Source of the DNA: Sulfitobacter sp. JL08
GTDB taxonomy: Bacteria; Pseudomonadota; Alphaproteobacteria; Rhodobacterales; Rhodobacteraceae
Assembly: GCF_003352045.1 (NCBI RefSeq)
Contig: NZ_CP025815.1
Location: forward strand, 3,906,001-3,970,000
Direction: 5' to 3'
Length of the DNA: 64,000 bases
Both the position numbers and the translations under genes were made by a program. Shown here piece by piece: positions 1 through 64,000 of the stretch (position 1 is its first letter; the number at the start of each line of letters is the position of its first letter). The notes beneath the pieces are model-generated. The model saw nothing but the letters and a program-made list of their open reading frames with translations. It searched no databases and was not told the origin of the DNA.

Positions 1-673
<673 letters not shown>

Positions 674-1071
674 AAACTGGTCCTTTGAATAATTGCGTCT
701 GCTGCCTTACGTAACCTTTGAGTTACAAAAACAAAGGGCTTTGGTGCGAAACCGGGGCCATTCGCGGTAAATGATGCAAACGGCGCGAATGCTTTTGGCA
801 AATCCCTGCAATGCCGGGGTTTGGTTTCCCGTTAGCTCTTCAAAGCCGCCTGTGTCTGACCATGTGGGTGTGGAATGGCGATGAACGGCCTCGGTGCGGA
901 CGATGCGCCAGTTCGTTACTGCCTCAAGAACGTTCGCTTCGAAAAACAAAGTAAAAAGCCGAAGTTCGCAGCCACCCGGATTAAACGTCAAAAAAATTCC
1001 GAACTTGCGCCTCGAACACAAAACGCATTCTTTACTTCTCAAAGTTTAACAAATTGGAGAATGCACAAGCA
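674..1071. other. Non-coding stretch upstream of the GNAT gene
   Basis: About 400 bases with no convincing gene. It holds the first copy of the repeat described separately (805-906) and an A-rich stretch (about 950-1050) likely to contain the acetyltransferase promoter. I could not place clear -35/-10 boxes. Confidence 0.5.
805..906. repeat. Repeat copy A flanking the GNAT gene
   Basis: Begins CCTGCAATGCCGGGG and ends with the run ATGGCGATGAACGGCCTCGG followed by TGCGGACGATGC. Copy B lies at 1961-2050 in the same orientation, on the other side of the acetyltransferase gene. The two ends are nearly identical and the middle differs by about 12 bases in length. The reverse strand of both copies reads VRTEAVHRHS, but no intact gene contains it. 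Confidence 0.7.
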
Positions 1072-1872
1072 ATGTCGCGCATTGTTTCGTTTGCCAAATC
1101 GGGCCTCGATATGGATGCGCTTCATCGTGCCATGCTGGCTGCATTCTCTGACTACGTTGTTCCTCTGCAACCAGATGCAGATACATTTCGATCAACGCTG
1201 AGCTCTAGAGGTTTCGATCCCGAGGCGTCCTTTGTCGCCGTCGACGGAGATGAAATCATCGGATTTTGGAACGTGGCGACGCGCAACACCAAACGGTACC
1301 TGATAGGCAGCGGCACACGGATTGGTCATCGACGCAAAGGATTGGCGTCAAGCTTGGGTATGGCGGCGATAAATGCGGCAGAGAATGCCGGGATTGAGAG
1401 CTTTTGGCTCGAGGTTATTGAGGGAAACGAAGGCGCTGAACGTCTCTATACGAAGATGGGGTTTGACGTGACCAGAAAGCTCGACTGTTATCGGCTTGAT
1501 CATCCATCTCCTGATCCGTCCTCATTCAAACTGGCGGATTTCGGCACCGTTGCGAATGCCATTCAAAGGTATTCGACTTGGGAGCCGACCTGGCAGAACG
1601 CCAAGGAAACCATTTCTGGCCTGCGGCTGACGTCCTTCCTGCACGAAAAAGGCGGAGCGATCATTGGCGCTGGTGGCCTCGTGCATCAGATTGCCGCCAG
1701 CGAACCCTCGGCATTGGAAGACCTCCTTGCTGCGGCAGCCACGGTCGGCTCTCTGACATTGGTAAATGTCGATTGCTCTGACAGCGCCTTACGGTTCCTT
1801 CTGCAGGAGCTTGGGGCTCACCGCTTCATCGTTCAGTCGGAAATGCGTCTGTTGTTGCCGAAAGTATCTTAG
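1072..1872 (+). CDS. GNAT family N-acetyltransferase
   Basis: A 266-residue protein. An in-frame TTG lies upstream at 1054, but ATG 1072 is chosen because GGAGA sits at 1056-1060 with an 11-base spacer. The N-terminal half (about 1-140) is a GNAT domain. FVAVDGDEIIGFWNV forms the central strands, and the acetyl-CoA pyrophosphate loop is at residues 82-92 (RIGHRRKGLA, matching Q/R-x-x-G-x-G/A), followed by ERLYTKMGF. The C-terminal ~110 residues look like a degenerate second GNAT-like half without a clear CoA loop. The acceptor is unknown. The gene stands alone between two repeat copies and has more A/T-ending codons than the core genes, suggesting acquisition. Confidence 0.82.
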   Translation: MSRIVSFAKSGLDMDALHRAMLAAFSDYVVPLQPDADTFRSTLSSRGFDPEASFVAVDGDEIIGFWNVATRNTKRYLIGSGTRIGHRRKGLASSLGMAAINAAENAGIESFWLEVIEGNEGAERLYTKMGFDVTRKLDCYRLDHPSPDPSSFKLADFGTVANAIQRYSTWEPTWQNAKETISGLRLTSFLHEKGGAIIGAGGLVHQIAASEPSALEDLLAAAATVGSLTLVNVDCSDSALRFLLQELGAHRFIVQSEMRLLLPKVS

Positions 1873-1960
1873 CGGTCTTTCGAACTCGGCGCAGCATCGG
1901 TAACTCTGGCCTCATTCCAGCCATTGCTGTTCCAGCTTCTGAAACGCATTGACTGCGGCA

Positions 1961-2050
1961 CCTGCAATGCCGGGGTGTGGTTTCCTTTTTGCTCTTTGAA
2001 GCAGCTTGCGGTTGCAGAATGGCGATGAACGGCCTCGGTGCGGACGATGC
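1961..2050. repeat. Repeat copy B flanking the GNAT gene
   Basis: Direct-orientation partner of 805-906. It shares CCTGCAATGCCGGGG at the start and ATGGCGATGAACGGCCTCGG plus TGCGGACGATGC at the end. It lies between the stop of the acetyltransferase gene (1872) and the end of the convergent methyltransferase gene (2090). Confidence 0.7.
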
Positions 2051-2089
2051 TGCTATTCACGAGCACAGGTCAAACGTACTCAATTGTGT

Positions 2090-2893
2090 CTATGCGGCGA
2101 CCGCTTCGACAATGTGAATTCTGGCCGGGACAGCAATGCCATCTTCGCTTTGATACTGTTTGCAGGCGTCAATGATCGCAGCTCTGATGTCATCAAGTTT
2201 ATGTTCGTCGACCTCAACGTCCTTGAGCATCATGCCAACCGTTACTTTCATGTGAAGGTCTGCAACGCGTTCCGCCGAGCCGGGCGGGCGCAACAACAGA
2301 TCAAATGTTTCGATCTTGGATTTCCAGCCAGTTCGCTCCAAGACCGTTTCAAGAGCAGTTGGGTCACCAAACCGCATTGGCCCCGGTCCAGAAGGATCCG
2401 GCCTTTGTACGTCCGCGATCATTTGATCGACTATTCTGCGAGGCATGGAAAACCACGGATTTTCACGAGGCGTGGCCCATACTGTTGCCGTCATACGTCC
2501 ATTGGGCTTAATCGCGGATCTAAGATTCTTGAAGGCGGCATCGTTGTCATCAAAAAACATAATCCCGAAGTTTGCTATAACCGCGTCGAACATGTCTTTT
2601 TCATATGGATGTGAGCCAGCGTCTCCTACGATCAGTTGGACATTGTCTGGCGCACGTTCCTTGGCAACAGCAACCAAAGGCGAAGCGACATCAATTCCAA
2701 GTACACGGCCCTGATCCCCCACTGATTTGGCTGCATGAAGGAGTGTGGGTCCAGTGCCACAGCCGACATCCAATACGGTTTCCCCAGATTTCAGTTTTGC
2801 CGCTTCAAAAAGTGCTTCGAATACCTCGCTGAAGGAGGTTTCCAAATCTGGAGCCGCCTCCAGCCAAGGACGCGCCATTTCATCCCAATCCAT
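2090..2893 (-). CDS. Class I SAM-dependent methyltransferase (UbiE-like)
   Basis: A 267-residue cytoplasmic methyltransferase. Motif I is LDVGCGTG at residues 41-48, binding the SAM methionine. The acidic loop GIDVA (66-70) binds the ribose. A DAVIANFGIMFF stretch follows, then an IKPNGRMTATVWA strand typical of the UbiE/Methyltransf_11 group. The C-terminal third (about 150-267) is the variable substrate-binding part. The substrate is not evident. The gene is monocistronic, convergent with the GNAT gene, and shares the lower-G+C composition of the patch. A second methyltransferase of similar type lies at 18948-19748, but the two are not close copies. Confidence 0.85.
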   Translation of the reverse strand: MDWDEMARPWLEAAPDLETSFSEVFEALFEAAKLKSGETVLDVGCGTGPTLLHAAKSVGDQGRVLGIDVASPLVAVAKERAPDNVQLIVGDAGSHPYEKDMFDAVIANFGIMFFDDNDAAFKNLRSAIKPNGRMTATVWATPRENPWFSMPRRIVDQMIADVQRPDPSGPGPMRFGDPTALETVLERTGWKSKIETFDLLLRPPGSAERVADLHMKVTVGMMLKDVEVDEHKLDDIRAAIIDACKQYQSEDGIAVPARIHIVEAVAA

Positions 2894-3082
2894 AATTAGT
2901 CCAATCTGAATAGTTGCAAGAATATGATCAGCATAGCGGACATTCGATTGTCACGCAGCATCGGCCACTCCGGCCTCAATCCTGACAGTGCCTCGAAGCC
3001 CAATTGGACCGCCCCTGCCATTGTCGGACGACACGGAACACTTGTTTTTCGGGATGCAGGCGACCTTGGCCAAAATCGGGCT

Positions 3083-3616
3083 CTAGCTGGAGAACCGTGC
3101 CCGAACGGTCTCGATGTCAAGTTGGTGTTCCGTCAGACCTTCGGCCTCCCATTCGCTTCTTTCCGCCTCGAAAAAGTCGCCACCGTAAATGTGCAATGCA
3201 CCGGTAAGCCGGGGAATTGGATTGGTCACGGAATGAATGATATCCGCACCCATCGGGCAGACGTCGCCGGTTGACAATGCCTTTGCACCGGCCGCTTCGA
3301 TCAGCCCGTTTGGGTGATCTTTGATGCGGCGCCAGAATATGTTGTCCTCGCGGCCACCGTAGATGCCTATCACAGCCCACATTTCGTGGTTATGAGGCGG
3401 GATGGTCGTTGACGGTTTCCACGCCAGATTCACGATCGTCAGTTTTGACGATTGATAAAGCGGGGTAATGCCCGGCTCTGTCGGCGCTCCCAGCGACGCA
3501 AGCACATCGGCAGGATCAGACATTACGCGCCGCATTACTTCGGCAGCTGATTTGTGTGTCGGGTCTGTTTCAACAGCTTCGACGCAGTCTGCGACAAATC
3601 TATCAATATCGAACAT
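3083..3616 (-). CDS. Cupin-fold protein, cysteine-dioxygenase-like
   Basis: A 177-residue double-stranded beta-helix protein. PPHNHEMWAVIGIYGG (from residue 73) carries the first cupin metal motif with His75 and His77. The later segment DIIHSVTNPIPRLTGALHIYGG supplies the second-motif histidine. This arrangement, with a helical N-terminus (about 1-55), matches the family of predicted cysteine-dioxygenase-like metal enzymes (COG5553 type). Oxidation of a thiol or small acid is plausible but unproven. It is separated from the methyltransferase start by about 190 bases of non-coding sequence and is not clearly in an operon. Confidence 0.78.
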   Translation of the reverse strand: MFDIDRFVADCVEAVETDPTHKSAAEVMRRVMSDPADVLASLGAPTEPGITPLYQSSKLTIVNLAWKPSTTIPPHNHEMWAVIGIYGGREDNIFWRRIKDHPNGLIEAAGAKALSTGDVCPMGADIIHSVTNPIPRLTGALHIYGGDFFEAERSEWEAEGLTEHQLDIETVRARFSS

Positions 3617-3730
3617 CCAGCAATCCCCCCTGTGGCAACCTTACCACAAACAGGGCTTGTCGTCAGCAATGGCCCAAATCCAGCCAGTGCCACGGGGTTT
3701 TCCAAAAACGCATTGACCGCAGTTTTTGCG

Positions 3731-3768
3731 AAAAAACAAAGGGCTCCGGTGTGAAACCGAAGCCCTTT
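3731..3768 (-). terminator. Rho-independent terminator of the OmpA-lipoprotein gene
   Basis: Read on the minus strand, the sequence is AAAGGGCTTCGGT, a short loop, then ACCGGAGCCCTTT followed by GTTTTTT. It lies just after the stop of the OmpA-family lipoprotein gene (3788). Confidence 0.8.
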
Positions 3769-3787
3769 ACTGTGCTGTTATGCGCGA

Positions 3788-4456
3788 TCAGGCGGTCGGC
3801 AGGATCACGATTTCCACGCGACGATTCTGTGCCTTGCCTTCCGGCGTCAGGTTTGACGCAATCGGCTGGTCCTCGCCGCGCCCATAGGCCTGGATACGCG
3901 ATGCCGGTACGCCTGCACCCAAGAGAACGCTGGACACGGAATCGGCGCGGCGTTGCGACAATTGCTGGTTATACGCCGCTTCACCTGTATTGTCGGTATG
4001 TCCGATGATCTGGACTGTCGAATTCGGGTAGTTCTGCAAATTGCTGGCCACGGTGCGCAGATCGCTTTGCAGATCGGGGCGGACCGACGCGCTGTCGGTT
4101 GCAAACAGGATATCCTGAGGCAGCGTTAAGATCAGGCGGTCGCCGGTGTTTGTAATCTGTACATCTTCATTCGCCAGCTGCTGGCGCAACTCGGCCTCCT
4201 GACGATCCAGATTGTTGCCGGCAAAGCCGCCCACGACACCGCCAAGCGCCGCACCCGCCAGCGCTGCTTCGGTTTTGTTGCCCGATCCGCCAACCAGCGT
4301 GCCCAGCGCCGCGCCAACACCGGCGCCCAAAAGGGCACCCTGTTTGGCGTTCGCATTCGGGTCATCGGGGTTGTTCAGTTGTGAAGGATTGGTGCACGCG
4401 CCCAACGCAAACGTGCCGCACACCGCCAGGATCAGGGGGGTTTTTACTGATATCAT
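3788..4456 (-). CDS. OmpA family lipoprotein with glycine-zipper region
   Basis: A 222-residue outer-membrane lipoprotein that would tether the membrane to peptidoglycan. The signal peptide ends in the lipobox LGAC (residues 18-21), with Cys21 as the lipidated residue. Residues about 40-80 form a glycine-zipper segment (GALLGAGVGAALGTLVGG). The C-terminal OmpA domain (about 110-220) has IIGHTDNTGEAAYNQQLSQR, and SNLTPEGKAQNRRVEI, which includes the conserved Arg that binds diaminopimelate. The order matches YiaD-type proteins. It is monocistronic, with a clear downstream terminator. Confidence 0.9.
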   Translation of the reverse strand: MISVKTPLILAVCGTFALGACTNPSQLNNPDDPNANAKQGALLGAGVGAALGTLVGGSGNKTEAALAGAALGGVVGGFAGNNLDRQEAELRQQLANEDVQITNTGDRLILTLPQDILFATDSASVRPDLQSDLRTVASNLQNYPNSTVQIIGHTDNTGEAAYNQQLSQRRADSVSSVLLGAGVPASRIQAYGRGEDQPIASNLTPEGKAQNRRVEIVILPTA

Positions 4457-4592
4457 TGCTCTACTACCTCGTATCGGGCCCTTTTTTTCAGGGCGCGGTT
4501 GATTATGGCCCCGTTCTTAAACCCTGTGCACATCACAATACAATGAAAACTGGGCTTCGGCAGCATTCCGCGCATGGCTATTTGTGGCAATA

Positions 4593-5456
4593 TCAGGCCT
4601 CGGCGCGGGCGGATTCATACGCCAGCAGCGCCCGTTTGACGGGCAAACCCCAATGATAGCCCCCCAGTCCACCTGATTTGCGTAAGGCGCGGTGGCAGGG
4701 GATCAGCCAGCTGATCGGATTGCGCCCGACCGCCGTGCCCACCGCGCGCACGGCGCGCGGGTTACCGACGGCATCGGCGATTTCCGAATAGGTCGTCACC
4801 TGCCCCGACGGGATGCTTAACAACGCCTCCCACACCTTGATCTGGAACGGCGCACCGATCAGATACAGCGGTGTTGGTGACAGTTCGTTTCCCTGCGCCC
4901 CAAAGGCCGACAGCACCCAGGGGCGCAACATCATCGGATCTTCTACAAATGTCGCCTTGGGCCAGCGCGACAGCATGTCCGCCATCGCAGCCTCTTCTCC
5001 GGTTTCGGCTGCGAACGCGATACCGCAAATGCCCTTGTCCGTACCCATCACAAGGCTGGGGCCAAACGGGCTGTCAAACCATCCCCAGAACACCTTCAGG
5101 CCGTCGCCACCGCGGGCAAACTCTCCGGGGCTCATCGCTTCCCAGCGCAGGAACATGTCGTGAAGGCGCCCACTGCCCGACAGACCGGTGGCCATCGACG
5201 CCTCAAGCGTCGTGAAATGATCGCGCAAAAGCGCCTTGGCATGGCCCAGTGCAAGATATTGCTGGAACCGTTTGGGCGAAACGCCCACCCAGCGCGAAAA
5301 CACCCGCTGGAAATGCGCCGGACTCATATCCATCTGGGCAGCCAGCGCCTCAAGGCTCAGGCCCGCCCCATCCTGATCAATCAGATCAATGGCGCGGCGC
5401 ATCACGCCGTAATGATAGCCCTGTTCGCTGTTACCGGTGTCCATATCCATACCCAT
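4593..5456 (-). CDS. AraC-type HTH / methylated-DNA-protein cysteine methyltransferase fusion (Ada-like)
   Basis: A 287-residue DNA-repair protein that removes O6-alkyl groups from guanine onto its own cysteine. A GTG at 5507 is in frame, but ATG 5456 follows GAGGA with a 5-base spacer and is preferred. Residues about 10-100 carry an AraC helix-turn-helix (LSLEALAAQMDMSPAHFQRV). The C-terminal half is the MGMT domain with the acceptor motif IPCHR and the GGLGGYHWG wing. The N-terminal Cys4 zinc domain of E. coli Ada, which senses methyl-phosphotriesters, is absent. Activation by methylation there is therefore not possible, and any regulation must differ. It lies 79 bases upstream-to-end from the BenE gene on the same strand. 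Confidence 0.88.
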   Translation of the reverse strand: MGMDMDTGNSEQGYHYGVMRRAIDLIDQDGAGLSLEALAAQMDMSPAHFQRVFSRWVGVSPKRFQQYLALGHAKALLRDHFTTLEASMATGLSGSGRLHDMFLRWEAMSPGEFARGGDGLKVFWGWFDSPFGPSLVMGTDKGICGIAFAAETGEEAAMADMLSRWPKATFVEDPMMLRPWVLSAFGAQGNELSPTPLYLIGAPFQIKVWEALLSIPSGQVTTYSEIADAVGNPRAVRAVGTAVGRNPISWLIPCHRALRKSGGLGGYHWGLPVKRALLAYESARAEA

Positions 5457-5535
5457 TGCGTCCTCTGGCCCTTGATACAGCAAAACTACGCAATTCGCCC
5501 GGACCACGCGACCCGAAACATGCGCAAATCCGCGA

Positions 5536-6678
5536 CTACCGGCGCGCCCAACGGTTCAGCGCGTGCGCCGCAACCCCGATCACCAGCCCCCAGAACGCTG
5601 ACCCGATCCCAAAGGCGCCGACCCCCGATGCCGTCACGACAAAGGCAATCGCGGCGGGAAACGGATCATCCTGCCCCGCAAACGCCAGACGGGCCGATGC
5701 AACAAACGGTCCGAACAGCGCCACACCGGCAATCATCGCGACCAGTGCAGGCGGCACGTTCCCGATCACCCCAACCACCGATGCCCCGCCCAGCGCCAGC
5801 ACGCCATAGCCCGCCGCATAGACCGGCCCGCACAGCCACCGCTTGTTCCTGTCGGGATGGGCATCGGCGCCGGTACAGATCGACGCGGTGATTGCGGCCA
5901 GACTGGTGGTATGCCCGCCAAAGGGCGCACTTAACAGTGATGCGGCACCTGTAATTGCAACAATGGGACGGCTGGGCGGCACGTATCCCGATGCCTGCAA
6001 CACTGCAAATCCCGGCAGGTTTTGCGAGGCCATCGTGACCAGATACAGCGGAATACCCAGCCCGATCAGAACCGCCGGATCGAAAACCGGGGCAACCCAG
6101 ACAAATTCGGACCAAGCAAGGCCATGGGTCTGGCCGGCAAGACCCAGCGCATAGGCAAGCCCGACACCGCCGATCACCACGGCCAGAACAGCCCAGGCGG
6201 GTGAAAACAGGCGGATCACAAGAAAGGCAATGACCAGCGGCACACCCAGCAGCGGCAACGCCACAGTCTCAACCGCCACACCCAACACAAACGGAAACAG
6301 AACCCCGGCAAGGATCGCGGCGGCGATGCCGGACGGGATACGCTGCACCAGCGCACTTAGCGGTTTGAACGCGGCGGTGATCATCAGCAACAGCGCGCAA
6401 AACAAAAACGCGCCGACAGCCATCTGGATCGACACGCCCGATGTGGTGGCAATCAGCGCCGCTCCCGGTGTTGACCAAGCGGTGACAATGGGCATCCGGT
6501 AGGTCACGCTTAGAATGGCCGTGGTCATCATCATCGAAACGCACAGAACGGCAATCCAAGATGCGGTTTGCGCCTGCGTTGCCTGCACCGCCTCGGCGGC
6601 GGCGATCACCACGGCAACCGATCCGCCAAACCCCACCAGAACCGCAACAAGCGCTGAAATAACAACCGAAACTCTCAT
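5536..6678 (-). CDS. benE: Benzoate/H+ symporter (BenE family)
   Basis: A 380-residue inner-membrane protein made almost entirely of hydrophobic segments (about 11-12). It opens with MRVSVVISALVAVLVGFGGS. The family segments YRMPIVTAWSTPGAALI and APFGGHTTSLAAITASIC are both present and correspond to conserved half-helix regions of BenE transporters. Length is typical (about 380-400). No benzoate-degradation gene lies nearby, so the real substrate may be another aromatic acid or related compound. The gene precedes the MGMT gene on the same strand, which could be co-transcribed with it. Confidence 0.88.
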   Translation of the reverse strand: MRVSVVISALVAVLVGFGGSVAVVIAAAEAVQATQAQTASWIAVLCVSMMMTTAILSVTYRMPIVTAWSTPGAALIATTSGVSIQMAVGAFLFCALLLMITAAFKPLSALVQRIPSGIAAAILAGVLFPFVLGVAVETVALPLLGVPLVIAFLVIRLFSPAWAVLAVVIGGVGLAYALGLAGQTHGLAWSEFVWVAPVFDPAVLIGLGIPLYLVTMASQNLPGFAVLQASGYVPPSRPIVAITGAASLLSAPFGGHTTSLAAITASICTGADAHPDRNKRWLCGPVYAAGYGVLALGGASVVGVIGNVPPALVAMIAGVALFGPFVASARLAFAGQDDPFPAAIAFVVTASGVGAFGIGSAFWGLVIGVAAHALNRWARR

Positions 6679-6824
6679 CGCGCTCTCTGATATTGCGTTC
6701 TGCGCGCATGTTTGCGGGCCAATCCCGTGCGTGTCAAACGCGCATGTGATTGAACTCTGGCCGGTCGCGGATTAAGACGATTGCGACCCCTTGAATGCGG
6801 GACAGAACCGACCGCAGGGGCGAC

Positions 6825-7469
6825 ATGGCAAAGCAGCTTGATTATCACACCATCCGCGAGATTTTCAGCCGGTTTCAGACGGCAGATCCCGAACCCAAGG
6901 GCGAACTGGATCACGTCAACGTCTACACTCTGGTTGTGGCCGTCGCCTTAAGCGCGCAGGCCACCGATGCCGGTGTGAACAAGGCCACCAAAGCCCTGTT
7001 CAAAGTTGCCGATACTCCGGAAAAAATGCTGGCTATGGGCGAAGAAGGTCTGACCGAATATGTGAAAACCATCGGCCTGTTCCGCCAAAAGGCCAAGAAC
7101 GTGATCAAACTTAGCCGGATACTGGTCGAAGATTATGGCGGCGTGGTGCCAAATTCGCGCGCTGCGCTGCAATCATTGCCCGGTGTCGGTCGCAAGACTG
7201 CCAATGTCGTGCTGAATATGTGGTGGCGCTATCCCGCTCAGGCCGTCGATACCCACATCTTCCGTCTGGGCAACCGTTCGGGCATTGCACCGGGCAAAAC
7301 CGTGGATGCGGTGGAACGCGCCATCGAAGACAACATACCAACCGATTTTCAACTACACGCCCATCACTGGATGATCCTGCACGGGCGCTATACCTGTGTC
7401 GCGCGCAAACCCAAATGCGCCGCCTGCCTCATTCGTGATCTCTGCCAATTCGAGGATAAAACCCTATGA
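6825..7469 (+). CDS. nth: Endonuclease III
   Basis: A 214-residue base-excision repair DNA glycosylase/AP lyase acting on oxidised pyrimidines. ATG 6825 is chosen over 6795 because family members start close to MAKQ and CAGGGG precedes it. The helix-hairpin-helix LPGVGRKTA lies at 118-126 with catalytic Lys124, and catalytic Asp142 lies in VDTHIFRL. The [4Fe-4S] ligands are Cys191, Cys198, Cys201 and Cys207, in the standard C-x6-C-x2-C-x5-C spacing. The stop overlaps the next start by four bases (ATGA), so nth and the PfkB kinase are translationally coupled. Confidence 0.96.
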   Translation: MAKQLDYHTIREIFSRFQTADPEPKGELDHVNVYTLVVAVALSAQATDAGVNKATKALFKVADTPEKMLAMGEEGLTEYVKTIGLFRQKAKNVIKLSRILVEDYGGVVPNSRAALQSLPGVGRKTANVVLNMWWRYPAQAVDTHIFRLGNRSGIAPGKTVDAVERAIEDNIPTDFQLHAHHWMILHGRYTCVARKPKCAACLIRDLCQFEDKTL

Positions 7470-8458
7470 AAACCTACCAGCTTGTCGGCATCGGAAATGC
7501 CGTTGTCGATGTGATTTCGAAATCCGATGATCAGTTTCTGGATGATATGGGCATTCAGAAAGGCATCATGCAACTGATCGAACAGGACCGGGCGGAAACC
7601 CTGTACGGTGCGATGAAACAAAGGGTGCAAACCCCCGGCGGCTCTGTCGCCAACACCATCGCGGGGGCCGGCGCGCTGGGGTTAAGCACCGCCTTTATCG
7701 GGCGCGTGCATGACGATGCGCTGGGGCATTTCTATGCCGACGCGATGAACGAAGGCGGAACCGATTTCGTGAATCCGCCGGTCAGGAACGGCGAACTGCC
7801 CACCTCGCGCAGCATGATCTTCGTGTCGCCTGATGGCGAACGTTCGATGAATACCTATCTTGGCATTTCGTCCGAACTGGGCCCCGATGACGTGCCCTCC
7901 GATGTTGCAGGACAGGCCGAGATTATTTTCCTCGAAGGGTACCTGTTCGATAAGGACAAAGGCAAAGAAGCCTTCCTTCAGGCAGCACGGGCCTGCCGCG
8001 CCAATGGTGGCAAGACAGGTATCGCAATTTCCGATCCGTTCTGCGTTGATCGCCACCGCGCCGATTTTCTGCAACTGATCGGCAATGAACTGGATTACGT
8101 GATCGGCAACGAGGCCGAAATCCGGTCCTTGTTTGAAACCGACGATCTGGAAGACGCGATTGCGCGCACCGCTGCAATGTGTCCGCTGGTTGTCTGCACG
8201 CGGTCCGGTGACGGTGTCTCGATCATTTCCGATGGCCAGCGCATCAACATCGCGGTTGAAAAAATCAAACCGGTCGACGCCACCGGCGCCGGGGATCAGT
8301 TTGCCGCCGGCTTCCTTTTCGGGCGGGCGAACGGCCATGATCTTGAAACCAGCGGGCGCATGGGGTGCGTTGCCGCGCGCGAGGTGATTGGCCATGTCGG
8401 CCCGCGCCCCGAAAACGATGTGGAAACCCTGTTCCGCGCGGCCGGATTGCTGGGATAG
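7466..8458 (+). CDS. PfkB family sugar/adenosine kinase
   Basis: A 330-residue ribokinase-family kinase. The N-terminal GIGNAVVDVI and the GGSVANTIAGAGALG segment bind the sugar or nucleoside. The C-terminal anion-hole motif DATGAGDQFAAGF contains the catalytic Asp. Members with this N-terminus in Rhodobacterales are usually annotated as adenosine kinase, which is plausible but not proven here. It overlaps nth by four bases and is followed within a few bases by a GNAT gene, so the three form an operon. Confidence 0.92.
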   Translation: MKTYQLVGIGNAVVDVISKSDDQFLDDMGIQKGIMQLIEQDRAETLYGAMKQRVQTPGGSVANTIAGAGALGLSTAFIGRVHDDALGHFYADAMNEGGTDFVNPPVRNGELPTSRSMIFVSPDGERSMNTYLGISSELGPDDVPSDVAGQAEIIFLEGYLFDKDKGKEAFLQAARACRANGGKTGIAISDPFCVDRHRADFLQLIGNELDYVIGNEAEIRSLFETDDLEDAIARTAAMCPLVVCTRSGDGVSIISDGQRINIAVEKIKPVDATGAGDQFAAGFLFGRANGHDLETSGRMGCVAAREVIGHVGPRPENDVETLFRAAGLLG

Positions 8459-8462
8459 GATG

Positions 8463-9059
8463 ATGCTGGGCGTCGGTGAATACGAAATACCCAAGGGCAA
8501 ATTGTCGGTTGTCGTCACCTATCTTGAAATGACCGCGCCACAACCCGTACGCGCCGCCCCCGCGATCAAGGGCTTTTCCATGCGCCGCGTCACCAATCCG
8601 GATGTTGCATGGTATCGCGATCTGTTCCGCCGGGTCGGTGCGCTGGAATGGCTTTGGCATTCACGTCTTGATCTGGACGACGCGGAACTTGACGCGATCC
8701 TGACCGATCCCGCCGTACACGTTTACGCCGCACAGCTTGACGGGCAGGACGAAGGTATTGTCGAACTTGATTTCCGCACCCAAGGCCTGTGCGAGCTGGC
8801 ATTTTTCGGCACCACGCGATCCCTGATGGGCAAGGGCGCGGGACGGGCTATGATGAACCACGCGATCACCGCAGCCTGGGCCGAACCCATCCGGCTGTTG
8901 CATGTGCACACCTGCACCGCAGATCACCCTGCCGCGCTGGCGTTTTATCAGCGCAGCGGCTTCGTTCCGGTGCGACAGACCATCGATATCGAAGAAGACC
9001 CGCGCCTGACCGGGATGGTCCCACGCGATTCCGGCCCACATGTTCCGATATTCGACTGA
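8463..9059 (+). CDS. GNAT family N-acetyltransferase
   Basis: A 198-residue acetyltransferase, third gene of the nth operon. ATGs at 8460 and 8463 are adjacent. GGGA at 8452-8455 gives better spacing (7 bases) to 8463. The N-terminal ~30 residues (VGEYEIPKGKLSVVVTYLEM) are a family-specific extension. The GNAT core follows, with ELAFFGTTRSLMGKGAGRAMM (the CoA loop with G-K-G-A-G) and ALAFYQRSGFVPV. The acceptor is unknown. Its end is 11 bases from the end of the convergent rppH. Confidence 0.85.
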   Translation: MLGVGEYEIPKGKLSVVVTYLEMTAPQPVRAAPAIKGFSMRRVTNPDVAWYRDLFRRVGALEWLWHSRLDLDDAELDAILTDPAVHVYAAQLDGQDEGIVELDFRTQGLCELAFFGTTRSLMGKGAGRAMMNHAITAAWAEPIRLLHVHTCTADHPAALAFYQRSGFVPVRQTIDIEEDPRLTGMVPRDSGPHVPIFD

Positions 9060-9070
9060 TCCCGCAGCGC

Positions 9071-9562
9071 CTAAAGAAGCGCGCGGAATTCGTCCACGAC
9101 ACGGGCATAAACATCCCGTTTGAACGGCACGATATGATCAACCAGAAGATCGATCGGCAACCAGCGCCACTGTGAAAACTCAGGGTGTTCCGTCGCTATG
9201 TCGATCTGGTCGTCACGGCCGTTAAAGCGCATCAGAAACCATTTCTGTTCCTGCCCCCGATACCGGCCCTTCCAGATCTGCGGGACCAGATCGTGCGGCA
9301 GATCATAGGGCAGCCAGTCTTTGGTTTCCGCCTCGATCGTCACCAGATCGGGCACAACACCGGTTTCTTCCCATAATTCACGCAGGGCGGCGTCACGCGC
9401 GCTTTCGCCCTTGTCCACGCCCCCTTGCGGCATCTGCCACGCCTCAGTGAAGCGGTCGCGCCGCTGGCCCACAAACACCTCGCCCGCCGCGTTGCACAAC
9501 ATCACGCCGACACAGGGGCGATAAGGCAGTCTGGCAATCTGATCCGGTGTCATCGGCGGCAT
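9071..9562 (-). CDS. rppH: RNA pyrophosphohydrolase
   Basis: A 163-residue Nudix hydrolase that removes pyrophosphate from the 5' end of mRNAs, starting decay. The Nudix box lies at residues 47-69 (G47, E53, then RELWEETG at 61-68) with the full GX5EX7REUXEEXGU pattern. The N-terminal [11 protein letters not shown] and the later [17 protein letters not shown] match RppH/NudH and alphaproteobacterial diadenosine-polyphosphate hydrolases. The single gene faces the nth operon. Confidence 0.93.
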
Positions 9563-9656
9563 CCTTTTGGCAGTTGGCCTATCTCTAACCTACCGATACA
9601 TTAGTACAAGCCCGTGACGCGGCGTAGCGCGTGACATGGCCGCACGGTTGGGGTGA

Positions 9657-11714
<2,058 letters not shown>

Positions 11715-11754
11715 TGGAACGTGATATGTCGATACGCAACAAGGGTGACCAGCC

Positions 11755-12696
11755 ATGCCATTGCTGACATACGATATCTGGGCCGATGGACGTGCAGAGC
11801 CCGCCCCCGATCTGGACCCGACAGGGCCGGCCCACTACCGGTGGTTCCATTTCGACCGTGACGATCCGGCTCTGGATCCCTGGTGCGACAGCCATCTGCC
11901 CGAAATCGTCGCACAATCATTGTTGCAAAGCGAAACCCGCCCGCGCTGCGATGTGTTTCAGGACGGGCTGATCATCAACCTGCGCAGCGTGAACCTGAAC
12001 ACGGACGGACCCGTTGATCTGATGGTGTCCCTGCGCATGTGGGTGGCCGAAAAAACGATCGTGACCGTCAGGTTGCGCAAGGTTTTCGCGCTGGACGGGA
12101 TCAAGGACAGTTGCGCCCGGAATGACGCTCCGCCAACGGTCGGGCAGTTTCTGGGTCAGGTGGTGCAGGGCTTGTCGGAACGCACGCATGACGTTGTGCT
12201 TGATCTGACCGAACAGGTCGAAACCCTCGAGGACGCCTTTGAAAACGACGCCGCACCAGAAGCGTCACACCTTCCGGTACCACGCAAGACGATCATAGGG
12301 CTGCGGCGCTACCTTGTGCCCCAAAGCGCCGCGCTGACAGCATTGCTGAACCTTGAAAGCCCCATGTTGAACCGGCTGGATAGGTTGCATCTGCGCGAAG
12401 CCGTCAATCAAGCTCTGGTGTCAAGCGAGGCACTCGAGTCTCTGGCGGCACGACTCTCGGCCCTGCAGGATCACATCGACGCGTATATCGCCCGCCAACA
12501 CAGCCGAAACGGGTACGCGCTGTCGCTGATCGCCGCGATATTTCTGCCGCTGGGGTTCATTACCGGCCTGTTCGGCGTCAACCTTGCTGGTATGCCCGGC
12601 GTCGGCTGGCCGGGCGCATTTGCCGCGCTCTGCGTCGGCATCTTTGTGATTGCCGGTCTCAGCTTTGCAATCCTGAAATGGTCAAAGCTTCTTTAG
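11755..12696 (+). CDS. CorA-family divalent metal transporter, ZntB-like
   Basis: A 313-residue inner-membrane protein of the 2-TM-GxN family. The long N-terminal cytoplasmic domain ends in two C-terminal transmembrane helices (about 258-278 and 285-308). The pore signature is GVN (TGLFGVNLAGMPG) rather than the GMN of CorA, with the LAGMPG continuation typical of ZntB zinc transporters. The ion is therefore more likely Zn2+ than Mg2+, by family inference. It starts 40 bases after the dienoyl-CoA reductase gene and may be co-transcribed. Confidence 0.88.
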   Translation: MPLLTYDIWADGRAEPAPDLDPTGPAHYRWFHFDRDDPALDPWCDSHLPEIVAQSLLQSETRPRCDVFQDGLIINLRSVNLNTDGPVDLMVSLRMWVAEKTIVTVRLRKVFALDGIKDSCARNDAPPTVGQFLGQVVQGLSERTHDVVLDLTEQVETLEDAFENDAAPEASHLPVPRKTIIGLRRYLVPQSAALTALLNLESPMLNRLDRLHLREAVNQALVSSEALESLAARLSALQDHIDAYIARQHSRNGYALSLIAAIFLPLGFITGLFGVNLAGMPGVGWPGAFAALCVGIFVIAGLSFAILKWSKLL

Positions 12697-12790
12697 GCTC
12701 GGGAACTACAAACGGGTTCCAGCTTCAACGCTGGCTTCTGGCAGGACCGGCGGTTCGACAAAATCTGGCTGATGTCGGAAGTGCGGACTA

Positions 12791-12828
12791 AGCAGACGCT
12801 AATCTCTTTGAGTTCAACGTCTGCTTTG
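12791..12828. terminator. Possible hairpin terminator between convergent genes
   Basis: AGCAGACG (12791-12798) and CGTCTGCT (12818-12825) form a perfect 8-bp stem with a 19-base loop, followed by only TTGG. It lies between the convergent ZntB-like gene and the secreted-protein gene. The long loop and weak T-tract make this uncertain. Confidence 0.35.
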
Positions 12829-12857
12829 GCTCAGAGCAAACCAACGGAAGTTGAAGT

Positions 12858-13274
12858 TCAAAGCCCCGTCGAAGGTTCGGTGCTGAGCAGTTCGAATGTC
12901 ATCTTTCCATTGGCGTCAAACTTTTGAACGACATCTCCATTCCGAACAGCGGTCAGACAACGAAAGCGACCGTTGTCAGCGGCCATCGACACGCAGACCT
13001 TGTTTGTGTCGGTGATGGCATAGCTGCCGGAGCCTTCCCACCCGCCGTTGGTCAACACTCCGCTCACGACATTGCTTGGGTCGTAATAGAAGCGGAACAT
13101 CTTGTCTCCGGATTTCGCCGTCACCGCGTGTCCGATCAAAAGCTCTGCAATCTGATCCGACGAAAGCTGGTTGCCTCCGTTCTTCAAGGCTGTCTGCAAT
13201 TCGGTATCCGCAAAAACCGCGCTGCCTACCAATGCTGTTGCAGCTACAAATATCAATGTCTTCAAGTGCTTCAT
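12858..13274 (-). CDS. Secreted protein of unknown function
   Basis: A 138-residue protein with a clear Sec signal peptide (MKHLKTLIFVAATALVGSAVFA, cleavage near residue 22). The mature part has two cysteines (KVCVSM and FRCLTAV) that could pair in the periplasm, and a beta-rich pattern with FYYDPSNVVSG and GGWEGSGSYAI. I do not recognise the family with confidence; small DUF995-like secreted proteins are one possibility. It is transcribed divergently from a ToxR-type membrane regulator starting 172 bases away, which may control it. Confidence 0.65.
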   Translation of the reverse strand: MKHLKTLIFVAATALVGSAVFADTELQTALKNGGNQLSSDQIAELLIGHAVTAKSGDKMFRFYYDPSNVVSGVLTNGGWEGSGSYAITDTNKVCVSMAADNGRFRCLTAVRNGDVVQKFDANGKMTFELLSTEPSTGL

Positions 13275-13446
13275 GTCTAGATTTCCTTTGATCTGTAAGG
13301 TTCGGTGCGGTCAGGCAACTGACCGCCAACAACAGTTGTACGCCACGGAACCCAAGCGCTTGATCGCAAGCTGACAATTTCTGATATCGAGATGACATTC
13401 GCCAAACAGCGTTGAAACGATAGTTGTGTTGGTCTTAGACTTCAGC

Positions 13447-15084
13447 ATGTACGAATTCAGGGAATTCACGCTTGATCCTGCCATCGGTCTGACCCGCAAC
13501 GGTGCGCCGGTCGCGCTGGAGCCTCAGGCCCTACAACTGCTCGAATATCTCGTTCTCAATCGGCACAGGGTTGTCAGCAAGCAAGATATCGTGGACGAGA
13601 TCTGGGGCGGCAATGCGATCACTGACGCGGCCTTGAATACGCGGATCAGGTCCGTGCGCAGGGCTCTCGGGGACTCGGCAGCAGCCGCCAGCTTCATCAA
13701 GACCTTTCCCAAGCGCGGTTTTCAGTTCGTAGCCCCGGTCAAGGATGCGGGGACAAAGGCCGGGCGGCCCCGAAGGGCGTTGGAGCGTTGGCCGTTGGTC
13801 GCAGGCGCCGCCGCAACCGTGACACTTTTAGCGCTCTTAGTGTTCGCCTTCGGCAACCGAGCCTCTGAGCTTGAAACAGAAAAACCCTCACTTGCGGTCG
13901 TGCAGTTTGATAACCTCGGCGACGAGCACACGTTGCGCTATTTTGTAGACGGGATGACGGACGACCTTATCGCCCATTTGTCCCGCAATCGAGAGCTGTT
14001 CGTGGTGTCCAGCGCGACAATGTTTTCCTATGCGGACGAACAGGCGACCCCGATCGAGATTGCCCGTGATTTGGGCGTCAGCTATGTCGTCAGGGGGAGT
14101 GTCCGCCGGTCTGGCGATCAGGTACGCGTCAGTGGCGAACTCATCGACGTTCAGGAGGGGGAAACCATCTGGGCCGAAGTCTTTGATCGCAGTCTTACGG
14201 ATGTCTTTGGTGTTCAGGACGAAATCAGCCAGGCCATCGCAGGTCAATTGCTGCCTGAAATTTACCAATCGGATATAGCGCGGATACGCGAAAAACCGAC
14301 GGAAGATTTCGATGCCTGGGACTTTTATCTGCGCGGACGCGCACTACAGACTGTGTTTTCCAAAGACGCGCAGTATGAAGCCTTGGGATTTGCCCAGGAC
14401 GCGATCAGTCGTGATCCGCAGTTCGCAGCGGCCTACAGTCTGAAAGCCCGTGCGCTTGGGACGATCTTCTTCTTTCAATGGAGCGATACTCCGCAAGATA
14501 CGCTGGTTTCGGCAACAGAGGCTGCCACGCGGGCCATCGAACTGGATAATGATGATGCGCAAGCGCATGCTGCTCTTGGCTATATCCATCGGTTTACCGG
14601 TAAAGCCGATCTTGCCATTGCCAATCTTGAGCGTGCAGTGGTGCTGAACCCAAATGACGCGCGTATTCGGCTGGAATTGGGGCATACCTACGACTGGTTC
14701 CGCATGCAGGAGCGTGCGTTGCCTCAGATAAACATGGCGATCAAACTCAGCCCGCGGGACCCATTGTTGCAAAACATGTACTTTTACAAGGGTCATATCC
14801 TTTTCCACCTCGGGCGGTACGAGGACGCATTGGGTGCGGCACGTGAACTCGGCGCGTTGGCTACGAGCAATGCTTGGCGCGTCTTTTACCATCTGCTGCG
14901 TGCGGCCAACCTTACCGAACTGGACCGGCACAAAGAGGCGCAGGACGCCATCAAGGACGCCCTTTTCATTAATCCGAACCTGTCTGTTTCGGCCATGCAA
15001 CGGCAGTTTGCCGGATCAAAAAACGACCCGGAAAACAGGAGGATTTGGTTGTCCTCCCTGAAAAACGCTGGCTTGCCTGAGTAA
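13447..15084 (+). CDS. ToxR/CadC-type winged-helix regulator with TPR sensor region
   Basis: A 545-residue membrane-bound transcription regulator. ATG 13447 is used; GTG 13426 is in frame but neither has a strong ribosome-binding site. Residues 1-100 are an OmpR/PhoB-type winged helix (LEPQALQLLEYLVLNR, then IRSVRRALGD and TFPKRGFQFVAPV). One transmembrane helix follows at about 118-140. The next ~130 residues (SLAVVQFDNLGD to WAEVFDRSL) resemble the TolB-N/FlgO-like module found in adenylate-cyclase and ToxR-like regulators. The remainder is TPR repeats (ALGYIHRFTGKADLAIANLERAV). The signal sensed is unknown. It is divergent from the secreted-protein gene. Confidence 0.85.
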   Translation: MYEFREFTLDPAIGLTRNGAPVALEPQALQLLEYLVLNRHRVVSKQDIVDEIWGGNAITDAALNTRIRSVRRALGDSAAAASFIKTFPKRGFQFVAPVKDAGTKAGRPRRALERWPLVAGAAATVTLLALLVFAFGNRASELETEKPSLAVVQFDNLGDEHTLRYFVDGMTDDLIAHLSRNRELFVVSSATMFSYADEQATPIEIARDLGVSYVVRGSVRRSGDQVRVSGELIDVQEGETIWAEVFDRSLTDVFGVQDEISQAIAGQLLPEIYQSDIARIREKPTEDFDAWDFYLRGRALQTVFSKDAQYEALGFAQDAISRDPQFAAAYSLKARALGTIFFFQWSDTPQDTLVSATEAATRAIELDNDDAQAHAALGYIHRFTGKADLAIANLERAVVLNPNDARIRLELGHTYDWFRMQERALPQINMAIKLSPRDPLLQNMYFYKGHILFHLGRYEDALGAARELGALATSNAWRVFYHLLRAANLTELDRHKEAQDAIKDALFINPNLSVSAMQRQFAGSKNDPENRRIWLSSLKNAGLPE

Positions 15085-15244
15085 GAACCTGTTTCGGCGG
15101 AATGACCGCCTTGGCGCAAACAGTGAACATTCGCGATAGATTGGCGAAGGACCGTGTTGCGGGACGAAGGCGTCGCACATTACGCGATTTGATTGGTTCA
15201 TGATACGATTGTACGAACGCAACTTGTCTGAGGAGAGTATCGCA

Positions 15245-15949
15245 ATGGGCGGGAAGGTCTGTGCAATCATTGGTTTTGGTCCGGGCTTGGGAACTGCCTA
15301 TGCTGAGATTTTCAAAGACGCTGGATACGATCTCGGGCTGCTAAGCAGATCGGAGGCGGATCTCGGCAGTGACGAAGCTACAAACACGTCAATTCGAACC
15401 TACAAGTGCGATGCAGGAGAACCTGGCAGCATAAAGGACGCTCTTGCCTCTGTCCAAAACGAGTTAGGTCCGATTGACGTCGTAATCTACAACGCCGACC
15501 TCGCTCAATTCGGGTCTCTCGACGATGTTTCCGAACTCCAGTTTGAACAGAGTTGGCGGGTTGGAGCGCTGGGTCTATTTGCCACCGCCAAGTTTTTAGG
15601 GCCTCAGATGTCTAAACGCGGTTCAGGCGTGATTATCGTATCTGGTGCCACGGCCGCGCTTCGAGGGAATATCTGGACGACAGCTTTCGCTCCCTCCAAG
15701 TCTGCCCAACGTACATTGGCGAACTCGCTCGCGAAGCAGCTCGGTCCGAAAGGAGTGCACGTTGTTTATCTGGTCATTGATGGTGTGATCGATACAGAAG
15801 ACACCCGAACAAACTTCGCACCCGAAGAACCCGACGAGTTTTTCATCAAACCCACTCGGATTGCTGAAACGGCACTTATGCTCGCTCGGCAAGACAAATC
15901 GGCTTGGACATTCGAACTCGACATCCGTCCGTTCGGAGAGAAGTGGTAA
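15245..15949 (+). CDS. Short-chain dehydrogenase/reductase-like protein lacking the catalytic tyrosine
   Basis: A 234-residue Rossmann-fold SDR. ATG 15245 follows GAGGAGAG. The dinucleotide loop is IIGFGPGLGTAYA (8-20), an altered glycine motif. The usual NNAG is YNAD (82-85). Ser133 is kept, but the YxxxK catalytic pair is Phe148-x3-Lys152 (FAPSK), so normal tyrosine-based hydride chemistry is not expected. This matches a described atypical classical-SDR subgroup (cd05373, SDR_c10, as I recall it) that has Phe in place of the Tyr. The substrate is unknown. Codon use is less G+C-rich than the core genes, and it stands alone between non-coding gaps. Confidence 0.85.
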   Translation: MGGKVCAIIGFGPGLGTAYAEIFKDAGYDLGLLSRSEADLGSDEATNTSIRTYKCDAGEPGSIKDALASVQNELGPIDVVIYNADLAQFGSLDDVSELQFEQSWRVGALGLFATAKFLGPQMSKRGSGVIIVSGATAALRGNIWTTAFAPSKSAQRTLANSLAKQLGPKGVHVVYLVIDGVIDTEDTRTNFAPEEPDEFFIKPTRIAETALMLARQDKSAWTFELDIRPFGEKW

Positions 15950-16168
15950 ACTGTCGGCCGAGCCAACAGCGGCTATGTGAGGTGCACCGGCCAATATTTG
16001 CAACTGGTGCTCTATGGCGAGATTATTAACCGTGTTCGGAGAAAACAGAGTTTTTCAACACAATCAGCCCGAAGCCGAAGGTGGCGCATAGTTCACTCGA
16101 AACATCGGGCTAGGCAGACTGAGCCCGAAGTTTGTGATATCGTTGGTAAGTCAACGAGGAGTATTTTC

Positions 16169-17803
16169 ATGTCAGATTATTTCAATTTGGGCAGCTACAG
16201 TCGCCCAGTCAGTGATGTTCCTGATGCACAAATGTGGTTTGATCGCGGCCTTGTCTGGCTGTTCGCTTACAATCATGAAGAAGCCATTGTCTGTTTCGAA
16301 AAGGCGCTTAAGGCCGATCCTGTCTGCGCTTTAGCTCAATGGGGGATCGCCTATGCCATCGGCCCGAATTACAACAAGCCGTGGGAGTTTTTTACGCCGG
16401 AGGAGAAATCACCAGCGCTTGAACGCGCGCACACAGCGCTTAAGGCGGGCCTCGCTCTCGACAATGCCAAGCCGGTGGAACGCGCTCTGATCCAAGCACT
16501 TGCATCGCGCTACCCGACCGATCCGAAAATTGAAGATTACCAGCCTTTCAATGACGGTTTCGCAGCCGCCATGAAGCCGGTTTACGAGGCTCATTCCGAC
16601 GATCTGGATATCGTCTTTGCTTATGCTGAAGCCATGATGAACCGGACTCCTTGGCAGCTATGGGATTTTCATAATGGCGTTCCCAACCCCGATGCTTCAA
16701 CACCTGAGGCGATGGCCGTGCTTGAGCGTGCTTTCGATCAGACTTCCGGGGCTTGGGACCATCCAGGCTTGTTGCACATGTACATTCACCTGATGGAGAT
16801 GTCACCGTTTCCGGAACGTGCCCTACGCCATGGCGACCGCTTGAAAGACCTGGTTCCTGATGCCGGCCATCTGGTACACATGGGAACGCACATAGATGTA
16901 TTGTGTGGTGAATATCAGAACGTCCTCTACAGAAATCTTGCTGCCGCTAAAGTAGATGAGAAATTCAAGGCCTACGCTGGACCGGCAAACTTCTACGCGC
17001 TCTACCGTATTCACAATCTGCACTTTGCTTTCTATGGAGCAATGTTTCTTGGTCAAAAGGAAGCTGCAATCAATGCAGCCGTACGCCTGCGTGAAGAAGT
17101 TCCCGACGAGGTTGTGCGCTCTTACCCAGATATATTCGAAACTTTCGTCGCCGCTGCACCGCACGTCTACATTCGCTTCGGTATGTGGTCCGAGATACTT
17201 GATCTCGCGCAACCTGAAGACAAGGAACTTTATGTCACCACTGACGCCCTGATCTATTATGCCAAGGCGGTAGCGTTTGCTAATCTGGGTCGACAGGAAG
17301 AAGCCATAGCAGCAATGGCTGATTTCACCTCGGCCTATGCGAAGGTTCCTGAAAGCCGGATGTTGTTCAACAACAAGGCGCGCGATGTGCTTGGCTTGGC
17401 CGAAGAGATGATGAAAGGCGAGATCGACTTTAAAGCAGGCCGTCGTGAGGAAGGCCTGAACCATCTGCGCAAGGCGGTCGATCTGGACGACAACTTGGAA
17501 TACGAAGAACCCTGGTCTTGGCCGCAGCCCACGCGTCACGCTTTGGGTGCACTGCTCATGGAGGCTGGCGAATATGACGAGGCCGAAGCGGCATATCGTG
17601 CTGATTTGGGTCTAGATGGCAAACTACCGCGTCCAAGCCAGCACCCGCGTAATGTCTGGGCGCTGCACGGCTTGCACGAGTGTCTGACAAGGCGAGGCGA
17701 GAGCGTGGAACTGCCTCATGTGAAGCTATTGCTTGATCAGGCTATTGCGCGGGCTGATATCCCGATCCGTGCAAGTTGCTTGTGCCGCGCGGCTGCAGCC
17801 TGA
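16169..17803 (+). CDS. Tetratricopeptide-repeat protein
   Basis: A 544-residue cytoplasmic protein with no signal peptide. ATG 16169 follows GAGGAG, while the frame is open further upstream. The N-terminal ~60 residues carry a TPR-like unit (WFDRGLVWLFAYNHEEAIVCFEKALKAD is one stretch, residues about 22-50). Further helical pairs occur in the middle and near the C-terminus (EAGEYDEAEAAYRADLG). Conserved-looking segments with HMYIHLMEM and GHLVHMGTHID give it a distinctive histidine-rich core, as seen in a family of Roseobacter TPR proteins of unknown role. It has no operon partner and lower G+C than the core. Confidence 0.8.
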   Translation: MSDYFNLGSYSRPVSDVPDAQMWFDRGLVWLFAYNHEEAIVCFEKALKADPVCALAQWGIAYAIGPNYNKPWEFFTPEEKSPALERAHTALKAGLALDNAKPVERALIQALASRYPTDPKIEDYQPFNDGFAAAMKPVYEAHSDDLDIVFAYAEAMMNRTPWQLWDFHNGVPNPDASTPEAMAVLERAFDQTSGAWDHPGLLHMYIHLMEMSPFPERALRHGDRLKDLVPDAGHLVHMGTHIDVLCGEYQNVLYRNLAAAKVDEKFKAYAGPANFYALYRIHNLHFAFYGAMFLGQKEAAINAAVRLREEVPDEVVRSYPDIFETFVAAAPHVYIRFGMWSEILDLAQPEDKELYVTTDALIYYAKAVAFANLGRQEEAIAAMADFTSAYAKVPESRMLFNNKARDVLGLAEEMMKGEIDFKAGRREEGLNHLRKAVDLDDNLEYEEPWSWPQPTRHALGALLMEAGEYDEAEAAYRADLGLDGKLPRPSQHPRNVWALHGLHECLTRRGESVELPHVKLLLDQAIARADIPIRASCLCRAAAA

Positions 17804-17958
17804 ATACCAAGAATCATCCAGTGCGCTGCCTTTGTTAACGGTGCATGCCGCTGATATTACAGACAAAACAGGGGATGCATCAGCGTTGCGCCTGCATTCC
17901 AACTTGATTGTTCCTTTTTGGGTGCACGATCAACCTAAAACACCGCTCTGCGGCTCGG

Positions 17959-18081
17959 TCATAGCGTCAGTTTTGGCAACAGTCCGGTGTCGATGTAGTC
18001 TGCCAATAAAGCTCCTGCCCGCTTATAGGCCCAAGGTCCAAGGCCGTGGCAAGTTTGTTCAATTTCAGGAGGCTTGATCAA
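17959..18081 (-). CDS. Possible small protein coupled to the tautomerase gene
   Basis: A 40-residue open frame starting at TTG 18081, which overlaps the tautomerase stop as TTGA. It reads through IKPPEIEQTCHGLGPWAYKR to a TGA at 17959-17961. GGAG lies about 11 bases upstream inside the tautomerase gene. The sequence looks protein-like (balanced composition, a GPWAYKRAGALLADYID helix-like stretch). It could also be the tail of a once longer protein separated by a frameshift. No family is recognised. Confidence 0.3.
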   Translation of the reverse strand: MIKPPEIEQTCHGLGPWAYKRAGALLADYIDTGLLPKLTL

Positions 18082-18296
18082 TCGCGTGCGCGCATCTCCA
18101 AAGCATCTTCGGTTGTCAGGATATTTCCGGCGTAACCCCACGAACCGCTGCTCACTTCATGTACGCGGACGGATGTCCCAGCCCTGATGGTCTGACCTGC
18201 GACCTCACCAAATGCGACTGTCACCTTTCGGATGATCTCGGCTTTCTCCTCCGCAGAGAATACACCTTCTAGAACTTGGATATCGATGGATGGCAT
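18078..18296 (-). CDS. 4-oxalocrotonate tautomerase family protein
   Basis: A 72-residue tautomerase. There are two adjacent ATGs; the second (18296) is chosen because removal of Met then exposes the catalytic amino-terminal proline (MPSIDIQVLEG). The EEKAEIIRKVTVAF helix and the VRVHEV strand follow the 4-OT fold. The substrate cannot be given; family members act on 2-hydroxymuconate-like or other keto-enol compounds. It is divergent from the thioesterase gene at 18420, with about 120 bases between them. Confidence 0.82.
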   Translation of the reverse strand: MPSIDIQVLEGVFSAEEKAEIIRKVTVAFGEVAGQTIRAGTSVRVHEVSSGSWGYAGNILTTEDALEMRARD

Positions 18297-18419
18297 CACC
18301 CGCTCCTTTGTCTGTGGCCTCGCAGAAGATCAATCATTTGAACGATCGTCTGGCCCGCAACATGACATATGATGCTTCTCCGTGTAAAATTGCATATTAA
18401 AAATGAAAGGTGTCCGAGA

Positions 18420-18845
18420 ATGACTGCCATGATTTCCTTCCGCTCTGTCGTTGACCCCGCAGATTGTGATTTTCTGGGCCACATGAATGTTTCGAGATAC
18501 TTTGCCGCCTGTTCAGACGGTGTTTTCGCCATCCAATCAGAGATGGGGTTGACAGCCCGTGACATGCGCTCGGGGCGCAGGCTGTCATTTGCAGTCGTAC
18601 ATGCCGAAAGCGATTTTCGATCCGAACTGTCTGCAGGTGATGCAATACGGCTGGAGACATCGATCATTGAGATGGGTGTCAAATCCATCACATTCCGGCA
18701 TCGTCTTGTAAGGTCTGAAGACGATGCAACGGCGTTTGAAACAGTATTCAAATGTGTGATGTTGAGTCTGGAAACACGCAGGGCAGCGGACATTCCGGAT
18801 GAGGTCCGACAGAGGGCGAGTGCCTGGCAGGAAGACGCCACCTAG
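18420..18845 (+). CDS. Acyl-CoA thioesterase, hotdog fold (4HBT type)
   Basis: A 141-residue hotdog-fold protein that would hydrolyse acyl-CoA. ATG 18420 follows AAAGGTG; an ATG at 18369 is in frame but lacks a site. The active-site motif is DCDFLGHMN (15-23) with Asp17, Gly20, His21 and Asn23, the 4-hydroxybenzoyl-CoA thioesterase/YbgC arrangement. The rest (SFAVVHAESDFRSELSAGD and an ETSIIEMGVKSITFRHRL strand pair) completes the fold. The acyl group is unknown. The gene lies 102 bases before the methyltransferase gene on the same strand. Confidence 0.85.
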   Translation: MTAMISFRSVVDPADCDFLGHMNVSRYFAACSDGVFAIQSEMGLTARDMRSGRRLSFAVVHAESDFRSELSAGDAIRLETSIIEMGVKSITFRHRLVRSEDDATAFETVFKCVMLSLETRRAADIPDEVRQRASAWQEDAT

Positions 18846-18947
18846 TCGACCTGGGACATAGTGTTAACTCCACCGGATGGCAGACTGGATGGCTGCACAA
18901 AGACAACGCGAAGAAAATTTGAAAGGTCAGCGCTGAGGGAGAAGAAC

Positions 18948-19748
18948 ATGACAAACACGGAATGGCAACTCAGCGGCAATATGGCCGAACGATACGAAGA
19001 ATACCTCGTACCCGTCATTTTTATGCCTTGGGCCAATCACCTGATTGCGCGCGCGGGCCTTGTTCCCGGCGATAGTCTTCTCGATCTGGCTTGCGGAACA
19101 GGCATTGTCGCACGACTTGCAGCACAGTCAGGTGTCATGGCGACAGGCGGTGACATCAATCCCGCCATGTTGGCAGTTGCAAAAGAACGCGCCGCAGGGT
19201 TGGACGCAAGTTTCCATTCGGCAGATGCGCAGGACCTGCCATTCGAAGATGAAATTTTTGATGCCGTCATATGCCAGCAAGGCCTTCAATTCTTTCCAGA
19301 CAAGCCTGCCGCAATGTCTGAGTGTTTACGCGTCATAAAACCAGGTGGCCAGGCCGTGTTTTGCACGGCGCGTGGGTTGGAGGAAAATCCTCTAATGCGC
19401 GCACAGGTTACCGCCTTTGGCAGGCATTTTGGCGAAGAGACAACAGGAGCGATCCGTGCCGTTTGTGGCTTTCCTGATCCCGATGAGATGCGGTCTGTAT
19501 TCGAAGGCGCAGGTTTCGGGCAGGTCGCAGTTGAGAAAGTTGTTCTTGATCTTGAAGCTGAAGATGGGCCCGCATTTGTGAATGGATTGATGATGGCAAC
19601 TCCAGTTGCCGACCGCATAGCGGCAATGACCCCCACTGACCGTACGGCACTGCAAAACGATATCCTAAAGGGGTTCGGAACCTATTATGATTTCGCGCTG
19701 CGTTTCCCCCATAGCGCCAACATCGTTGTAGCATCGCGGTCTGTGTAA
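18948..19748 (+). CDS. Class I SAM-dependent methyltransferase
   Basis: A 266-residue methyltransferase of the UbiE/Methyltransf_11 group. ATG 18948 follows GAGGGAGAAG. SAM motif I is LDLACGTG (45-52). GGDINPAMLAVAKERA carries the ribose-binding acidic residue, and DAVICQQGLQFFPD is motif II. The C-terminal ~110 residues (from about 155) are variable and hold a GFPDPDEMRSVFEGAGF stretch seen in small-molecule methyltransferases. Substrate unknown. It lies just after the thioesterase gene and could share its transcript. Confidence 0.87.
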   Translation: MTNTEWQLSGNMAERYEEYLVPVIFMPWANHLIARAGLVPGDSLLDLACGTGIVARLAAQSGVMATGGDINPAMLAVAKERAAGLDASFHSADAQDLPFEDEIFDAVICQQGLQFFPDKPAAMSECLRVIKPGGQAVFCTARGLEENPLMRAQVTAFGRHFGEETTGAIRAVCGFPDPDEMRSVFEGAGFGQVAVEKVVLDLEAEDGPAFVNGLMMATPVADRIAAMTPTDRTALQNDILKGFGTYYDFALRFPHSANIVVASRSV

Positions 19749-20236
19749 ACTCTGAGGAGACACCATTCAGGGAAGCACCTTTAACGAACGGTTGGTTTTG
19801 CAGAGGCTTATGGGCCTTTAAAGAATTTTCATGACCTTCGCGCTGAATGGCGGCATTGAGGAACAGTGACTGTTCTCGTTCGCATTTGCAGAAAACCAAC
19901 GAGCTGACCAGACCTGCGCCGCCAATGGCAGTTTTGCGCAACATTCGGTCATCCGTGCGGATTGCAGAATCGGTCACAATCGGCTCTAACCTGTCATACA
20001 ATCGATTTATCTGGATCGCAGCTTTGCCGCGCCAAGCGGCTGTTCACGGCTGAAACTTCGAAACTCGGGGGCTGAATGGCTGCCTAGGCCAAAAGCAGAC
20101 GCTGGCGGCAAATGGGTCTGGTTCAGCTTTGCGGACGAACCCGTCATGCACAATGCGCGGGCAGAAGCTTTGCCTTGGTCGAACATCGCTTTTGTGCGAC
20201 CGTGCTCATGTCGTTGCAAGGAACGGGAGGCCAGAT
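19749..20236. other. Non-coding stretch between methyltransferase and GFA genes
   Basis: About 490 bases without a gene I would support. A minus-strand frame of about 85 residues runs through 19760-20001 but lacks a ribosome-binding site and continues antisense into the methyltransferase gene. The segment GCGGACGAACCCG at 20121 and the preceding AGCAGACG recall intergenic sequence elsewhere in the accessory blocks. I see no clear hairpin or promoter. Confidence 0.4.
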
Positions 20237-20665
20237 ATGATTTACCACGCACAATGCGCCTGCGGGGCGGTAAAGATGGAGGCCGATGGTGAACCACTGG
20301 TTCAGTGCTACTGTCATTGCAACTCATGCCGCAGTCGCACCGGCAGTCCGGTAAGTGCTCCGGTTCTTTGGCCAAGACCGAAAATACGTTTTGTTTCGGG
20401 TGAGGATAAACTGCGGCGCTATTCCAAAAACAACCATCCCGAAGGCGGCGTCCTTACCTGTGGTGTTTGCAATGGTCTGGTCGGAGTGTACCTGGCGGAT
20501 GCAGGCTTGTTCGATATCTTTGCCGGTCTCTTTTCAGATCTGAAATTCACGCCGACTGTGCATCTCAACTACGAAAATGCCGTGCTTCCAATCAAGGATG
20601 GCTTGCCAAAACTGAAAGACATGCCAGCCGATTGGGGTGGCAGCGGTGAATTCATGGTCGAATAG
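20237..20665 (+). CDS. GFA family (glutathione-dependent formaldehyde-activating enzyme / CENP-V fold) protein
   Basis: A 142-residue zinc protein. ATG 20237 follows GGGAGG. The zinc-binding cysteines are visible in family order: CACG near the start, CYCHCNSCR about 20 residues later, and TCGVC about 75 residues on. The fold was named for glutathione-dependent formaldehyde activation in Paracoccus, but most members have no shown activity, so a specific reaction should not be assumed. It stands alone, convergent with the DUF4399 gene. Confidence 0.88.
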   Translation: MIYHAQCACGAVKMEADGEPLVQCYCHCNSCRSRTGSPVSAPVLWPRPKIRFVSGEDKLRRYSKNNHPEGGVLTCGVCNGLVGVYLADAGLFDIFAGLFSDLKFTPTVHLNYENAVLPIKDGLPKLKDMPADWGGSGEFMVE

Positions 20666-20715
20666 TCAAAGACGCAATCGGTTCCAGTTATCGCGACAGC
20701 CCTGATATTTTCAAC

Positions 20716-20746
20716 GGGGGCCCAGAACCCGGGCCCCTGCCTTTTA
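20716..20746. terminator. Possible terminator between GFA and DUF4399 genes
   Basis: GGGGCCC (20717-20723), a 7-base loop, then GGGCCCC (20731-20737), followed by TGCCTTTT. It lies between convergent genes. The stem is strong but the T-tract is short. Confidence 0.5.
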
Positions 20747-20764
20747 AACCGCCCGCAGTACCGT

Positions 20765-21205
20765 CTATTCAACCGTGATCGTAATCACATCGGACACAAC
20801 CGCGGGGTTGTGCGGCACGTGCCCCATATCCCCAAGCACAAGTTGCAGCGTGTGCGTGCCGGGCGGCAAATCCAGCGTCACTTCGGTCTGGCCACCGCCG
20901 AAATGCATGTGGTTTTCATCCGCAGGCAAACCGTTCATCAATTCGTCCGCGCCATCTTCGCCCTGCCCGAATGGCGGACGGTTCAACAGCAAATGATGAT
21001 GGCCGGTGTTGTCCTTTTCCGTACCTGCGGGCGCGACACCCATACCGCTTAGCCCGAACACGACAGTCACCGGAGACGTCACGGATGCACCGTCTTCAAG
21101 GTTCGCAAAATACACCTGTGCCTCTGGCGGCGCGGCCGATTGCTGTGCCACTGCCGGCACCGAAAACGCTAAGAGCGTTGCAACCATAACAAGAATTTTT
21201 TTCAT
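20765..21205 (-). CDS. DUF4399 domain periplasmic protein
   Basis: A 146-residue exported protein. ATG 21205 follows GGGAGGAAG. The signal peptide MKKILVMVATLLAFSVPAVA ends at residue 20. The DUF4399 core carries the family's histidine-rich marks: NTGHHHLLLN, ENHMHFGGGQTEV and GDMGHVPHNPAV. The conserved histidines suggest metal binding, but no function is established. It is a single gene, with a likely terminator beyond its stop and a LysR gene divergent 220 bases upstream. Confidence 0.88.
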   Translation of the reverse strand: MKKILVMVATLLAFSVPAVAQQSAAPPEAQVYFANLEDGASVTSPVTVVFGLSGMGVAPAGTEKDNTGHHHLLLNRPPFGQGEDGADELMNGLPADENHMHFGGGQTEVTLDLPPGTHTLQLVLGDMGHVPHNPAVVSDVITITVE

Positions 21206-21428
21206 TTTTCTTCCTCCCGTTTTGCACGAATTCATTTGTAAAATAGCGCTGGATCGTACCACATCCAGCCCCCAGCATACCCATGTTTCGCAGTTGGAAC
21301 ACCAGTTTTGGTTGTTTCCCTGCCATGAACGATCCCTGCAATAACCTAGATATTATCCCACCCGCGCCGCGTTTATGCCCAGATTCAGGTCGATAGATCA
21401 GTCTCGAACCAAGATTTAAGGAATTGGT

Positions 21429-22334
21429 ATGGATCGCTTAACTGAGATGGAAGCCTTCGCCACGGTGGTGGATCAGGGCGGCTTTACAGATGCCGCCAAG
21501 AAGATGGGGATTTCCAAATCCGCCGTCTCGAAGCACGTCTCGAGCCTGGAGGCACGTCTGGGGGCGCGTCTGCTGAACCGGACCACTCGACGCGTAAGCC
21601 CGACGGAAATCGGACTGGCCTATTATGACCGTGCCCGCCGGGTTCTGAACGATGCGGGCGAGGCTGATGCCTTGGTCACATCCATGCAATCTGCGCCCTC
21701 CGGTCTGCTCCGGATCAGCGTTGCGACCGATTTTGGCGTCAATCACCTGTCGCCCGTGCTGTCAGAATTCCTTGCGGACTTTCCTGATATCACCGTCAAC
21801 ATGGTTCTCAACAACCGCTACGTTGAACTGATTTCCGAAGGGTTCGACATGGCCGTGCGGATCGGAGAGCTTGAGGACAGCACCCTGCGTGCCCGCAAGC
21901 TGACCGAAACCACCAAACGGATGATCGCATCTCCGGCCTATTTCGAAAAATACGGCCGCCCCGAAAAAATCGATGATCTGAACGAACACAAGCTGCTGCA
22001 TTATTCCAACCAGTCCAGCGGCAATGTCTGGAAACTGACGGCCCCGTCCGGTGAAAAACGTCAGGTGCGCACCGCGGGCTGGCTCAGCGTCAATGACGGT
22101 CAATCCCTGTTGAACGCGGCCATTTCCGGATTGGGCATCGCCTATCTGCCCAGCTATCTATATGCCGATTCCCTGAAACAGGGCCTGATCGAAGATGCAA
22201 TTCCCGATCTGCCGATGGAAACCCAAGGCATCTACGCCGTTTATCCCCCGGGCCGCTTTACCCAGCCCAAAGTGCGCGCCTTCATTGATTTTCTGGTCCA
22301 TTCCTTCGCCGAAAAAGGCCCGTCCGACTGGTAG
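21429..22334 (+). CDS. LysR family transcriptional regulator
   Basis: A 301-residue regulator. The N-terminal winged helix-turn-helix is at about 1-65 (MDRLTEMEAFATVVDQGGF, then KSAVSKHVSSLEARLGARLL). Residues about 90-295 form the type-2 periplasmic-binding-like effector domain. AVRIGELEDSTLRARKL and AAISGLGIAYLPSYL are typical of the CrgA/DmlR-like subgroup that regulates nearby or dispersed metabolic genes. The target is not evident: the divergent neighbour (DUF4399) is a candidate. A terminator follows. Confidence 0.92.
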   Translation: MDRLTEMEAFATVVDQGGFTDAAKKMGISKSAVSKHVSSLEARLGARLLNRTTRRVSPTEIGLAYYDRARRVLNDAGEADALVTSMQSAPSGLLRISVATDFGVNHLSPVLSEFLADFPDITVNMVLNNRYVELISEGFDMAVRIGELEDSTLRARKLTETTKRMIASPAYFEKYGRPEKIDDLNEHKLLHYSNQSSGNVWKLTAPSGEKRQVRTAGWLSVNDGQSLLNAAISGLGIAYLPSYLYADSLKQGLIEDAIPDLPMETQGIYAVYPPGRFTQPKVRAFIDFLVHSFAEKGPSDW

Positions 22335-22378
22335 ATCAGACAGATTTCCCTGTTGTCCTTCCCCTTGGCAACACACCT

Positions 22379-22414
22379 GCCCCCATACGCCCTGCGCTGT
22401 GGGGGCTTTTCTTT
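22379..22414 (+). terminator. Rho-independent terminator of the LysR gene
   Basis: GCCCCCA (22379-22385) pairs with TGGGGGC (22400-22406) around a 14-base loop, followed by TTTTCTTT. It lies 45 bases after the LysR stop, before the convergent OmpA-like gene end. Confidence 0.7.
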
Positions 22415-22425
22415 CGGCACCATCG

Positions 22426-23364
22426 CTATCGGGCCGATATCAGTATCGCTTCGACGCGCCGGTTCAGTTCGCGACCGTCCGGTGTCAGATTTGAAGCGAT
22501 CGGCGCCAGATATCCCATCCCCTCGGCATCAAGTTGCGCGGCGGGAATGGCAAAATCGCGGATCAGCCGATCCATCACAGACTCCGCACGTTGTTTGGAC
22601 AATGCGATATTCACGCCCAGATCGCCTTCACTGTCAGTATGGCCGACCAGCGCGATTTTCAGGCCCTCGTTTTCGGCCAGAAACTGCGCAAGCGCTGCAA
22701 GGCTCGGATAGTCTCCGGCGCTCAGTTGTGACGATCCTGTTTCAAATTTCAGATCAGGCAGAACCACATGGCCAAAATCAGTAAGCTGCGTTGCCAGATC
22801 ACCCTGCGCGGGTGGTTCCGCGCGCCGGGCCAGATCATCTGACCCGGTGGGCGTGTGCCGCAACCCGCTGCGGGCAACCGCCTGAATAACCTGAATATAT
22901 CCGGATGTACCGGATTGCGAAACCATCAGGGTTATCACCTCTTCCGGGTTTTCCAATGTGCCATTGACCGCCGTCAGAAACCTGTAATCGCGCACATCCA
23001 CAAACATATTCGGCGTCGGCATAACCTCGACCGCAAAGCGGAAATCGAACCCGCCGCAGGTTTCCGCATCGCAGCGAAACACCGTAGTGAAATTCGCAGC
23101 CTCAAGCTGGTCTTGCAGCGGGTCCATGATTTGCAGCGATGTCAGCGTCTTGCCATCGATCCGCCAGACACGGCGGTCAATGCGCCCTTCAACCTCAAGG
23201 CTGGGCACCTTGCCATCCTCATACACGCCAACCGGGGCCTGATAAGTGTCCAGCGCACTGACCCGTTCAACCGTCTGGCGGGCATTTGGCGGCAACGTCA
23301 GGTCCAGCGCCTTGGCTGGCGGGGCGCATGCACCACAAACTATGATGGCCAGCGCTCTGATCAT
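22426..23364 (-). CDS. OmpA family protein with DUF4892-like N-terminal region
   Basis: A 312-residue exported protein. The first ~20 residues are hydrophobic (MIRALAIIVCGACAPPAKA), with a Cys in a position that might be a lipobox, although the match is imperfect. Residues about 20-160 resemble the DUF4892 module, with CDAETCGGFDFRF holding two cysteines. The C-terminal ~110 residues are an OmpA peptidoglycan-binding domain (ALVGHTDSEGDLGVNIALSKQ and SNLTPDGRELNRRVEAI). It is the last gene of an operon and overlaps the AhpD-like gene by four bases. An envelope role is inferred. Confidence 0.85.
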   Translation of the reverse strand: MIRALAIIVCGACAPPAKALDLTLPPNARQTVERVSALDTYQAPVGVYEDGKVPSLEVEGRIDRRVWRIDGKTLTSLQIMDPLQDQLEAANFTTVFRCDAETCGGFDFRFAVEVMPTPNMFVDVRDYRFLTAVNGTLENPEEVITLMVSQSGTSGYIQVIQAVARSGLRHTPTGSDDLARRAEPPAQGDLATQLTDFGHVVLPDLKFETGSSQLSAGDYPSLAALAQFLAENEGLKIALVGHTDSEGDLGVNIALSKQRAESVMDRLIRDFAIPAAQLDAEGMGYLAPIASNLTPDGRELNRRVEAILISAR

Positions 23365-23933
23365 CGGTTTTGCGCGTGATACTCTTCGTTCGGGCGCATC
23401 GCCGTGGCGCTGGCCACCCGGTTTGTCATGTTGAAAAAACCCGCCACATTGGCAATGTCCCAGATATCGCGGTCGCTGAACCCGACATCGCGCAAAGCCT
23501 GGCGATGCGTCTCTTCTATCGTCGCACTGGCACTTGTCATCAATGCGGCGAAATCCAGCATCGCGCGCTGACGGTCATCCAGCGGGGCAACACGGTAATT
23601 CATCACCAATGCCTCGCCCAGCGCGGGATCACCCGACAATTGCCGCACCGCCTGACCGTGCGCCACCAGACAATAGAAACACTTGTTGATCGACGAAACG
23701 ACAACGGCAATCATTTCACGCTCCAGCTTGCTCAACCCCGAGGGCGCAAGCATCAGATCGTTGTACATCGCAGTAAAGGCGTTCAGCTTTTCAACATCAA
23801 AGGCATAGGCCTTCAGCACGTTGGGGATCATGCCCAGTTTTTGCGTGCAGATATCGAAATATTTCTGCGTTTCCTCGGGCAGCGGGTTGACCATCGGCAG
23901 GTTCAGCGCGGTGGGCAGGGATGTATCCGTCAT
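23361..23933 (-). CDS. AhpD-like peroxidase-related protein (carboxymuconolactone decarboxylase fold)
   Basis: A 190-residue all-helical protein of the alkylhydroperoxidase D-like, 'peroxidase-related enzyme' family. The redox motif is CFYC with Cys85 and Cys88 followed by His92 (INKCFYCLVAHG), and conserved acidic residues lie around Glu71-Glu73 (LEREMIAV). Family members with this motif reduce peroxides using a partner dithiol protein; the partner is not visible here. Four-base overlaps on both sides show it is coupled to the GNAT and OmpA-like genes. Confidence 0.88.
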   Translation of the reverse strand: MTDTSLPTALNLPMVNPLPEETQKYFDICTQKLGMIPNVLKAYAFDVEKLNAFTAMYNDLMLAPSGLSKLEREMIAVVVSSINKCFYCLVAHGQAVRQLSGDPALGEALVMNYRVAPLDDRQRAMLDFAALMTSASATIEETHRQALRDVGFSDRDIWDIANVAGFFNMTNRVASATAMRPNEEYHAQNR

Positions 23934-24661
23934 GATTTGTCTTTCTCATCAGGCAGGTAGCGGTAATGATAGTGTCCCACAACCGCCATACCAAGGGAAG
24001 TGTAGAGCCGGTTTGCACCGGTGTTTTCATCTGTGCAGACAACCGACAGGGTCTTTGCCCCCTGCCTTGCGGCCCAGAAGGCAGCGCCCCGCATGATCCA
24101 CGCGCCCATGCCATGGCGCCGCTGGTGTTCCAGCACTTCGATCGCATGAACCATCGCCGTATCGCCATGCATCGCGACAAAGGCTGCGGCGGCGGGGTGT
24201 TCGTTCCACCGCCCCAGCAGGCTGGTTTTTGGCCCCGTTGCACGGCGCATCACATCGACACGCGCAGGACCGATCCCGCCTTTGGCCCAGATTTCCAGCA
24301 TGATTGCCAAAGGTTCCCAGATTTCGAAAACTGTCACGCGGGGCAGCGGGATATCCGTCAACTGCACAACCGGACAGGCATAGGCTGTCACCGGATCAAG
24401 AACACGGTAGCCACGTGTTTCCAGCAAACGATCCAGCCCCTGCTGCCCTTTGCGCAGCATGAACAAGGCATCCTGCCCCAATCGGGCCATCGCTTGCTCG
24501 GCCTGATCTATGTCCGCATCCTCTACATCAATTTCCGTACTCGCTGCGGACACACGCTTGCCCCCGCCCTTGCCCTCACGCAAAATCCACGGGCCGTCCT
24601 TGATCATTCGCGCGGCTGGCCATGTCGCATCGACCACATCAAAGATCGATGCGTCGCTCAT
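23930..24661 (-). CDS. GNAT family N-acetyltransferase
   Basis: A 243-residue acetyltransferase. The GNAT core is in the C-terminal half (HPAAAAFVAMHGDTAMVHAIEV, then EHQRRHGMGAWIMRGAA with the CoA-binding R-R-x-G-x-G/A loop, then ANRLYTSLGM). The N-terminal ~110 residues are a family-specific extension without a recognised motif. Acceptor unknown. It overlaps the CinA-like gene upstream and the AhpD-like gene downstream by four bases each. Confidence 0.85.
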   Translation of the reverse strand: MSDASIFDVVDATWPAARMIKDGPWILREGKGGGKRVSAASTEIDVEDADIDQAEQAMARLGQDALFMLRKGQQGLDRLLETRGYRVLDPVTAYACPVVQLTDIPLPRVTVFEIWEPLAIMLEIWAKGGIGPARVDVMRRATGPKTSLLGRWNEHPAAAAFVAMHGDTAMVHAIEVLEHQRRHGMGAWIMRGAAFWAARQGAKTLSVVCTDENTGANRLYTSLGMAVVGHYHYRYLPDEKDKS

Positions 24662-25380
24662 TCGCCGAACACTGCCGACAATCGCGCAATTGCCATATCC
24701 ACGCGCGCGCCATCGCTGCCGCGGATCACGATGTTCGATCCGTAAATCCCGTCTTTGATGAACGGATAGGATCCGATCGACAGGTCGGAAAACTCTGCCG
24801 CCAGTTCTGCCAGCGGTCCGGCGATATCCCCCTCGCCGCGCTGAATGCGCAGGGTTTGGGATAACAGGGGCTTGCCGCCCGTCAGGGTTGGCAAAACGCT
24901 GGCCACCATGGCCTGAAACACCGAAGGCACGCCTGCCATCACGTATACGTTTTCAATCGAAAACCCCGGCGCCGCCGACACCGGATTTTCGATCAGCCCC
25001 GCACCATCGGGAATACGCGCCATGCGCAACCGCGCCGCGTTCAGTTCCAGCCCCGATCGTTCGTAGTGTGCCGCAAGGATCGCATGCGCATCTTCGCGCA
25101 CGTCGATATGCGCATCAAACGCCGCGGCGATACAATCGGCGGTGATGTCATCATGGGTCGGCCCGATACCGCCGCTGGTGAACACATGATCAAACCCTTG
25201 GCTCAGTGCCTTTACGGCATTGATAATCGCCGCGCGATCATCGCTGACAACACGCACCTCGCGCAGATCGATGCCCTGTTTGGTCAGTTCCTGCGCCAGA
25301 TAGTGCGTGTTTGAATCGCGGGTGCGGCCGGATAAAATTTCATCTCCGATCACCAGCATGGCGGCAGTAGGGTTTGGCAT
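24658..25380 (-). CDS. Molybdopterin-binding / CinA N-terminal domain protein
   Basis: A 240-residue MoaB/Mog-like domain protein. ATG 25380 follows AAGGA and is preferred to an earlier in-frame codon at 25428. The opening MLVIGDEILSGRTRDSN and the FTSGGIGPTHDDIT loop are the molybdopterin-binding signatures shared with CinA. The C-terminal nicotinamide-deamidase domain of full CinA is absent. The role is likely in cofactor metabolism, but no specific reaction is known for the stand-alone form. It is the first gene of the four-gene minus-strand operon, divergent from sfsA. Confidence 0.88.
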   Translation of the reverse strand: MPNPTAAMLVIGDEILSGRTRDSNTHYLAQELTKQGIDLREVRVVSDDRAAIINAVKALSQGFDHVFTSGGIGPTHDDITADCIAAAFDAHIDVREDAHAILAAHYERSGLELNAARLRMARIPDGAGLIENPVSAAPGFSIENVYVMAGVPSVFQAMVASVLPTLTGGKPLLSQTLRIQRGEGDIAGPLAELAAEFSDLSIGSYPFIKDGIYGSNIVIRGSDGARVDMAIARLSAVFGE

Positions 25381-25426
25381 GGTCTTGTCCTTGAATGGGT
25401 CTGACCGCAGGTATAGGGGGTGTCCC

Positions 25427-26131
25427 ATGCGCTTTCAAACCCCTCTTGTTCCGGCCACGCTGATCCGTCGTTACAAACGGTTTCTGGCCGATTGCCTGTT
25501 GCCGGACGGGCGCGAAATCACCGCGCACTGCGCCAACCCCGGATCAATGATGGGGCTGGCACAACCGGGGTGCAAAATCTGGCTGGAACCCAATGACGAC
25601 CCCCGCAAAAAGCTGAAATACGGCTGGCGCCTTGTGGATCATGAAAACGGCCACTTTACCGGCGTTGATACGGGCGTGCCCAATCGCGTGTTGGGCAACG
25701 CATTGCGCAATCAACAGATTGCGCCCTTTGCCAAATACACCGATGTGCAGGCCGAGGTGAAATACGGCCAGAACAGCCGCATCGATTATCTGCTGCGCGC
25801 TCCGGACCTGCCCGATCTTTACCTTGAAATCAAAAGCGTAACACTGTGCCGGCAAGGCGGGTTGGCCGAATTTCCCGACAGCGTGACAAAACGGGGCGCA
25901 AAACACCTGGAAGAACTTGCCGGAATGGTTTTGCAAGGCCACCGCGCTGCGATGCTGTACCTTGTCCAGCGCACCGATTGCACGGCTTTCGATCTCGCGC
26001 GCGATATTGATCCGGCCTATGGCCGCGCATTTGATACGGCGCGCGCAGCAGGTGTTGAAACCTTTTGCTTTGGCACCCAGATATCACCCGAAGCTGTCGA
26101 TATGGCCGGGCCGGTCGCTTGCCGCGCCTAA
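25427..26131 (+). CDS. sfsA: SfsA family DNA/RNA nuclease-like protein
   Basis: A 234-residue SfsA family protein. ATG 25427 is chosen. MRFQTPLVPATLIRRYKRFLAD begins the N-terminal OB-like region, HCANPGSMMGL is the family signature, and RIDYLLRAPDLPDLYLEIKSVTL carries the PD-(D/E)XK-type nuclease core with Asp, then Glu-x-Lys. In E. coli it was named for sugar fermentation stimulation; the nuclease role comes from the fold. It is followed 66 bases later by map on the same strand, a pairing common in this group. Confidence 0.93.
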   Translation: MRFQTPLVPATLIRRYKRFLADCLLPDGREITAHCANPGSMMGLAQPGCKIWLEPNDDPRKKLKYGWRLVDHENGHFTGVDTGVPNRVLGNALRNQQIAPFAKYTDVQAEVKYGQNSRIDYLLRAPDLPDLYLEIKSVTLCRQGGLAEFPDSVTKRGAKHLEELAGMVLQGHRAAMLYLVQRTDCTAFDLARDIDPAYGRAFDTARAAGVETFCFGTQISPEAVDMAGPVACRA

Positions 26132-26197
26132 GCTGGTCTGGCACTTTTCATTTTCCCGTTATAATAACCCCCTAACACCGCGAGAATGAGGCCCCAC

Positions 26198-27013
26198 GTG
26201 AATAACGAAACCCGTGGCCGTCTGACAAAGGACGGCATTCGAATTTATGAACCGTCCGATTTTGCCGGAATGCATGTTGCCGGCGCATTGGCTGCGCGGA
26301 TTCTGGATGATGTCGCGCCACATGTTCAGGTTGGGCAAACCACCGAAGAAATTGACCGTATCATCACCGATATGGTTGATGCCGCAGGCGCGAAATCGGC
26401 AACCATCGGCTACAAGGGCTATCAGCACGCCAGTTGCATTTCGGTCAACCACGTCGTTTGCCACGGTATTCCCAGTGTCAAAACCCTGAAGGACGGCGAT
26501 ATTCTGAACATCGACGTCACGGTCATCGTCGATGGCTGGTTCGGTGATACCTCGCGGATGTACGTGGCCGGCAAATTGCCACGCAAGGCCGAACGCCTGA
26601 TCGATGTCACCCACGACGCCCTGATGCGCGGGATCGAGGCCGTGAAACCCGGCAACACGTTCGGCGATATCGGCCACGCGATCCAAAGCTTTGTGGAGAG
26701 CCATCGCATGTCCGTCGTGCGCGATTTTTGCGGTCACGGGCTGGGCCGCGTGTTTCACGCGCCGCCCAACGTATTGCACTATGGCCGTCCGGGCACCGGC
26801 GCCACGCTGGAACCGGGCATGTTCTTCACCATTGAACCGATGGTCAATCTGGGACGGCCTGAAACCAAGACACTGTCCGATGACTGGACGGCTGTAACCC
26901 GTGACAAATCCCTCTCAGCCCAGTTCGAACACTCGGTCGGCGTGACGGAAACCGGCGTGGACATTTTCACATTGTCCCCGGCAGGCCGGTTTCACCCCAC
27001 ATACGGGGAATAA
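26198..27013 (+). CDS. map: Methionine aminopeptidase, type I
   Basis: A 271-residue metal-dependent peptidase that removes the initiator methionine. GTG 26198 is preferred because TGAGG precedes it at good spacing and homologues have a short N-terminus; ATG 26186 is the alternative. The five metal ligands appear in order: Asp in LNIDVTVIVDGW, Asp in WFGDTSRMY, His in CGHGLG, Glu in TIEPM and Glu in FEHSV. CISVNHVVCHGIP is the substrate-pocket segment. It lies downstream of sfsA. Confidence 0.95.
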   Translation: MNNETRGRLTKDGIRIYEPSDFAGMHVAGALAARILDDVAPHVQVGQTTEEIDRIITDMVDAAGAKSATIGYKGYQHASCISVNHVVCHGIPSVKTLKDGDILNIDVTVIVDGWFGDTSRMYVAGKLPRKAERLIDVTHDALMRGIEAVKPGNTFGDIGHAIQSFVESHRMSVVRDFCGHGLGRVFHAPPNVLHYGRPGTGATLEPGMFFTIEPMVNLGRPETKTLSDDWTAVTRDKSLSAQFEHSVGVTETGVDIFTLSPAGRFHPTYGE

Positions 27014-27014
27014 T

Positions 27015-27040
27015 TTCAGCGTTTCCCCCCAAATGCTGAA
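27015..27040 (+). terminator. Hairpin after map without a T-tract
   Basis: TTCAGCGTTT (27015-27024), loop CCCCCC, AAATGCTGAA (27031-27040): a 10-bp stem with one G-U pair. It is followed by TAATAAG, not a T-run. It may stabilise or weakly terminate the map transcript. Confidence 0.4.
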
Positions 27041-27195
27041 TAATAAGCCAGCGACTGCGCTTATCGGAAGAAATTCGACTTTTATTGCTTCAGGTTATTG
27101 CGAATGATTTGCAACTCGGCCATGCACGCCCTAGTTAACCAATTGCCGCACTGCAGCGGCGTATCGCTTTGTCCTGTATAAAGGAGGCCCGCGCG

Positions 27196-28230
27196 ATGAC
27201 CTTTCTGAAATCCGTAGCCCTTGCCGCCCTCTTGGGGGTAACCGCAACCGCCGCAACAGCCCAGGAAATCACGTTACGCTTTCAGCATTTCGTGTCTCCC
27301 AAATCGGCCAACCCGAAATTCTTCATCGAACCCTGGGCCAAAAAGATCGAAGCGGAAAGCAATGGCCGCATCAAGGTCGAAATTTACCCGTTCATGCAGC
27401 TGGGCGGCAAAGCCCCCAGCCAGTACGACCTGATCCGCGACGGCGCGATTGACGGTGGCTGGGTCATTCCGGGCTACCAGCCCGGTCGTTTCCCCGAAGC
27501 GGAAGCCATGGAAATGCCGTTCATGACCACGAAATCAGGCGAAGAAGCCAGCCGCGCGGCATGGTTATTCACACAGAAAAACCTGATGGACGATTTCGCC
27601 GATGTACACCTGATTGCCGCGCATATGCACGGGCGCGGTCTGGTCCACAAAAAAGGCCCCGTAATCAGCACCGTCAGCGATTTCAACGGGCTGAAACTGC
27701 GCGGTCCTTCGCGCCCCGCAACGCTGCTTCTGGACAGGCTGGGCGCTACGCCGGTCGGCATGGCCGTTCCCGCCTTTCCCGAAGCCCTGTCAAAAGGTGT
27801 GGTTGATGGCGGCGTCATCACCTGGGAAATGTCTCCATCGCTCAAACTTGATGAACTGACAGACAGCCACACCGACGTGGCGGGCGAAAAATCGCTTTAT
27901 AACCTGTTCTTCATCTGGGCGATGAACAAGGACAGCTATGCTGCCCTGCCCGATGACCTCAAGGCCGTGATCGACAACAATTCCGGCATGATGGCCAGCG
28001 CATGGGCCGGTCGTGCCCATGATCAGGGCGATCTGGAAGGCCGCGCCGCCATGGAAGCATCCGGCAACGCCATTGGCGAAATCAGCGAGGCTGAAACCCA
28101 GCTGATGCAGGAAATGGGCGAAACCGTCACCGCCAACTGGATCGAAGAAATGAATGCCAAGGGTCTGGATGGTGCCGGCCTGATCGCGGACGCACGCGCC
28201 GCGGTTCAGATCACCCGCGACTGGAAATAG
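27196..28230 (+). CDS. TRAP transporter solute-binding protein (DctP family)
   Basis: A 344-residue periplasmic binding protein of the TRAP class. ATG 27196 follows a near-perfect AAAGGAGG. The signal peptide MTFLKSVALAALLGVTATAATA ends near residue 22. The mature protein opens EITLRFQHFVSPKS. DFNGLKLRGPSRPATLLLDRLGA includes the conserved Arg that binds the substrate carboxylate, and VPAFPEALSKGVVDGGV is the second signature. The ligand is probably a carboxylic or sulfonic acid. The membrane subunits DctQ and DctM are not next to it, nor elsewhere in the window. Confidence 0.92.
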   Translation: MTFLKSVALAALLGVTATAATAQEITLRFQHFVSPKSANPKFFIEPWAKKIEAESNGRIKVEIYPFMQLGGKAPSQYDLIRDGAIDGGWVIPGYQPGRFPEAEAMEMPFMTTKSGEEASRAAWLFTQKNLMDDFADVHLIAAHMHGRGLVHKKGPVISTVSDFNGLKLRGPSRPATLLLDRLGATPVGMAVPAFPEALSKGVVDGGVITWEMSPSLKLDELTDSHTDVAGEKSLYNLFFIWAMNKDSYAALPDDLKAVIDNNSGMMASAWAGRAHDQGDLEGRAAMEASGNAIGEISEAETQLMQEMGETVTANWIEEMNAKGLDGAGLIADARAAVQITRDWK

Positions 28231-28253
28231 CCCCTTTTACATCGAACATTACG

Positions 28254-28279
28254 GGTGCTGCCGGATCACCGGCGGCACC
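28254..28279. terminator. Strong hairpin after dctP
   Basis: GGTGCTGCCGG (28254-28264), loop ATCA, CCGGCGGCACC (28269-28279), an 11-bp stem with one G-U pair. No T-run follows on the plus strand. It lies between the convergent dctP-like gene and the small minus-strand gene. Confidence 0.45.
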
Positions 28280-28304
28280 TGCAATACACTCCGCAGCGCG
28301 CCGG

Positions 28305-28511
28305 TTATGGGCTGTCGTCCTCATCCGCCTGCGCCGCCAGCGCATCCTTGCGCAACCGGTCCAGCAGCACGGTTTCCCGCCCCCACGGCACCACCGCGTC
28401 ACTTAGAAACAATGGCCCGCGGTACCGCTGCCGCTCGGTGCCACTGCGGGCGCTTGACCGGTGCGTCTGGCCCGGAAGGCGGATGTTAAAAAATGACGCC
28501 ACGTTTTGCAT
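28305..28511 (-). CDS. Small hypothetical protein downstream of rsmD
   Basis: A 68-residue basic-then-acidic protein. The C-terminal half (LFLSDAVVPWGRETVLLDRLRKD, residues about 35-57) looks like genuine coding sequence with C/G-ending codons like its neighbours. No family is recognised. The ribosome-binding site is weak (AGAAAGA). It starts 19 bases after the rsmD stop on the same strand and could be the third gene of that operon. Confidence 0.45.
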   Translation of the reverse strand: MQNVASFFNIRLPGQTHRSSARSGTERQRYRGPLFLSDAVVPWGRETVLLDRLRKDALAAQADEDDSP

Positions 28512-28530
28512 GGAATCTTTCTATCACGGC

Positions 28531-29082
28531 TCAATCCGCTTGCAAAATCGTGATATGGGTCGCGCCGTATTTGCGCTGGTCCAGCAGGGAAAACCCGTCC
28601 GGTGCGGGCTGGGGCGTGCTGTCTTCCCACACGATCATCGCATCGTCACCAATCCATCCGCCCGCCCTGGCCGCATCCAGCGCGCGCGCCCCCAAATCCT
28701 TGCCATATGGCGGGTCGAGAAACACCAGATCATAAGGCGCATCCTCGTTCGCCGGCAGCTTGCGCGCATCCCGCCGGATCAACCGCGTCTGCGCGCCCGA
28801 TCCCGTCAAGGCAATATTCTGGCGGATCAACTGTCCGGCCTTGGCCCCGTCATCGACAAAACACACCTGCGCCGCCCCGCGCGACAGCGCCTCAAGCCCC
28901 AGCGCGCCGGTTCCGGCAAACAGGTCCAGCACCCGCGCCCCGTCGAACACATCATATTTGGTCAGTATATTGAACAGGCTCTCGCGCACCCGGTCCGATG
29001 TCGGGCGCAAATGCGCACCCGCGTCCCCCTTGCCAACCGAGGCCAGCGCCAGACCGCGAAACTGCCCCGCAATGATCCTCAC
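28531..29082 (-). CDS. rsmD: 16S rRNA (guanine(966)-N2)-methyltransferase
   Basis: A 183-residue SAM-dependent methyltransferase that modifies G966 of 16S rRNA during 30S assembly. MRIIAGQFRGLAL is the typical start. RPTSDRVRESLFNIL is the family signature. VLDLFAGTGALGLEALSRG is SAM motif I, and FLDPPYGKD is the catalytic NPPY-like motif IV. Length is typical. It overlaps the FAD-oxidoreductase stop region by four bases, so the two are coupled. Confidence 0.95.
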   Translation of the reverse strand: MRIIAGQFRGLALASVGKGDAGAHLRPTSDRVRESLFNILTKYDVFDGARVLDLFAGTGALGLEALSRGAAQVCFVDDGAKAGQLIRQNIALTGSGAQTRLIRRDARKLPANEDAPYDLVFLDPPYGKDLGARALDAARAGGWIGDDAMIVWEDSTPQPAPDGFSLLDQRKYGATHITILQAD

Positions 29083-30287
29083 GCTTTCAGCAGGGCCTTC
29101 ATATCGGTGTCCGGGTTGGCAATCACATCCGGCGCGGGCGATTTTCCGGCCTCGATCAACCGCTTGCCAATCATGTAATTGCGCGGATCGTTCATCGCAT
29201 CCACCGCCAGCAACGTATCACCCTTGTAATACCAGAACGACACGGTATCGCCCTCGCCCTTGCGCGTGACAATATGATCATAGCCGCTGTTCAGCCCGGC
29301 AATCTGCAATTTCACGTCATACTGATCCGACCAGAACCAAGGCTGCGGTACATAGTCTTTTTGCGCCCCCAGCAGGTTGTCGGCCACACATTCGGCCTGA
29401 TCAATCGCGTTCTGCACACTCTCCAGCCGGATGCGCGCGCCTTTGTAGGGAAAAGACGCGCAATCCCCCGCCGCCCAGATCGACGGATCCGATGTGCGCC
29501 CCTGCGCATCAACCTCGATCCCGTTGTTCAGGATCAGCCCCGCCGCCTCGGCCAGCGCGTGACCGGGCGTGACACCAACGCCGACGATCACAAAATCGAC
29601 CTCCAGTTCGGTGCCGTCACTCAGCCGCGCGCCGGATACGTGATCTTCGCCCAGCAACCGGTCCAGCCCGATCCCCTCGCGGATGTCCACACCATGTGCG
29701 CGATGCAGCGCGCGAAAATAATCACTGGTTTCCGGCGCGGCCACACGTTGCAGGATCCGGTCCGCCATTTCCACCAACGTCACCTTTACGCCCAGCTTGC
29801 TGGCAACCGAAGCAGCCTCCAGCCCGATATAGCCACCACCGACAATCAGCGCGCGTGCGCCCTCGGTAAAATCGGGGGCCATTCCATCGACATCTGCCAA
29901 TGTGCGCACGACATGCACGCCCGCCAGATCGCCGCCGATCGATGCTGGCAGGCGTCGCGGCTCTGAACCGGTGGTCAGAACCAGATGATCATAGGCGATC
30001 ACCTCGCCATTCACCGAAACCGTTTTGGCATCCCGGTCAATGGCATCGACGGCATGGCCCAGTTTCAGGGTGATACCGTGTTCGCCGTAAAACGCTTCCG
30101 GCCGCAGGAACAACCGCTCCAGCGCCATCTCGCCGGTCAGATAGGTCTTGGACAGCGGCGGCCGCTGATAGGGTGGCACCGGCTCCGCCCCGATCAGCGT
30201 GATCTGACCATCAAAGCCGCCATTGCGCAGGCGCATAACCAAAGACGCACCGGCCTGTCCCGCGCCGATCACAACGATGTGGCTCAT
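29079..30287 (-). CDS. FAD-dependent pyridine nucleotide-disulfide oxidoreductase (ferredoxin/rubredoxin reductase type)
   Basis: A 402-residue flavoprotein that would pass electrons from NAD(P)H to a small iron-sulfur protein. The FAD Rossmann motif is VVIGAGQAGASL (near residue 5). PPYQRPPLSKTYL is the characteristic loop of the putidaredoxin/rubredoxin reductase family. The NAD-binding motif is IVGGGYIGLEAA, and IWAAGDCASF is the second FAD segment. The C-terminal reductase domain is present. No ferredoxin or rubredoxin gene is adjacent. It might serve AlkB (62536-63672), but that is only inference. First gene of the rsmD operon. Confidence 0.92.
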   Translation of the reverse strand: MSHIVVIGAGQAGASLVMRLRNGGFDGQITLIGAEPVPPYQRPPLSKTYLTGEMALERLFLRPEAFYGEHGITLKLGHAVDAIDRDAKTVSVNGEVIAYDHLVLTTGSEPRRLPASIGGDLAGVHVVRTLADVDGMAPDFTEGARALIVGGGYIGLEAASVASKLGVKVTLVEMADRILQRVAAPETSDYFRALHRAHGVDIREGIGLDRLLGEDHVSGARLSDGTELEVDFVIVGVGVTPGHALAEAAGLILNNGIEVDAQGRTSDPSIWAAGDCASFPYKGARIRLESVQNAIDQAECVADNLLGAQKDYVPQPWFWSDQYDVKLQIAGLNSGYDHIVTRKGEGDTVSFWYYKGDTLLAVDAMNDPRNYMIGKRLIEAGKSPAPDVIANPDTDMKALLKA

Positions 30288-30382
30288 TTTACGCTCTCCC
30301 GCACGAAAACCAGTGGTCCATTGCCTCGGCGAACCCTACATCCTTGAAACAGCAAAACGCAATTACACGAAAGCGACACATA

Positions 30383-30871
30383 ATGACAATTTCTCAAGGC
30401 GATGCACTGCCGGACGCTTCATTGGTCCGGATGGGGGCAGACGGCCCCGAAGCCGTAAACCTGTCCGACAAGACCAAGGGCCGCAAGGTCGTGATTTTTG
30501 CAGTGCCCGGCGCGTTCACGCCGACATGCCATTCTGCCCATGTGCCCAGCTTCGTGCGCACCAAGGATCAGTTCGCTGCCAAAGGCGTCGATGAAATCAT
30601 CTGCATCAGTGTGAATGACCCTTTCGTCATGAAGGCATGGGGCGAAGCCACCGGCGCAACCGATGCCGGCATCACAATGCTGGCGGATGCGCAAAGCGCG
30701 TTCACAACAGCGATCGGCATGAATTTTGATGCCCCGCCCGCCGGTCTGATGGCCCGCTCGAAACGCTACGCGATGCTGGTTGATAACGGCACGGTCACGC
30801 TGTTTCAGGCCGAAGAAAGCCCGGGCGTCTGCGACGTCTCGGGTGGTGAGGCCCTGCTGGACGCGATGTAA
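30383..30871 (+). CDS. Peroxiredoxin (Prx5/atypical type)
   Basis: A 162-residue thiol peroxidase that reduces hydrogen peroxide and organic peroxides. ATG 30383 is preferred to 30344. The peroxidatic cysteine is in PGAFTPTCHSAHVPSF, the PxxxTxxC signature. The C-terminal cysteine in PGVCDVSGGE may act as the resolving residue. VNDPFVMKAWG is also conserved in the Prx5 group. The reductant is unknown (glutaredoxin in many bacteria). It is monocistronic, divergent from the FAD-oxidoreductase gene, with a hairpin after its stop. Confidence 0.94.
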   Translation: MTISQGDALPDASLVRMGADGPEAVNLSDKTKGRKVVIFAVPGAFTPTCHSAHVPSFVRTKDQFAAKGVDEIICISVNDPFVMKAWGEATGATDAGITMLADAQSAFTTAIGMNFDAPPAGLMARSKRYAMLVDNGTVTLFQAEESPGVCDVSGGEALLDAM

Positions 30872-30881
30872 GATCACAACA

Positions 30882-30930
30882 GCCGGCGCCGTGCGAACCC
30901 ACGTACGGCACCGGCCCATTCTTCATCTTT
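30882..30930 (+). terminator. Terminator of the peroxiredoxin gene
   Basis: GCCGGCGCCGT (30882-30892) and ACGGCACCGGC (30905-30915) form an 11-bp stem with one mismatch, followed by CCATTCTTCATCTTTT. It sits 10 bases after the peroxiredoxin stop. Confidence 0.65.
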
Positions 30931-30960
30931 TCCAAAATACTTTCGCCGAAGGCGACAAAG
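30921..30960. repeat. Dispersed intergenic repeat, copy 1
   Basis: CTTCATCTTTTCCAAAATAC followed by TTTCGCCGAAGGCGACAAAG. The CGCC-GAA-GGCG part is a small palindrome. Related copies lie at 46293-46328 and 54513-54546, and an inverted half copy at 46253-46282. I recall similar elements from many Rhodobacterales intergenic regions. Confidence 0.6.
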
Positions 30961-31002
30961 CATCGCGCCGCGCCCCATGGGGCGCGTCATTCTTGGGCGG
31001 GC

Positions 31003-31293
31003 CTAAAGGCTGTCCATCTTCCGGGCAAGCTTGGCATCCAGCGTGCTTAACCCGTCCACGTCATGGGTCGTCAGCACAACATTCACCGTTTTGTAGACAT
31101 TGTCCCATTCCGGGTGATGATCCCATTTTTCCGCCCACAAGGCGACCCGTGTCATCCAGCCGAACGCCTCGACGAAATTCTTGAACACGAATGTTTTGCG
31201 GATCGCATCGCGCTCCGGCACCATTTCCCAACCGGACGCGAACAGCGGTTCCAGCAACGCGCCTCTGGTTTCTTCAGACAGTTTCTCGGTCAT
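31003..31293 (-). CDS. phhB: 4a-hydroxytetrahydrobiopterin dehydratase (pterin-4a-carbinolamine dehydratase)
   Basis: A 96-residue dehydratase that recycles the pterin cofactor of aromatic amino-acid hydroxylases. The family signature is [20 protein letters not shown], with the adjacent catalytic histidines and the Trp; [17 protein letters not shown] precedes it. Length is normal. No phenylalanine hydroxylase is present in the window. It overlaps the FemAB-like gene by four bases and is the last gene of the ridA operon. Confidence 0.95.
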
Positions 31294-32477
31294 TCCTGTT
31301 CCTCTACATTTGCTTTCCTGAACGGGCCATAGGCCGTCAGTATTTCTACATCTTCCTCGACTGCCGCCTGTTCGGCGCGCAGATACTGCGCGATGGCATC
31401 TGCAAAACCCGGATCCCCGACCCAGTGCAGCGAATGGGTCAGGCTGGGCAGATAACCCCGCGCCAGCTTGTGCTCTCCCTGCGCCCCCGCCTCGACCCGG
31501 CCCAGACCGCGGGCAATCGCAAAATCAATCGCCTGATAGTAACACAGTTCGAAATGCAGGCAGGGGTGATGCTCTGTGCAGCCCCAGTATCGGCCAAACA
31601 ACGCATCAGCCCCGATAAAGTTCAACGCTCCGGCAACATATTGCCCGTCACGTCTGGCCAGCACCAGCGCCATGTCATCGCGCAGGCTGTCCTGCGCAAT
31701 GTCGAAAAACCGCCGTGTCAGATACGGCGTGCCCCATTTGCGCGCGCCTGTATCCTGATAGAACACCCAGAATGCATCCCAGTGTTCGGGACGGATCTGA
31801 TCGCCCGTCAGGGTTTCGATCGTGCCGCCGAATGCCTTGGCCTGCGCCCGTTCCTTGCGGATGTTCTTGCGCTTGCGTGACGACAATGTGGACAGAAAAT
31901 CATCAAACCTTTCGTAGCCGTGGTTCAGCCAGTGAAACTGCTGTGTCGTCCGGGCCATCAGGCCCAGATCACCGCCCCGTTTGGCCTCCTCTTTGGTACA
32001 GAACGTCACGTGCAGCGACGAAATCCTGTTGTTCTGCGCCAGTTGCACCGCGCCCTGCACCAATGCCGAAAACCCGGCCTCTTCAAATCCGGGCCGGATC
32101 AGAAACCGTCGCCCTGTCGCTGGCGTATGCGGTACGGCGATCTGCAATTTCGGGTAATATCGCCCGCCCGCACGTTCATAGGCATGGGCCCAGTTGTGAT
32201 CAAAGATGTATTCGCCCTGCGAATGCGATTTCAGGTACATCGGCGCGCAAGCGATCAGCTGGCCCTGTGCATAGGCCGTCAGATAATGCGGATGCCAGCC
32301 TGTGCCGGTGCCCACCGAACCGCTGTCTTCCAGAGCGCTCAGAAACCGGTAGGTGGTAAAGGGGTCATTGGGCCGGTCGCCGGTCGCTGCTTCGGGGCAG
32401 GCACAGCTGTCCCAGTCAGACGCGTCAATCTTTGACAGCGCATCCACTACCCTGATTTCGATTTCCTGTTCAGCCAT
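31290..32477 (-). CDS. FemAB-like GNAT protein (DUF482 / COG3146)
   Basis: A 395-residue protein of the large 'peptidogalycan biosynthesis/recognition' family, a double-GNAT fold of unknown substrate. ATG 32477 follows AGGGA; a TTG at 32525 is in frame and would overlap the gdpD stop. Family marks are [18 protein letters not shown] near the N-terminus, [26 protein letters not shown] and [17 protein letters not shown]. CoA- or aminoacyl-dependent acyl transfer is inferred from the fold only. It lies between gdpD and phhB in a compact operon. Confidence 0.88.
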
Positions 32478-32521
32478 CGCGTCCCTGCCTTGGGTCGTAT
32501 GTGTGGCCCGCATCGCTGCAA

Positions 32522-33286
32522 TCAAGCAGGCAATGCTGCCAGATAGCCTTCGAAGGTGATGTTTTCCGCGATCCGGCGCGCCTCTGCCTCTTCAAGGGGC
32601 GACCTTATGGTCCAACACAGGATACGCGCGCCGCGCTGTTTCAGGGCACGCACCCGCTGGCGATCCAGATCACAGGCCTCGTGGCTGATGAAACTGGCAG
32701 CCGTGCGGTCATAATCCGGAATGTCGCGTAACACGTCGCACATCTTCGTGCTCAGCGGCCAATCGTCGGGATCATAGGCGCTGGTGACGATGCCGCGCGC
32801 CATATCCGGTGACAGGCGGGCCATTTCAGCAACAGAATGCGGGTTGAACGACATCACGGCCAACGGGCCGGTATAGGTTGAAATGGCCAGCGCGGTGGCC
32901 TGTTCCAGCGGGCCGACATTGGCGCCCATCGCGCCATCCTGATCCTTGATTTCGATCAGCAAAGGCACACGCCCGTTGATCAGTTCCAGCACCTCTTTCA
33001 GGGTCGGTATGCCCTCTGTTCCGCCTTTCAGCGGAATTTGCGCCAGTTCGACCGCCGTGCGGGCGTTCATCGGCCCTTTGGCATCTGTCAGGCGGCCAAG
33101 ATCGTAATCATGGAACACCATCGCCTGCCCGTCGGCAGACAATTGCAGATCAATCTCTATGCCATAGCCCGCGTCCAGCGCCGCCCGGATGGCGGCCCGG
33201 CTGTTTTCAGGGCGCCCGTCCGACACATCGTGCAACGCACGATGGGCCAGCGGAATGTCGATAAAAGCAGACGCAAGAGGGATCAT
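32522..33286 (-). CDS. Glycerophosphodiester phosphodiesterase
   Basis: A 254-residue TIM-barrel enzyme that hydrolyses glycerophosphodiesters to glycerol-3-phosphate and an alcohol. The catalytic and metal-binding motifs are AHRALHDVSDGRPENS (first His and Glu), IEIDLQLSADGQAMVFHDYDLGRLT (Glu-x-Asp and second His) and PLLIEIKDQ. No signal peptide is present, so it is cytoplasmic. The position immediately after ridA with a four-base overlap shows coupling. Lipid turnover or phosphate scavenging is the probable role. Confidence 0.93.
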   Translation of the reverse strand: MIPLASAFIDIPLAHRALHDVSDGRPENSRAAIRAALDAGYGIEIDLQLSADGQAMVFHDYDLGRLTDAKGPMNARTAVELAQIPLKGGTEGIPTLKEVLELINGRVPLLIEIKDQDGAMGANVGPLEQATALAISTYTGPLAVMSFNPHSVAEMARLSPDMARGIVTSAYDPDDWPLSTKMCDVLRDIPDYDRTAASFISHEACDLDRQRVRALKQRGARILCWTIRSPLEEAEARRIAENITFEGYLAALPA

Positions 33287-33741
33287 TTGATCTGGAATAT
33301 TCCCTCGATTTCAACCGCAACGCCCAACGGCAGCGCCGCAGCGGAAACCGCCGATCGGGAATGGCGCCCGGCATCACCCACAGCCGCAACCATGAAATCA
33401 GACGCGCCGTTGATCACTTTGGGCTGATCGGTGAAATCAGCCGTGGAATTCACGAAACCTGTCAGTTTGATCACCCGCACAAGACGGTTGATATCGCCGC
33501 CACACGCGGCTTTGACCTGCGCCAGCAGGCTGATCGCGCAGGATTTGGCAGCCGCCGCCCCGTCTTCGACGCTCATGTTGTCGCCCAGCTTGCCGGTGAT
33601 AAACCCGTCTGGCCCGTTCGAAATCTGGCCGGATACGTAAAGGATGTCGCCGACCTGCACATAAGGCACATAGTTGGCGGCGGGCGCGGGGGCATCCGGC
33701 AGGGTGACACCCAGTTCGGTCAGTTTCGATTCAATGCTCAT
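33283..33741 (-). CDS. RidA family (enamine/imine deaminase-like) protein
   Basis: A 152-residue YjgF/RidA-family protein. AANYVPYVQVGDILYVSGQIS is the N-terminal signature, and SRSAVSAAALPLGVAVEIEG is the C-terminal one. The Arg of HSRSAV corresponds to the substrate carboxylate-binding arginine of active RidA proteins. This longer subfamily (about 150 aa) is less studied than RidA itself (about 128 aa), so imine deamination is probable, not certain. First gene of the ridA-gdpD-FemAB-phhB operon. Confidence 0.9.
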   Translation of the reverse strand: MSIESKLTELGVTLPDAPAPAANYVPYVQVGDILYVSGQISNGPDGFITGKLGDNMSVEDGAAAAKSCAISLLAQVKAACGGDINRLVRVIKLTGFVNSTADFTDQPKVINGASDFMVAAVGDAGRHSRSAVSAAALPLGVAVEIEGIFQIK

Positions 33742-34054
33742 CGGGAAATCCTCTTGTTCAAAGTGTTCGGCCAGACGCTAGCGGGCCTTGCGTCCGACGG
33801 AAAGCTGGAAATCCGGGTTCACAACCCGGTGAACAGGAAAACGATCCTCTTCTGACCGGGATGTCATCCTGCCGGGCCCAGACGCAATTTCATGTCAAAA
33901 TAAGGCCAATTGACACAGATTACACCGCCTTAGCTGGCTTTCGCCCATCCGGTTTCCAACTGAACACAGCAGTTACAAAACGTGCCCAACTCATGTATCT
34001 GTCAGGCCACATTGAAAATAATCCCGCACGCACCCGCTGGGCATTCCGACAACA
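33742..34054. other. Non-coding divergent promoter region between ridA-like gene and mlaA
   Basis: About 310 bases between divergent starts. It must contain promoters for both operons. TTGACA occurs near 33910 on the plus strand but with no good -10 box at the right distance. I see no repeat or small gene. Confidence 0.4.
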
Positions 34055-34915
34055 ATGATTCATCAGGGCGCGAGTTACAGACTGGTTGGTTTCTTGGTAC
34101 AGCTCACAGCGACTTCAGGGGCAGGATTTTGGCGCACGGGCGTTTTGCTCGTCGCGTTGCTGACGCTTGTTGCCTGCACAACACCGGATGCAGATAACCG
34201 GGATGTCAGCCAGGCCTTCGATCCGTTCGAAGAAGAAAACCGGCGTACACACGAATTCAACAAATCAATTGACCGTGCGCTGCTGCGTCCCGCTGGCAGG
34301 GGCTATCAGACCATTGTGCCCATACCCGTGCAGGCCGCTGTCGGTAATTTTTCAAGCAACCTGTCGATGCCCGGCGTTGCCGTGAACAGCCTGCTTCAGG
34401 GTGATCTGGGCGGCACCGGCCTTGCAATTGTCCGCTTCGCAATGAATTCGACCATCGGCATCGGCGGTCTGATTGATGCAGCTGACGAATTCAACGTGCC
34501 CGATCACGATACAGATTTCGGTGAAACCCTGCATGTCTGGGGCGCACCCGAAGGCGCGTTTATCGAATTGCCGTTCCTTGGCCCGTCCACGGAACGGGAT
34601 GCAACGGGCCGCTTTGTCGATCTGTTCACCAACCCGCTGGCCTATGTTGTCAGCGGATCTGACCAGCTTTGGGGGTATGGCGCCGCCGTCGCCTCAAGCG
34701 TCAGTGATCGGGGCCGATTCAGTGAAACCATCGACTTTATCCTGTATGAAAGCGCCGACAGCTATGCCCAAAGCCGCCTGATCTATATTCAGAACCGGCG
34801 GTTCGAACTGGGACAGGGCAGCGAAAACGATGGCACTGACCCCTATTCAGACCCCTATGATGATTTCTACTCTGATCCCTATGATGACCCGTACGAGGAC
34901 CCCTATGCAGAATAA
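34055..34915 (+). CDS. mlaA: MlaA family outer-membrane phospholipid-removal lipoprotein
   Basis: A 286-residue VacJ/MlaA lipoprotein that removes phospholipids from the outer leaflet of the outer membrane. The signal sequence ends in the lipobox LVAC (about residues 39-42). FDPFEEENRRTHEFNKSID is the conserved start of the domain, and FGETLHVWGAPEGAF is the central motif. The last ~25 residues are an unusual tail of DPY units (DPYSDPYDDFYSDPY and more). The start is uncertain: ATG 34055 lacks a good ribosome-binding site. The stop overlaps mlaC by 11 bases. Confidence 0.9.
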   Translation: MIHQGASYRLVGFLVQLTATSGAGFWRTGVLLVALLTLVACTTPDADNRDVSQAFDPFEEENRRTHEFNKSIDRALLRPAGRGYQTIVPIPVQAAVGNFSSNLSMPGVAVNSLLQGDLGGTGLAIVRFAMNSTIGIGGLIDAADEFNVPDHDTDFGETLHVWGAPEGAFIELPFLGPSTERDATGRFVDLFTNPLAYVVSGSDQLWGYGAAVASSVSDRGRFSETIDFILYESADSYAQSRLIYIQNRRFELGQGSENDGTDPYSDPYDDFYSDPYDDPYEDPYAE

Positions 34916-35513
34916 TTTATTTGACAGACGTACCACACTTATCGGGCTTGCCGCATCGGTGGCCGGATTTTCGATGCCGACATCCGTGTTCGCCCTGACA
35001 GAACAGGGGGCAAAGGCGCTGGTTGACCAGTTGGTCGGCGAAATCAACAAAGTGATCAGTTCCGGCAAATCCGAATCCGCGATGATCAAGGATTTCGAAA
35101 AGATTTTCGTGCGCTACGCCGATGTGCCGATCATGGCCAGATACGCTTTGGGAAATGACGGACGCACCGCCAGCGCTGCCCAGATCCAGAATTTCACCCG
35201 CGCGTTTCAGGGCTACATCGCCCGAAAATACGGCAAACAGTTTCGCGATTTCATCGGTGGACAGGTGATTGTTCAATCCAGCCGCAAAATCAAAAGCGGG
35301 TACGAGATCAGATCGACGGTCAAGCTCAGCGGTCAGAAACCGTTCGAAGTCACCTTTCTGGTGTCTGACCGGTCGGGGCGCGATCTGTTTTTCAACATGT
35401 TCATCGAAGGCGTGAACATGTTGCTGGCCGAACGTGCCGAAATCGGCGCGATGCTGGACCGTCGCGGCGGCAATATCGACCAGATGACAGCCGATCTGGC
35501 CAAGGCGGGATAA
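34905..35513 (+). CDS. mlaC: MlaC/Ttg2D family phospholipid-binding transport protein
   Basis: A 202-residue periplasmic protein that carries phospholipid between MlaA and the inner-membrane ABC complex. ATG 34905 lies inside the mlaA tail, after GAGGAC. The signal has a twin-arginine look (DRRTTLIGLAASVAG) with cleavage after SVFA. DFEKIFVRYADVPIMARYAL and TRAFQGYIARKYGKQF are the family helices. The mlaFED transporter genes are not nearby, as is common in this group. Its stop is six bases from the end of the convergent PBP gene. Confidence 0.92.
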   Translation: MQNNLFDRRTTLIGLAASVAGFSMPTSVFALTEQGAKALVDQLVGEINKVISSGKSESAMIKDFEKIFVRYADVPIMARYALGNDGRTASAAQIQNFTRAFQGYIARKYGKQFRDFIGGQVIVQSSRKIKSGYEIRSTVKLSGQKPFEVTFLVSDRSGRDLFFNMFIEGVNMLLAERAEIGAMLDRRGGNIDQMTADLAKAG

Positions 35514-35518
35514 CCGCG

Positions 35519-37729
35519 TTACCGGCTGGGCGACGCGGGCGCCTGGCCGGACGATCCACCGCCACTGCCACCGCCAAAGATATCCCGCAGCACGTTTTCG
35601 ATAATCGACCCTGTGGAATTGGAACCAGAAGTTCCGCCGCCCAGCTGCGCACCCGGATCAAAGGTTTTCGTTCCCGCCCCCGGCACATCCATCGGCAGCG
35701 CGCGGGGCGGCACACCTTCCAGCACGCGCACCATCACCTCGTGCCAGATTTCGGCGGGCAATCCGCCCCCTGTCACCCCGGTCAGCGGGGAATTGTCATC
35801 ATAGCCCATCCAGATGCCCGCCACGTAATCGGCCGAAAATCCGATAAACCACGCATCCCGCGCGCCTTGCGTCGTGCCGGTTTTCCCGGCCAGTTGCCAC
35901 CCGTCAATTGCAGCCCGCCCACCCGATCCTTCGGATACGACCTTTTCCATCATATAGGTCAGCGACCGCGCCGCGCGTTCCTGAATAACCCGCTCTCCGA
36001 TACCGCCGCCGGCCCCCATCAGCGGTTCCCGGTCGCCCAGAAGGCGCAATTCGATCAAACCATAGGGTTTGACGGCCGACCCGCCGTTCAGAATACCGGC
36101 ATAGGCTCCGGTCATTTCAAGCAATGTGCTTTCAGATGCCCCCAGCGCCAGGGCTGGGCCCAGCGCCAGATCGCTTTTGATCCCGAAATCCTCGGCGATC
36201 TTGCGCACATTCTCGCGCCCGACGCTTTCAGATACCTTCACCGCCGGCACGTTCAGAGAATCCTTCAGCGCCTGCGTCAGCGTGACGGTTCCATAATGCT
36301 TGCGTGTGTAGTTTTCCGGGCACCACTGGCCCGATCCGGGGATGTTCATGCAAAACGGTTCGTCCAGAACCACATCATTGGGCGAATAACCCAGTTCCAG
36401 CGCCGTGGCATAAACGAACGGCTTGAACGATGATCCCGTCTGGCGCAGCGCCTGCGTGGCCCGGTTGAAACCACCCGACACCTTGGTGTTGCGCCCGCCC
36501 ACCATCGCACGTACCGCACCATCTGCCGACATGACGACAATGGCAGCCTGCGCCTTTGATCCTTCACGCACCTTGTTTTCGAAAACCGATATCATCGCCG
36601 CCTCGGCGGCTTTCTGGATGCGTTGGTCCAGCGTGGTGCGAATGATCACGTCTTCGGTCGTTTTGCGGGTAAAAAACTCCGGCCCGGTGGACATCACCCA
36701 ATCGGCAAAATACCCGCCGGCGCGCGCCTCTGCGGCTTCTGACAATACAGCGGGGTTGGCCTGCGCATAGGCGGCCTCGGCCTCGGTCAGATAGCCTTCT
36801 TCGCTCATCAGGCGGACAATGGTTGCCGCGCGGTTCTGCGACCGGTCCAGATCATTAGTCGGCGCGTAACGGCTGGGCGCGACCAGCAGCCCCGCCAGCA
36901 TCGCGGCTTCGGCCGGATTGACCTCGGCGGCGGACTTGCCGAAATAACGCTGGCTTGCGGCCTCGAATCCGCGCGCACCGGCCCCCAGAAAAGCGCGGTT
37001 CATATAGATCGTCAGAATTTCGTCTTTCGAATATTTGACCTCCATCGCCATCGCAAAAATCGCTTCGTACATCTTGCGCTGGATAGTGCCACGGCGGCAG
37101 TCGGCCTCGTAGTCGGCTTCGCTCATGCCCGATTCCGGATCATAGGGCACGCCCAGACACAGCAGTTTCGCCGTCTGCTGCGTAATCGTCGATCCGCCAT
37201 GGCCCGAAAGCGGCCCGCGCCCTTCGCGCAGGTTGATGCGCACAGCGCTGGCCACACCGCGCGGGCTGATGCCGAAATGGCGGTAGAACCGGCGGTCTTC
37301 TGTCGCGACAATCGCGTTCTTCAGATGCGGGGAAACGGTATCGGTCGTCACCACACCGCCAAACTGATCCCCGCGCCACGCGAACACAGCGCCGGTCTGG
37401 TCCATCAACGTCACCGATCCGCGGGCGCGCCCGTCCAGCAATGACGTCATGTTGGGCAATGTCAGGTACACATAACCAATCGCCAGCGCCAGAATGACCG
37501 CCATGATCGCGCCGATGCGCCACCCGATCCCCCACAGCAGACGCAACAGCCACCGCACCGGCGCCAGAAGCCAGCGCAACGGCCCGCGCATCGGCCTTCG
37601 CGTCCGTTTGGGTCTGGATTTGCGCGGCGCGGCTTTTGGCTTGGCCTTGCGCGCCGATTTTGACGCCGATCCCGAAGGATAGCGTTTGTCCGCCACCAAA
37701 GGCGGTTTTCGACGCGATGAATCACTCAT
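35519..37729 (-). CDS. Class A penicillin-binding protein, PBP1A family
   Basis: A 736-residue bifunctional peptidoglycan synthase. A long basic N-terminus (about 1-60, rich in Lys/Arg/Pro) precedes one transmembrane helix (about 70-92). The glycosyltransferase domain has its catalytic Glu in ATEDRRFYRHFG and the GGSTITQQ motif. The transpeptidase domain has SxxK in TGSSFKPF, SxN in DSLNVPAVK and KTG in GKTGTTQ. A Gly/Ser-rich C-terminal tail follows. Whether it corresponds to PBP1A, 1B or 1C by function is not certain. Single gene, convergent with mlaC. Confidence 0.93.
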   Translation of the reverse strand: MSDSSRRKPPLVADKRYPSGSASKSARKAKPKAAPRKSRPKRTRRPMRGPLRWLLAPVRWLLRLLWGIGWRIGAIMAVILALAIGYVYLTLPNMTSLLDGRARGSVTLMDQTGAVFAWRGDQFGGVVTTDTVSPHLKNAIVATEDRRFYRHFGISPRGVASAVRINLREGRGPLSGHGGSTITQQTAKLLCLGVPYDPESGMSEADYEADCRRGTIQRKMYEAIFAMAMEVKYSKDEILTIYMNRAFLGAGARGFEAASQRYFGKSAAEVNPAEAAMLAGLLVAPSRYAPTNDLDRSQNRAATIVRLMSEEGYLTEAEAAYAQANPAVLSEAAEARAGGYFADWVMSTGPEFFTRKTTEDVIIRTTLDQRIQKAAEAAMISVFENKVREGSKAQAAIVVMSADGAVRAMVGGRNTKVSGGFNRATQALRQTGSSFKPFVYATALELGYSPNDVVLDEPFCMNIPGSGQWCPENYTRKHYGTVTLTQALKDSLNVPAVKVSESVGRENVRKIAEDFGIKSDLALGPALALGASESTLLEMTGAYAGILNGGSAVKPYGLIELRLLGDREPLMGAGGGIGERVIQERAARSLTYMMEKVVSEGSGGRAAIDGWQLAGKTGTTQGARDAWFIGFSADYVAGIWMGYDDNSPLTGVTGGGLPAEIWHEVMVRVLEGVPPRALPMDVPGAGTKTFDPGAQLGGGTSGSNSTGSIIENVLRDIFGGGSGGGSSGQAPASPSR

Positions 37730-37850
37730 TGATGCCCTGCCCGAGCCTGTTCTTTCGGACAGACTACTATGCCTTCTTCGGAATGTTGAGGCACAGACTT
37801 TCTCTGTATGCCTTTTTAGTTAGCCCATTTTTTAGGCAAAACACCTTTTC

Positions 37851-37869
37851 TGTGCAAAAATTGTGCAAA
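37851..37869. promoter_or_regulatory. Paired TGTGCAAA motif upstream of glnK
   Basis: TGTGCAAA occurs at 37851-37858 and again at 37862-37869, 11 bases apart (one helical turn), about 115 bases before glnK. The spacing suggests a protein-binding site, but the motif does not match a full NtrC palindrome. Confidence 0.3.
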
Positions 37870-37983
37870 TTACACCAGCGCCAGCCGCTTTGCGCACCGT
37901 AATTCCCTTTCATTCACGCTGCAGTCGCGCATTTTTCTGCAAGTGCGAAATGCAGGACTTCCTGCCAAGTTAAGGGGACAAAG

Positions 37984-38322
37984 GTGAAACTCATCATTGC
38001 GACAATCAAACCGTTCAAGCTGGAAGAGGTCCGCGAAGCGCTGACCAACGCAGGCGTGCGCGGCATGATGGTGACGGAAATAAAGGGCTTCGGCTCTCAA
38101 TCGGGTCACACAGAAATTTATCGCGGCGCGGAATACGCGGTGAACTTCGTTCCGAAAATCAAACTCGAAATCGTGGTCGCGGCGTCGATGGCTGATCAGG
38201 TCGTCGAAACCATCGCCAAGACAGCCAAGACCGGCAAGATCGGCGACGGCAAGATTTTCGTGCTGGACGTGCAGCAGGCGATCCGCGTGCGCACCGGCGA
38301 AACCAACGACGAGGCGCTTTGA
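37984..38322 (+). CDS. glnK: Nitrogen regulatory protein P-II (GlnK)
   Basis: A 112-residue PII signalling protein, trimeric and cytoplasmic, that senses 2-oxoglutarate and ATP/ADP and blocks AmtB. The T-loop carries the uridylylation tyrosine Tyr51 (EIYRGAEYAVNF) and Gln39 in KGFGSQSG. The C-loop has KIGDGKIFVLDV and IRVRTGE, which bind nucleotide. Called GlnK rather than GlnB because amtB follows after 29 bases, the usual glnK-amtB operon. AAGGGGA and AAAGGTG lie before the start. Confidence 0.96.
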   Translation: MKLIIATIKPFKLEEVREALTNAGVRGMMVTEIKGFGSQSGHTEIYRGAEYAVNFVPKIKLEIVVAASMADQVVETIAKTAKTGKIGDGKIFVLDVQQAIRVRTGETNDEAL

Positions 38323-38351
38323 AAATGTGCCAGACCAAGGAAAACAAACCG

Positions 38352-39674
<1,323 letters not shown>

Positions 39675-39704
39675 ACCAACCTGAAATGGTGGGGTGACGA
39701 GTAT

Positions 39705-39732
39705 ACCCGGGCGTTCGCGCCCGGGTTTTTTT
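39705..39732 (+). terminator. Rho-independent terminator of glnK-amtB
   Basis: ACCCGGGCG (39705-39713), TTCG tetraloop, CGCCCGGGT (39718-39726), then seven Ts. A perfect 9-bp stem with a stable loop. Confidence 0.93.
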
Positions 39733-39817
39733 ACGGAAATGTCCGCAGACCGTGTTGGTCAGTTGGGTGGACTTTTCCGCCTTTCGCCGCAATCACGCCA
39801 ATGGCAGCTATGGCTCC

Positions 39818-40318
39818 TTAGGGGTGAGTATCGCGTACAGCGCAACTTGAGGCTAGTACGATCGCGATCCAGTTGACGTCGAGTGTAATTTCGCGTTCGG
39901 CCAACCAGTTCTTCTGAACATGGTAAGCGGCGTGCTCTTTGGCTGCTTCGCAATAAAAGTGCTTCCCGCCCTGACGGTGATGCACGAGTTCATGCAGCAG
40001 CACGGCAACGTCCTGCGGGTTTTCCGCGCTCCACGGACGGACCAACGAAATAGTTCCGGTGTCAGGGTCATAAAGCCCACGCGGAGTGCTGCCGATCATT
40101 GATGCCATCTCGCTTGGTTCTGCCAAGTCCTGAGCATCCACAAACACGATTGTGGCAGAGGTGTCTGCTGCTGGAAGAACTGTTGTGGTGTCGATCCAAT
40201 AGTGAAGCTCTTCAATTAGCCCGGCTTGGATGGAACTGGGTTCGGCTCCGGCAATGCTCGAATAGGCAATAAGAAGCTGGGCGGCCACGGCAACCGTGGC
40301 GCGTTGGGTCAAGAGCAT
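39818..40318 (-). CDS. Secreted HExxH-motif protein (DUF6647-like)
   Basis: A 166-residue exported protein with a signal peptide (MLLTQRATVAVAAQLLIAYS to about residue 25). The motif HELVHH (109-114) gives HExxH, the zincin metal site, and the downstream CEAAKEHAAYHVQ could supply a third ligand from a Glu (Glu124 or Glu128). Four cysteines or fewer, with one in CEAAKE and one near the C-terminus (SSCAV). It resembles the small family I recall as DUF6647. Metallopeptidase activity is inferred from the motif alone. Divergent from a LysR gene. Confidence 0.75.
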   Translation of the reverse strand: MLLTQRATVAVAAQLLIAYSSIAGAEPSSIQAGLIEELHYWIDTTTVLPAADTSATIVFVDAQDLAEPSEMASMIGSTPRGLYDPDTGTISLVRPWSAENPQDVAVLLHELVHHRQGGKHFYCEAAKEHAAYHVQKNWLAEREITLDVNWIAIVLASSCAVRDTHP

Positions 40319-40421
40319 GGCTCCCTCCGTCCGGCAAGTGTTGATTTGCCAGAAGTCTAGCCAGCAGGTATGCTTGACTGCAAAGGATCGTAATTCATCG
40401 CCTGACGAGGAAAATTCACTT

Positions 40422-41339
40422 GTGAAGAAACGGCGGCTCCCTCCGTTCTCAGCCGTGAAGGCCTTCGAGGCAGCAGCCCGGCACTTGAGCTTTAAAGCTG
40501 CTGCGGATGAACTTTGCCTGAGCCCCTCTGCAATCTCGCATCAAATCCGAGCTCTTGAGGATTACCTTGCGACGGCGCTCTTCCGGCGCGAGGGCAACCG
40601 GATCAGTCTGACGGGCACAGGACGCGACTATGCCGGCCGGCTGTCGCAGTTGCTGGATCATCTGGATGACAGCACGCGCGCAGCACGGGCAGGAACGCAC
40701 GGGCAGACCTTGCGGGTCCTGTCCACGCCCGGGTTTGCCGCTCGCTGGCTGTTGCCGCGCATGGCAAGGTTTCAACATGCGCCGGCAATCCGACTGCACA
40801 TCGCCGAGGGAGCACCATCTACCAATTTTTCAACCAACAATGCCGATGTCGTGATCAAGTGGCGCGATGATGCGGAAGAGGGCGTTGATGTCGTGCCCTT
40901 CATTCATTCGGCGCGTTACCCGGTGGCGTCTCCTGCGTTACTGGAGCGTGAAAGCATATCCCACCCGCGCGACTTGCTTCGCCTGACCCTGTTTCGGGAC
41001 GAAGTTGACGATCAATGGCCTGCATGGTTTCGCGCTGCTGGCGTTGTGGCCGAACTGGCCGAGGGCGACCCGATATATCCAAATTGCGAATATGCCTCCA
41101 CGGCCGCTGAGGCAGGCTTGGGCGTGTCGCTGGCCTATGAGGCGGTCGTCGGCCCAACAGTGGCGGAAGGCCGTCTAGTGCGTTTGTTCAAGGCGACGAC
41201 AATCCCCTTTACCATCTACGCCATTGCAACCAAGGCGACGCGCCGCAATGACCCGCTTATCCGCGCATTCCGCGATTGGTTGCTGGCCGAGGCGAGACAG
41301 AATTCCGCTACTAGCAAATCAATCCTCGTGGCCGAGTAA
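40422..41339 (+). CDS. LysR family transcriptional regulator (GcvA-like)
   Basis: A 305-residue regulator starting at GTG 40422 after GAGG. The helix-turn-helix region is at about 1-65 (LPPFSAVKAFEAAARHLSF, SPSAISHQIRALEDYLATAL), the pattern of the GcvA subgroup. LSTPGFAARWLLPRMARF begins the effector domain, with TAAEAGLGVSLAYEAVV near its end. The target is unknown; the divergent HExxH-protein gene, 103 bases away, is the nearest candidate. Confidence 0.92.
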   Translation: MKKRRLPPFSAVKAFEAAARHLSFKAAADELCLSPSAISHQIRALEDYLATALFRREGNRISLTGTGRDYAGRLSQLLDHLDDSTRAARAGTHGQTLRVLSTPGFAARWLLPRMARFQHAPAIRLHIAEGAPSTNFSTNNADVVIKWRDDAEEGVDVVPFIHSARYPVASPALLERESISHPRDLLRLTLFRDEVDDQWPAWFRAAGVVAELAEGDPIYPNCEYASTAAEAGLGVSLAYEAVVGPTVAEGRLVRLFKATTIPFTIYAIATKATRRNDPLIRAFRDWLLAEARQNSATSKSILVAE

Positions 41340-41616
41340 CCGTCCACGCTGACAACCGTCGGCGCACCAGCGGTAGGTTTCGTTGGAATACCAGAATCTG
41401 AATGCGGTTTTTGTGGATTTCAGCGGTACAGCAGGCATTCGTTTCCGCCGCAGCACCAGCCAAAAAGGCCTCAATTCAGCCCTCGCCCACAACACCAGCT
41501 TTACCGCGTGCGGACAGCCTTCGCAGAAACGCCGCCGCGAGGCAGGCTCTCCCGAATTAAAGTAACGCGAACCAATGCAGTCTGGCGGAAACCGCTTTTT
41601 TTCTATCGCGCGATCT

Positions 41617-42801
41617 TCAGATGCCGACGTCGATGATCGCCTTGGCCAGAATGGGCACGGTGTCCTTGTTCAGACCGGCAATGTTCACGCGGCTGTCGCC
41701 CACCATGTAAATCGCGTGTTTGGCCCGCAGTTCCTCGACCTTGTCCTTGCTTGCGCCCAGACGTGAAAACATGCCGCGGTGCTGTGCGATGAATCCGAAC
41801 CGGTCCGATCCCGACAGCCGCTGCAATTCCGCCGCCAGCGCGGTGCGCAGCCCCAGCATGCTTAACCGAACCTCTTCCAGTTCGGCCTGCCAGTCGGCGC
41901 GCAGTGCGTCGTCGTTCAGGATCATTGTCACCAGCCGCGCACCGTGATCGGGCGGAAACGAATAGTTCTGCCGGTTCAGGAATGCCAGTGTGCCCTGGCT
42001 GAGCGCCTGTTGCCCCGCATCCTGCGATACCGCCATCAACAGGCCGGTGCGTTCGCGGTAGATGCCAAAGTTCTTGGAACAGCTGGCCGCAATCAGACAT
42101 TCCGGCACAGAAGACGCGATCAACTGTGTTGCCAGCGCATCTTCACTCAAACCGTCACCGAACCCCTGATAGGCGATGTCGATCATCGGCACGGCACCGG
42201 TCTTGTTCAACAGATCGGCCACCGCGCGCCATTCTGTCATGTTCAGGTTCGCGCCAGTCGGGTTGTGGCAACATCCGTGCAGCAAAATTACATCCCCGGC
42301 CCGCGCCTGCGCCAGATCCTGCATCATGCCGTCAAAATCCACCGCGCGGGTGTCTCCGTCGAAGTACCGGTACTCGACAATCGGCATCCCAAGATATTTC
42401 AGGATCGAAATGTGGTTCGGCCATGTCGGGTTTGATACAAACACCCGCGCGTCCGGATTGGCCATTCTGATCAGTTCAAACGCCTGACGTACCGCACCCG
42501 TTCCCCCCGGCGTGGCCGCCGCGGCCACGTTTGCGCGGGCCACGGCATCGCCCAGAACCAGTGCGATCATCGCATCGCTGAACGCAGGATCGCCGGCCAG
42601 CCCGACATAGCTTTTGCTTGTCTGCTCTTCCCACAACCGGTGCTCTGCGGCCTTGATCGCCCGCATCACGGGCGTGTTGCCGGTGGCATCCTTGTAAACG
42701 CCCACCCCAAGATCTATTTTGACAGGCCGCGGATCGTCCTTCAGCTGCTGCATCAGCATCAGGATGCCGTCGGCCGGCTGTGGTTTCAGATTGCTCAGCA
42801 T
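41617..42801 (-). CDS. Aromatic amino acid / aspartate aminotransferase (class I)
   Basis: A 394-residue PLP-dependent aminotransferase of the AspC/TyrB group. ATG 42801 is chosen. IDLGVGVYKDATGNTPVM is the N-terminal substrate-binding loop, GCCHNPTGANLN is the cofactor-proximal segment, and the Schiff-base lysine lies in SCSKNFGIYRERTG. RVNIAGLN carries the Arg that binds the substrate alpha-carboxylate. Aromatic versus dicarboxylic preference cannot be set from sequence. It starts just after sseA and may be co-transcribed with it. Confidence 0.93.
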   Translation of the reverse strand: MLSNLKPQPADGILMLMQQLKDDPRPVKIDLGVGVYKDATGNTPVMRAIKAAEHRLWEEQTSKSYVGLAGDPAFSDAMIALVLGDAVARANVAAAATPGGTGAVRQAFELIRMANPDARVFVSNPTWPNHISILKYLGMPIVEYRYFDGDTRAVDFDGMMQDLAQARAGDVILLHGCCHNPTGANLNMTEWRAVADLLNKTGAVPMIDIAYQGFGDGLSEDALATQLIASSVPECLIAASCSKNFGIYRERTGLLMAVSQDAGQQALSQGTLAFLNRQNYSFPPDHGARLVTMILNDDALRADWQAELEEVRLSMLGLRTALAAELQRLSGSDRFGFIAQHRGMFSRLGASKDKVEELRAKHAIYMVGDSRVNIAGLNKDTVPILAKAIIDVGI

Positions 42802-42803
42802 GG

Positions 42804-43658
42804 TTATGCGTCTCCTGTGGCAACGGGCACGGTCGGGAACATGCCCCATTCCGCCCATGATCCGTCATAAAGGGTGTGATCGGTCTTGCCGATCCGTTCC
42901 AGTGCAAGGCTCAGGATCGCAGCCGTCACACCCGACCCGCAGGTGGTGATGACCGGCTTTGACAGATCCGCGCCAGATGCCTCGAACACGGCTTTCAGGT
43001 CCGATGCGTCTTTCATGGTCTTATCCTCATTCAGAAGATCGGCATAAAAGACGTTGCGCGATCCCGGAATGTGCCCACTGCGTAACCCTTCGCGGGGTTC
43101 CGGCGCATCGCCGCGAAACCGCGCCGGCGAACGGGCATCCAGAATTTCGTGATCCCCCAGCTTCGAGGCCGACGCCACCTGCGTGACATCGCGCACCAGC
43201 TGATTCTGGAACCGCACCGTCATGTGGCGATCCCGTACAACGGGCGGCAGATCCTCAGTCTCGCGGCCCTCGGCCTGCCATTTGGGAAACCCGCCATCCA
43301 GAACCGCAACATCACGCTGCCCCATCAGGCGGAACAGCCACCACACCCGCGCCGCCGACAGCAGCCCGGCACCGTCATAGACAACAACCTGATGCCCGTC
43401 GCCCACACCCATCGCGCGCAGCCGTGACATGAATTTTTCGATCGGGGGTGCCATATGAGGCAGGTCAGACCGGTGATCGGAAATATCATCGATATCGAAA
43501 AACCGTGCGCCGGGAATATGCGCCGCCTGGTATTCAGCCTGTGCATCGCGCCCCGTATCGGGCAGGTACCATGACGCATCCAGAATCCGCAGGTCGGGAT
43601 CCTTCATATGGGCTGCCAGCCAGTCCGTGGAAACAAGGGTTTTTGGATCGTCTGTCAT
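42804..43658 (-). CDS. sseA: 3-mercaptopyruvate/thiosulfate sulfurtransferase
   Basis: A 284-residue two-domain rhodanese. ATG 43658 is chosen; ATG 43661 and 43679 are in frame. The N-terminal inactive domain has DASWYLPDTGRDA and IPGARFFDIDDISDH. The C-terminal active domain carries the cysteine loop CGSGVTA, typical of 3-mercaptopyruvate sulfurtransferases (thiosulfate-specific enzymes more often have CRKGVT). GHIPGSRNVFYADLLNED is also typical. Position directly before an aminotransferase fits cysteine catabolism by transamination to mercaptopyruvate, which is inference. Confidence 0.93.
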   Translation of the reverse strand: MTDDPKTLVSTDWLAAHMKDPDLRILDASWYLPDTGRDAQAEYQAAHIPGARFFDIDDISDHRSDLPHMAPPIEKFMSRLRAMGVGDGHQVVVYDGAGLLSAARVWWLFRLMGQRDVAVLDGGFPKWQAEGRETEDLPPVVRDRHMTVRFQNQLVRDVTQVASASKLGDHEILDARSPARFRGDAPEPREGLRSGHIPGSRNVFYADLLNEDKTMKDASDLKAVFEASGADLSKPVITTCGSGVTAAILSLALERIGKTDHTLYDGSWAEWGMFPTVPVATGDA

Positions 43659-43731
43659 CATCTTTATCCGCTTGGCCAAGGTTGCCTATGACCTACAAGC
43701 AGGGGCGCGCACTGGCAAGGCTACGGCGGGC

Positions 43732-44379
43732 TTATGTCGCATCCCCGCATACACTCTGATAGGACGGCCGCGCTTGCGCCTTGTCCCACCAGCGCGACAG
43801 CGCCGTGAACCGGCGCATCATATCGCGCCCTTCTGCGGCCATGGCAAAATACCCGATCATCGGGGACAGGTGCAGATCGGCCAGTGTCACACTCTGCCCG
43901 TCCAGAACGTGGCCCTCGGCGGCGATATCCTCAAGCGCGCCCAGAACAGCCGGTGCGGCCCGAAGCCCCGCTGCCGCCTTTTGCGGATCAGCGTCAAGCC
44001 CCAGTGCCGGGCGATAGACCAGATGCGAAAAGACATCGCGCACAAGCGGCTGGTAGCCATACGCGTCCATGATCGAAATCACCTGCTGTATCCGCGCCCG
44101 GGCTTTGACAGCGGCAGGCACTAGTGGCGGACGCGGCGCGATGTCATCCACATAGCGCAAAATCGCGCTTGTCTCGTACAGGGTGAAGCCGCCATCGCGC
44201 AACACCGGAACCCGCCCGAACGGATGTAACCGCGCAAGCGCGTCCGAAGGTGGATCCTCGAACGGATCAGCCTCGACAAAACCAAACGCAACGGATTTTT
44301 CGATCAGGGCCATCTGCACGGCGCGGGTGTAAACGCTGGGCGTGAACCCGAACAGCGTCACGCCGCCCGTCTTATCCAT
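43732..44379 (-). CDS. Glutathione S-transferase family protein
   Basis: A 215-residue GST. The thioredoxin-like N-terminal domain has [18 protein letters not shown] with the catalytic Ser/Tyr region, PFGRVPVL with the cis-proline, and [13 protein letters not shown] with the Glu-Ser pair that binds glutathione. The all-helical C-terminal domain has [15 protein letters not shown]. The electrophilic substrate is unknown. Its N-terminal codons overlap the smpB stop by eight bases, so it is coupled to smpB. Confidence 0.92.
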
Positions 44380-44848
44380 GGTCTTTCAGCAATCGGGCCT
44401 TCTGGCGCGACCAGTCACGCTTGGCTTCGGTATCGCGTTTATCATGGTTTTTCTTGCCCTTGGCGATCCCGATCTTCAGCTTGGCGATGCCGCGATGGTT
44501 GAAATACATCACCAGCGGGACCAGCGTCATGCCCTTGCGCTGCGTGGCATTCCACAGGCGCTCCAGTTCCTTGCGCGATACCAGCATCTTGCGGCGGCGG
44601 CGTTCTTCGTGGCGGAATGTTCTGGCCCCTTCGTAGGGCGCGATATAGCTGTTCACCAACCACAATTCGCCGTCTTCAACGGCGGCATAGCTTTCGGCAA
44701 TATTGGCACCACCCGCGCGCAGGGATTTCACCTCGGACCCTTCCAGAATGATGCCGCATTCCAGATCATCCTCGATCGCGTAATCATACCGCGCACGCCG
44801 GTTTTCGGCGATCACCTTGTAGTTCGGGTCTGATTTTTTCTGGGCCAT
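44372..44848 (-). CDS. smpB: SsrA-binding protein
   Basis: A 158-residue RNA-binding protein that brings tmRNA to stalled ribosomes. ATG 44848 is chosen; the frame is open upstream. [21 protein letters not shown]-type sequence ([17 protein letters not shown]) is the OB-fold signature, [15 protein letters not shown] contacts the tRNA-like domain, and [19 protein letters not shown] is the basic C-terminal tail that acts in the decoding centre. The tmRNA gene itself is not in the window. Confidence 0.96.
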
Positions 44849-45001
44849 GGCAGGCAGATGTAGGCGGTGACGCCTGACAGCGCAAGATGGCGCGCACGCC
44901 CGAACCCGCGCAAATCCACCGATCCCGCCGCTTGCACCTTGATGTCGCGCGCCGCTGCGGTAGATGTGGGACAACGCGGCACAGACAAAAGGGTGAAACC
45001 G

Positions 45002-46246
45002 ATGCTGACACGACGCATGATGGGGTTTGGACTGGCGGCAACGGCACTGGCATCCTGTGGCGGCAATGTCACATCGTTCTCGTCCTCATCTTCCACGGCG
45101 TCAGCGACACGCATGCAATCGGTTCCGAATGCCGGGTTTGATGCCTGGGTGGCCAGGTTCCGGGGCCGCGCTGCCGCCGCCGGAATATCCGCCACAACGA
45201 TCGATCGGGCCTTTCGCGGTGTCGGATATCTGCCCGGCGTGATCGAACGGGACCGCAACCAGACTGAATTCAAACGCTCTTTGGAAGATTACTTGGCCAT
45301 CGCCGCGTCGGACGAGCGGATCGCCACGGGCCGGACCAAACTGCGCCAGTACGATGCCACCCTGTCCCGGATCGAAACGCGCTATGGCGTGGAAAAGCAA
45401 TATGTGACCGCAATCTGGGGACTGGAAAGCCGCTATGGCGAGCGGCGCGGCGACATTCCGGTAATCTCGTCGCTGTCGACACTGGCCTTTGACGGGCGGC
45501 GCGGCACGTTTTTTGAAAAACAGCTGATCGCGGCCCTGCGGATTCTGCAGTACGGCGACACAACAGCGGATCGCATGACCGGAAGCTGGGCCGGTGCCAT
45601 GGGCCACACCCAGTTCATTCCCACATCTTACGAAGCCTTTGCCGTGGATTTCACCGGCGACGGGCGGCGCGATATCTGGTCGGATGATCCGACCGACGCG
45701 CTGGCCTCGGCGGCGGCTTATCTGGCTAAGAACGGCTGGACCCGTGGCCAGCCCTGGGGGGTCGAGGTGCGCCTGCCGCAAGGGTTCAACACCGGTCTCA
45801 CCGGGCGCGGTACGGCCCGGTCCACCGCGGATTGGGCCAGTATGGGGGTGCGCGATATGAACGGGCGCACCGTGCCGGATTACGGCCGCGCTTCGGTGAT
45901 CATCCCCTCCGGTGCCCGCGGCCCCGCCTTCATGACGTTCAGCAATTTCACCACGATCACACGCTACAACAATTCGGAAAGCTATGTGATCGGCATCGGC
46001 CATCTGGCCGACCGGATCATCGGCAAACCGCCGATCCAGGGCAGCTTTCCCCCCGATGCCAGCGGCATGACGATCAACGACCGCCGCGCCCTGCAACAGG
46101 GGCTGACCGCTGCCGGGTTCGACACCGGCGGCACCGATGGCGTGATCGGATCGAAAACCACGGCTGCGATCACCGCCTATCAAAGCGCTAACGGGCTGGC
46201 CGTAACGGGGCAGCCTTCGCTCGACCTGCTGGCGCGGTTGCAATAA
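45002..46246 (+). CDS. Lytic murein transglycosylase (MltB type) with peptidoglycan-binding domain
   Basis: A 414-residue lipoprotein that cleaves peptidoglycan to 1,6-anhydro products. ATG 45002 follows AGGGTG. The lipobox is LASC (near residue 19). The catalytic glutamate is in [12 protein letters not shown], and [17 protein letters not shown] is the second family motif. Residues about 350-414 form a PG_binding_1 domain ([19 protein letters not shown] and [14 protein letters not shown]). The single gene ends at the bidirectional hairpin facing the sulfotransferase gene. Confidence 0.93.
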
Positions 46247-46252
46247 CTGTCG

Positions 46253-46328
46253 GATTTTTTGAGTATTTTTGGACAAATGAAGACCGGCCTGTCTTCATCT
46301 TTTCATAAATACTTGCCTGCTTCGGCAG
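46253..46328. terminator. Long bidirectional hairpin, built from two inverted repeat copies
   Basis: TTTTTTGAGTATTTTTGGAC plus AAATGAAG (about 46254-46281) pairs with CTTCATCTTTTCATAAATAC plus TT (46293-46314) around ACCGGCCTGT. The right half is the dispersed repeat also found at 30921 and 54513; a GCCTGCTTCGGCAG palindrome follows. It lies between the convergent mltB-like and sulfotransferase genes. Confidence 0.65.
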
Positions 46329-47147
46329 TCAGTCGCCCAATTTAATGTGCACTTCATCCAGATCGATTTCGCCGGTCGGCATCTTGTTGGATGGATCATC
46401 GAAATCGTATTTGAACAACTGGAAATCACGCTTGTAGATTTCAAACATCAGATGCTTTGACAGATCGTCAAAGTAATCCTCGACCGGATGGGCGCGTTTG
46501 GGTCCGTGGCCTTCGCTTTCGTTGAAACGGGGGATGCTGGCAAGATCGACCGAATGGGGTGTCTCCACGGCGTTGAGCACCGATTGCATGCCGTCATTGA
46601 ATTTTTCGGTCCAGAAAATGTTGTCGTACCGGCCACCGTTCACAATGAAGGTAGACAGGTGGCCCGACTGCGCGGACCAGTGGATATCAGGCTCCATCGG
46701 GCGGCGCCAGCGGATGGAATCGCGTGCAAACAACAAAAAGCGGCGGAAGGATTTGATCTGGTCAAACTCCTGCTTGCCATCATCACCGCCCACTTCGATG
46801 CCGTATTTCTGGATCAGCAGCGGCACCAGATTGCCCCGGTAGCGTTTGCCGTTGCGCTGGATGCCGCAGATTTTATCAAAGAATGATGACAGGATGCGGG
46901 TGTAGGGATTGCGCACACAGGTAAAGGCGTAAGAGGCGTGATCCTGCACATTGGCCGAAATCAGATGCTGGCTGTCTTCCAGCGCCCATTTGTGCAGGCC
47001 GCCCTTGGCGTCGTGAATATCGCCATCAAAGAAAACGCCGTGATCTGAATAATACATGATCTGCCCGATCGTCGAACAGGCGCATTTGGGCACCACGCGA
47101 TAGACCACGCTTTCGCTTTCTGTCATCCACGTACCGGGAAAGCCCAT
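46329..47147 (-). CDS. Sulfotransferase family 2 protein
   Basis: A 272-residue PAPS-dependent sulfotransferase. The 5'-phosphosulfate-binding loop is VPKCACSTIGQ (residues 19-29), and the 3'-phosphate-binding segment is CVRNPYTRILSSF (about residues 87-99). These are the two hallmark motifs of Sulfotransfer_2 proteins, which sulfate sugars. No membrane segment is visible, in contrast to the eukaryotic Golgi enzymes. It is divergent from the glycosyltransferase gene, with 145 bases between. Together they suggest addition of a sulfated sugar to a surface glycan. Confidence 0.88.
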   Translation of the reverse strand: MGFPGTWMTESESVVYRVVPKCACSTIGQIMYYSDHGVFFDGDIHDAKGGLHKWALEDSQHLISANVQDHASYAFTCVRNPYTRILSSFFDKICGIQRNGKRYRGNLVPLLIQKYGIEVGGDDGKQEFDQIKSFRRFLLFARDSIRWRRPMEPDIHWSAQSGHLSTFIVNGGRYDNIFWTEKFNDGMQSVLNAVETPHSVDLASIPRFNESEGHGPKRAHPVEDYFDDLSKHLMFEIYKRDFQLFKYDFDDPSNKMPTGEIDLDEVHIKLGD

Positions 47148-47292
47148 ACTGCTCGCTCCTATGCGCTGCGGCGCGTTTATGTGACCACAGTTGCTTCATC
47201 CGACAAAAAAGCAAACAAATCCTGTTTATTCAATCAGTGTTCAACAGTATCACGGTAGGCAACACAAAAAAAAGGGCAGTCACGTTCCGAGA

Positions 47293-48870
47293 ATGGCCAA
47301 AATCGCCTACATATTGCTATGCCACAAAGACCCGGAGGCCATTATCAACCAGGCTGAACGGCTGACCGCTGTTGGCGACTATATGTCCATCCATTTCGAT
47401 GCGCGGGCCAAGCCGGCGCATTTCGATATGATCCGGCGCGCGCTCAAGGACAATCCGAACGTCGTGTTTGCCCGCAAGCGGATCAAATGCGGGTGGGGGG
47501 CGTGGTCTTTGGTGCAGGCCAGCATCCATGCGGTCGAAGCTGCGGTTGACGCGTTTCCGCGGGCCACGCATTTCTACATGTTGTCCGGCGATTGCATGGC
47601 GATCAAATCGGCTGAATACGCCCATGAATTTCTGGACAGCCGCGATGTCGATTACATCGAAAGCTTTGATTTTTTCGAAAGCGACTGGATCAAGACCGGA
47701 ATGAAGCAGGAGCGGTTGATCTACCGGCATCTGTTCAATGAACGCACACAACCCGGCCTGTTCTATGCGGCCTACGGGTTTCAGAAACGGCTTGGGCTGA
47801 CCCGCAGCATCCCACCCGATATTCAGGTTCAGATAGGAAGCCAGTGGTGGTGCCTGCGGCGGCGCACGATCGAATGGATACTGGATTTCATCAAATCAAG
47901 GCGTGATGTCGTCCGGTTTTTCCGTACCACATGGATACCGGATGAAACATTTTTCCAGACACTGGTGCGCCATCTTGTGCCCGAGACCGAGATCGAGACT
48001 CGTACATTGACCTGCCTGATGTTTTCCGATTACGGGATGCCGATTACCTTTTACAACGATCACTACGATCTTTTGCTAAGCCAGGATTTCCTTTTTGCCC
48101 GCAAGATCAGCCCCGAGGCGCGCGAACTGAAGCGCCGGCTGGGCGCGCTTTATGCGGCAAGCGGTGTCGAATTCCAGATTTCGAACGAAGCCCAGAGCCT
48201 GTTCAAATTCCTGACCGGGCGGGGCCGGATCGGTCGGCGTTTTGCCAGCCGGTTCTGGGAAACCGAAAGCACGCTGGGGCGCGAACGTGAATTGCTGATC
48301 GTGGTGTGCAAGAAATGGCACGTCGCCAAACGGATGGTCGAACGCATTCGCGCGGTCAGCAACATCCCGACAATCGAATATCTGTTCAACGAAGAAGATA
48401 CGGATCTTCCCGATCTGGGGGGCATTCAAACGACCCTTGGCAAACGTACACGGCACCGCCGTTCGCTGGTGCGGATGTTGTTTGATTATTACGAAACCGA
48501 TCGCCTGCTGGTCTGCATGGACCCCAACAACATCGAGCTGTTGCAGGATTTCTGTTCGGACCGGTCTGTGACCAGGTTGCTTGAGATCGAATGCCAGTTC
48601 AGTGATGATTATTTGAAAGGGCATGCCATGCGGGTTGGGCTTACCGGGGAACGCACCCCGCCCGAGACACTGGAGCGGCTGTTGCCCACCATCCGGCAGG
48701 ACATGATCTTTGAAAGCGACCGCATCCGCGACGCCGATTTCGAAAACCACTACCGGTTGCGTGAAACGGATGACCCAGAAAAAAATGCTGAAAAGCTGGC
48801 CGCTTTTCTTGCCATTTCACACGGCAACGCGCATCAGGTCACGGCATCCGAACACTTGTTTTCCGACTGA
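47293..48870 (+). CDS. Core-2/I-branching-type beta-1,6-N-acetylglucosaminyltransferase (GT14) with extra C-terminal domain
   Basis: A 525-residue cytoplasmic glycosyltransferase. ATG 47293 is chosen. The Branch domain (about 1-290) opens AKIAYILLCHKDPEAI, continues through IKCGWGAWSLVQASIHAVEAA and FYMLSGDCMAIKS (the donor/acceptor-binding region), and includes SQWWCLRRRTIEWIL and TWIPDETFFQTLV with the likely catalytic Glu. The C-terminal ~230 residues are a separate domain (perhaps DUF5928-like) of unknown role. Its sugar donor and acceptor are not known. Divergent from the sulfotransferase. Confidence 0.87.
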   Translation: MAKIAYILLCHKDPEAIINQAERLTAVGDYMSIHFDARAKPAHFDMIRRALKDNPNVVFARKRIKCGWGAWSLVQASIHAVEAAVDAFPRATHFYMLSGDCMAIKSAEYAHEFLDSRDVDYIESFDFFESDWIKTGMKQERLIYRHLFNERTQPGLFYAAYGFQKRLGLTRSIPPDIQVQIGSQWWCLRRRTIEWILDFIKSRRDVVRFFRTTWIPDETFFQTLVRHLVPETEIETRTLTCLMFSDYGMPITFYNDHYDLLLSQDFLFARKISPEARELKRRLGALYAASGVEFQISNEAQSLFKFLTGRGRIGRRFASRFWETESTLGRERELLIVVCKKWHVAKRMVERIRAVSNIPTIEYLFNEEDTDLPDLGGIQTTLGKRTRHRRSLVRMLFDYYETDRLLVCMDPNNIELLQDFCSDRSVTRLLEIECQFSDDYLKGHAMRVGLTGERTPPETLERLLPTIRQDMIFESDRIRDADFENHYRLRETDDPEKNAEKLAAFLAISHGNAHQVTASEHLFSD

Positions 48871-48878
48871 GGTACATG

Positions 48879-49259
48879 ATGGCTTATGTTTATGACGACC
48901 AGAATATTTTCGCCAAAATCCTGCGCGGCGAGATTCCGAACAGCACGGTTCTGGATACCGAACACGCGCTGGCGTTCAACGATCTATATCCTCAGGCGCC
49001 AGTGCATGTGCTGGTGATCCCGAAAGGGCCCTATGTGTGTTATGACCATTTCGCGCTTGAAGCATCGGATGCGGAAATCATCGGCTTTACCCGCGCCATC
49101 GGCGAGGTGTGCAAAATCACCGGCGTTCAGCCCGGTGCGGGGGGCGACGGGTTTCGCGCCATTTCAAACACCGGCACACATGGCGTTCAGGAAGTGCCGC
49201 ATCTGCATTTGCATATTCTGGGCGGGCGTCCGTTGGGGCGGATGCTGCAAAAGGCGTGA
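48879..49259 (+). CDS. HIT family nucleotide-binding protein
   Basis: A 126-residue histidine-triad protein of the Hint/HinT branch, which hydrolyses nucleoside phosphoramidates such as AMP-lysine. Adjacent ATGs lie at 48876 and 48879. The family segment FAKILRGEIPNSTVLDT is at the N-terminus, and ALAFNDLYPQAPVHVLVIPK follows. The triad is in VPHLHLHIL (His-x-His-x-His). It starts eight bases after the glycosyltransferase stop and may share its transcript. Confidence 0.94.
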   Translation: MAYVYDDQNIFAKILRGEIPNSTVLDTEHALAFNDLYPQAPVHVLVIPKGPYVCYDHFALEASDAEIIGFTRAIGEVCKITGVQPGAGGDGFRAISNTGTHGVQEVPHLHLHILGGRPLGRMLQKA

Positions 49260-49273
49260 TTGCGCTGGCGCGG

Positions 49274-49927
49274 CTACTTGCTGCGCCAGCTGTCAAACCA
49301 GCGCCGGATACGCCCGCGCCGTTCGTCCACCGCATCGCCGGCGGCCTCCCAACTGTCTGAAATTTCTTCCAGCGTCGGATCGATCCGGCGTTGGCGGAAC
49401 CGCCGCCAGCGTACCCAGATACCATAGACCAGTGCGGCCAGCAGCGTCAGGATAATGATATTCAGCCAAGGCAGGCCCAGTTGGTGATCCGGGCCCGTGG
49501 CCGGTTTGACACCCAGCGCATTGGGATAGATCGACAGGAATTCGTTGCGCCAGCCGTAATGCCGGATCACAGCCCATTGCGCGCCACCGGCCGTTGTCTT
49601 GGATTCCAGATCGGATGCTTCGGCCTGCAGGTTCGAGGTGTCGAATTTGAAGAACGGCGGCCAGCCCCAACCGGTATCTTCGTTGCGGTAGATGATCGGC
49701 TTGCCGTTGTCCTTGAACGCCTGAATGAAGAAAACATCGCGGTTCGTGAGGTTCGGGTTGTCGCCGGTTTGCGCATGCGACCAGAAGATCGAATTCTCGC
49801 CGAAATCGATGCGTTCCAGATAGGTATCTGTAATCCGCACCACGTCGCGTTGCGGCAGCGTATAATGCAGGAAACTGCCGATGAAGACCCAGACAGCAAT
49901 GATCAAAGCCCACTTGATGTATTTCAT
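49274..49927 (-). CDS. DUF1523 family membrane protein
   Basis: A 217-residue protein with an N-terminal membrane segment (about 5-22, KWALIIAVWVFIGSFL) and a second one near 150-170 (WLNIIILTLLAALVYGIWV). A periplasmic domain of about 125 residues lies between them (LPQRDVVRITDTYLERID, NRDVFFIQAFKDNGKP). The C-terminal 45 residues are basic and cytoplasmic. This is the DUF1523 family; no function is known. Last gene of a seven-gene operon. Confidence 0.87.
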   Translation of the reverse strand: MKYIKWALIIAVWVFIGSFLHYTLPQRDVVRITDTYLERIDFGENSIFWSHAQTGDNPNLTNRDVFFIQAFKDNGKPIIYRNEDTGWGWPPFFKFDTSNLQAEASDLESKTTAGGAQWAVIRHYGWRNEFLSIYPNALGVKPATGPDHQLGLPWLNIIILTLLAALVYGIWVRWRRFRQRRIDPTLEEISDSWEAAGDAVDERRGRIRRWFDSWRSK

Positions 49928-49939
49928 TTCGCCCGTCCC

Positions 49940-50206
49940 CTAGTGGAAATTGGTCAGATAGATGATGATCGACACCACGACAACCGGCACAACGTAAACC
50001 CCCAGGATTAGTTTGCGCCGCAGCGATCCGTCATAGTCTTCCAGTCCCTGTTGCACCCATGCGTCCTTGTCGCCTTCCATGCCTTCTTCGTCCCATTCGC
50101 GCTGCAGCTTTCCCTTGCGCACCGCGCGCGAATAAAACGACAGGGCAACGTAGATGATGGTCAGAACCACAAATCCGATGACAAGCAAACGACCCAGTGC
50201 AAACAT
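49940..50206 (-). CDS. Small two-TM membrane protein of unknown function
   Basis: An 88-residue protein with two hydrophobic segments (about 3-24 and 67-86) joined by a charged cytoplasmic stretch (KGKLQREWDEEGMEGDKDAW). No family is recognised. Gaps to its neighbours are 2 bases upstream (DUF6638 stop at 50209) and 12 bases downstream. It is probably a membrane partner of the operon products. Confidence 0.8.
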   Translation of the reverse strand: MFALGRLLVIGFVVLTIIYVALSFYSRAVRKGKLQREWDEEGMEGDKDAWVQQGLEDYDGSLRRKLILGVYVVPVVVVSIIIYLTNFH

Positions 50207-50208
50207 GG

Positions 50209-51555
50209 CTACCCCTTCCTGACCGCGCCCCAGGGTCCGACACGATCAATCAGATCGCGGGGATCGGGGGCTGCAGGTTCTTCCATCGGCGCATCATGCC
50301 CGAACAACGCGCGGCGCGCACCTGCCTTGTCTACCTGATATTCCCGGTCCAGAAAATCAACCACATAGGATTTCTTGGCCTCGCTCCAGCCCTGATAACG
50401 CTGATAGAACGCATCCTTGTGGCAGATGAACAACTGGCGGATATCCTTTGGGGTCAGTTCGGCAAGCAGCATGTTCACCAGATCACGGTCGGGTGTATCG
50501 GCAGCGCGCAGCGTATAGAAATAGGCCGGGTGGTCAGACGCGATCCGCGGCCATGGACCGCCATCTTCGGCCCAGCGCAGCAGCGCGGACAGGGCGTGGA
50601 ATTCGGGCGGCAGACCGGCGGCGTTTTCGCGCGCCAGCCGCCTGATATCACGCCGCGTCGCCCCCTTCAGATCAATGCCGCTTTGGGTTGCGGCATCCAC
50701 CACGATGAAATCAATCTTTTGCCGCAGGATAGCGGCGGCATCGATGCCACGCGCCTTGACGATGGGTTCGACCAGCCCGTTGAATTCGAAAAACCGCGCG
50801 ATCCTGTTGGGTTCGGAAAAATCCAGCACATACTGGATCGGCAATTCGCCCAGCGGCGCCTTGGGCCCAACCGATATCAGCGCCGGATGTTCGACCCCGC
50901 GAAACAGGTAGAGCCCGCCGAAATGTGCGGTCCAGAAATTATCCTGTTCGAATTTCATGTGTCTGAGCTTGACCGGATTGCGCGTCACATCGCCGGTGCG
51001 TTTGGCCAATGTGATCATGTCCGCGATCAGCACATCATCAAACCAGCCGTCCTCGGCGGTTTTGAACCGGTCCACCATATCGCCAAGCGCCTTGGCATCG
51101 CGCACCGTGCCGGTTGTGGTATCGGCCTCGACGGTGACGCTGCGGATATCGAACAGACGTTTGGGCGAAGACACATCATAGACCGAATTCACCAGCTCCC
51201 CCGCCACGGCATCCCGGGCCGTCAGTGCAAATAACTGCGCCTCGTTTTCAGTGATGAACTGGCGCAATATCCCGCGCGAGGTTGAAAATTTCGTATTCAG
51301 CAGCGGCGCGCGTTTCTGATCGGTCGTCAGCAGAATGAACTGCCGGTTCACCCCGGCATGGTTCAGATACAGATGGTCGTTCAGCTCGTCCCCGATCTCG
51401 GGCGAATAGCCGGAAATGTCGATGTGGAAATCGGACAGCTGCGTAGTCTTGCCTGTCAGATGCTTGAGCGCACGGTTATACCGGTCCACCAGCGCGGGCG
51501 AGGCAACCTCGATCAGGTTACCGAACATCAGGCCACGTTGGATAAGCCGTTTCAT
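50209..51555 (-). CDS. DUF6638 family protein
   Basis: A 448-residue soluble protein with no signal peptide or membrane segment. It opens MKRLIQRGLMFGNLIEVAS. FIVVDAATQSGIDLKGATRRDIRRLAREN is part of the central region, and VVDFLDREYQVDKAGARR lies near the end. It belongs to the family I recall as DUF6638, with no known reaction. Its start overlaps the stop of the HEPN-motif gene by four bases (ATGA), so that gene is coupled to it. It lies in the AAA ATPase operon. Confidence 0.8.
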   Translation of the reverse strand: MKRLIQRGLMFGNLIEVASPALVDRYNRALKHLTGKTTQLSDFHIDISGYSPEIGDELNDHLYLNHAGVNRQFILLTTDQKRAPLLNTKFSTSRGILRQFITENEAQLFALTARDAVAGELVNSVYDVSSPKRLFDIRSVTVEADTTTGTVRDAKALGDMVDRFKTAEDGWFDDVLIADMITLAKRTGDVTRNPVKLRHMKFEQDNFWTAHFGGLYLFRGVEHPALISVGPKAPLGELPIQYVLDFSEPNRIARFFEFNGLVEPIVKARGIDAAAILRQKIDFIVVDAATQSGIDLKGATRRDIRRLARENAAGLPPEFHALSALLRWAEDGGPWPRIASDHPAYFYTLRAADTPDRDLVNMLLAELTPKDIRQLFICHKDAFYQRYQGWSEAKKSYVVDFLDREYQVDKAGARRALFGHDAPMEEPAAPDPRDLIDRVGPWGAVRKG

Positions 51556-52574
51556 AGGGATGAACCCCTCTTCTCTTCAAACCGAAGGACGAGCATTTTT
51601 ATCCATGACATTGCACCTTCGATTGCCCAAGAAGTTTGAAACACTGTGAGTTGCGGCATCGGTTCGCTTCCGGGGCCGTGACCAAGCTGGTTCCGAACCT
51701 TTGAAAAATAAGCCTTGAGTAACTCCTTTTCCCAAACCTCCAAGAAAACCAGATCTTTCTTTGATAAGTTGTCAATGAAACTGTGAGCTCCATTTTCTTT
51801 CCCATGGGTCGCACATAGCTCGCCTGAAATGATTTTGAGTGTACTTTCGAGCGCTTTGGCCGCAAAAAATGCTGGATCTTTTCCTCCATTGTCCCTCTGA
51901 TCAACCGCTTCTTTCATGTCCAAATCAACATTTTGCCAGATTGGTTCAGAAACTAGACTCCAAAATGGTTGTTCGATTTCGTGTGAGACTAATTGATCAG
52001 CCTCTATTTGAAAAAAGCCGTTGTGATAGTGCAAAGGAAAGTTTGCAGCGCGAAATCTGGAGTTAACTTCGGCGGCAGCGTCTTCATATTTTTGAATTTC
52101 TAGTTGGTAAGCCTTAGAGACCATATCCGCGACTGGGCCGCCTATTTTCACAGTATCACGCATTGCCTCTGCACGCTCATACTTCTGTCGCAAACCGACC
52201 TCGATTAGACCGAGCCTTTCCTTTAGGTATTGATCAATATCAGCATCCAATGCTTTTTGCGCGGAATACCAGTTTCTACAAATTTCTATGTACGGCCTTT
52301 GCCTGCTTTCGGTCCGCCTGTATTCTCCGAGGCCGACGTCGGTCTGATAATAAGCATCGGACAACCAACGAGCACCTAGCTCATTGGCAAGCCTTTTATG
52401 AACTTCCGCCCAAAAACTGGCACTCGATTCTTGTTCTTTACCTACTTCTCCCCAGTAGGGGTGGAAATCTTCAAGTATAGTAAAGCACTGATGTAGCGTT
52501 CTTTTTTCTCGCCGAAGCAAACTCCTAAACAGTGCTGTCTCTTCGTATCTTGTGAAAAACACATCTGTAAGCAT
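51552..52574 (-). CDS. HEPN-motif (Abi-like) protein, low G+C, inside the ATPase operon
   Basis: A 340-residue protein of mainly helical prediction. The C-terminal ~100 residues hold AKALESTLKIISGEL (239-253) and VRNQLGHGPG (293-302), so Arg294-x4-His299, the RNxxxH motif of HEPN ribonucleases. The same two-block pattern occurs in abortive-infection-like proteins of the AbiJ/STM4504/DUF7014 type. The N-terminal 200 residues are not recognised. Base composition is clearly different: bases 51721-51780 contain 21 G/C of 60, while 53521-53580 in the ATPase gene contain 35 of 60. It is therefore probably acquired, yet it fits the operon with a four-base overlap and a six-base gap. Confidence 0.72.
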   Translation of the reverse strand: MLTDVFFTRYEETALFRSLLRREKRTLHQCFTILEDFHPYWGEVGKEQESSASFWAEVHKRLANELGARWLSDAYYQTDVGLGEYRRTESRQRPYIEICRNWYSAQKALDADIDQYLKERLGLIEVGLRQKYERAEAMRDTVKIGGPVADMVSKAYQLEIQKYEDAAAEVNSRFRAANFPLHYHNGFFQIEADQLVSHEIEQPFWSLVSEPIWQNVDLDMKEAVDQRDNGGKDPAFFAAKALESTLKIISGELCATHGKENGAHSFIDNLSKKDLVFLEVWEKELLKAYFSKVRNQLGHGPGSEPMPQLTVFQTSWAIEGAMSWIKMLVLRFEEKRGSSL

Positions 52575-52580
52575 GAAGCT

Positions 52581-54512
52581 CTATTTCCCTTCCAGATACC
52601 GCTTCTTCGCCGCTTCGGTCCGCTCGTATTCGCGCACCATGTTGTCAATCGCCACCTCGTCGGATTTATCCGCATAGCGGAATTCTGAATCCGCGTAGCG
52701 GTTGATTTCCTGTATCACCATCTCAACCGTGATCGGCTGGCGCAGTTCCTTGATCATGTTCATTTTCGTGTCGTAATCCTGAAACAGGAACAGATCGGGG
52801 TTTTCCATCCACTCGTCGGGCAGTTCGAAATCCATTGCCCGCACCTTGACCGCGTCTGTGATGTTCTTGATCGCGCGGCCGGTAAAACGGTCATCCGCCT
52901 CCTGAATGCCTTTCAGATAGGTGCCCAGCTTGGCAATCGTATCCAGCGCGCCGATGTCGCCTCTGACCTGTTCATAGACCCGCAACAACCCGTCCTCGTG
53001 CGGTCGCGCATGCGATGCGAAAGAGGCGGCGACCGCCTTCTTGATCTCTTGCGCGGCATAGGCATCGTGATCGCCCAGCGGAATGTCGTGGTTCTTGCCC
53101 ATCAGCAGATACAGGATGTCGATATAATCCTCGCGCGTGATCGGACCATCAACCAGAAACCGCGCGCCGGCGCGCTGGCGCAGCGCATCATCGACATTTT
53201 CGGGATAGTTCGAAAACATCCCGAACGTACAGTTGCCGCGCACCACCGTATTGGCCCCGGCAAAGCTTTCCATCAGCACGGCCGTAATCTCAAGCTGGCC
53301 GGCGCTGGACTGGCGATCACCGCGTTTGCCTGCAAGCGTGTCGATATCATCGATTGTGCCGAACCCGATTACCGACGGGTCGATGATCGTGTCGATGAAC
53401 GCCTTGGCGTTCTGCCCCGATTTGCCCTGATAGCTGTCGATATTGCCCGTGCTCAGATTCTGGTAGCGGAACGGATAGCCTGCAATCTGGCAATAGTCGT
53501 TGATCATGCCCGCCATCATCTGGATCAGGGTCGTCTTGCCCGTGCCCGGCTTGCCATCCCCCATGAAGGTAAAGATGAACCCGCCCAGTTCGGCAAACGG
53601 GTTCAGGCGCCTGTCAAAATCATAGGCCATCAGCATCTTGGCCAGCTTCATCGCCTGATACTTGGCAATATGGTTGCCCACCACCTCGTTCGGTTTCTTG
53701 AACGTCATCGTCAGGGTGGTCGATTTTGCCTTGGAACTGGGGGAAAATCCGCGGATCGTCAGATCATCCGCCGCCACGTGCCACGCGGCGCCGTTGAACG
53801 GCTCCAGCCGCCCGGCGGTCTGGGCGCGCAACTTAACCTTTTCCATCAGCTGTTCGGCAAAGGCCGCCACCGTCGCCACAAGGCGCGCATCGTCACCGGC
53901 ATGTGCGCCGATGTCCTGATCCAGTTCCCACAGCGCGCCATGCAGCGCCAGTTGCCCGTTGTCAGTCAGTATTTCTTCAACCTCACCGACCTCGACCGTG
54001 ACTTCGGACAGGTGCGGCGACAACAGATAGGCCGTGGCGTTGCCAAACACATAAAGCGTGATCAGTGCCTCGGCCGCCAGCAATTCGGAAAACTCGGTCT
54101 TGCGCGCGGCCGCCAGTGACCCCTGCAAATTCGCCCGTTTCAGATCGCCCAGCCCGGTTTGCGCACCGTACTGATCCGCCACCGCCAGCGCGATCGACAC
54201 CGCGCGCCGCAGCACGTTCATCACCGTCGCCTGCAACGGCGATGTCAGCGCATCCCCGCCATCCGCAGCCTCGATCCGCGCCAGCAGTTGCACCCCTTCG
54301 CTGCGCGCCGTCGACCGCGTGACAAGGCCGGGTGTGGTGGTGCGAAACCGCCGCCGGGATCCGATCCCGCTGGATTTTTCCGGTGTCTCGTCCGAGTCTG
54401 CCACCCCGATCCGGGGCGTGTGGTCAAACCCTTCCAGCATGGCCGTAACAGCAGGGTAATGCCCCACAATATCGTCTTCGCGCAGTTCCATCTGGTCCGA
54501 GGTCAGGCTCAT
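52581..54512 (-). CDS. AAA family ATPase of unknown role
   Basis: A 643-residue protein. ATG 54512 is preferred; the frame is open 12 codons further. Residues 1-290 are a region without known domain. The ATPase core follows: Walker A GDGKPGTGKTT (318-328), Walker B region VIGFGTIDDIDTLAG (381-394), a sensor-1-like CTFGMFSNYPENVDDALRQR (428-447) and the R-x-GAR finger-like stretch (445-451). The C-terminal part (about 460-643) is helical. It resembles AAA proteins of the MoxR/Vps4-like style, but no closer family is recognised. Central gene of the operon. Confidence 0.85.
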   Translation of the reverse strand: MSLTSDQMELREDDIVGHYPAVTAMLEGFDHTPRIGVADSDETPEKSSGIGSRRRFRTTTPGLVTRSTARSEGVQLLARIEAADGGDALTSPLQATVMNVLRRAVSIALAVADQYGAQTGLGDLKRANLQGSLAAARKTEFSELLAAEALITLYVFGNATAYLLSPHLSEVTVEVGEVEEILTDNGQLALHGALWELDQDIGAHAGDDARLVATVAAFAEQLMEKVKLRAQTAGRLEPFNGAAWHVAADDLTIRGFSPSSKAKSTTLTMTFKKPNEVVGNHIAKYQAMKLAKMLMAYDFDRRLNPFAELGGFIFTFMGDGKPGTGKTTLIQMMAGMINDYCQIAGYPFRYQNLSTGNIDSYQGKSGQNAKAFIDTIIDPSVIGFGTIDDIDTLAGKRGDRQSSAGQLEITAVLMESFAGANTVVRGNCTFGMFSNYPENVDDALRQRAGARFLVDGPITREDYIDILYLLMGKNHDIPLGDHDAYAAQEIKKAVAASFASHARPHEDGLLRVYEQVRGDIGALDTIAKLGTYLKGIQEADDRFTGRAIKNITDAVKVRAMDFELPDEWMENPDLFLFQDYDTKMNMIKELRQPITVEMVIQEINRYADSEFRYADKSDEVAIDNMVREYERTEAAKKRYLEGK

Positions 54513-54546
54513 ATCTTCACTTTCCCAAAATACTCCCGCCGGAGGC
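54513..54546. repeat. Dispersed intergenic repeat, copy 3 (inside the operon)
   Basis: Contains TCACTTTCCCAAAATACTCC then CGCCGGAGGC, related to the copies at 30921-30960 and 46293-46328. It fills the 39-base gap between the 377-residue protein gene stop (54552) and the ATPase start (54512). On the minus strand it places GGGAAAGTGAAG just before the ATG, so it may supply the ribosome-binding site. Confidence 0.6.
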
Positions 54547-54551
54547 ATCCG

Positions 54552-55685
54552 TCATCGATAGGACAGAACACGCCCCTGCGGACTCACTACAAATTTCCGC
54601 ACACTGGCAAAGCCGGGCGGGTTCTTTTCTTCCAGAACCTGATAGGGGCGCTGGGGCAGGATGATGCTGCGCTCGGTGCGGGTGGCACCGGTGTCCACAC
54701 CGCGCCCGGCAAACGGATCAAGGGCAAAAACCTGCCGCTCCACCTTTGAAAACCAGCCGGCACGCTCTTCGATCACCCGCTCGCTTTCCAGATCTTCGGT
54801 GGTCCAGACTAGCGCCCAGTCCTGCCCTTCAGGTGATTTTGCCTCGGCCAGAACCTCGCGCAGCGGACCCGATTGTGCGGTATACGCATGCGAATACATC
54901 GGGCCGATATGGAACCGGCGCAGCCGCTTTGGATGCAGATCATCAAAATCTCGGTCAAACCCCTGTGCGATGGTCAACAGTTTCAGCCCGCCCAGGCTTT
55001 GCGCCATCAGATGCGCCTGCGCCTCGGGCCAGCGGTTCTGATCCTTGGGCAAGGCGGTCTTGCCGGTGTCCTCGACCTCCATCAGATAGATTGTCGGCAG
55101 GTTGATCTGGCTGTCATAGACGGCCCAGTGCAGCAGAAACCTGCGCCGCTGTTCCGACAGATTGCCCGTCCACACGGCCTGCGGATCGTTCTGCGCCCAG
55201 AACAGGTGCCCGCGCAGCAATTCTTCGTAGTAGAGCCGTTGGGACAGTGCGAATTGCAGTTTGGTCGGCAATTCCAGATCGCCGATGATCTGCCGCACCA
55301 TCTGGTCTTTCAGCGCCTCTGTGGACGGCATATTGTCCAGATGCCGCGCGGCCTGTTGCGCGTCATTGGCCATAGTCAGCAATTCGGCCGCCACCGGAAA
55401 TCCGCTTTCATGCGCGTCCATCGCCAGACTGCCGAAAAACCGCCCCGTATCCCGCCCCACCAGCAGATATTTCAGGCTAAGCGCGCGAAACGTATAAGAC
55501 AGCGCCGCGCCATAACGCGTCAAAACCTTGACCTCGTCCTTGCTCAGGCTGCCTTCGGCTTCCATCACCCCGGCCACGCGGGTCATGTGGCCGATGATCG
55601 ACTCAAACTTCTTGAAGTACCGTCGCGAGGCAAAAGGATCGGTCAGCCCGACATGGTCGCGATCCGGTGTGACAGGATCTGTCAT
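54552..55685 (-). CDS. Conserved protein of unknown function in the ATPase operon
   Basis: A 377-residue soluble protein. It opens MTDPVTPDRDHVGLTDPFAS, then has a helical N-terminal half (EAEGSLSKDEVKVLTRYGAAL) and a beta-rich C-terminal half. No signal peptide, membrane segment or known motif is visible. No family is recognised. It abuts the coiled-coil gene with no gap (start at 55685, stop of the neighbour at 55686). Confidence 0.75.
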   Translation of the reverse strand: MTDPVTPDRDHVGLTDPFASRRYFKKFESIIGHMTRVAGVMEAEGSLSKDEVKVLTRYGAALSYTFRALSLKYLLVGRDTGRFFGSLAMDAHESGFPVAAELLTMANDAQQAARHLDNMPSTEALKDQMVRQIIGDLELPTKLQFALSQRLYYEELLRGHLFWAQNDPQAVWTGNLSEQRRRFLLHWAVYDSQINLPTIYLMEVEDTGKTALPKDQNRWPEAQAHLMAQSLGGLKLLTIAQGFDRDFDDLHPKRLRRFHIGPMYSHAYTAQSGPLREVLAEAKSPEGQDWALVWTTEDLESERVIEERAGWFSKVERQVFALDPFAGRGVDTGATRTERSIILPQRPYQVLEEKNPPGFASVRKFVVSPQGRVLSYR

Positions 55686-56762
55686 CTATCCGCCGTAAAG
55701 GTTCTTGTCGTGCTTCTCGATGATCTTCCCAAAGCGGCGGGCAAAGCGTTCGTCGGCCTTGGCCTTGGCTTCCAGAACCTCGCGGGCAAACACCATGTGG
55801 TCTTCATGCGCTTCCATCATGTCGGCCATGCGCTTGTTGGTGGCTGTCCCGATCGAGGCCATGGCGGTTTGCGCCTCCTGATCCGTCTGCACGCCAATTT
55901 CGTTGATCCGGTGGGCAACGTCCTGTTGCTGAGCGGTTTTCAACGATTTCGACAGGGCATCATACAGCACCACGCGCTGTTTTGTGTCGGTTTGCAGCTT
56001 GTTGATCAAAACCATTTGCGTTGCCGCCTGGTTTTGCAGCGAATCAATCCAGGTCTTGCCCTTTTCGATATAGCGTTCCAGCGTCTGCGATTTCGCCAGC
56101 TTGACCTGTTCGTCCTGCACCATGGCATTGTATTTCGTGTTCAGCGCGGCCAGTTCGGTTTCCAGTTTGGTGCGCGCGGCGGCATCCTGTTCGACCGCGA
56201 TCTTGTTTTCCAGCGCGATGATCTTGGGGTCCATTGCCAGAATTTCGGCGCGTGTGGCTTCCAGTTCGCCGACCGTCAGTTCGCGTTCATCCAGCGTTTC
56301 GGACAGGTTGCCCTCGACCTTGGTGCGCTGCTCTTCCAGCATCCGCAACTGGCCTTCCAGCAATTGCACGATCACATCGGATTTGCCGATCAGATCCTGC
56401 AATTTGTCGTCAATCGAAGCGGTGCGCATCCGTTCCTGCCGCATGCTGTCGGATTTGCCCTTTGAAAACACGCCGACAAAGCTTTCCCAGCCTGTCTTGT
56501 TGCGCATTTCGTCAAAATCCTTGGAAAAGGCCGCTGTCACATCATCCAGCCCCATGATCAGTTCGGCGATATTGGCGTTCATCACATCCGTATGCGCGTG
56601 CACATCGTCCAGCGTGGCGTTTTCGATGTCGATCATCGCATCATCGCCGGATTTCATCTTGGCCCGCGCAGTTTCGATCCGGCCGGTCAGTTCGGCGATT
56701 TTTGCCTGTGCCTCGGCCACCTGGGCCTGGGATTCTTTCACCTGTGCGTCAAAATTGGCCAT
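55686..56762 (-). CDS. Long coiled-coil protein, possibly TelA-like, first gene of the ATPase operon
   Basis: A 358-residue soluble protein, almost entirely alpha-helical. Heptad-rich stretches run over residues about 1-35 (AQVAEAQAKIAELTGRIETA) and about 150-220 (GELEATRAEILAMDPKIIAL). The central WIDSLQNQAATQMVLINKLQ and the overall layout distantly recall toxic-anion-resistance TelA/KlaA proteins, but this is a weak impression. It could bind membrane or act as scaffold for the ATPase, which is inference. Its promoter region holds an inverted repeat (56801-56833). Confidence 0.75.
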   Translation of the reverse strand: MANFDAQVKESQAQVAEAQAKIAELTGRIETARAKMKSGDDAMIDIENATLDDVHAHTDVMNANIAELIMGLDDVTAAFSKDFDEMRNKTGWESFVGVFSKGKSDSMRQERMRTASIDDKLQDLIGKSDVIVQLLEGQLRMLEEQRTKVEGNLSETLDERELTVGELEATRAEILAMDPKIIALENKIAVEQDAAARTKLETELAALNTKYNAMVQDEQVKLAKSQTLERYIEKGKTWIDSLQNQAATQMVLINKLQTDTKQRVVLYDALSKSLKTAQQQDVAHRINEIGVQTDQEAQTAMASIGTATNKRMADMMEAHEDHMVFAREVLEAKAKADERFARRFGKIIEKHDKNLYGG

Positions 56763-56800
56763 GAAACGTTCCTTTTTCCAACCTGTTACCCTTGATATAA

Positions 56801-56833
56801 GGAATGTTACGTGGATTTACATCAAAACATTCC
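56801..56833. promoter_or_regulatory. Inverted repeat upstream of the ATPase operon
   Basis: GGAATGTT (56801-56808) and AACATTCC (56826-56833) are a perfect 8-bp inverted pair separated by 17 bases, 39 bases upstream of the coiled-coil gene start. The position fits an operator or activator site. It could also serve the divergent cupin gene (56948). Confidence 0.45.
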
Positions 56834-56947
56834 GAACTGTCGGATAAAACTGTCGCAAATCATCGCTTCAATTGAAAGAGCGCGCGTTGCAGCCGTACTG
56901 CAATGGCGTATATCATTGGTCTGATCTTCTAACCACGGTGGCCCTGC

Positions 56948-57289
56948 ATGACCCTGAATATGTTTCCCGTAACGCCGCACGGCGATCCAGAATACGACGC
57001 CCCCGCGCCCGAAAAGCTGATTTCAGGCGATCCCAAATTCACCACGTGGAACCTTGAAGAGCGCGACGGGCTTTACTGTGGCATCTGGCAATCCACGCCG
57101 GGCAAATGGCGCATGTCCTATGACGAATGGGAATATTGCCGCATCCTGTCGGGCACATCCGTCGTCACAGAAGACGGCGGCGCACCGATCACAGTGACAG
57201 CGGGCGACAGTTTCATTCTGCGCCCCGGCTTTTCTGGCACGTGGGAGGTTCTGGAAACCACCACCAAGGATTACGTCATCCGGCTCTGA
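56948..57289 (+). CDS. Cupin domain protein (Cupin_3 / DUF861 type)
   Basis: A 113-residue single-cupin protein. The DUF861 signature is seen in CGIWQSTPGKWRMSYDEWEYCRILSG and TAGDSFILRPGFSGTWEV, as in (S)-ureidoglycine aminohydrolase-like and other small cupins. The usual metal-binding histidines are largely missing, so it may bind a ligand without metal. No function is assigned. It is divergent from the coiled-coil gene. Confidence 0.85.
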   Translation: MTLNMFPVTPHGDPEYDAPAPEKLISGDPKFTTWNLEERDGLYCGIWQSTPGKWRMSYDEWEYCRILSGTSVVTEDGGAPITVTAGDSFILRPGFSGTWEVLETTTKDYVIRL

Positions 57290-57456
57290 CCGCTTCTTTT
57301 TGGCCCGAATACGGACTCCCGCAGGCCCGATAAAGGCGCTGCGTTTGCGGCGCGGGCGTACACCCGCGGGTTTCGCATTCGCCTGCACGTGGCTCTGGAC
57401 AAATGCCCTGCGACTTGCTTTGGGTGCTGCAACACCAAACATGAAGGGAGCGCGCG

Positions 57457-58935
57457 ATGCTTGATGCGACAACAGACCTGAAATCACTTTTGAAAGATCC
57501 CAGCCTTCTGGCAACCCAAGGCTATGTCGGCGGGCAATGGATCGATGGCGACGGGGGCGCAACGTTCGATGTGTCCAATCCGGCGCGCGGCGATGTGATT
57601 GCCGCGGTCGCCGATCTTAGCCGCGCCCAGGTGGCAGGTGCCATTGCGCAGGCCGAAGCGGCGCAAAAGGACTGGGCCAAATGGACCGGCAAGGAACGCG
57701 CCGCCGTGCTGCGCAAGTGGTTCGATCTGATGATCGAAAACGCCGATGATCTGGCAATGATCCTGACCGCCGAACAGGGCAAGCCGCTGGCCGAAGCCAA
57801 GGGCGAGATCGTTTACGGAGCCTCGTTCGTGGAGTTCTTTGGCGAACAGGCCAAGCGCGTCTACGGCGAAACCATTCCCGGCCACCAGCGCGACAAGCGG
57901 ATCACCGTAATCAAGCAGCCCATCGGTGTGGCCGCATCCATCACGCCGTGGAATTTCCCCAATGCGATGATCACGCGCAAGGCGGCCCCAGCACTGGCGG
58001 CGGGCTGTGCGTTCGTGGCGCGCCCTGCGGCGGAAACGCCACTGTCCGCCACCGTTCTGGGTGTGCTGGCCGAGCGCGCGGGCATTCCGGCGGGCGTGTT
58101 CAACGTTGTTCCGTCGTCCCGGTCATCGGAAATCGGCAAGGAATTCTGCGAAAACCCCGCCGTACGCAAGTTGACCTTTACCGGATCCACCGAAGTCGGC
58201 CGCATCCTGCTGCGTCAGGCCGCAGATCAGGTGATGAAATGCAGCATGGAACTGGGCGGCAACGCCCCGTTCATCGTGTTTGACGATGCCGATCTGGATG
58301 CCGCCGTTGAAGGCGCGATGCTGTGCAAGTTCCGCAACAACGGGCAGACCTGTGTCTGTGCCAACCGGATTTACGTTCAGGCCGGTGTCTACGACGCCTT
58401 TGCCGAAAAACTGACGGCTGCGGTGAACAAGCTGAGCGTTGGCGACGGGCTGTCTGACGGTGTGACAACCGGCCCGCTGATCAATGCCGATGCGGTCGAC
58501 AAGGTCGTCGAACATATCGAGGACGTGACAGCCAATGGCGGCACAGTTCTGGCGGGCGGCAAGGCCCACGCGCTGGGTGGCACGTTCTTCCAGCCCACCA
58601 TTGTTGCCGGCGTGACGCAGGACATGAAGGTGGCGCAGGAAGAAACATTCGGCCCGCTGGCGCCGCTGTTCAAATTCGAGGATGAAGACGAAGTGATCGC
58701 GATGGCCAATGACACGATCTTTGGTCTTGCATCCTATTTCTACGCCAAGGATCTGAGCCGCGTTTACAAGGTTGCCGAAGCGCTGGAATACGGGATCGTC
58801 GGCGTCAACACCGGCATCATTTCCACCGAGGTCGGGCCGTTTGGCGGTGTCAAGCAATCCGGTCTGGGCCGCGAAGGCAGCCACCACGGCATCGAGGATT
58901 ATCTGGAGATGAAATACATCTGCATGTCCGTCTGA
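57457..58935 (+). CDS. gabD: NAD(P)-dependent succinate-semialdehyde dehydrogenase
   Basis: A 492-residue aldehyde dehydrogenase of the GabD branch, likely oxidising succinate semialdehyde to succinate. The catalytic glutamate is in MELGGNAPFIVF and the catalytic cysteine in FRNNGQTCVCANR. ITPWNFPNAMITRKAAPAL is the substrate/cofactor loop. In VARPAAETPLSA an Arg stands where many homologues have Lys at the NADP phosphate-binding position. Glutarate semialdehyde is an alternative substrate. GAAGGGAG precedes ATG 57457; a terminator follows. Confidence 0.92.
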   Translation: MLDATTDLKSLLKDPSLLATQGYVGGQWIDGDGGATFDVSNPARGDVIAAVADLSRAQVAGAIAQAEAAQKDWAKWTGKERAAVLRKWFDLMIENADDLAMILTAEQGKPLAEAKGEIVYGASFVEFFGEQAKRVYGETIPGHQRDKRITVIKQPIGVAASITPWNFPNAMITRKAAPALAAGCAFVARPAAETPLSATVLGVLAERAGIPAGVFNVVPSSRSSEIGKEFCENPAVRKLTFTGSTEVGRILLRQAADQVMKCSMELGGNAPFIVFDDADLDAAVEGAMLCKFRNNGQTCVCANRIYVQAGVYDAFAEKLTAAVNKLSVGDGLSDGVTTGPLINADAVDKVVEHIEDVTANGGTVLAGGKAHALGGTFFQPTIVAGVTQDMKVAQEETFGPLAPLFKFEDEDEVIAMANDTIFGLASYFYAKDLSRVYKVAEALEYGIVGVNTGIISTEVGPFGGVKQSGLGREGSHHGIEDYLEMKYICMSV

Positions 58936-58957
58936 TCCACGATCACAAAGAAACCGG

Positions 58958-58998
58958 AAAAGCCGCCGGCGCGATACAATTCGCACCGGCGGCTTTTT
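58958..58998. terminator. Bidirectional terminator between gabD-like and CoA-transferase genes
   Basis: AAAAGCCGCCGG (58958-58969) pairs with CCGGCGGCTTTT (58986-58997) around a 16-base loop, with T/A runs on both sides, so it can work for both convergent genes. Confidence 0.85.
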
Positions 58999-59020
58999 CA
59001 TGTCCGGATCGGTCTGGCCG

Positions 59021-60139
59021 TCAGCCGGCGTTGTCTTCGCCCAGTTTGGGCGCCGGACGGTGCAGGGCCAGATTGGCATCGGAAAACCGGAACGGGGATC
59101 GCACACCCGGCACGCCATCCAGTTCGATCTGCATGCCGCGGGCCACGACCTGCGGGTCGGCCATCACCTCGTCCAGCGTGTTGATCGGGCCGGCGGGCAC
59201 ACCCTGAGCCTCGCAAGCTGCCAAAAGATCGGCCTTGGTGCGTTGTGACGTGGCCGCTGTCAGGCGGGCTGTCATGTCGGCGCGGTTTTCAATACGTTTG
59301 GCATTGGACAGAAAGTCAGGTGCCTGCGCCATGTCATCCAGCCCCAGCAACCGGCACAGGCGCTGGTACTGGCCGTCATTGCCGGTGGCGATGATGATAT
59401 GCCCGTCGGCGCAATCGAACACCTGATAGGGGGTCAGGTTGGGGTGGGCATTGCCCATCCGGCCGGGCGGTGTGCCGGTGACCAGATAGTTCATCGCCTG
59501 GTTTGCGGTGACAGACACGGCCACATCCAGCAGGGACATGTCGATATACTGGCCCTGCCCTGTCGACTGGCGCTGATGCACGGCAGCCAGAATGGCGGTG
59601 GTGGCATAGACGCCGGTGAAGATATCGGTGATCGCCACGCCGGATTTCTGCGGCTGGCCGTCCGCCTCTCCGGTGATCGACATCAGGCCAGACATGCCCT
59701 GAATGATGAAATCATACCCGGCGCGATGGGAATAGGGGCCATCCTGCCCGAATCCGGTGATAGAACAATAGATCAGGCGGGGATTGATCTTGTGCAGATC
59801 GCCATAGGCCAGACCGTATTTTGCCAGCCCGCCCTTCTTGAAATTCTCGATCAGGATATCGGCATCCGCGATCAGGGCCTTGATCCGCTCCTGCCCTTCG
59901 GGCGTGGAAAAATCGACAGTGACCGATGCCTTGCCCCGGTTGCAGGAATGGAAATAGGCCGCCGAGACATCTTCGTCACGGGTGACAAAGGGCGGGCCCC
60001 ATTTGCGCGTGTCATCGCCATCGGGCGATTCCACCTTGATCACTTCGGCCCCCAGATCCGACAGCGTCTGACCGGCCCAGGGGCCGGCCAGAATACGCGC
60101 CAGTTCGATGACCTTCAGCCCAGCAAGCGGTCCCGGCAT
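59021..60139 (-). CDS. Class III CoA-transferase (CaiB/BaiF family)
   Basis: A 372-residue CoA-transferase. The N-terminal Rossmann-like region holds LKVIELARILAGPWAGQTLSDLGAEVIKVE and SFN-RGK sequence (FHSCNRGKASVTVD). The catalytic aspartate is in GYDFIIQGMSGLMSITG. Family enzymes move CoA between acyl acids (carnitine, formate/oxalate, glutarate, succinate). Facing gabD, a role with C4/C5 dicarboxylates such as glutarate is possible but unproven. Its first base overlaps the last base of the DsbA-like stop. Confidence 0.92.
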   Translation of the reverse strand: MPGPLAGLKVIELARILAGPWAGQTLSDLGAEVIKVESPDGDDTRKWGPPFVTRDEDVSAAYFHSCNRGKASVTVDFSTPEGQERIKALIADADILIENFKKGGLAKYGLAYGDLHKINPRLIYCSITGFGQDGPYSHRAGYDFIIQGMSGLMSITGEADGQPQKSGVAITDIFTGVYATTAILAAVHQRQSTGQGQYIDMSLLDVAVSVTANQAMNYLVTGTPPGRMGNAHPNLTPYQVFDCADGHIIIATGNDGQYQRLCRLLGLDDMAQAPDFLSNAKRIENRADMTARLTAATSQRTKADLLAACEAQGVPAGPINTLDEVMADPQVVARGMQIELDGVPGVRSPFRFSDANLALHRPAPKLGEDNAG

Positions 60140-60804
60140 CAGTTGCCCAATGCAGTCTCGATCCGCGCCGACATATCATCGTAGCTGAGGTTCGAATATT
60201 TGGTGCCGTCGATGATGAAGGTCGGGGTTGAGGTGATATCGTCCGCTTCGGCGTTGGCCTGATACCATGCCACCAGAGTTTGCGCCTTGTCCGCATCCTG
60301 CAGACAGGCATTCAGTTCATCATCGCTGACCCCGGCCAGACGCCCGATTTTACGCAATTCTTCGACAATCTGGTTCGGATCGCCGGCGCGGGCCCATGTT
60401 TGCTGACCGGAATACAGCAGATCGGACACCCCGAAAAAGCGATCAGGTCCGGCGCAGCGGGCAATCATCGATGCCCAAAGGCCGAATCGGTCGAAATAGA
60501 CTTCGCGGTAAACGAACCGGACCTTGCCGGTATCGATATAATCAGCCTTCAACTGCTTGTAGGGACCGGCGTGGAACGATGCGCAATGCGGACATGTATA
60601 AGACGCATATTCGATCACGGTGACCGGCGCGTTTTCATCGCCTTGCACCATCTCGGTGATGGTGGAAATATCGATATCCGCAGCCTGTTGGGCGTTGGCT
60701 GCCCCGACCAGCGGGTTGGGCGGGGTGGAAGACGTGCCGGTGAACCACAAAGCCCCGAGGCCAAGGGTTACGGCAGCACAAATGACGGCGATCACACGCT
60801 TCAT
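60139..60804 (-). CDS. DsbA family thiol-disulfide oxidoreductase
   Basis: A 221-residue periplasmic thioredoxin-fold protein. ATG 60804 is chosen. The signal/anchor is MKRVIAVICAAVTLGLGAL (about 1-20). The active site is CPHC in YASYTCPHCASFH, and the cis-proline loop is TSTPTFIIDG, with Thr-Pro. The size and DsbA-like helical insertion match alphaproteobacterial DsbA proteins acting on secreted substrates; whether it oxidises or isomerises disulfides is not certain. It lies between the DciA-like and CoA-transferase genes in one operon. Confidence 0.9.
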   Translation of the reverse strand: MKRVIAVICAAVTLGLGALWFTGTSSTPPNPLVGAANAQQAADIDISTITEMVQGDENAPVTVIEYASYTCPHCASFHAGPYKQLKADYIDTGKVRFVYREVYFDRFGLWASMIARCAGPDRFFGVSDLLYSGQQTWARAGDPNQIVEELRKIGRLAGVSDDELNACLQDADKAQTLVAWYQANAEADDITSTPTFIIDGTKYSNLSYDDMSARIETALGN

Positions 60805-60817
60805 AGCGGATCCTTTC

Positions 60818-61327
60818 CTAGCGTTTTGCTTTTGATAGAACGTTTTTACCCAGCAGTTCCAGCGCGGAACGCAGGTTTTCGTTTTCAACCGACTTTGCCG
60901 CGTCGCGGGCGGATTGTTCCACCGCGGGATCGGCTGGGTTTTCGGCATGTGGTTTCGGGCGCATTTCGAACTGTGCCTGCCCTTCGGCAAAGCCTGTGGG
61001 CGCAGTCTGGGTGATGCGGATACGCGAAATGGCATTATAGCCGTAAACGGCATTCACCTTGGCGCGCAGTTGTTCCTTTTGCATTTCCAGCATCGGGGCC
61101 TGTGCGCCGGTTGTCAGAACCGTCAGCGTTGCGCCAAAGCCGCCGCGCCCATAGCTGACATTAACGGGCCGCGCGATGGCAGCGATATCGTCGCCCACGA
61201 TTTCCGGCCACCCGGTCAGCACACGGCTGACGGCAAAGCCGCGCGTTTCACCCGCGCGCCGGATCCGGTCCGTCAACAGCGTTGCGGTCCGCTTGAATCC
61301 CTTGGTGCCGCCCTGTTTCAAGGTCAT
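60818..61327 (-). CDS. DciA family (DUF721) protein
   Basis: A 169-residue DUF721 protein. KRTATLLTDRIRRAGETRG is the N-terminal helix, and VLTGWPEIVGDDIAAIARPVNV carries the conserved 'W-x-x-IVG' block; LTVLTTGAQAPMLEMQKEQL follows. DciA loads the replicative helicase DnaB in bacteria that lack DnaC; this member is inferred to do so from the family. The C-terminal ~40 residues are charged and variable. It precedes the DsbA-like gene by 13 bases, divergent from mutY. Confidence 0.88.
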   Translation of the reverse strand: MTLKQGGTKGFKRTATLLTDRIRRAGETRGFAVSRVLTGWPEIVGDDIAAIARPVNVSYGRGGFGATLTVLTTGAQAPMLEMQKEQLRAKVNAVYGYNAISRIRITQTAPTGFAEGQAQFEMRPKPHAENPADPAVEQSARDAAKSVENENLRSALELLGKNVLSKAKR

Positions 61328-61410
61328 GGTTTTGGTTCTCCGCGTTGTGCGCTACTTTAGTGGACAGATGATCCAGCGCCAGTGAAACCGACCTGACCGG
61401 AGTATAAACA

Positions 61411-62472
61411 TTGCGTGACCTGCCTGCCCCGGATGCGTTGGCCGACGCGTTGCTGACCTGGTATGACGTGCATGCCCGCGACATGCCGTGGCGGGTACCG
61501 CCTGCCGCCCGCAAGGCCGGTGTGCACCCTGATCCCTATCGGGTCTGGTTGTCGGAAATCATGTTGCAACAGACAACTGTGGCGGCGGTGCGCGATTATT
61601 TCCTGCGGTTCACGACGCGCTGGCCCACTGTGGCCGATCTGGCTGCGGCCCAAGACAGTGATGTGATGGGCGAATGGGCCGGATTGGGATATTACGCCCG
61701 CGCCCGCAACCTGCTGAAATGTGCGCGCCAGATCGTGGCCGATCACGGCGGCCGGTTTCCGCCCGATTACGACGCGCTGATCGCCCTGCCGGGCATCGGG
61801 CCCTACACAGCGGCGGCGATTTCATCAATCGCGTTCGATCTGCGCCATGTGGTGGTCGACGGCAACGTGGAACGCGTGATGGCGCGGATGTTCGATATTC
61901 ACACGCCGTTGCCTGCCGCCAAACCGGGATTGACGGCGCAGGCCGACGCGCTGACCCCGCATCTGCGACCCGGTGATTATGCGCAGGCGGTGATGGATCT
62001 GGGCGCAACGATATGCACGCCGAAATCGCCCGCCTGTGGCATCTGCCCGTGGCGCACGCCCTGCGCGGCGCGCGCGCAGGGTACCGCCGCCGATCTGCCC
62101 AGGAAAACACCCAAGAAACCCAAACCGACGCGCTATGGCATTGTCTATCTTGTCGAACGCAGCGATGGCGCGGTTTTGCTGGAACGCCGCGCCGATAAGG
62201 GATTGCTGGGCGGCATGCTCGGGTGGCCGGGATCGGAGTGGGCCGAAACCGCGCCCCAAGAAAGCCCGCCCTGCGTTGCGGACTGGACCGACACCAAGAC
62301 CGAGGTGCGCCATACATTCACCCACTTTCATCTGATCCTGCGCGTCAGGTCTGCCACCGTGGCGCAGGATCATCCGGTGGACAGGGGCGAATTTCTGGAG
62401 CGCGACAGGTTCCGGCCATCCGATCTGCCCACCGTGATGCGCAAAGCCTATGATTTACGCCACGCAAGTTAA
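61411..62472 (+). CDS. mutY: A/G-specific adenine glycosylase
   Basis: A 353-residue DNA glycosylase that removes adenine mispaired with 8-oxoguanine. The start is TTG 61411. WLSEIMLQQTTVAAV carries the catalytic Glu, LPGIGPYTAAA is the helix-hairpin-helix, VDGNVERVMAR carries the catalytic Asp, and CTPKSPACGICPWRTPC provides the C-x6-C-x2-C-x5-C iron-sulfur ligands. The C-terminal domain (about 230-353) is the Nudix-like module that reads 8-oxoG. Divergent from the DciA-like gene. Confidence 0.95.
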   Translation: MRDLPAPDALADALLTWYDVHARDMPWRVPPAARKAGVHPDPYRVWLSEIMLQQTTVAAVRDYFLRFTTRWPTVADLAAAQDSDVMGEWAGLGYYARARNLLKCARQIVADHGGRFPPDYDALIALPGIGPYTAAAISSIAFDLRHVVVDGNVERVMARMFDIHTPLPAAKPGLTAQADALTPHLRPGDYAQAVMDLGATICTPKSPACGICPWRTPCAARAQGTAADLPRKTPKKPKPTRYGIVYLVERSDGAVLLERRADKGLLGGMLGWPGSEWAETAPQESPPCVADWTDTKTEVRHTFTHFHLILRVRSATVAQDHPVDRGEFLERDRFRPSDLPTVMRKAYDLRHAS

Positions 62473-62535
62473 CGCAGGCTTTGTGCAGGCGGCCATGGCG
62501 GGTTATATCCTTATCGACGAAACACGAGGCCCGGC

Positions 62536-63672
62536 ATGACACGTTCTGCACCACAAACCACACCGCCCGCCGCGGCATTGCCTTTCGCGCTGTCCCTGGC
62601 CCTGATCCCGCTGGCATGGATCGGCGCGCTGAACGGTGGCTGGACGGTCTTGCTGTTGCCGCTGGCCACCTGGGCGCTGTTTTCGGGGCTGGATGCGGTC
62701 TTGGGCGTGAACACTAAAAATGCCGATCCTGAAACCGACGAGGACGAACTGTTCTGGTACAAGGGCATTACGATTGCATGGGTGCCATTGCAGTTTGTGA
62801 CGGTGTTCGCCCTGATCTGGTATGTGCCGCAGTCGGATCATCTGAACACGGTCGAAAAGCTGGCGCTGTTCTTTGGTGTCGGCGTGATGACCGGGACAAT
62901 CGGGATCAATTACAGCCACGAACTGATGCATCAGAAAAACCGTCTGGAACGTGGACTGGCCGATGTCTTGCTCGCCATGGTGCTCTATTCGCATTTCCGG
63001 TCCGAACATCTGCTGGTGCATCACCGCTATGTCGCCACGCCGCGCGATCCGGTAACTGCGCGCTATAATGAAGGGTTTCACCGGTTTTATCCGCGGGTGC
63101 TGAAACAGTGCCTGATCTCGGCGTTTCGGGCCGAAAAGGACATGCTGGCGCGCAAGAACCTGCCGTGGACTGATTTAAGCAACCCGTTTTTCAAATACTG
63201 GGCGCTGCAGGGCGCGATGCTGGTACTGGCGTTTCTTCTGGGCGGCTGGTCGGGCTTTGGGCTGTTTCTGATGCAGGCGGGCGTTGCGATCTGGCAGCTT
63301 GAACTGGTGAACTATGTCGAACATTACGGGCTGACGCGCAAACATCTGGGCGATGGCAAATATGAACACGTCCAGCCCCGCCATTCCTGGAACGCGCCGT
63401 TCAAGGCATCGAACTGGCTGCTGATCAATCTGCAACGCCATTCTGACCACCATTATAAACCCGACCGCCGCTTTCCCCTGTTGCAGAACTATACCGAAGC
63501 CGATGCGCCGCAATTGCCTTACGGGTATCCGGTGATGACCATGGCGGCGATGGTGCCGCCGCTGTGGCGCAAGGTGATGAACAAGCGGGTGAAACGCTGG
63601 CGCGAGATGTATTATCCTGAAATCACCGACTGGACCGCCTATAACAAGGCGCGCAATCCGATGCCGCGCTAG
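62536..63672 (+). CDS. alkB: Alkane 1-monooxygenase
   Basis: A 378-residue integral-membrane di-iron hydroxylase that oxidises medium-chain alkanes at the terminal carbon. GAGG precedes ATG 62536. The histidine boxes are NYSHELMHQKN, SEHLLVHHRYVATPRDP, the NYVEHYGL signature and LQRHSDHHYKP, in AlkB order and spacing. Four or more transmembrane helices are seen (about 15-50, 75-100, 112-125 and 225-255). Rubredoxin and its reductase are needed; none is adjacent. Its stop overlaps that of the convergent cupin gene by four bases. Confidence 0.93.
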   Translation: MTRSAPQTTPPAAALPFALSLALIPLAWIGALNGGWTVLLLPLATWALFSGLDAVLGVNTKNADPETDEDELFWYKGITIAWVPLQFVTVFALIWYVPQSDHLNTVEKLALFFGVGVMTGTIGINYSHELMHQKNRLERGLADVLLAMVLYSHFRSEHLLVHHRYVATPRDPVTARYNEGFHRFYPRVLKQCLISAFRAEKDMLARKNLPWTDLSNPFFKYWALQGAMLVLAFLLGGWSGFGLFLMQAGVAIWQLELVNYVEHYGLTRKHLGDGKYEHVQPRHSWNAPFKASNWLLINLQRHSDHHYKPDRRFPLLQNYTEADAPQLPYGYPVMTMAAMVPPLWRKVMNKRVKRWREMYYPEITDWTAYNKARNPMPR

Positions 63673-64000
63673 GCCGCATCGGCGTGCGGCGCCAGATGGC
63701 CCGTTTTCACGTAGATCAGGCACCCCTCTTCGGAAAACGGCTGGTGCTGTGAAAGATGCGGTGAGCGCAGCCAGCTGCCTGCCGGATAGTCGCCGTGTTC
63801 ATCCTGAAACGTGCCTTCGATCACGAAAATCTCTTCTCCGCCCCAATGGCGGTGAGCGGTGAATTTCGTGCCCGGCGCCCAGCGCACAAGCGCAACGTTT
63901 TCCCCCGGGACAGAGTGAAGCGGCAATACCGACAGGCCCGGCGCCGAACCCGGAACAAACTGTGCGCTTCTTGTATCAACCACCTTCTGTTCGGTATCGT
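63669..64000 (-). CDS. ChrR-type cupin domain protein, 5' end open at the window edge
   Basis: At least 104 residues from GTG 63983, but the frame stays open to base 64000, so the true start may lie outside. The fold is a ChrR cupin-like (Cupin_7) single domain: VRWAPGTKFTAHRHWGGEEIFVIEG has the metal-binding His-x-His and Glu, and GSWLRSPHLSQHQPF supplies further histidines. In anti-sigma ChrR this fold binds zinc, but here there is no anti-sigma helical part. Function unknown. Convergent with alkB. Confidence 0.82.
   Translation of the reverse strand, partial: DTEQKVVDTRSAQFVPGSAPGLSVLPLHSVPGENVALVRWAPGTKFTAHRHWGGEEIFVIEGTFQDEHGDYPAGSWLRSPHLSQHQPFSEEGCLIYVKTGHLAPHADAA

Follow-up and report, generated by a model that had tools for sequence, protein, structure and literature searches.

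Results

Organization of the locus

The window, i.e. the whole stretch of 64,000 nucleotides that was analysed, contains on its minus strand a core operon in which an AAA-family ATPase and a DUF6638 protein form the two walls of a variable slot. In the present genome the slot holds one gene, coding for P0001. The features are as follows.

55686..56762, minus strand: core operon protein P0005, probably a coiled coil; no family above cut-off
54552..55685, minus strand: core operon protein P0004; Pfam gives no family above cut-off; 3 nt separate it from the start of the ATPase downstream
52581..54548, minus strand: AAA-family ATPase P0002, upstream wall of the slot; Pfam AAA, 8.5e-12
51556..52580, minus strand: variable slot from the ATPase stop to the DUF6638 start, 1025 nt here and -4 to 1564 nt across relatives
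51552..52574, minus strand: cargo gene P0001, 340 aa, assigned as AbiJ_NTD4 with a C-terminal HEPN-type domain by Pfam, NCBIfam and motif alignment
51825..51860, minus strand: AKALESTLKIIS block of P0001, residues 239-250; invariant residues in 8 homologues
51678..51695, minus strand: RNQLGH, residues 294-299 of P0001, candidate HEPN RNase motif (R-x4-H), from homologue conservation
51552..51555, minus strand: ATGA, in which the stop TGA of P0001 is shared with the start ATG of DUF6638 (from the sequence)
50209..51555, minus strand: DUF6638 protein P0003, downstream wall; PF20343, E 2.7e-248
49940..50206, minus strand: small membrane protein P0006, core operon
49274..49927, minus strand: DUF1523 membrane protein P0007; PF07509, 5e-65

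A literature search of openly licensed papers found none that names DUF6638. The ORF of P0001 is intact. A preliminary description of this DNA had portrayed the gene as low in G+C and fitted seamlessly into a conserved operon, and both observations were borne out. The ATG of P0001 (52572-52574) lies 6 nt after the ATPase stop codon (52581-52583), and at the other end the gene shares its last bases with the start of DUF6638. Over the whole gene the G+C is 0.45 and the GC3 0.43, as compared to 0.59 and 0.75 for the ATPase and 0.59 and 0.71 for DUF6638. When the 54 non-overlapping ORFs with 150 aa or more in the 64-kb window are compared, P0001 ranks lowest for both values, the next-lowest being 0.51 (G+C) and 0.50 (GC3). 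From this geometry it is plausible that the operon controls the expression of P0001.

P0001, an AbiJ_NTD4 protein with a probable HEPN domain

Pfam family PF18863 (AbiJ_NTD4) matches residues 5-206 of P0001 with 38.7 bits against a cut-off of 34, and seven of eight aligned homologues also match this model. The NCBIfam model STM4504/CBY_0614 matches residues 159-304 (E 1.2e-6) with 28 bits against a cut-off of 150; P0001 appears to be related to this subfamily but not to be a member of it. Homologues came from plasmids, from IMG/VR contigs and from two genomes that belong to the same class but to other families. They align with P0001 over most of its length, the C-terminal halves being well conserved and the N-terminal halves variable. 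The RNxxxH motif that had been reported at residues 294-299 is present there as RNQLGH. Across 13 homologues N295, H299 and G300 do not vary, and R294 is missing only from one contig-end fragment; another set of 8 homologues agrees. The motif is therefore not a chance match. The Abi-like AKALESTLKIIS block was also confirmed, with A241, L242, E243, S244, K247, I249 and S250 invariant in 8 homologues.

The Abi/HEPN identity that had been proposed for the gene stands as far as the family match and the conserved motif are concerned, but the fold is only suggested by a model. The model built from the 13-sequence alignment has a mean pLDDT of 82 (42 for the single-sequence fold). Its C-terminal part is helical (211-228, 234-252, 262-270, 280-293 and 311-339), and the loop carrying the motif is of low confidence. 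Foldseek lists Csm6 and the HEPN domains 1o3u/3o10 for this model (TM 0.64/0.53, about 130 columns; E about 1.5 for HEPN), and among its matches none is significant, the best E being 0.11. Since no hit is significant by E-value, the HEPN assignment rests mainly on sequence. A sequence search for relatives of solved structure found none, and the PADLOC models gave no match to P0001. A HEPN-MNT toxin-antitoxin pair was considered and rejected, as the neighbours of P0001 are the AAA ATPase and DUF6638, with no adjacent MNT nucleotidyltransferase.

The ATPase-DUF6638 junction is a one-gene exchange slot

The stretch after the ATPase was read in about 150 genomes of the family and in 28 species of one genus, and the slot statistics refer to the 170 genomes with both walls. 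It was found that nine of the 170 slots are empty (at most 60 nt) and nine more measure up to 130 nt, so that 18/170 do not exceed 130 nt; the remaining slots are occupied and reach 1564 nt. The gap has a median of 558 nt and is longer than 150 nt in 124/144 genomes. In four relatives the ATPase and DUF6638 meet in a bare 4-nt overlap, a direct ATGA junction, and the P0001 type of gene occupies only 2/170 complete slots (L033 and L034), plus the slot of one MAG (L063). The insertion that had been postulated at this site is thus borne out. Beyond a single inserted gene, the junction of ATPase and DUF6638 is a hypervariable slot for the exchange of one gene. Among openly licensed papers, a literature search found no slot as described here. 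The downstream junctions are rigid: the gap between DUF6638 and P0006 has a median of -1 and a maximum of 30 nt (n=95), that between P0006 and DUF1523 a median of 10 and a maximum of 34 nt (n=94). Upstream, the P0004-ATPase gap has a median of 21 nt and exceeds 150 in 6/51.

A single ORF touching both walls is present in 80 of the 170 genomes, and these ORFs fall into 38 families. At the ATPase end, 54 of the 80 have a start that overlaps the stop of the ATPase by 4 nt; at the other end, 66 terminate within the ATGA of DUF6638, and 42 show both features. Because DUF6638 itself begins with ATGA, the overlap at the stop is in part to be expected, and what is informative there is that the frame stays open through the slot. 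Typically the ATPase gene has a 3' end like CGGTATCTGGAGGGGAAGGGGTGA, with a purine-rich run and, overlapping the stop, a GTG or ATG start. The 44 fitted ORFs of at least 150 aa have a median G+C 13 points under that of their flanks, and 40 of them lie more than 5 points under.

Cargo of the slot

The largest low-G+C cargo group consists of putAbiC-like membrane proteins, with 15 fitted copies, and Pfam putAbiC is above cut-off for three loci (L105, L203, L204). A further family, c6, has 7 fitted slot copies. Besides the AbiJ genes of L033, L034 and the MAG, the recognised cargo includes Mrr-type nucleases (L075, L185, L187, L201, L209), HEPN-like proteins with RNxxxH (L091, L134, L146), a Schlafen/AlbA_2 protein (L184) and a GHKL/DrmA-like protein (L094); several other cargo families are unassigned. 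A recognised defence-like class occurs in 27 of the 64 genomes with large low-G+C cargo, about 60% being without one. The Pfam matches to 85 cargo ORFs included no integrase family. Since PADLOC at E 0.01 hits ordinary genes of the window as well, it was dropped as proof of defence. As most of the large low-G+C cargo is unclassed and PADLOC is non-discriminating, the label of a defence slot is based on the Pfam families and the context.

Two other kinds of slot content were observed. A family of membrane proteins of about 115 aa with host-like G+C is common (e.g. L055, L085, L101, L106, L130, L140, L156), sometimes in two tandem copies (L127, L129, L135, L168); it may be the native or ancestral slot gene. 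Fourteen slots, from different genera and some of them otherwise empty, contain a palindrome-like repeat rich in G+C: L035, L040, L068, L077, L082, L084, L086, L091, L100, L108, L133, L149, L151 and L158 (in L068, for example, GCGGCGAAGCCGCGATGCGCCCG...). The repeat has no copy in the 64-kb window and is perhaps a short mobile or REP-like element.

It could be argued that the slot is a neutral, insertion-tolerant gap which collects any translatable foreign ORF, its defence look reflecting the content of mobile DNA. Many slots do contain uncharacterised small membrane proteins or G+C-rich repeats, and the PADLOC matches of the cargo are not clearly above background. However, a neutral gap agrees poorly with one intact ORF fitted at both ends in nearly half of the slots and with so few empty ones, with two downstream core junctions that tolerate no insertion, and with low-G+C cargo that recurs in a few families, putAbiC-like and c6 as well as Mrr and AbiJ/HEPN. 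We regard this explanation as unlikely.

Homologues of P0001 inside and outside the slot

The copies of L033 and L034 occupy the same junction and are fitted into it in the same way. This could be expected if P0001 were a housekeeping helical protein with an incidental RN-x3-H, native to the operon and lost in most relatives. Against this, the G+C of the two copies is 0.45 and 0.43 where the surrounding DNA has 0.59 and 0.57, and they are 55% identical as compared to 82% for the ATPase and 76% for DUF6638. The family is rare (6/385 genomes of the class), and homologues occur in proviruses and beside CBASS. A native gene lost elsewhere was rejected, as rarity and foreign composition contradict it, and this origin is extremely improbable. 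The third slot homologue, that of the MAG (L063:8001-8908), is 66% identical and ends at the contig edge; a run of FFFFFFF stands there directly in front of NQLGH and is probably due to faulty assembly.

Outside the slot, 11 IMG/VR contigs carry homologues of P0001. On a provirus contig (L223:2977-4050) an AbiJ-like gene with a G+C of 0.47, against 0.65 around it, starts some 5 nt behind a terminase-like gene, so that a different gene junction shows the same tight fit. The homologue of L224 adjoins lysozyme- and holin-like genes; these names were read from ORFs and not obtained by family search. On a Mesorhizobium plasmid the homologue adjoins SAVED, Mov34/MPN, ThiF and nucleotidyltransferase genes, a CBASS-type locus; the homologue of a Methylocella plasmid has HipA and AAA-ATPase genes nearby. 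A Bradyrhizobium plasmid homologue (L221:4753-5497) looks decayed, since its annotation is broken into short separate fragments and its match falls into two parts. Because homologues occur in proviruses and adjoin a CBASS locus, an abortive-infection RNase is the best reading of P0001. The ATPase/DUF6638 operon is absent from the annotated neighbourhoods of the plasmid and viral homologues, which argues that the AbiJ-like gene would be self-sufficient.

These observations bear on the other possibility raised in the preliminary description, an effector guarded by the ATPase. The operon would then be an immune or stress system whose ATPase complex detects an attack and sets free an exchangeable effector encoded in the slot, as CBASS and retrons use diverse effectors. 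Effector-like proteins (nucleases, HEPN and membrane proteins) do occur at one fixed slot position, and the ATPase operon is patchy: of 397 genomes of the family, one per genus, 166 have the ATPase. On the other hand, the core is kept where the slot is empty, 18 operons having at most 130 nt there and four of these a bare junction, and G013, whose own slot is a bare junction, has elsewhere an Mrr gene that shares 66% identity with one from a slot. Genes of the putAbiC-like or c6 type are present in G054, G181 and G002, where the operon is absent; outside the slot, c6-type genes were found in G181 and G038:C11 and putAbiC-like genes in G054, G002, G130:C112 and G203:C9. AbiJ homologues, moreover, stand alone in proviruses and on plasmids. 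Since the core survives without cargo and the cargo families occur outside the slot, a guarded effector is disfavoured and seems quite unlikely. It is likewise unlikely that the ATPase/DUF6638 operon serves Rhodobacteraceae-type bacteria as a so far unrecognised modular immune platform, in which the ATPase complex would sense stress or phage and leave the response to one interchangeable effector translationally coupled in the slot, be it a HEPN RNase, an Mrr nuclease, a putAbiC-like protein or a small membrane protein. Co-expression of the cargo with the core is possible.

Turnover of slot contents within one genus

Turnover was tested on the ATPase tree in the genus of G055, with 28 species. 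The 14 slot contents need 17 changes on this tree, against a mean of 17.6 for shuffled labels. The sisters L187 and L188 carry an Mrr gene and a gene for a 112-aa membrane protein, respectively. Their ATPase DNA is 90-92% and their DUF6638 95% identical, and the inserts differ except for an 89-nt tail before DUF6638 that is 97% identical, a possible footprint of replacement. Four different contents were found in L190, L191, L193 and L196, which belong to one starred clade of the ATPase tree. Over the last 80 ATPase codons the third-position identity is 0.68-0.77 versus 0.58-0.68; this rise is suggestive of shared flanks and too weak to claim. The turnover would fit an exchange by recombination in conserved flanks.

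Discussion

Our data indicates that P0001 is probably a horizontally acquired, single-gene abortive-infection module that sits in a fixed exchange slot of an operon. From what is known of the family, the AbiJ-NTD4 N-terminal domain would sense a phage component and keep the protein off, and the C-terminal HEPN domain would then cut RNA, halting the infected cell. A role against phage could be assumed for most of the other cargo as well. The 3' end of the ATPase, with its G-rich, Shine-Dalgarno-like run and in many relatives a GTGA or ATGA end, and the ATGA of DUF6638 would flank the incoming ORF, which is then probably co-transcribed and translationally coupled. Since the flanking core genes are well conserved, different cargo could be swapped by ordinary homologous recombination within them.

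P0001 is an added member of a family that is already known. Anantharaman et al. 2013 (PMC3710099) gave CBY_0614 as an example of AbiJ-NTD4, counted AbiJ among the HEPN families having the conserved motif and proposed that the NTD senses or restrains while the HEPN domain is a suicidal RNase. P0001 shares with this family (PF18863, PMC3710099) an NTD4 match above cut-off and R-x4-H at the C-terminus, and also the predicted alpha+beta head and helical tail. Unlike the prototype CBY_0614 it falls below the NCBIfam cut-off, and it is located in a core operon, neither alone nor in an R-M operon.

In the present case a single foreign gene is accepted, with translation unbroken, at one junction of an operon that is rigid elsewhere, and this happens repeatedly within a genus. 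The slot seems to act like a plug-in socket for one accessory gene. It provides a fixed address at which dozens of single-gene modules can be collected (38 families of fitted cargo), many of them possibly anti-phage, and it makes testable how a cell gains a toxic gene pre-wired to a conserved operon.

As a rule, defence hot spots take the form of islands, prophages or integration sites. The slot is a variant form of such a hot spot, one that holds one gene, lies within an operon and is joined at both reading frames. With the P2/P4 hotspots (PMC9122126) and the defence islands of E. coli (PMC10121019) it shares conserved flanks and variable, often defence-like cargo. It differs from them in lying inside a conserved operon, in usually holding one gene whose frame overlaps those of both neighbours, and in showing no integrase or att site in the slot gap. 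It also resembles the R-M operons with HEPN genes (PMC3710099) in that a HEPN gene is carried within another operon; the host operon here, unlike those, is not an R-M operon and has no known defence role, and its cargo is not HEPN-specific.
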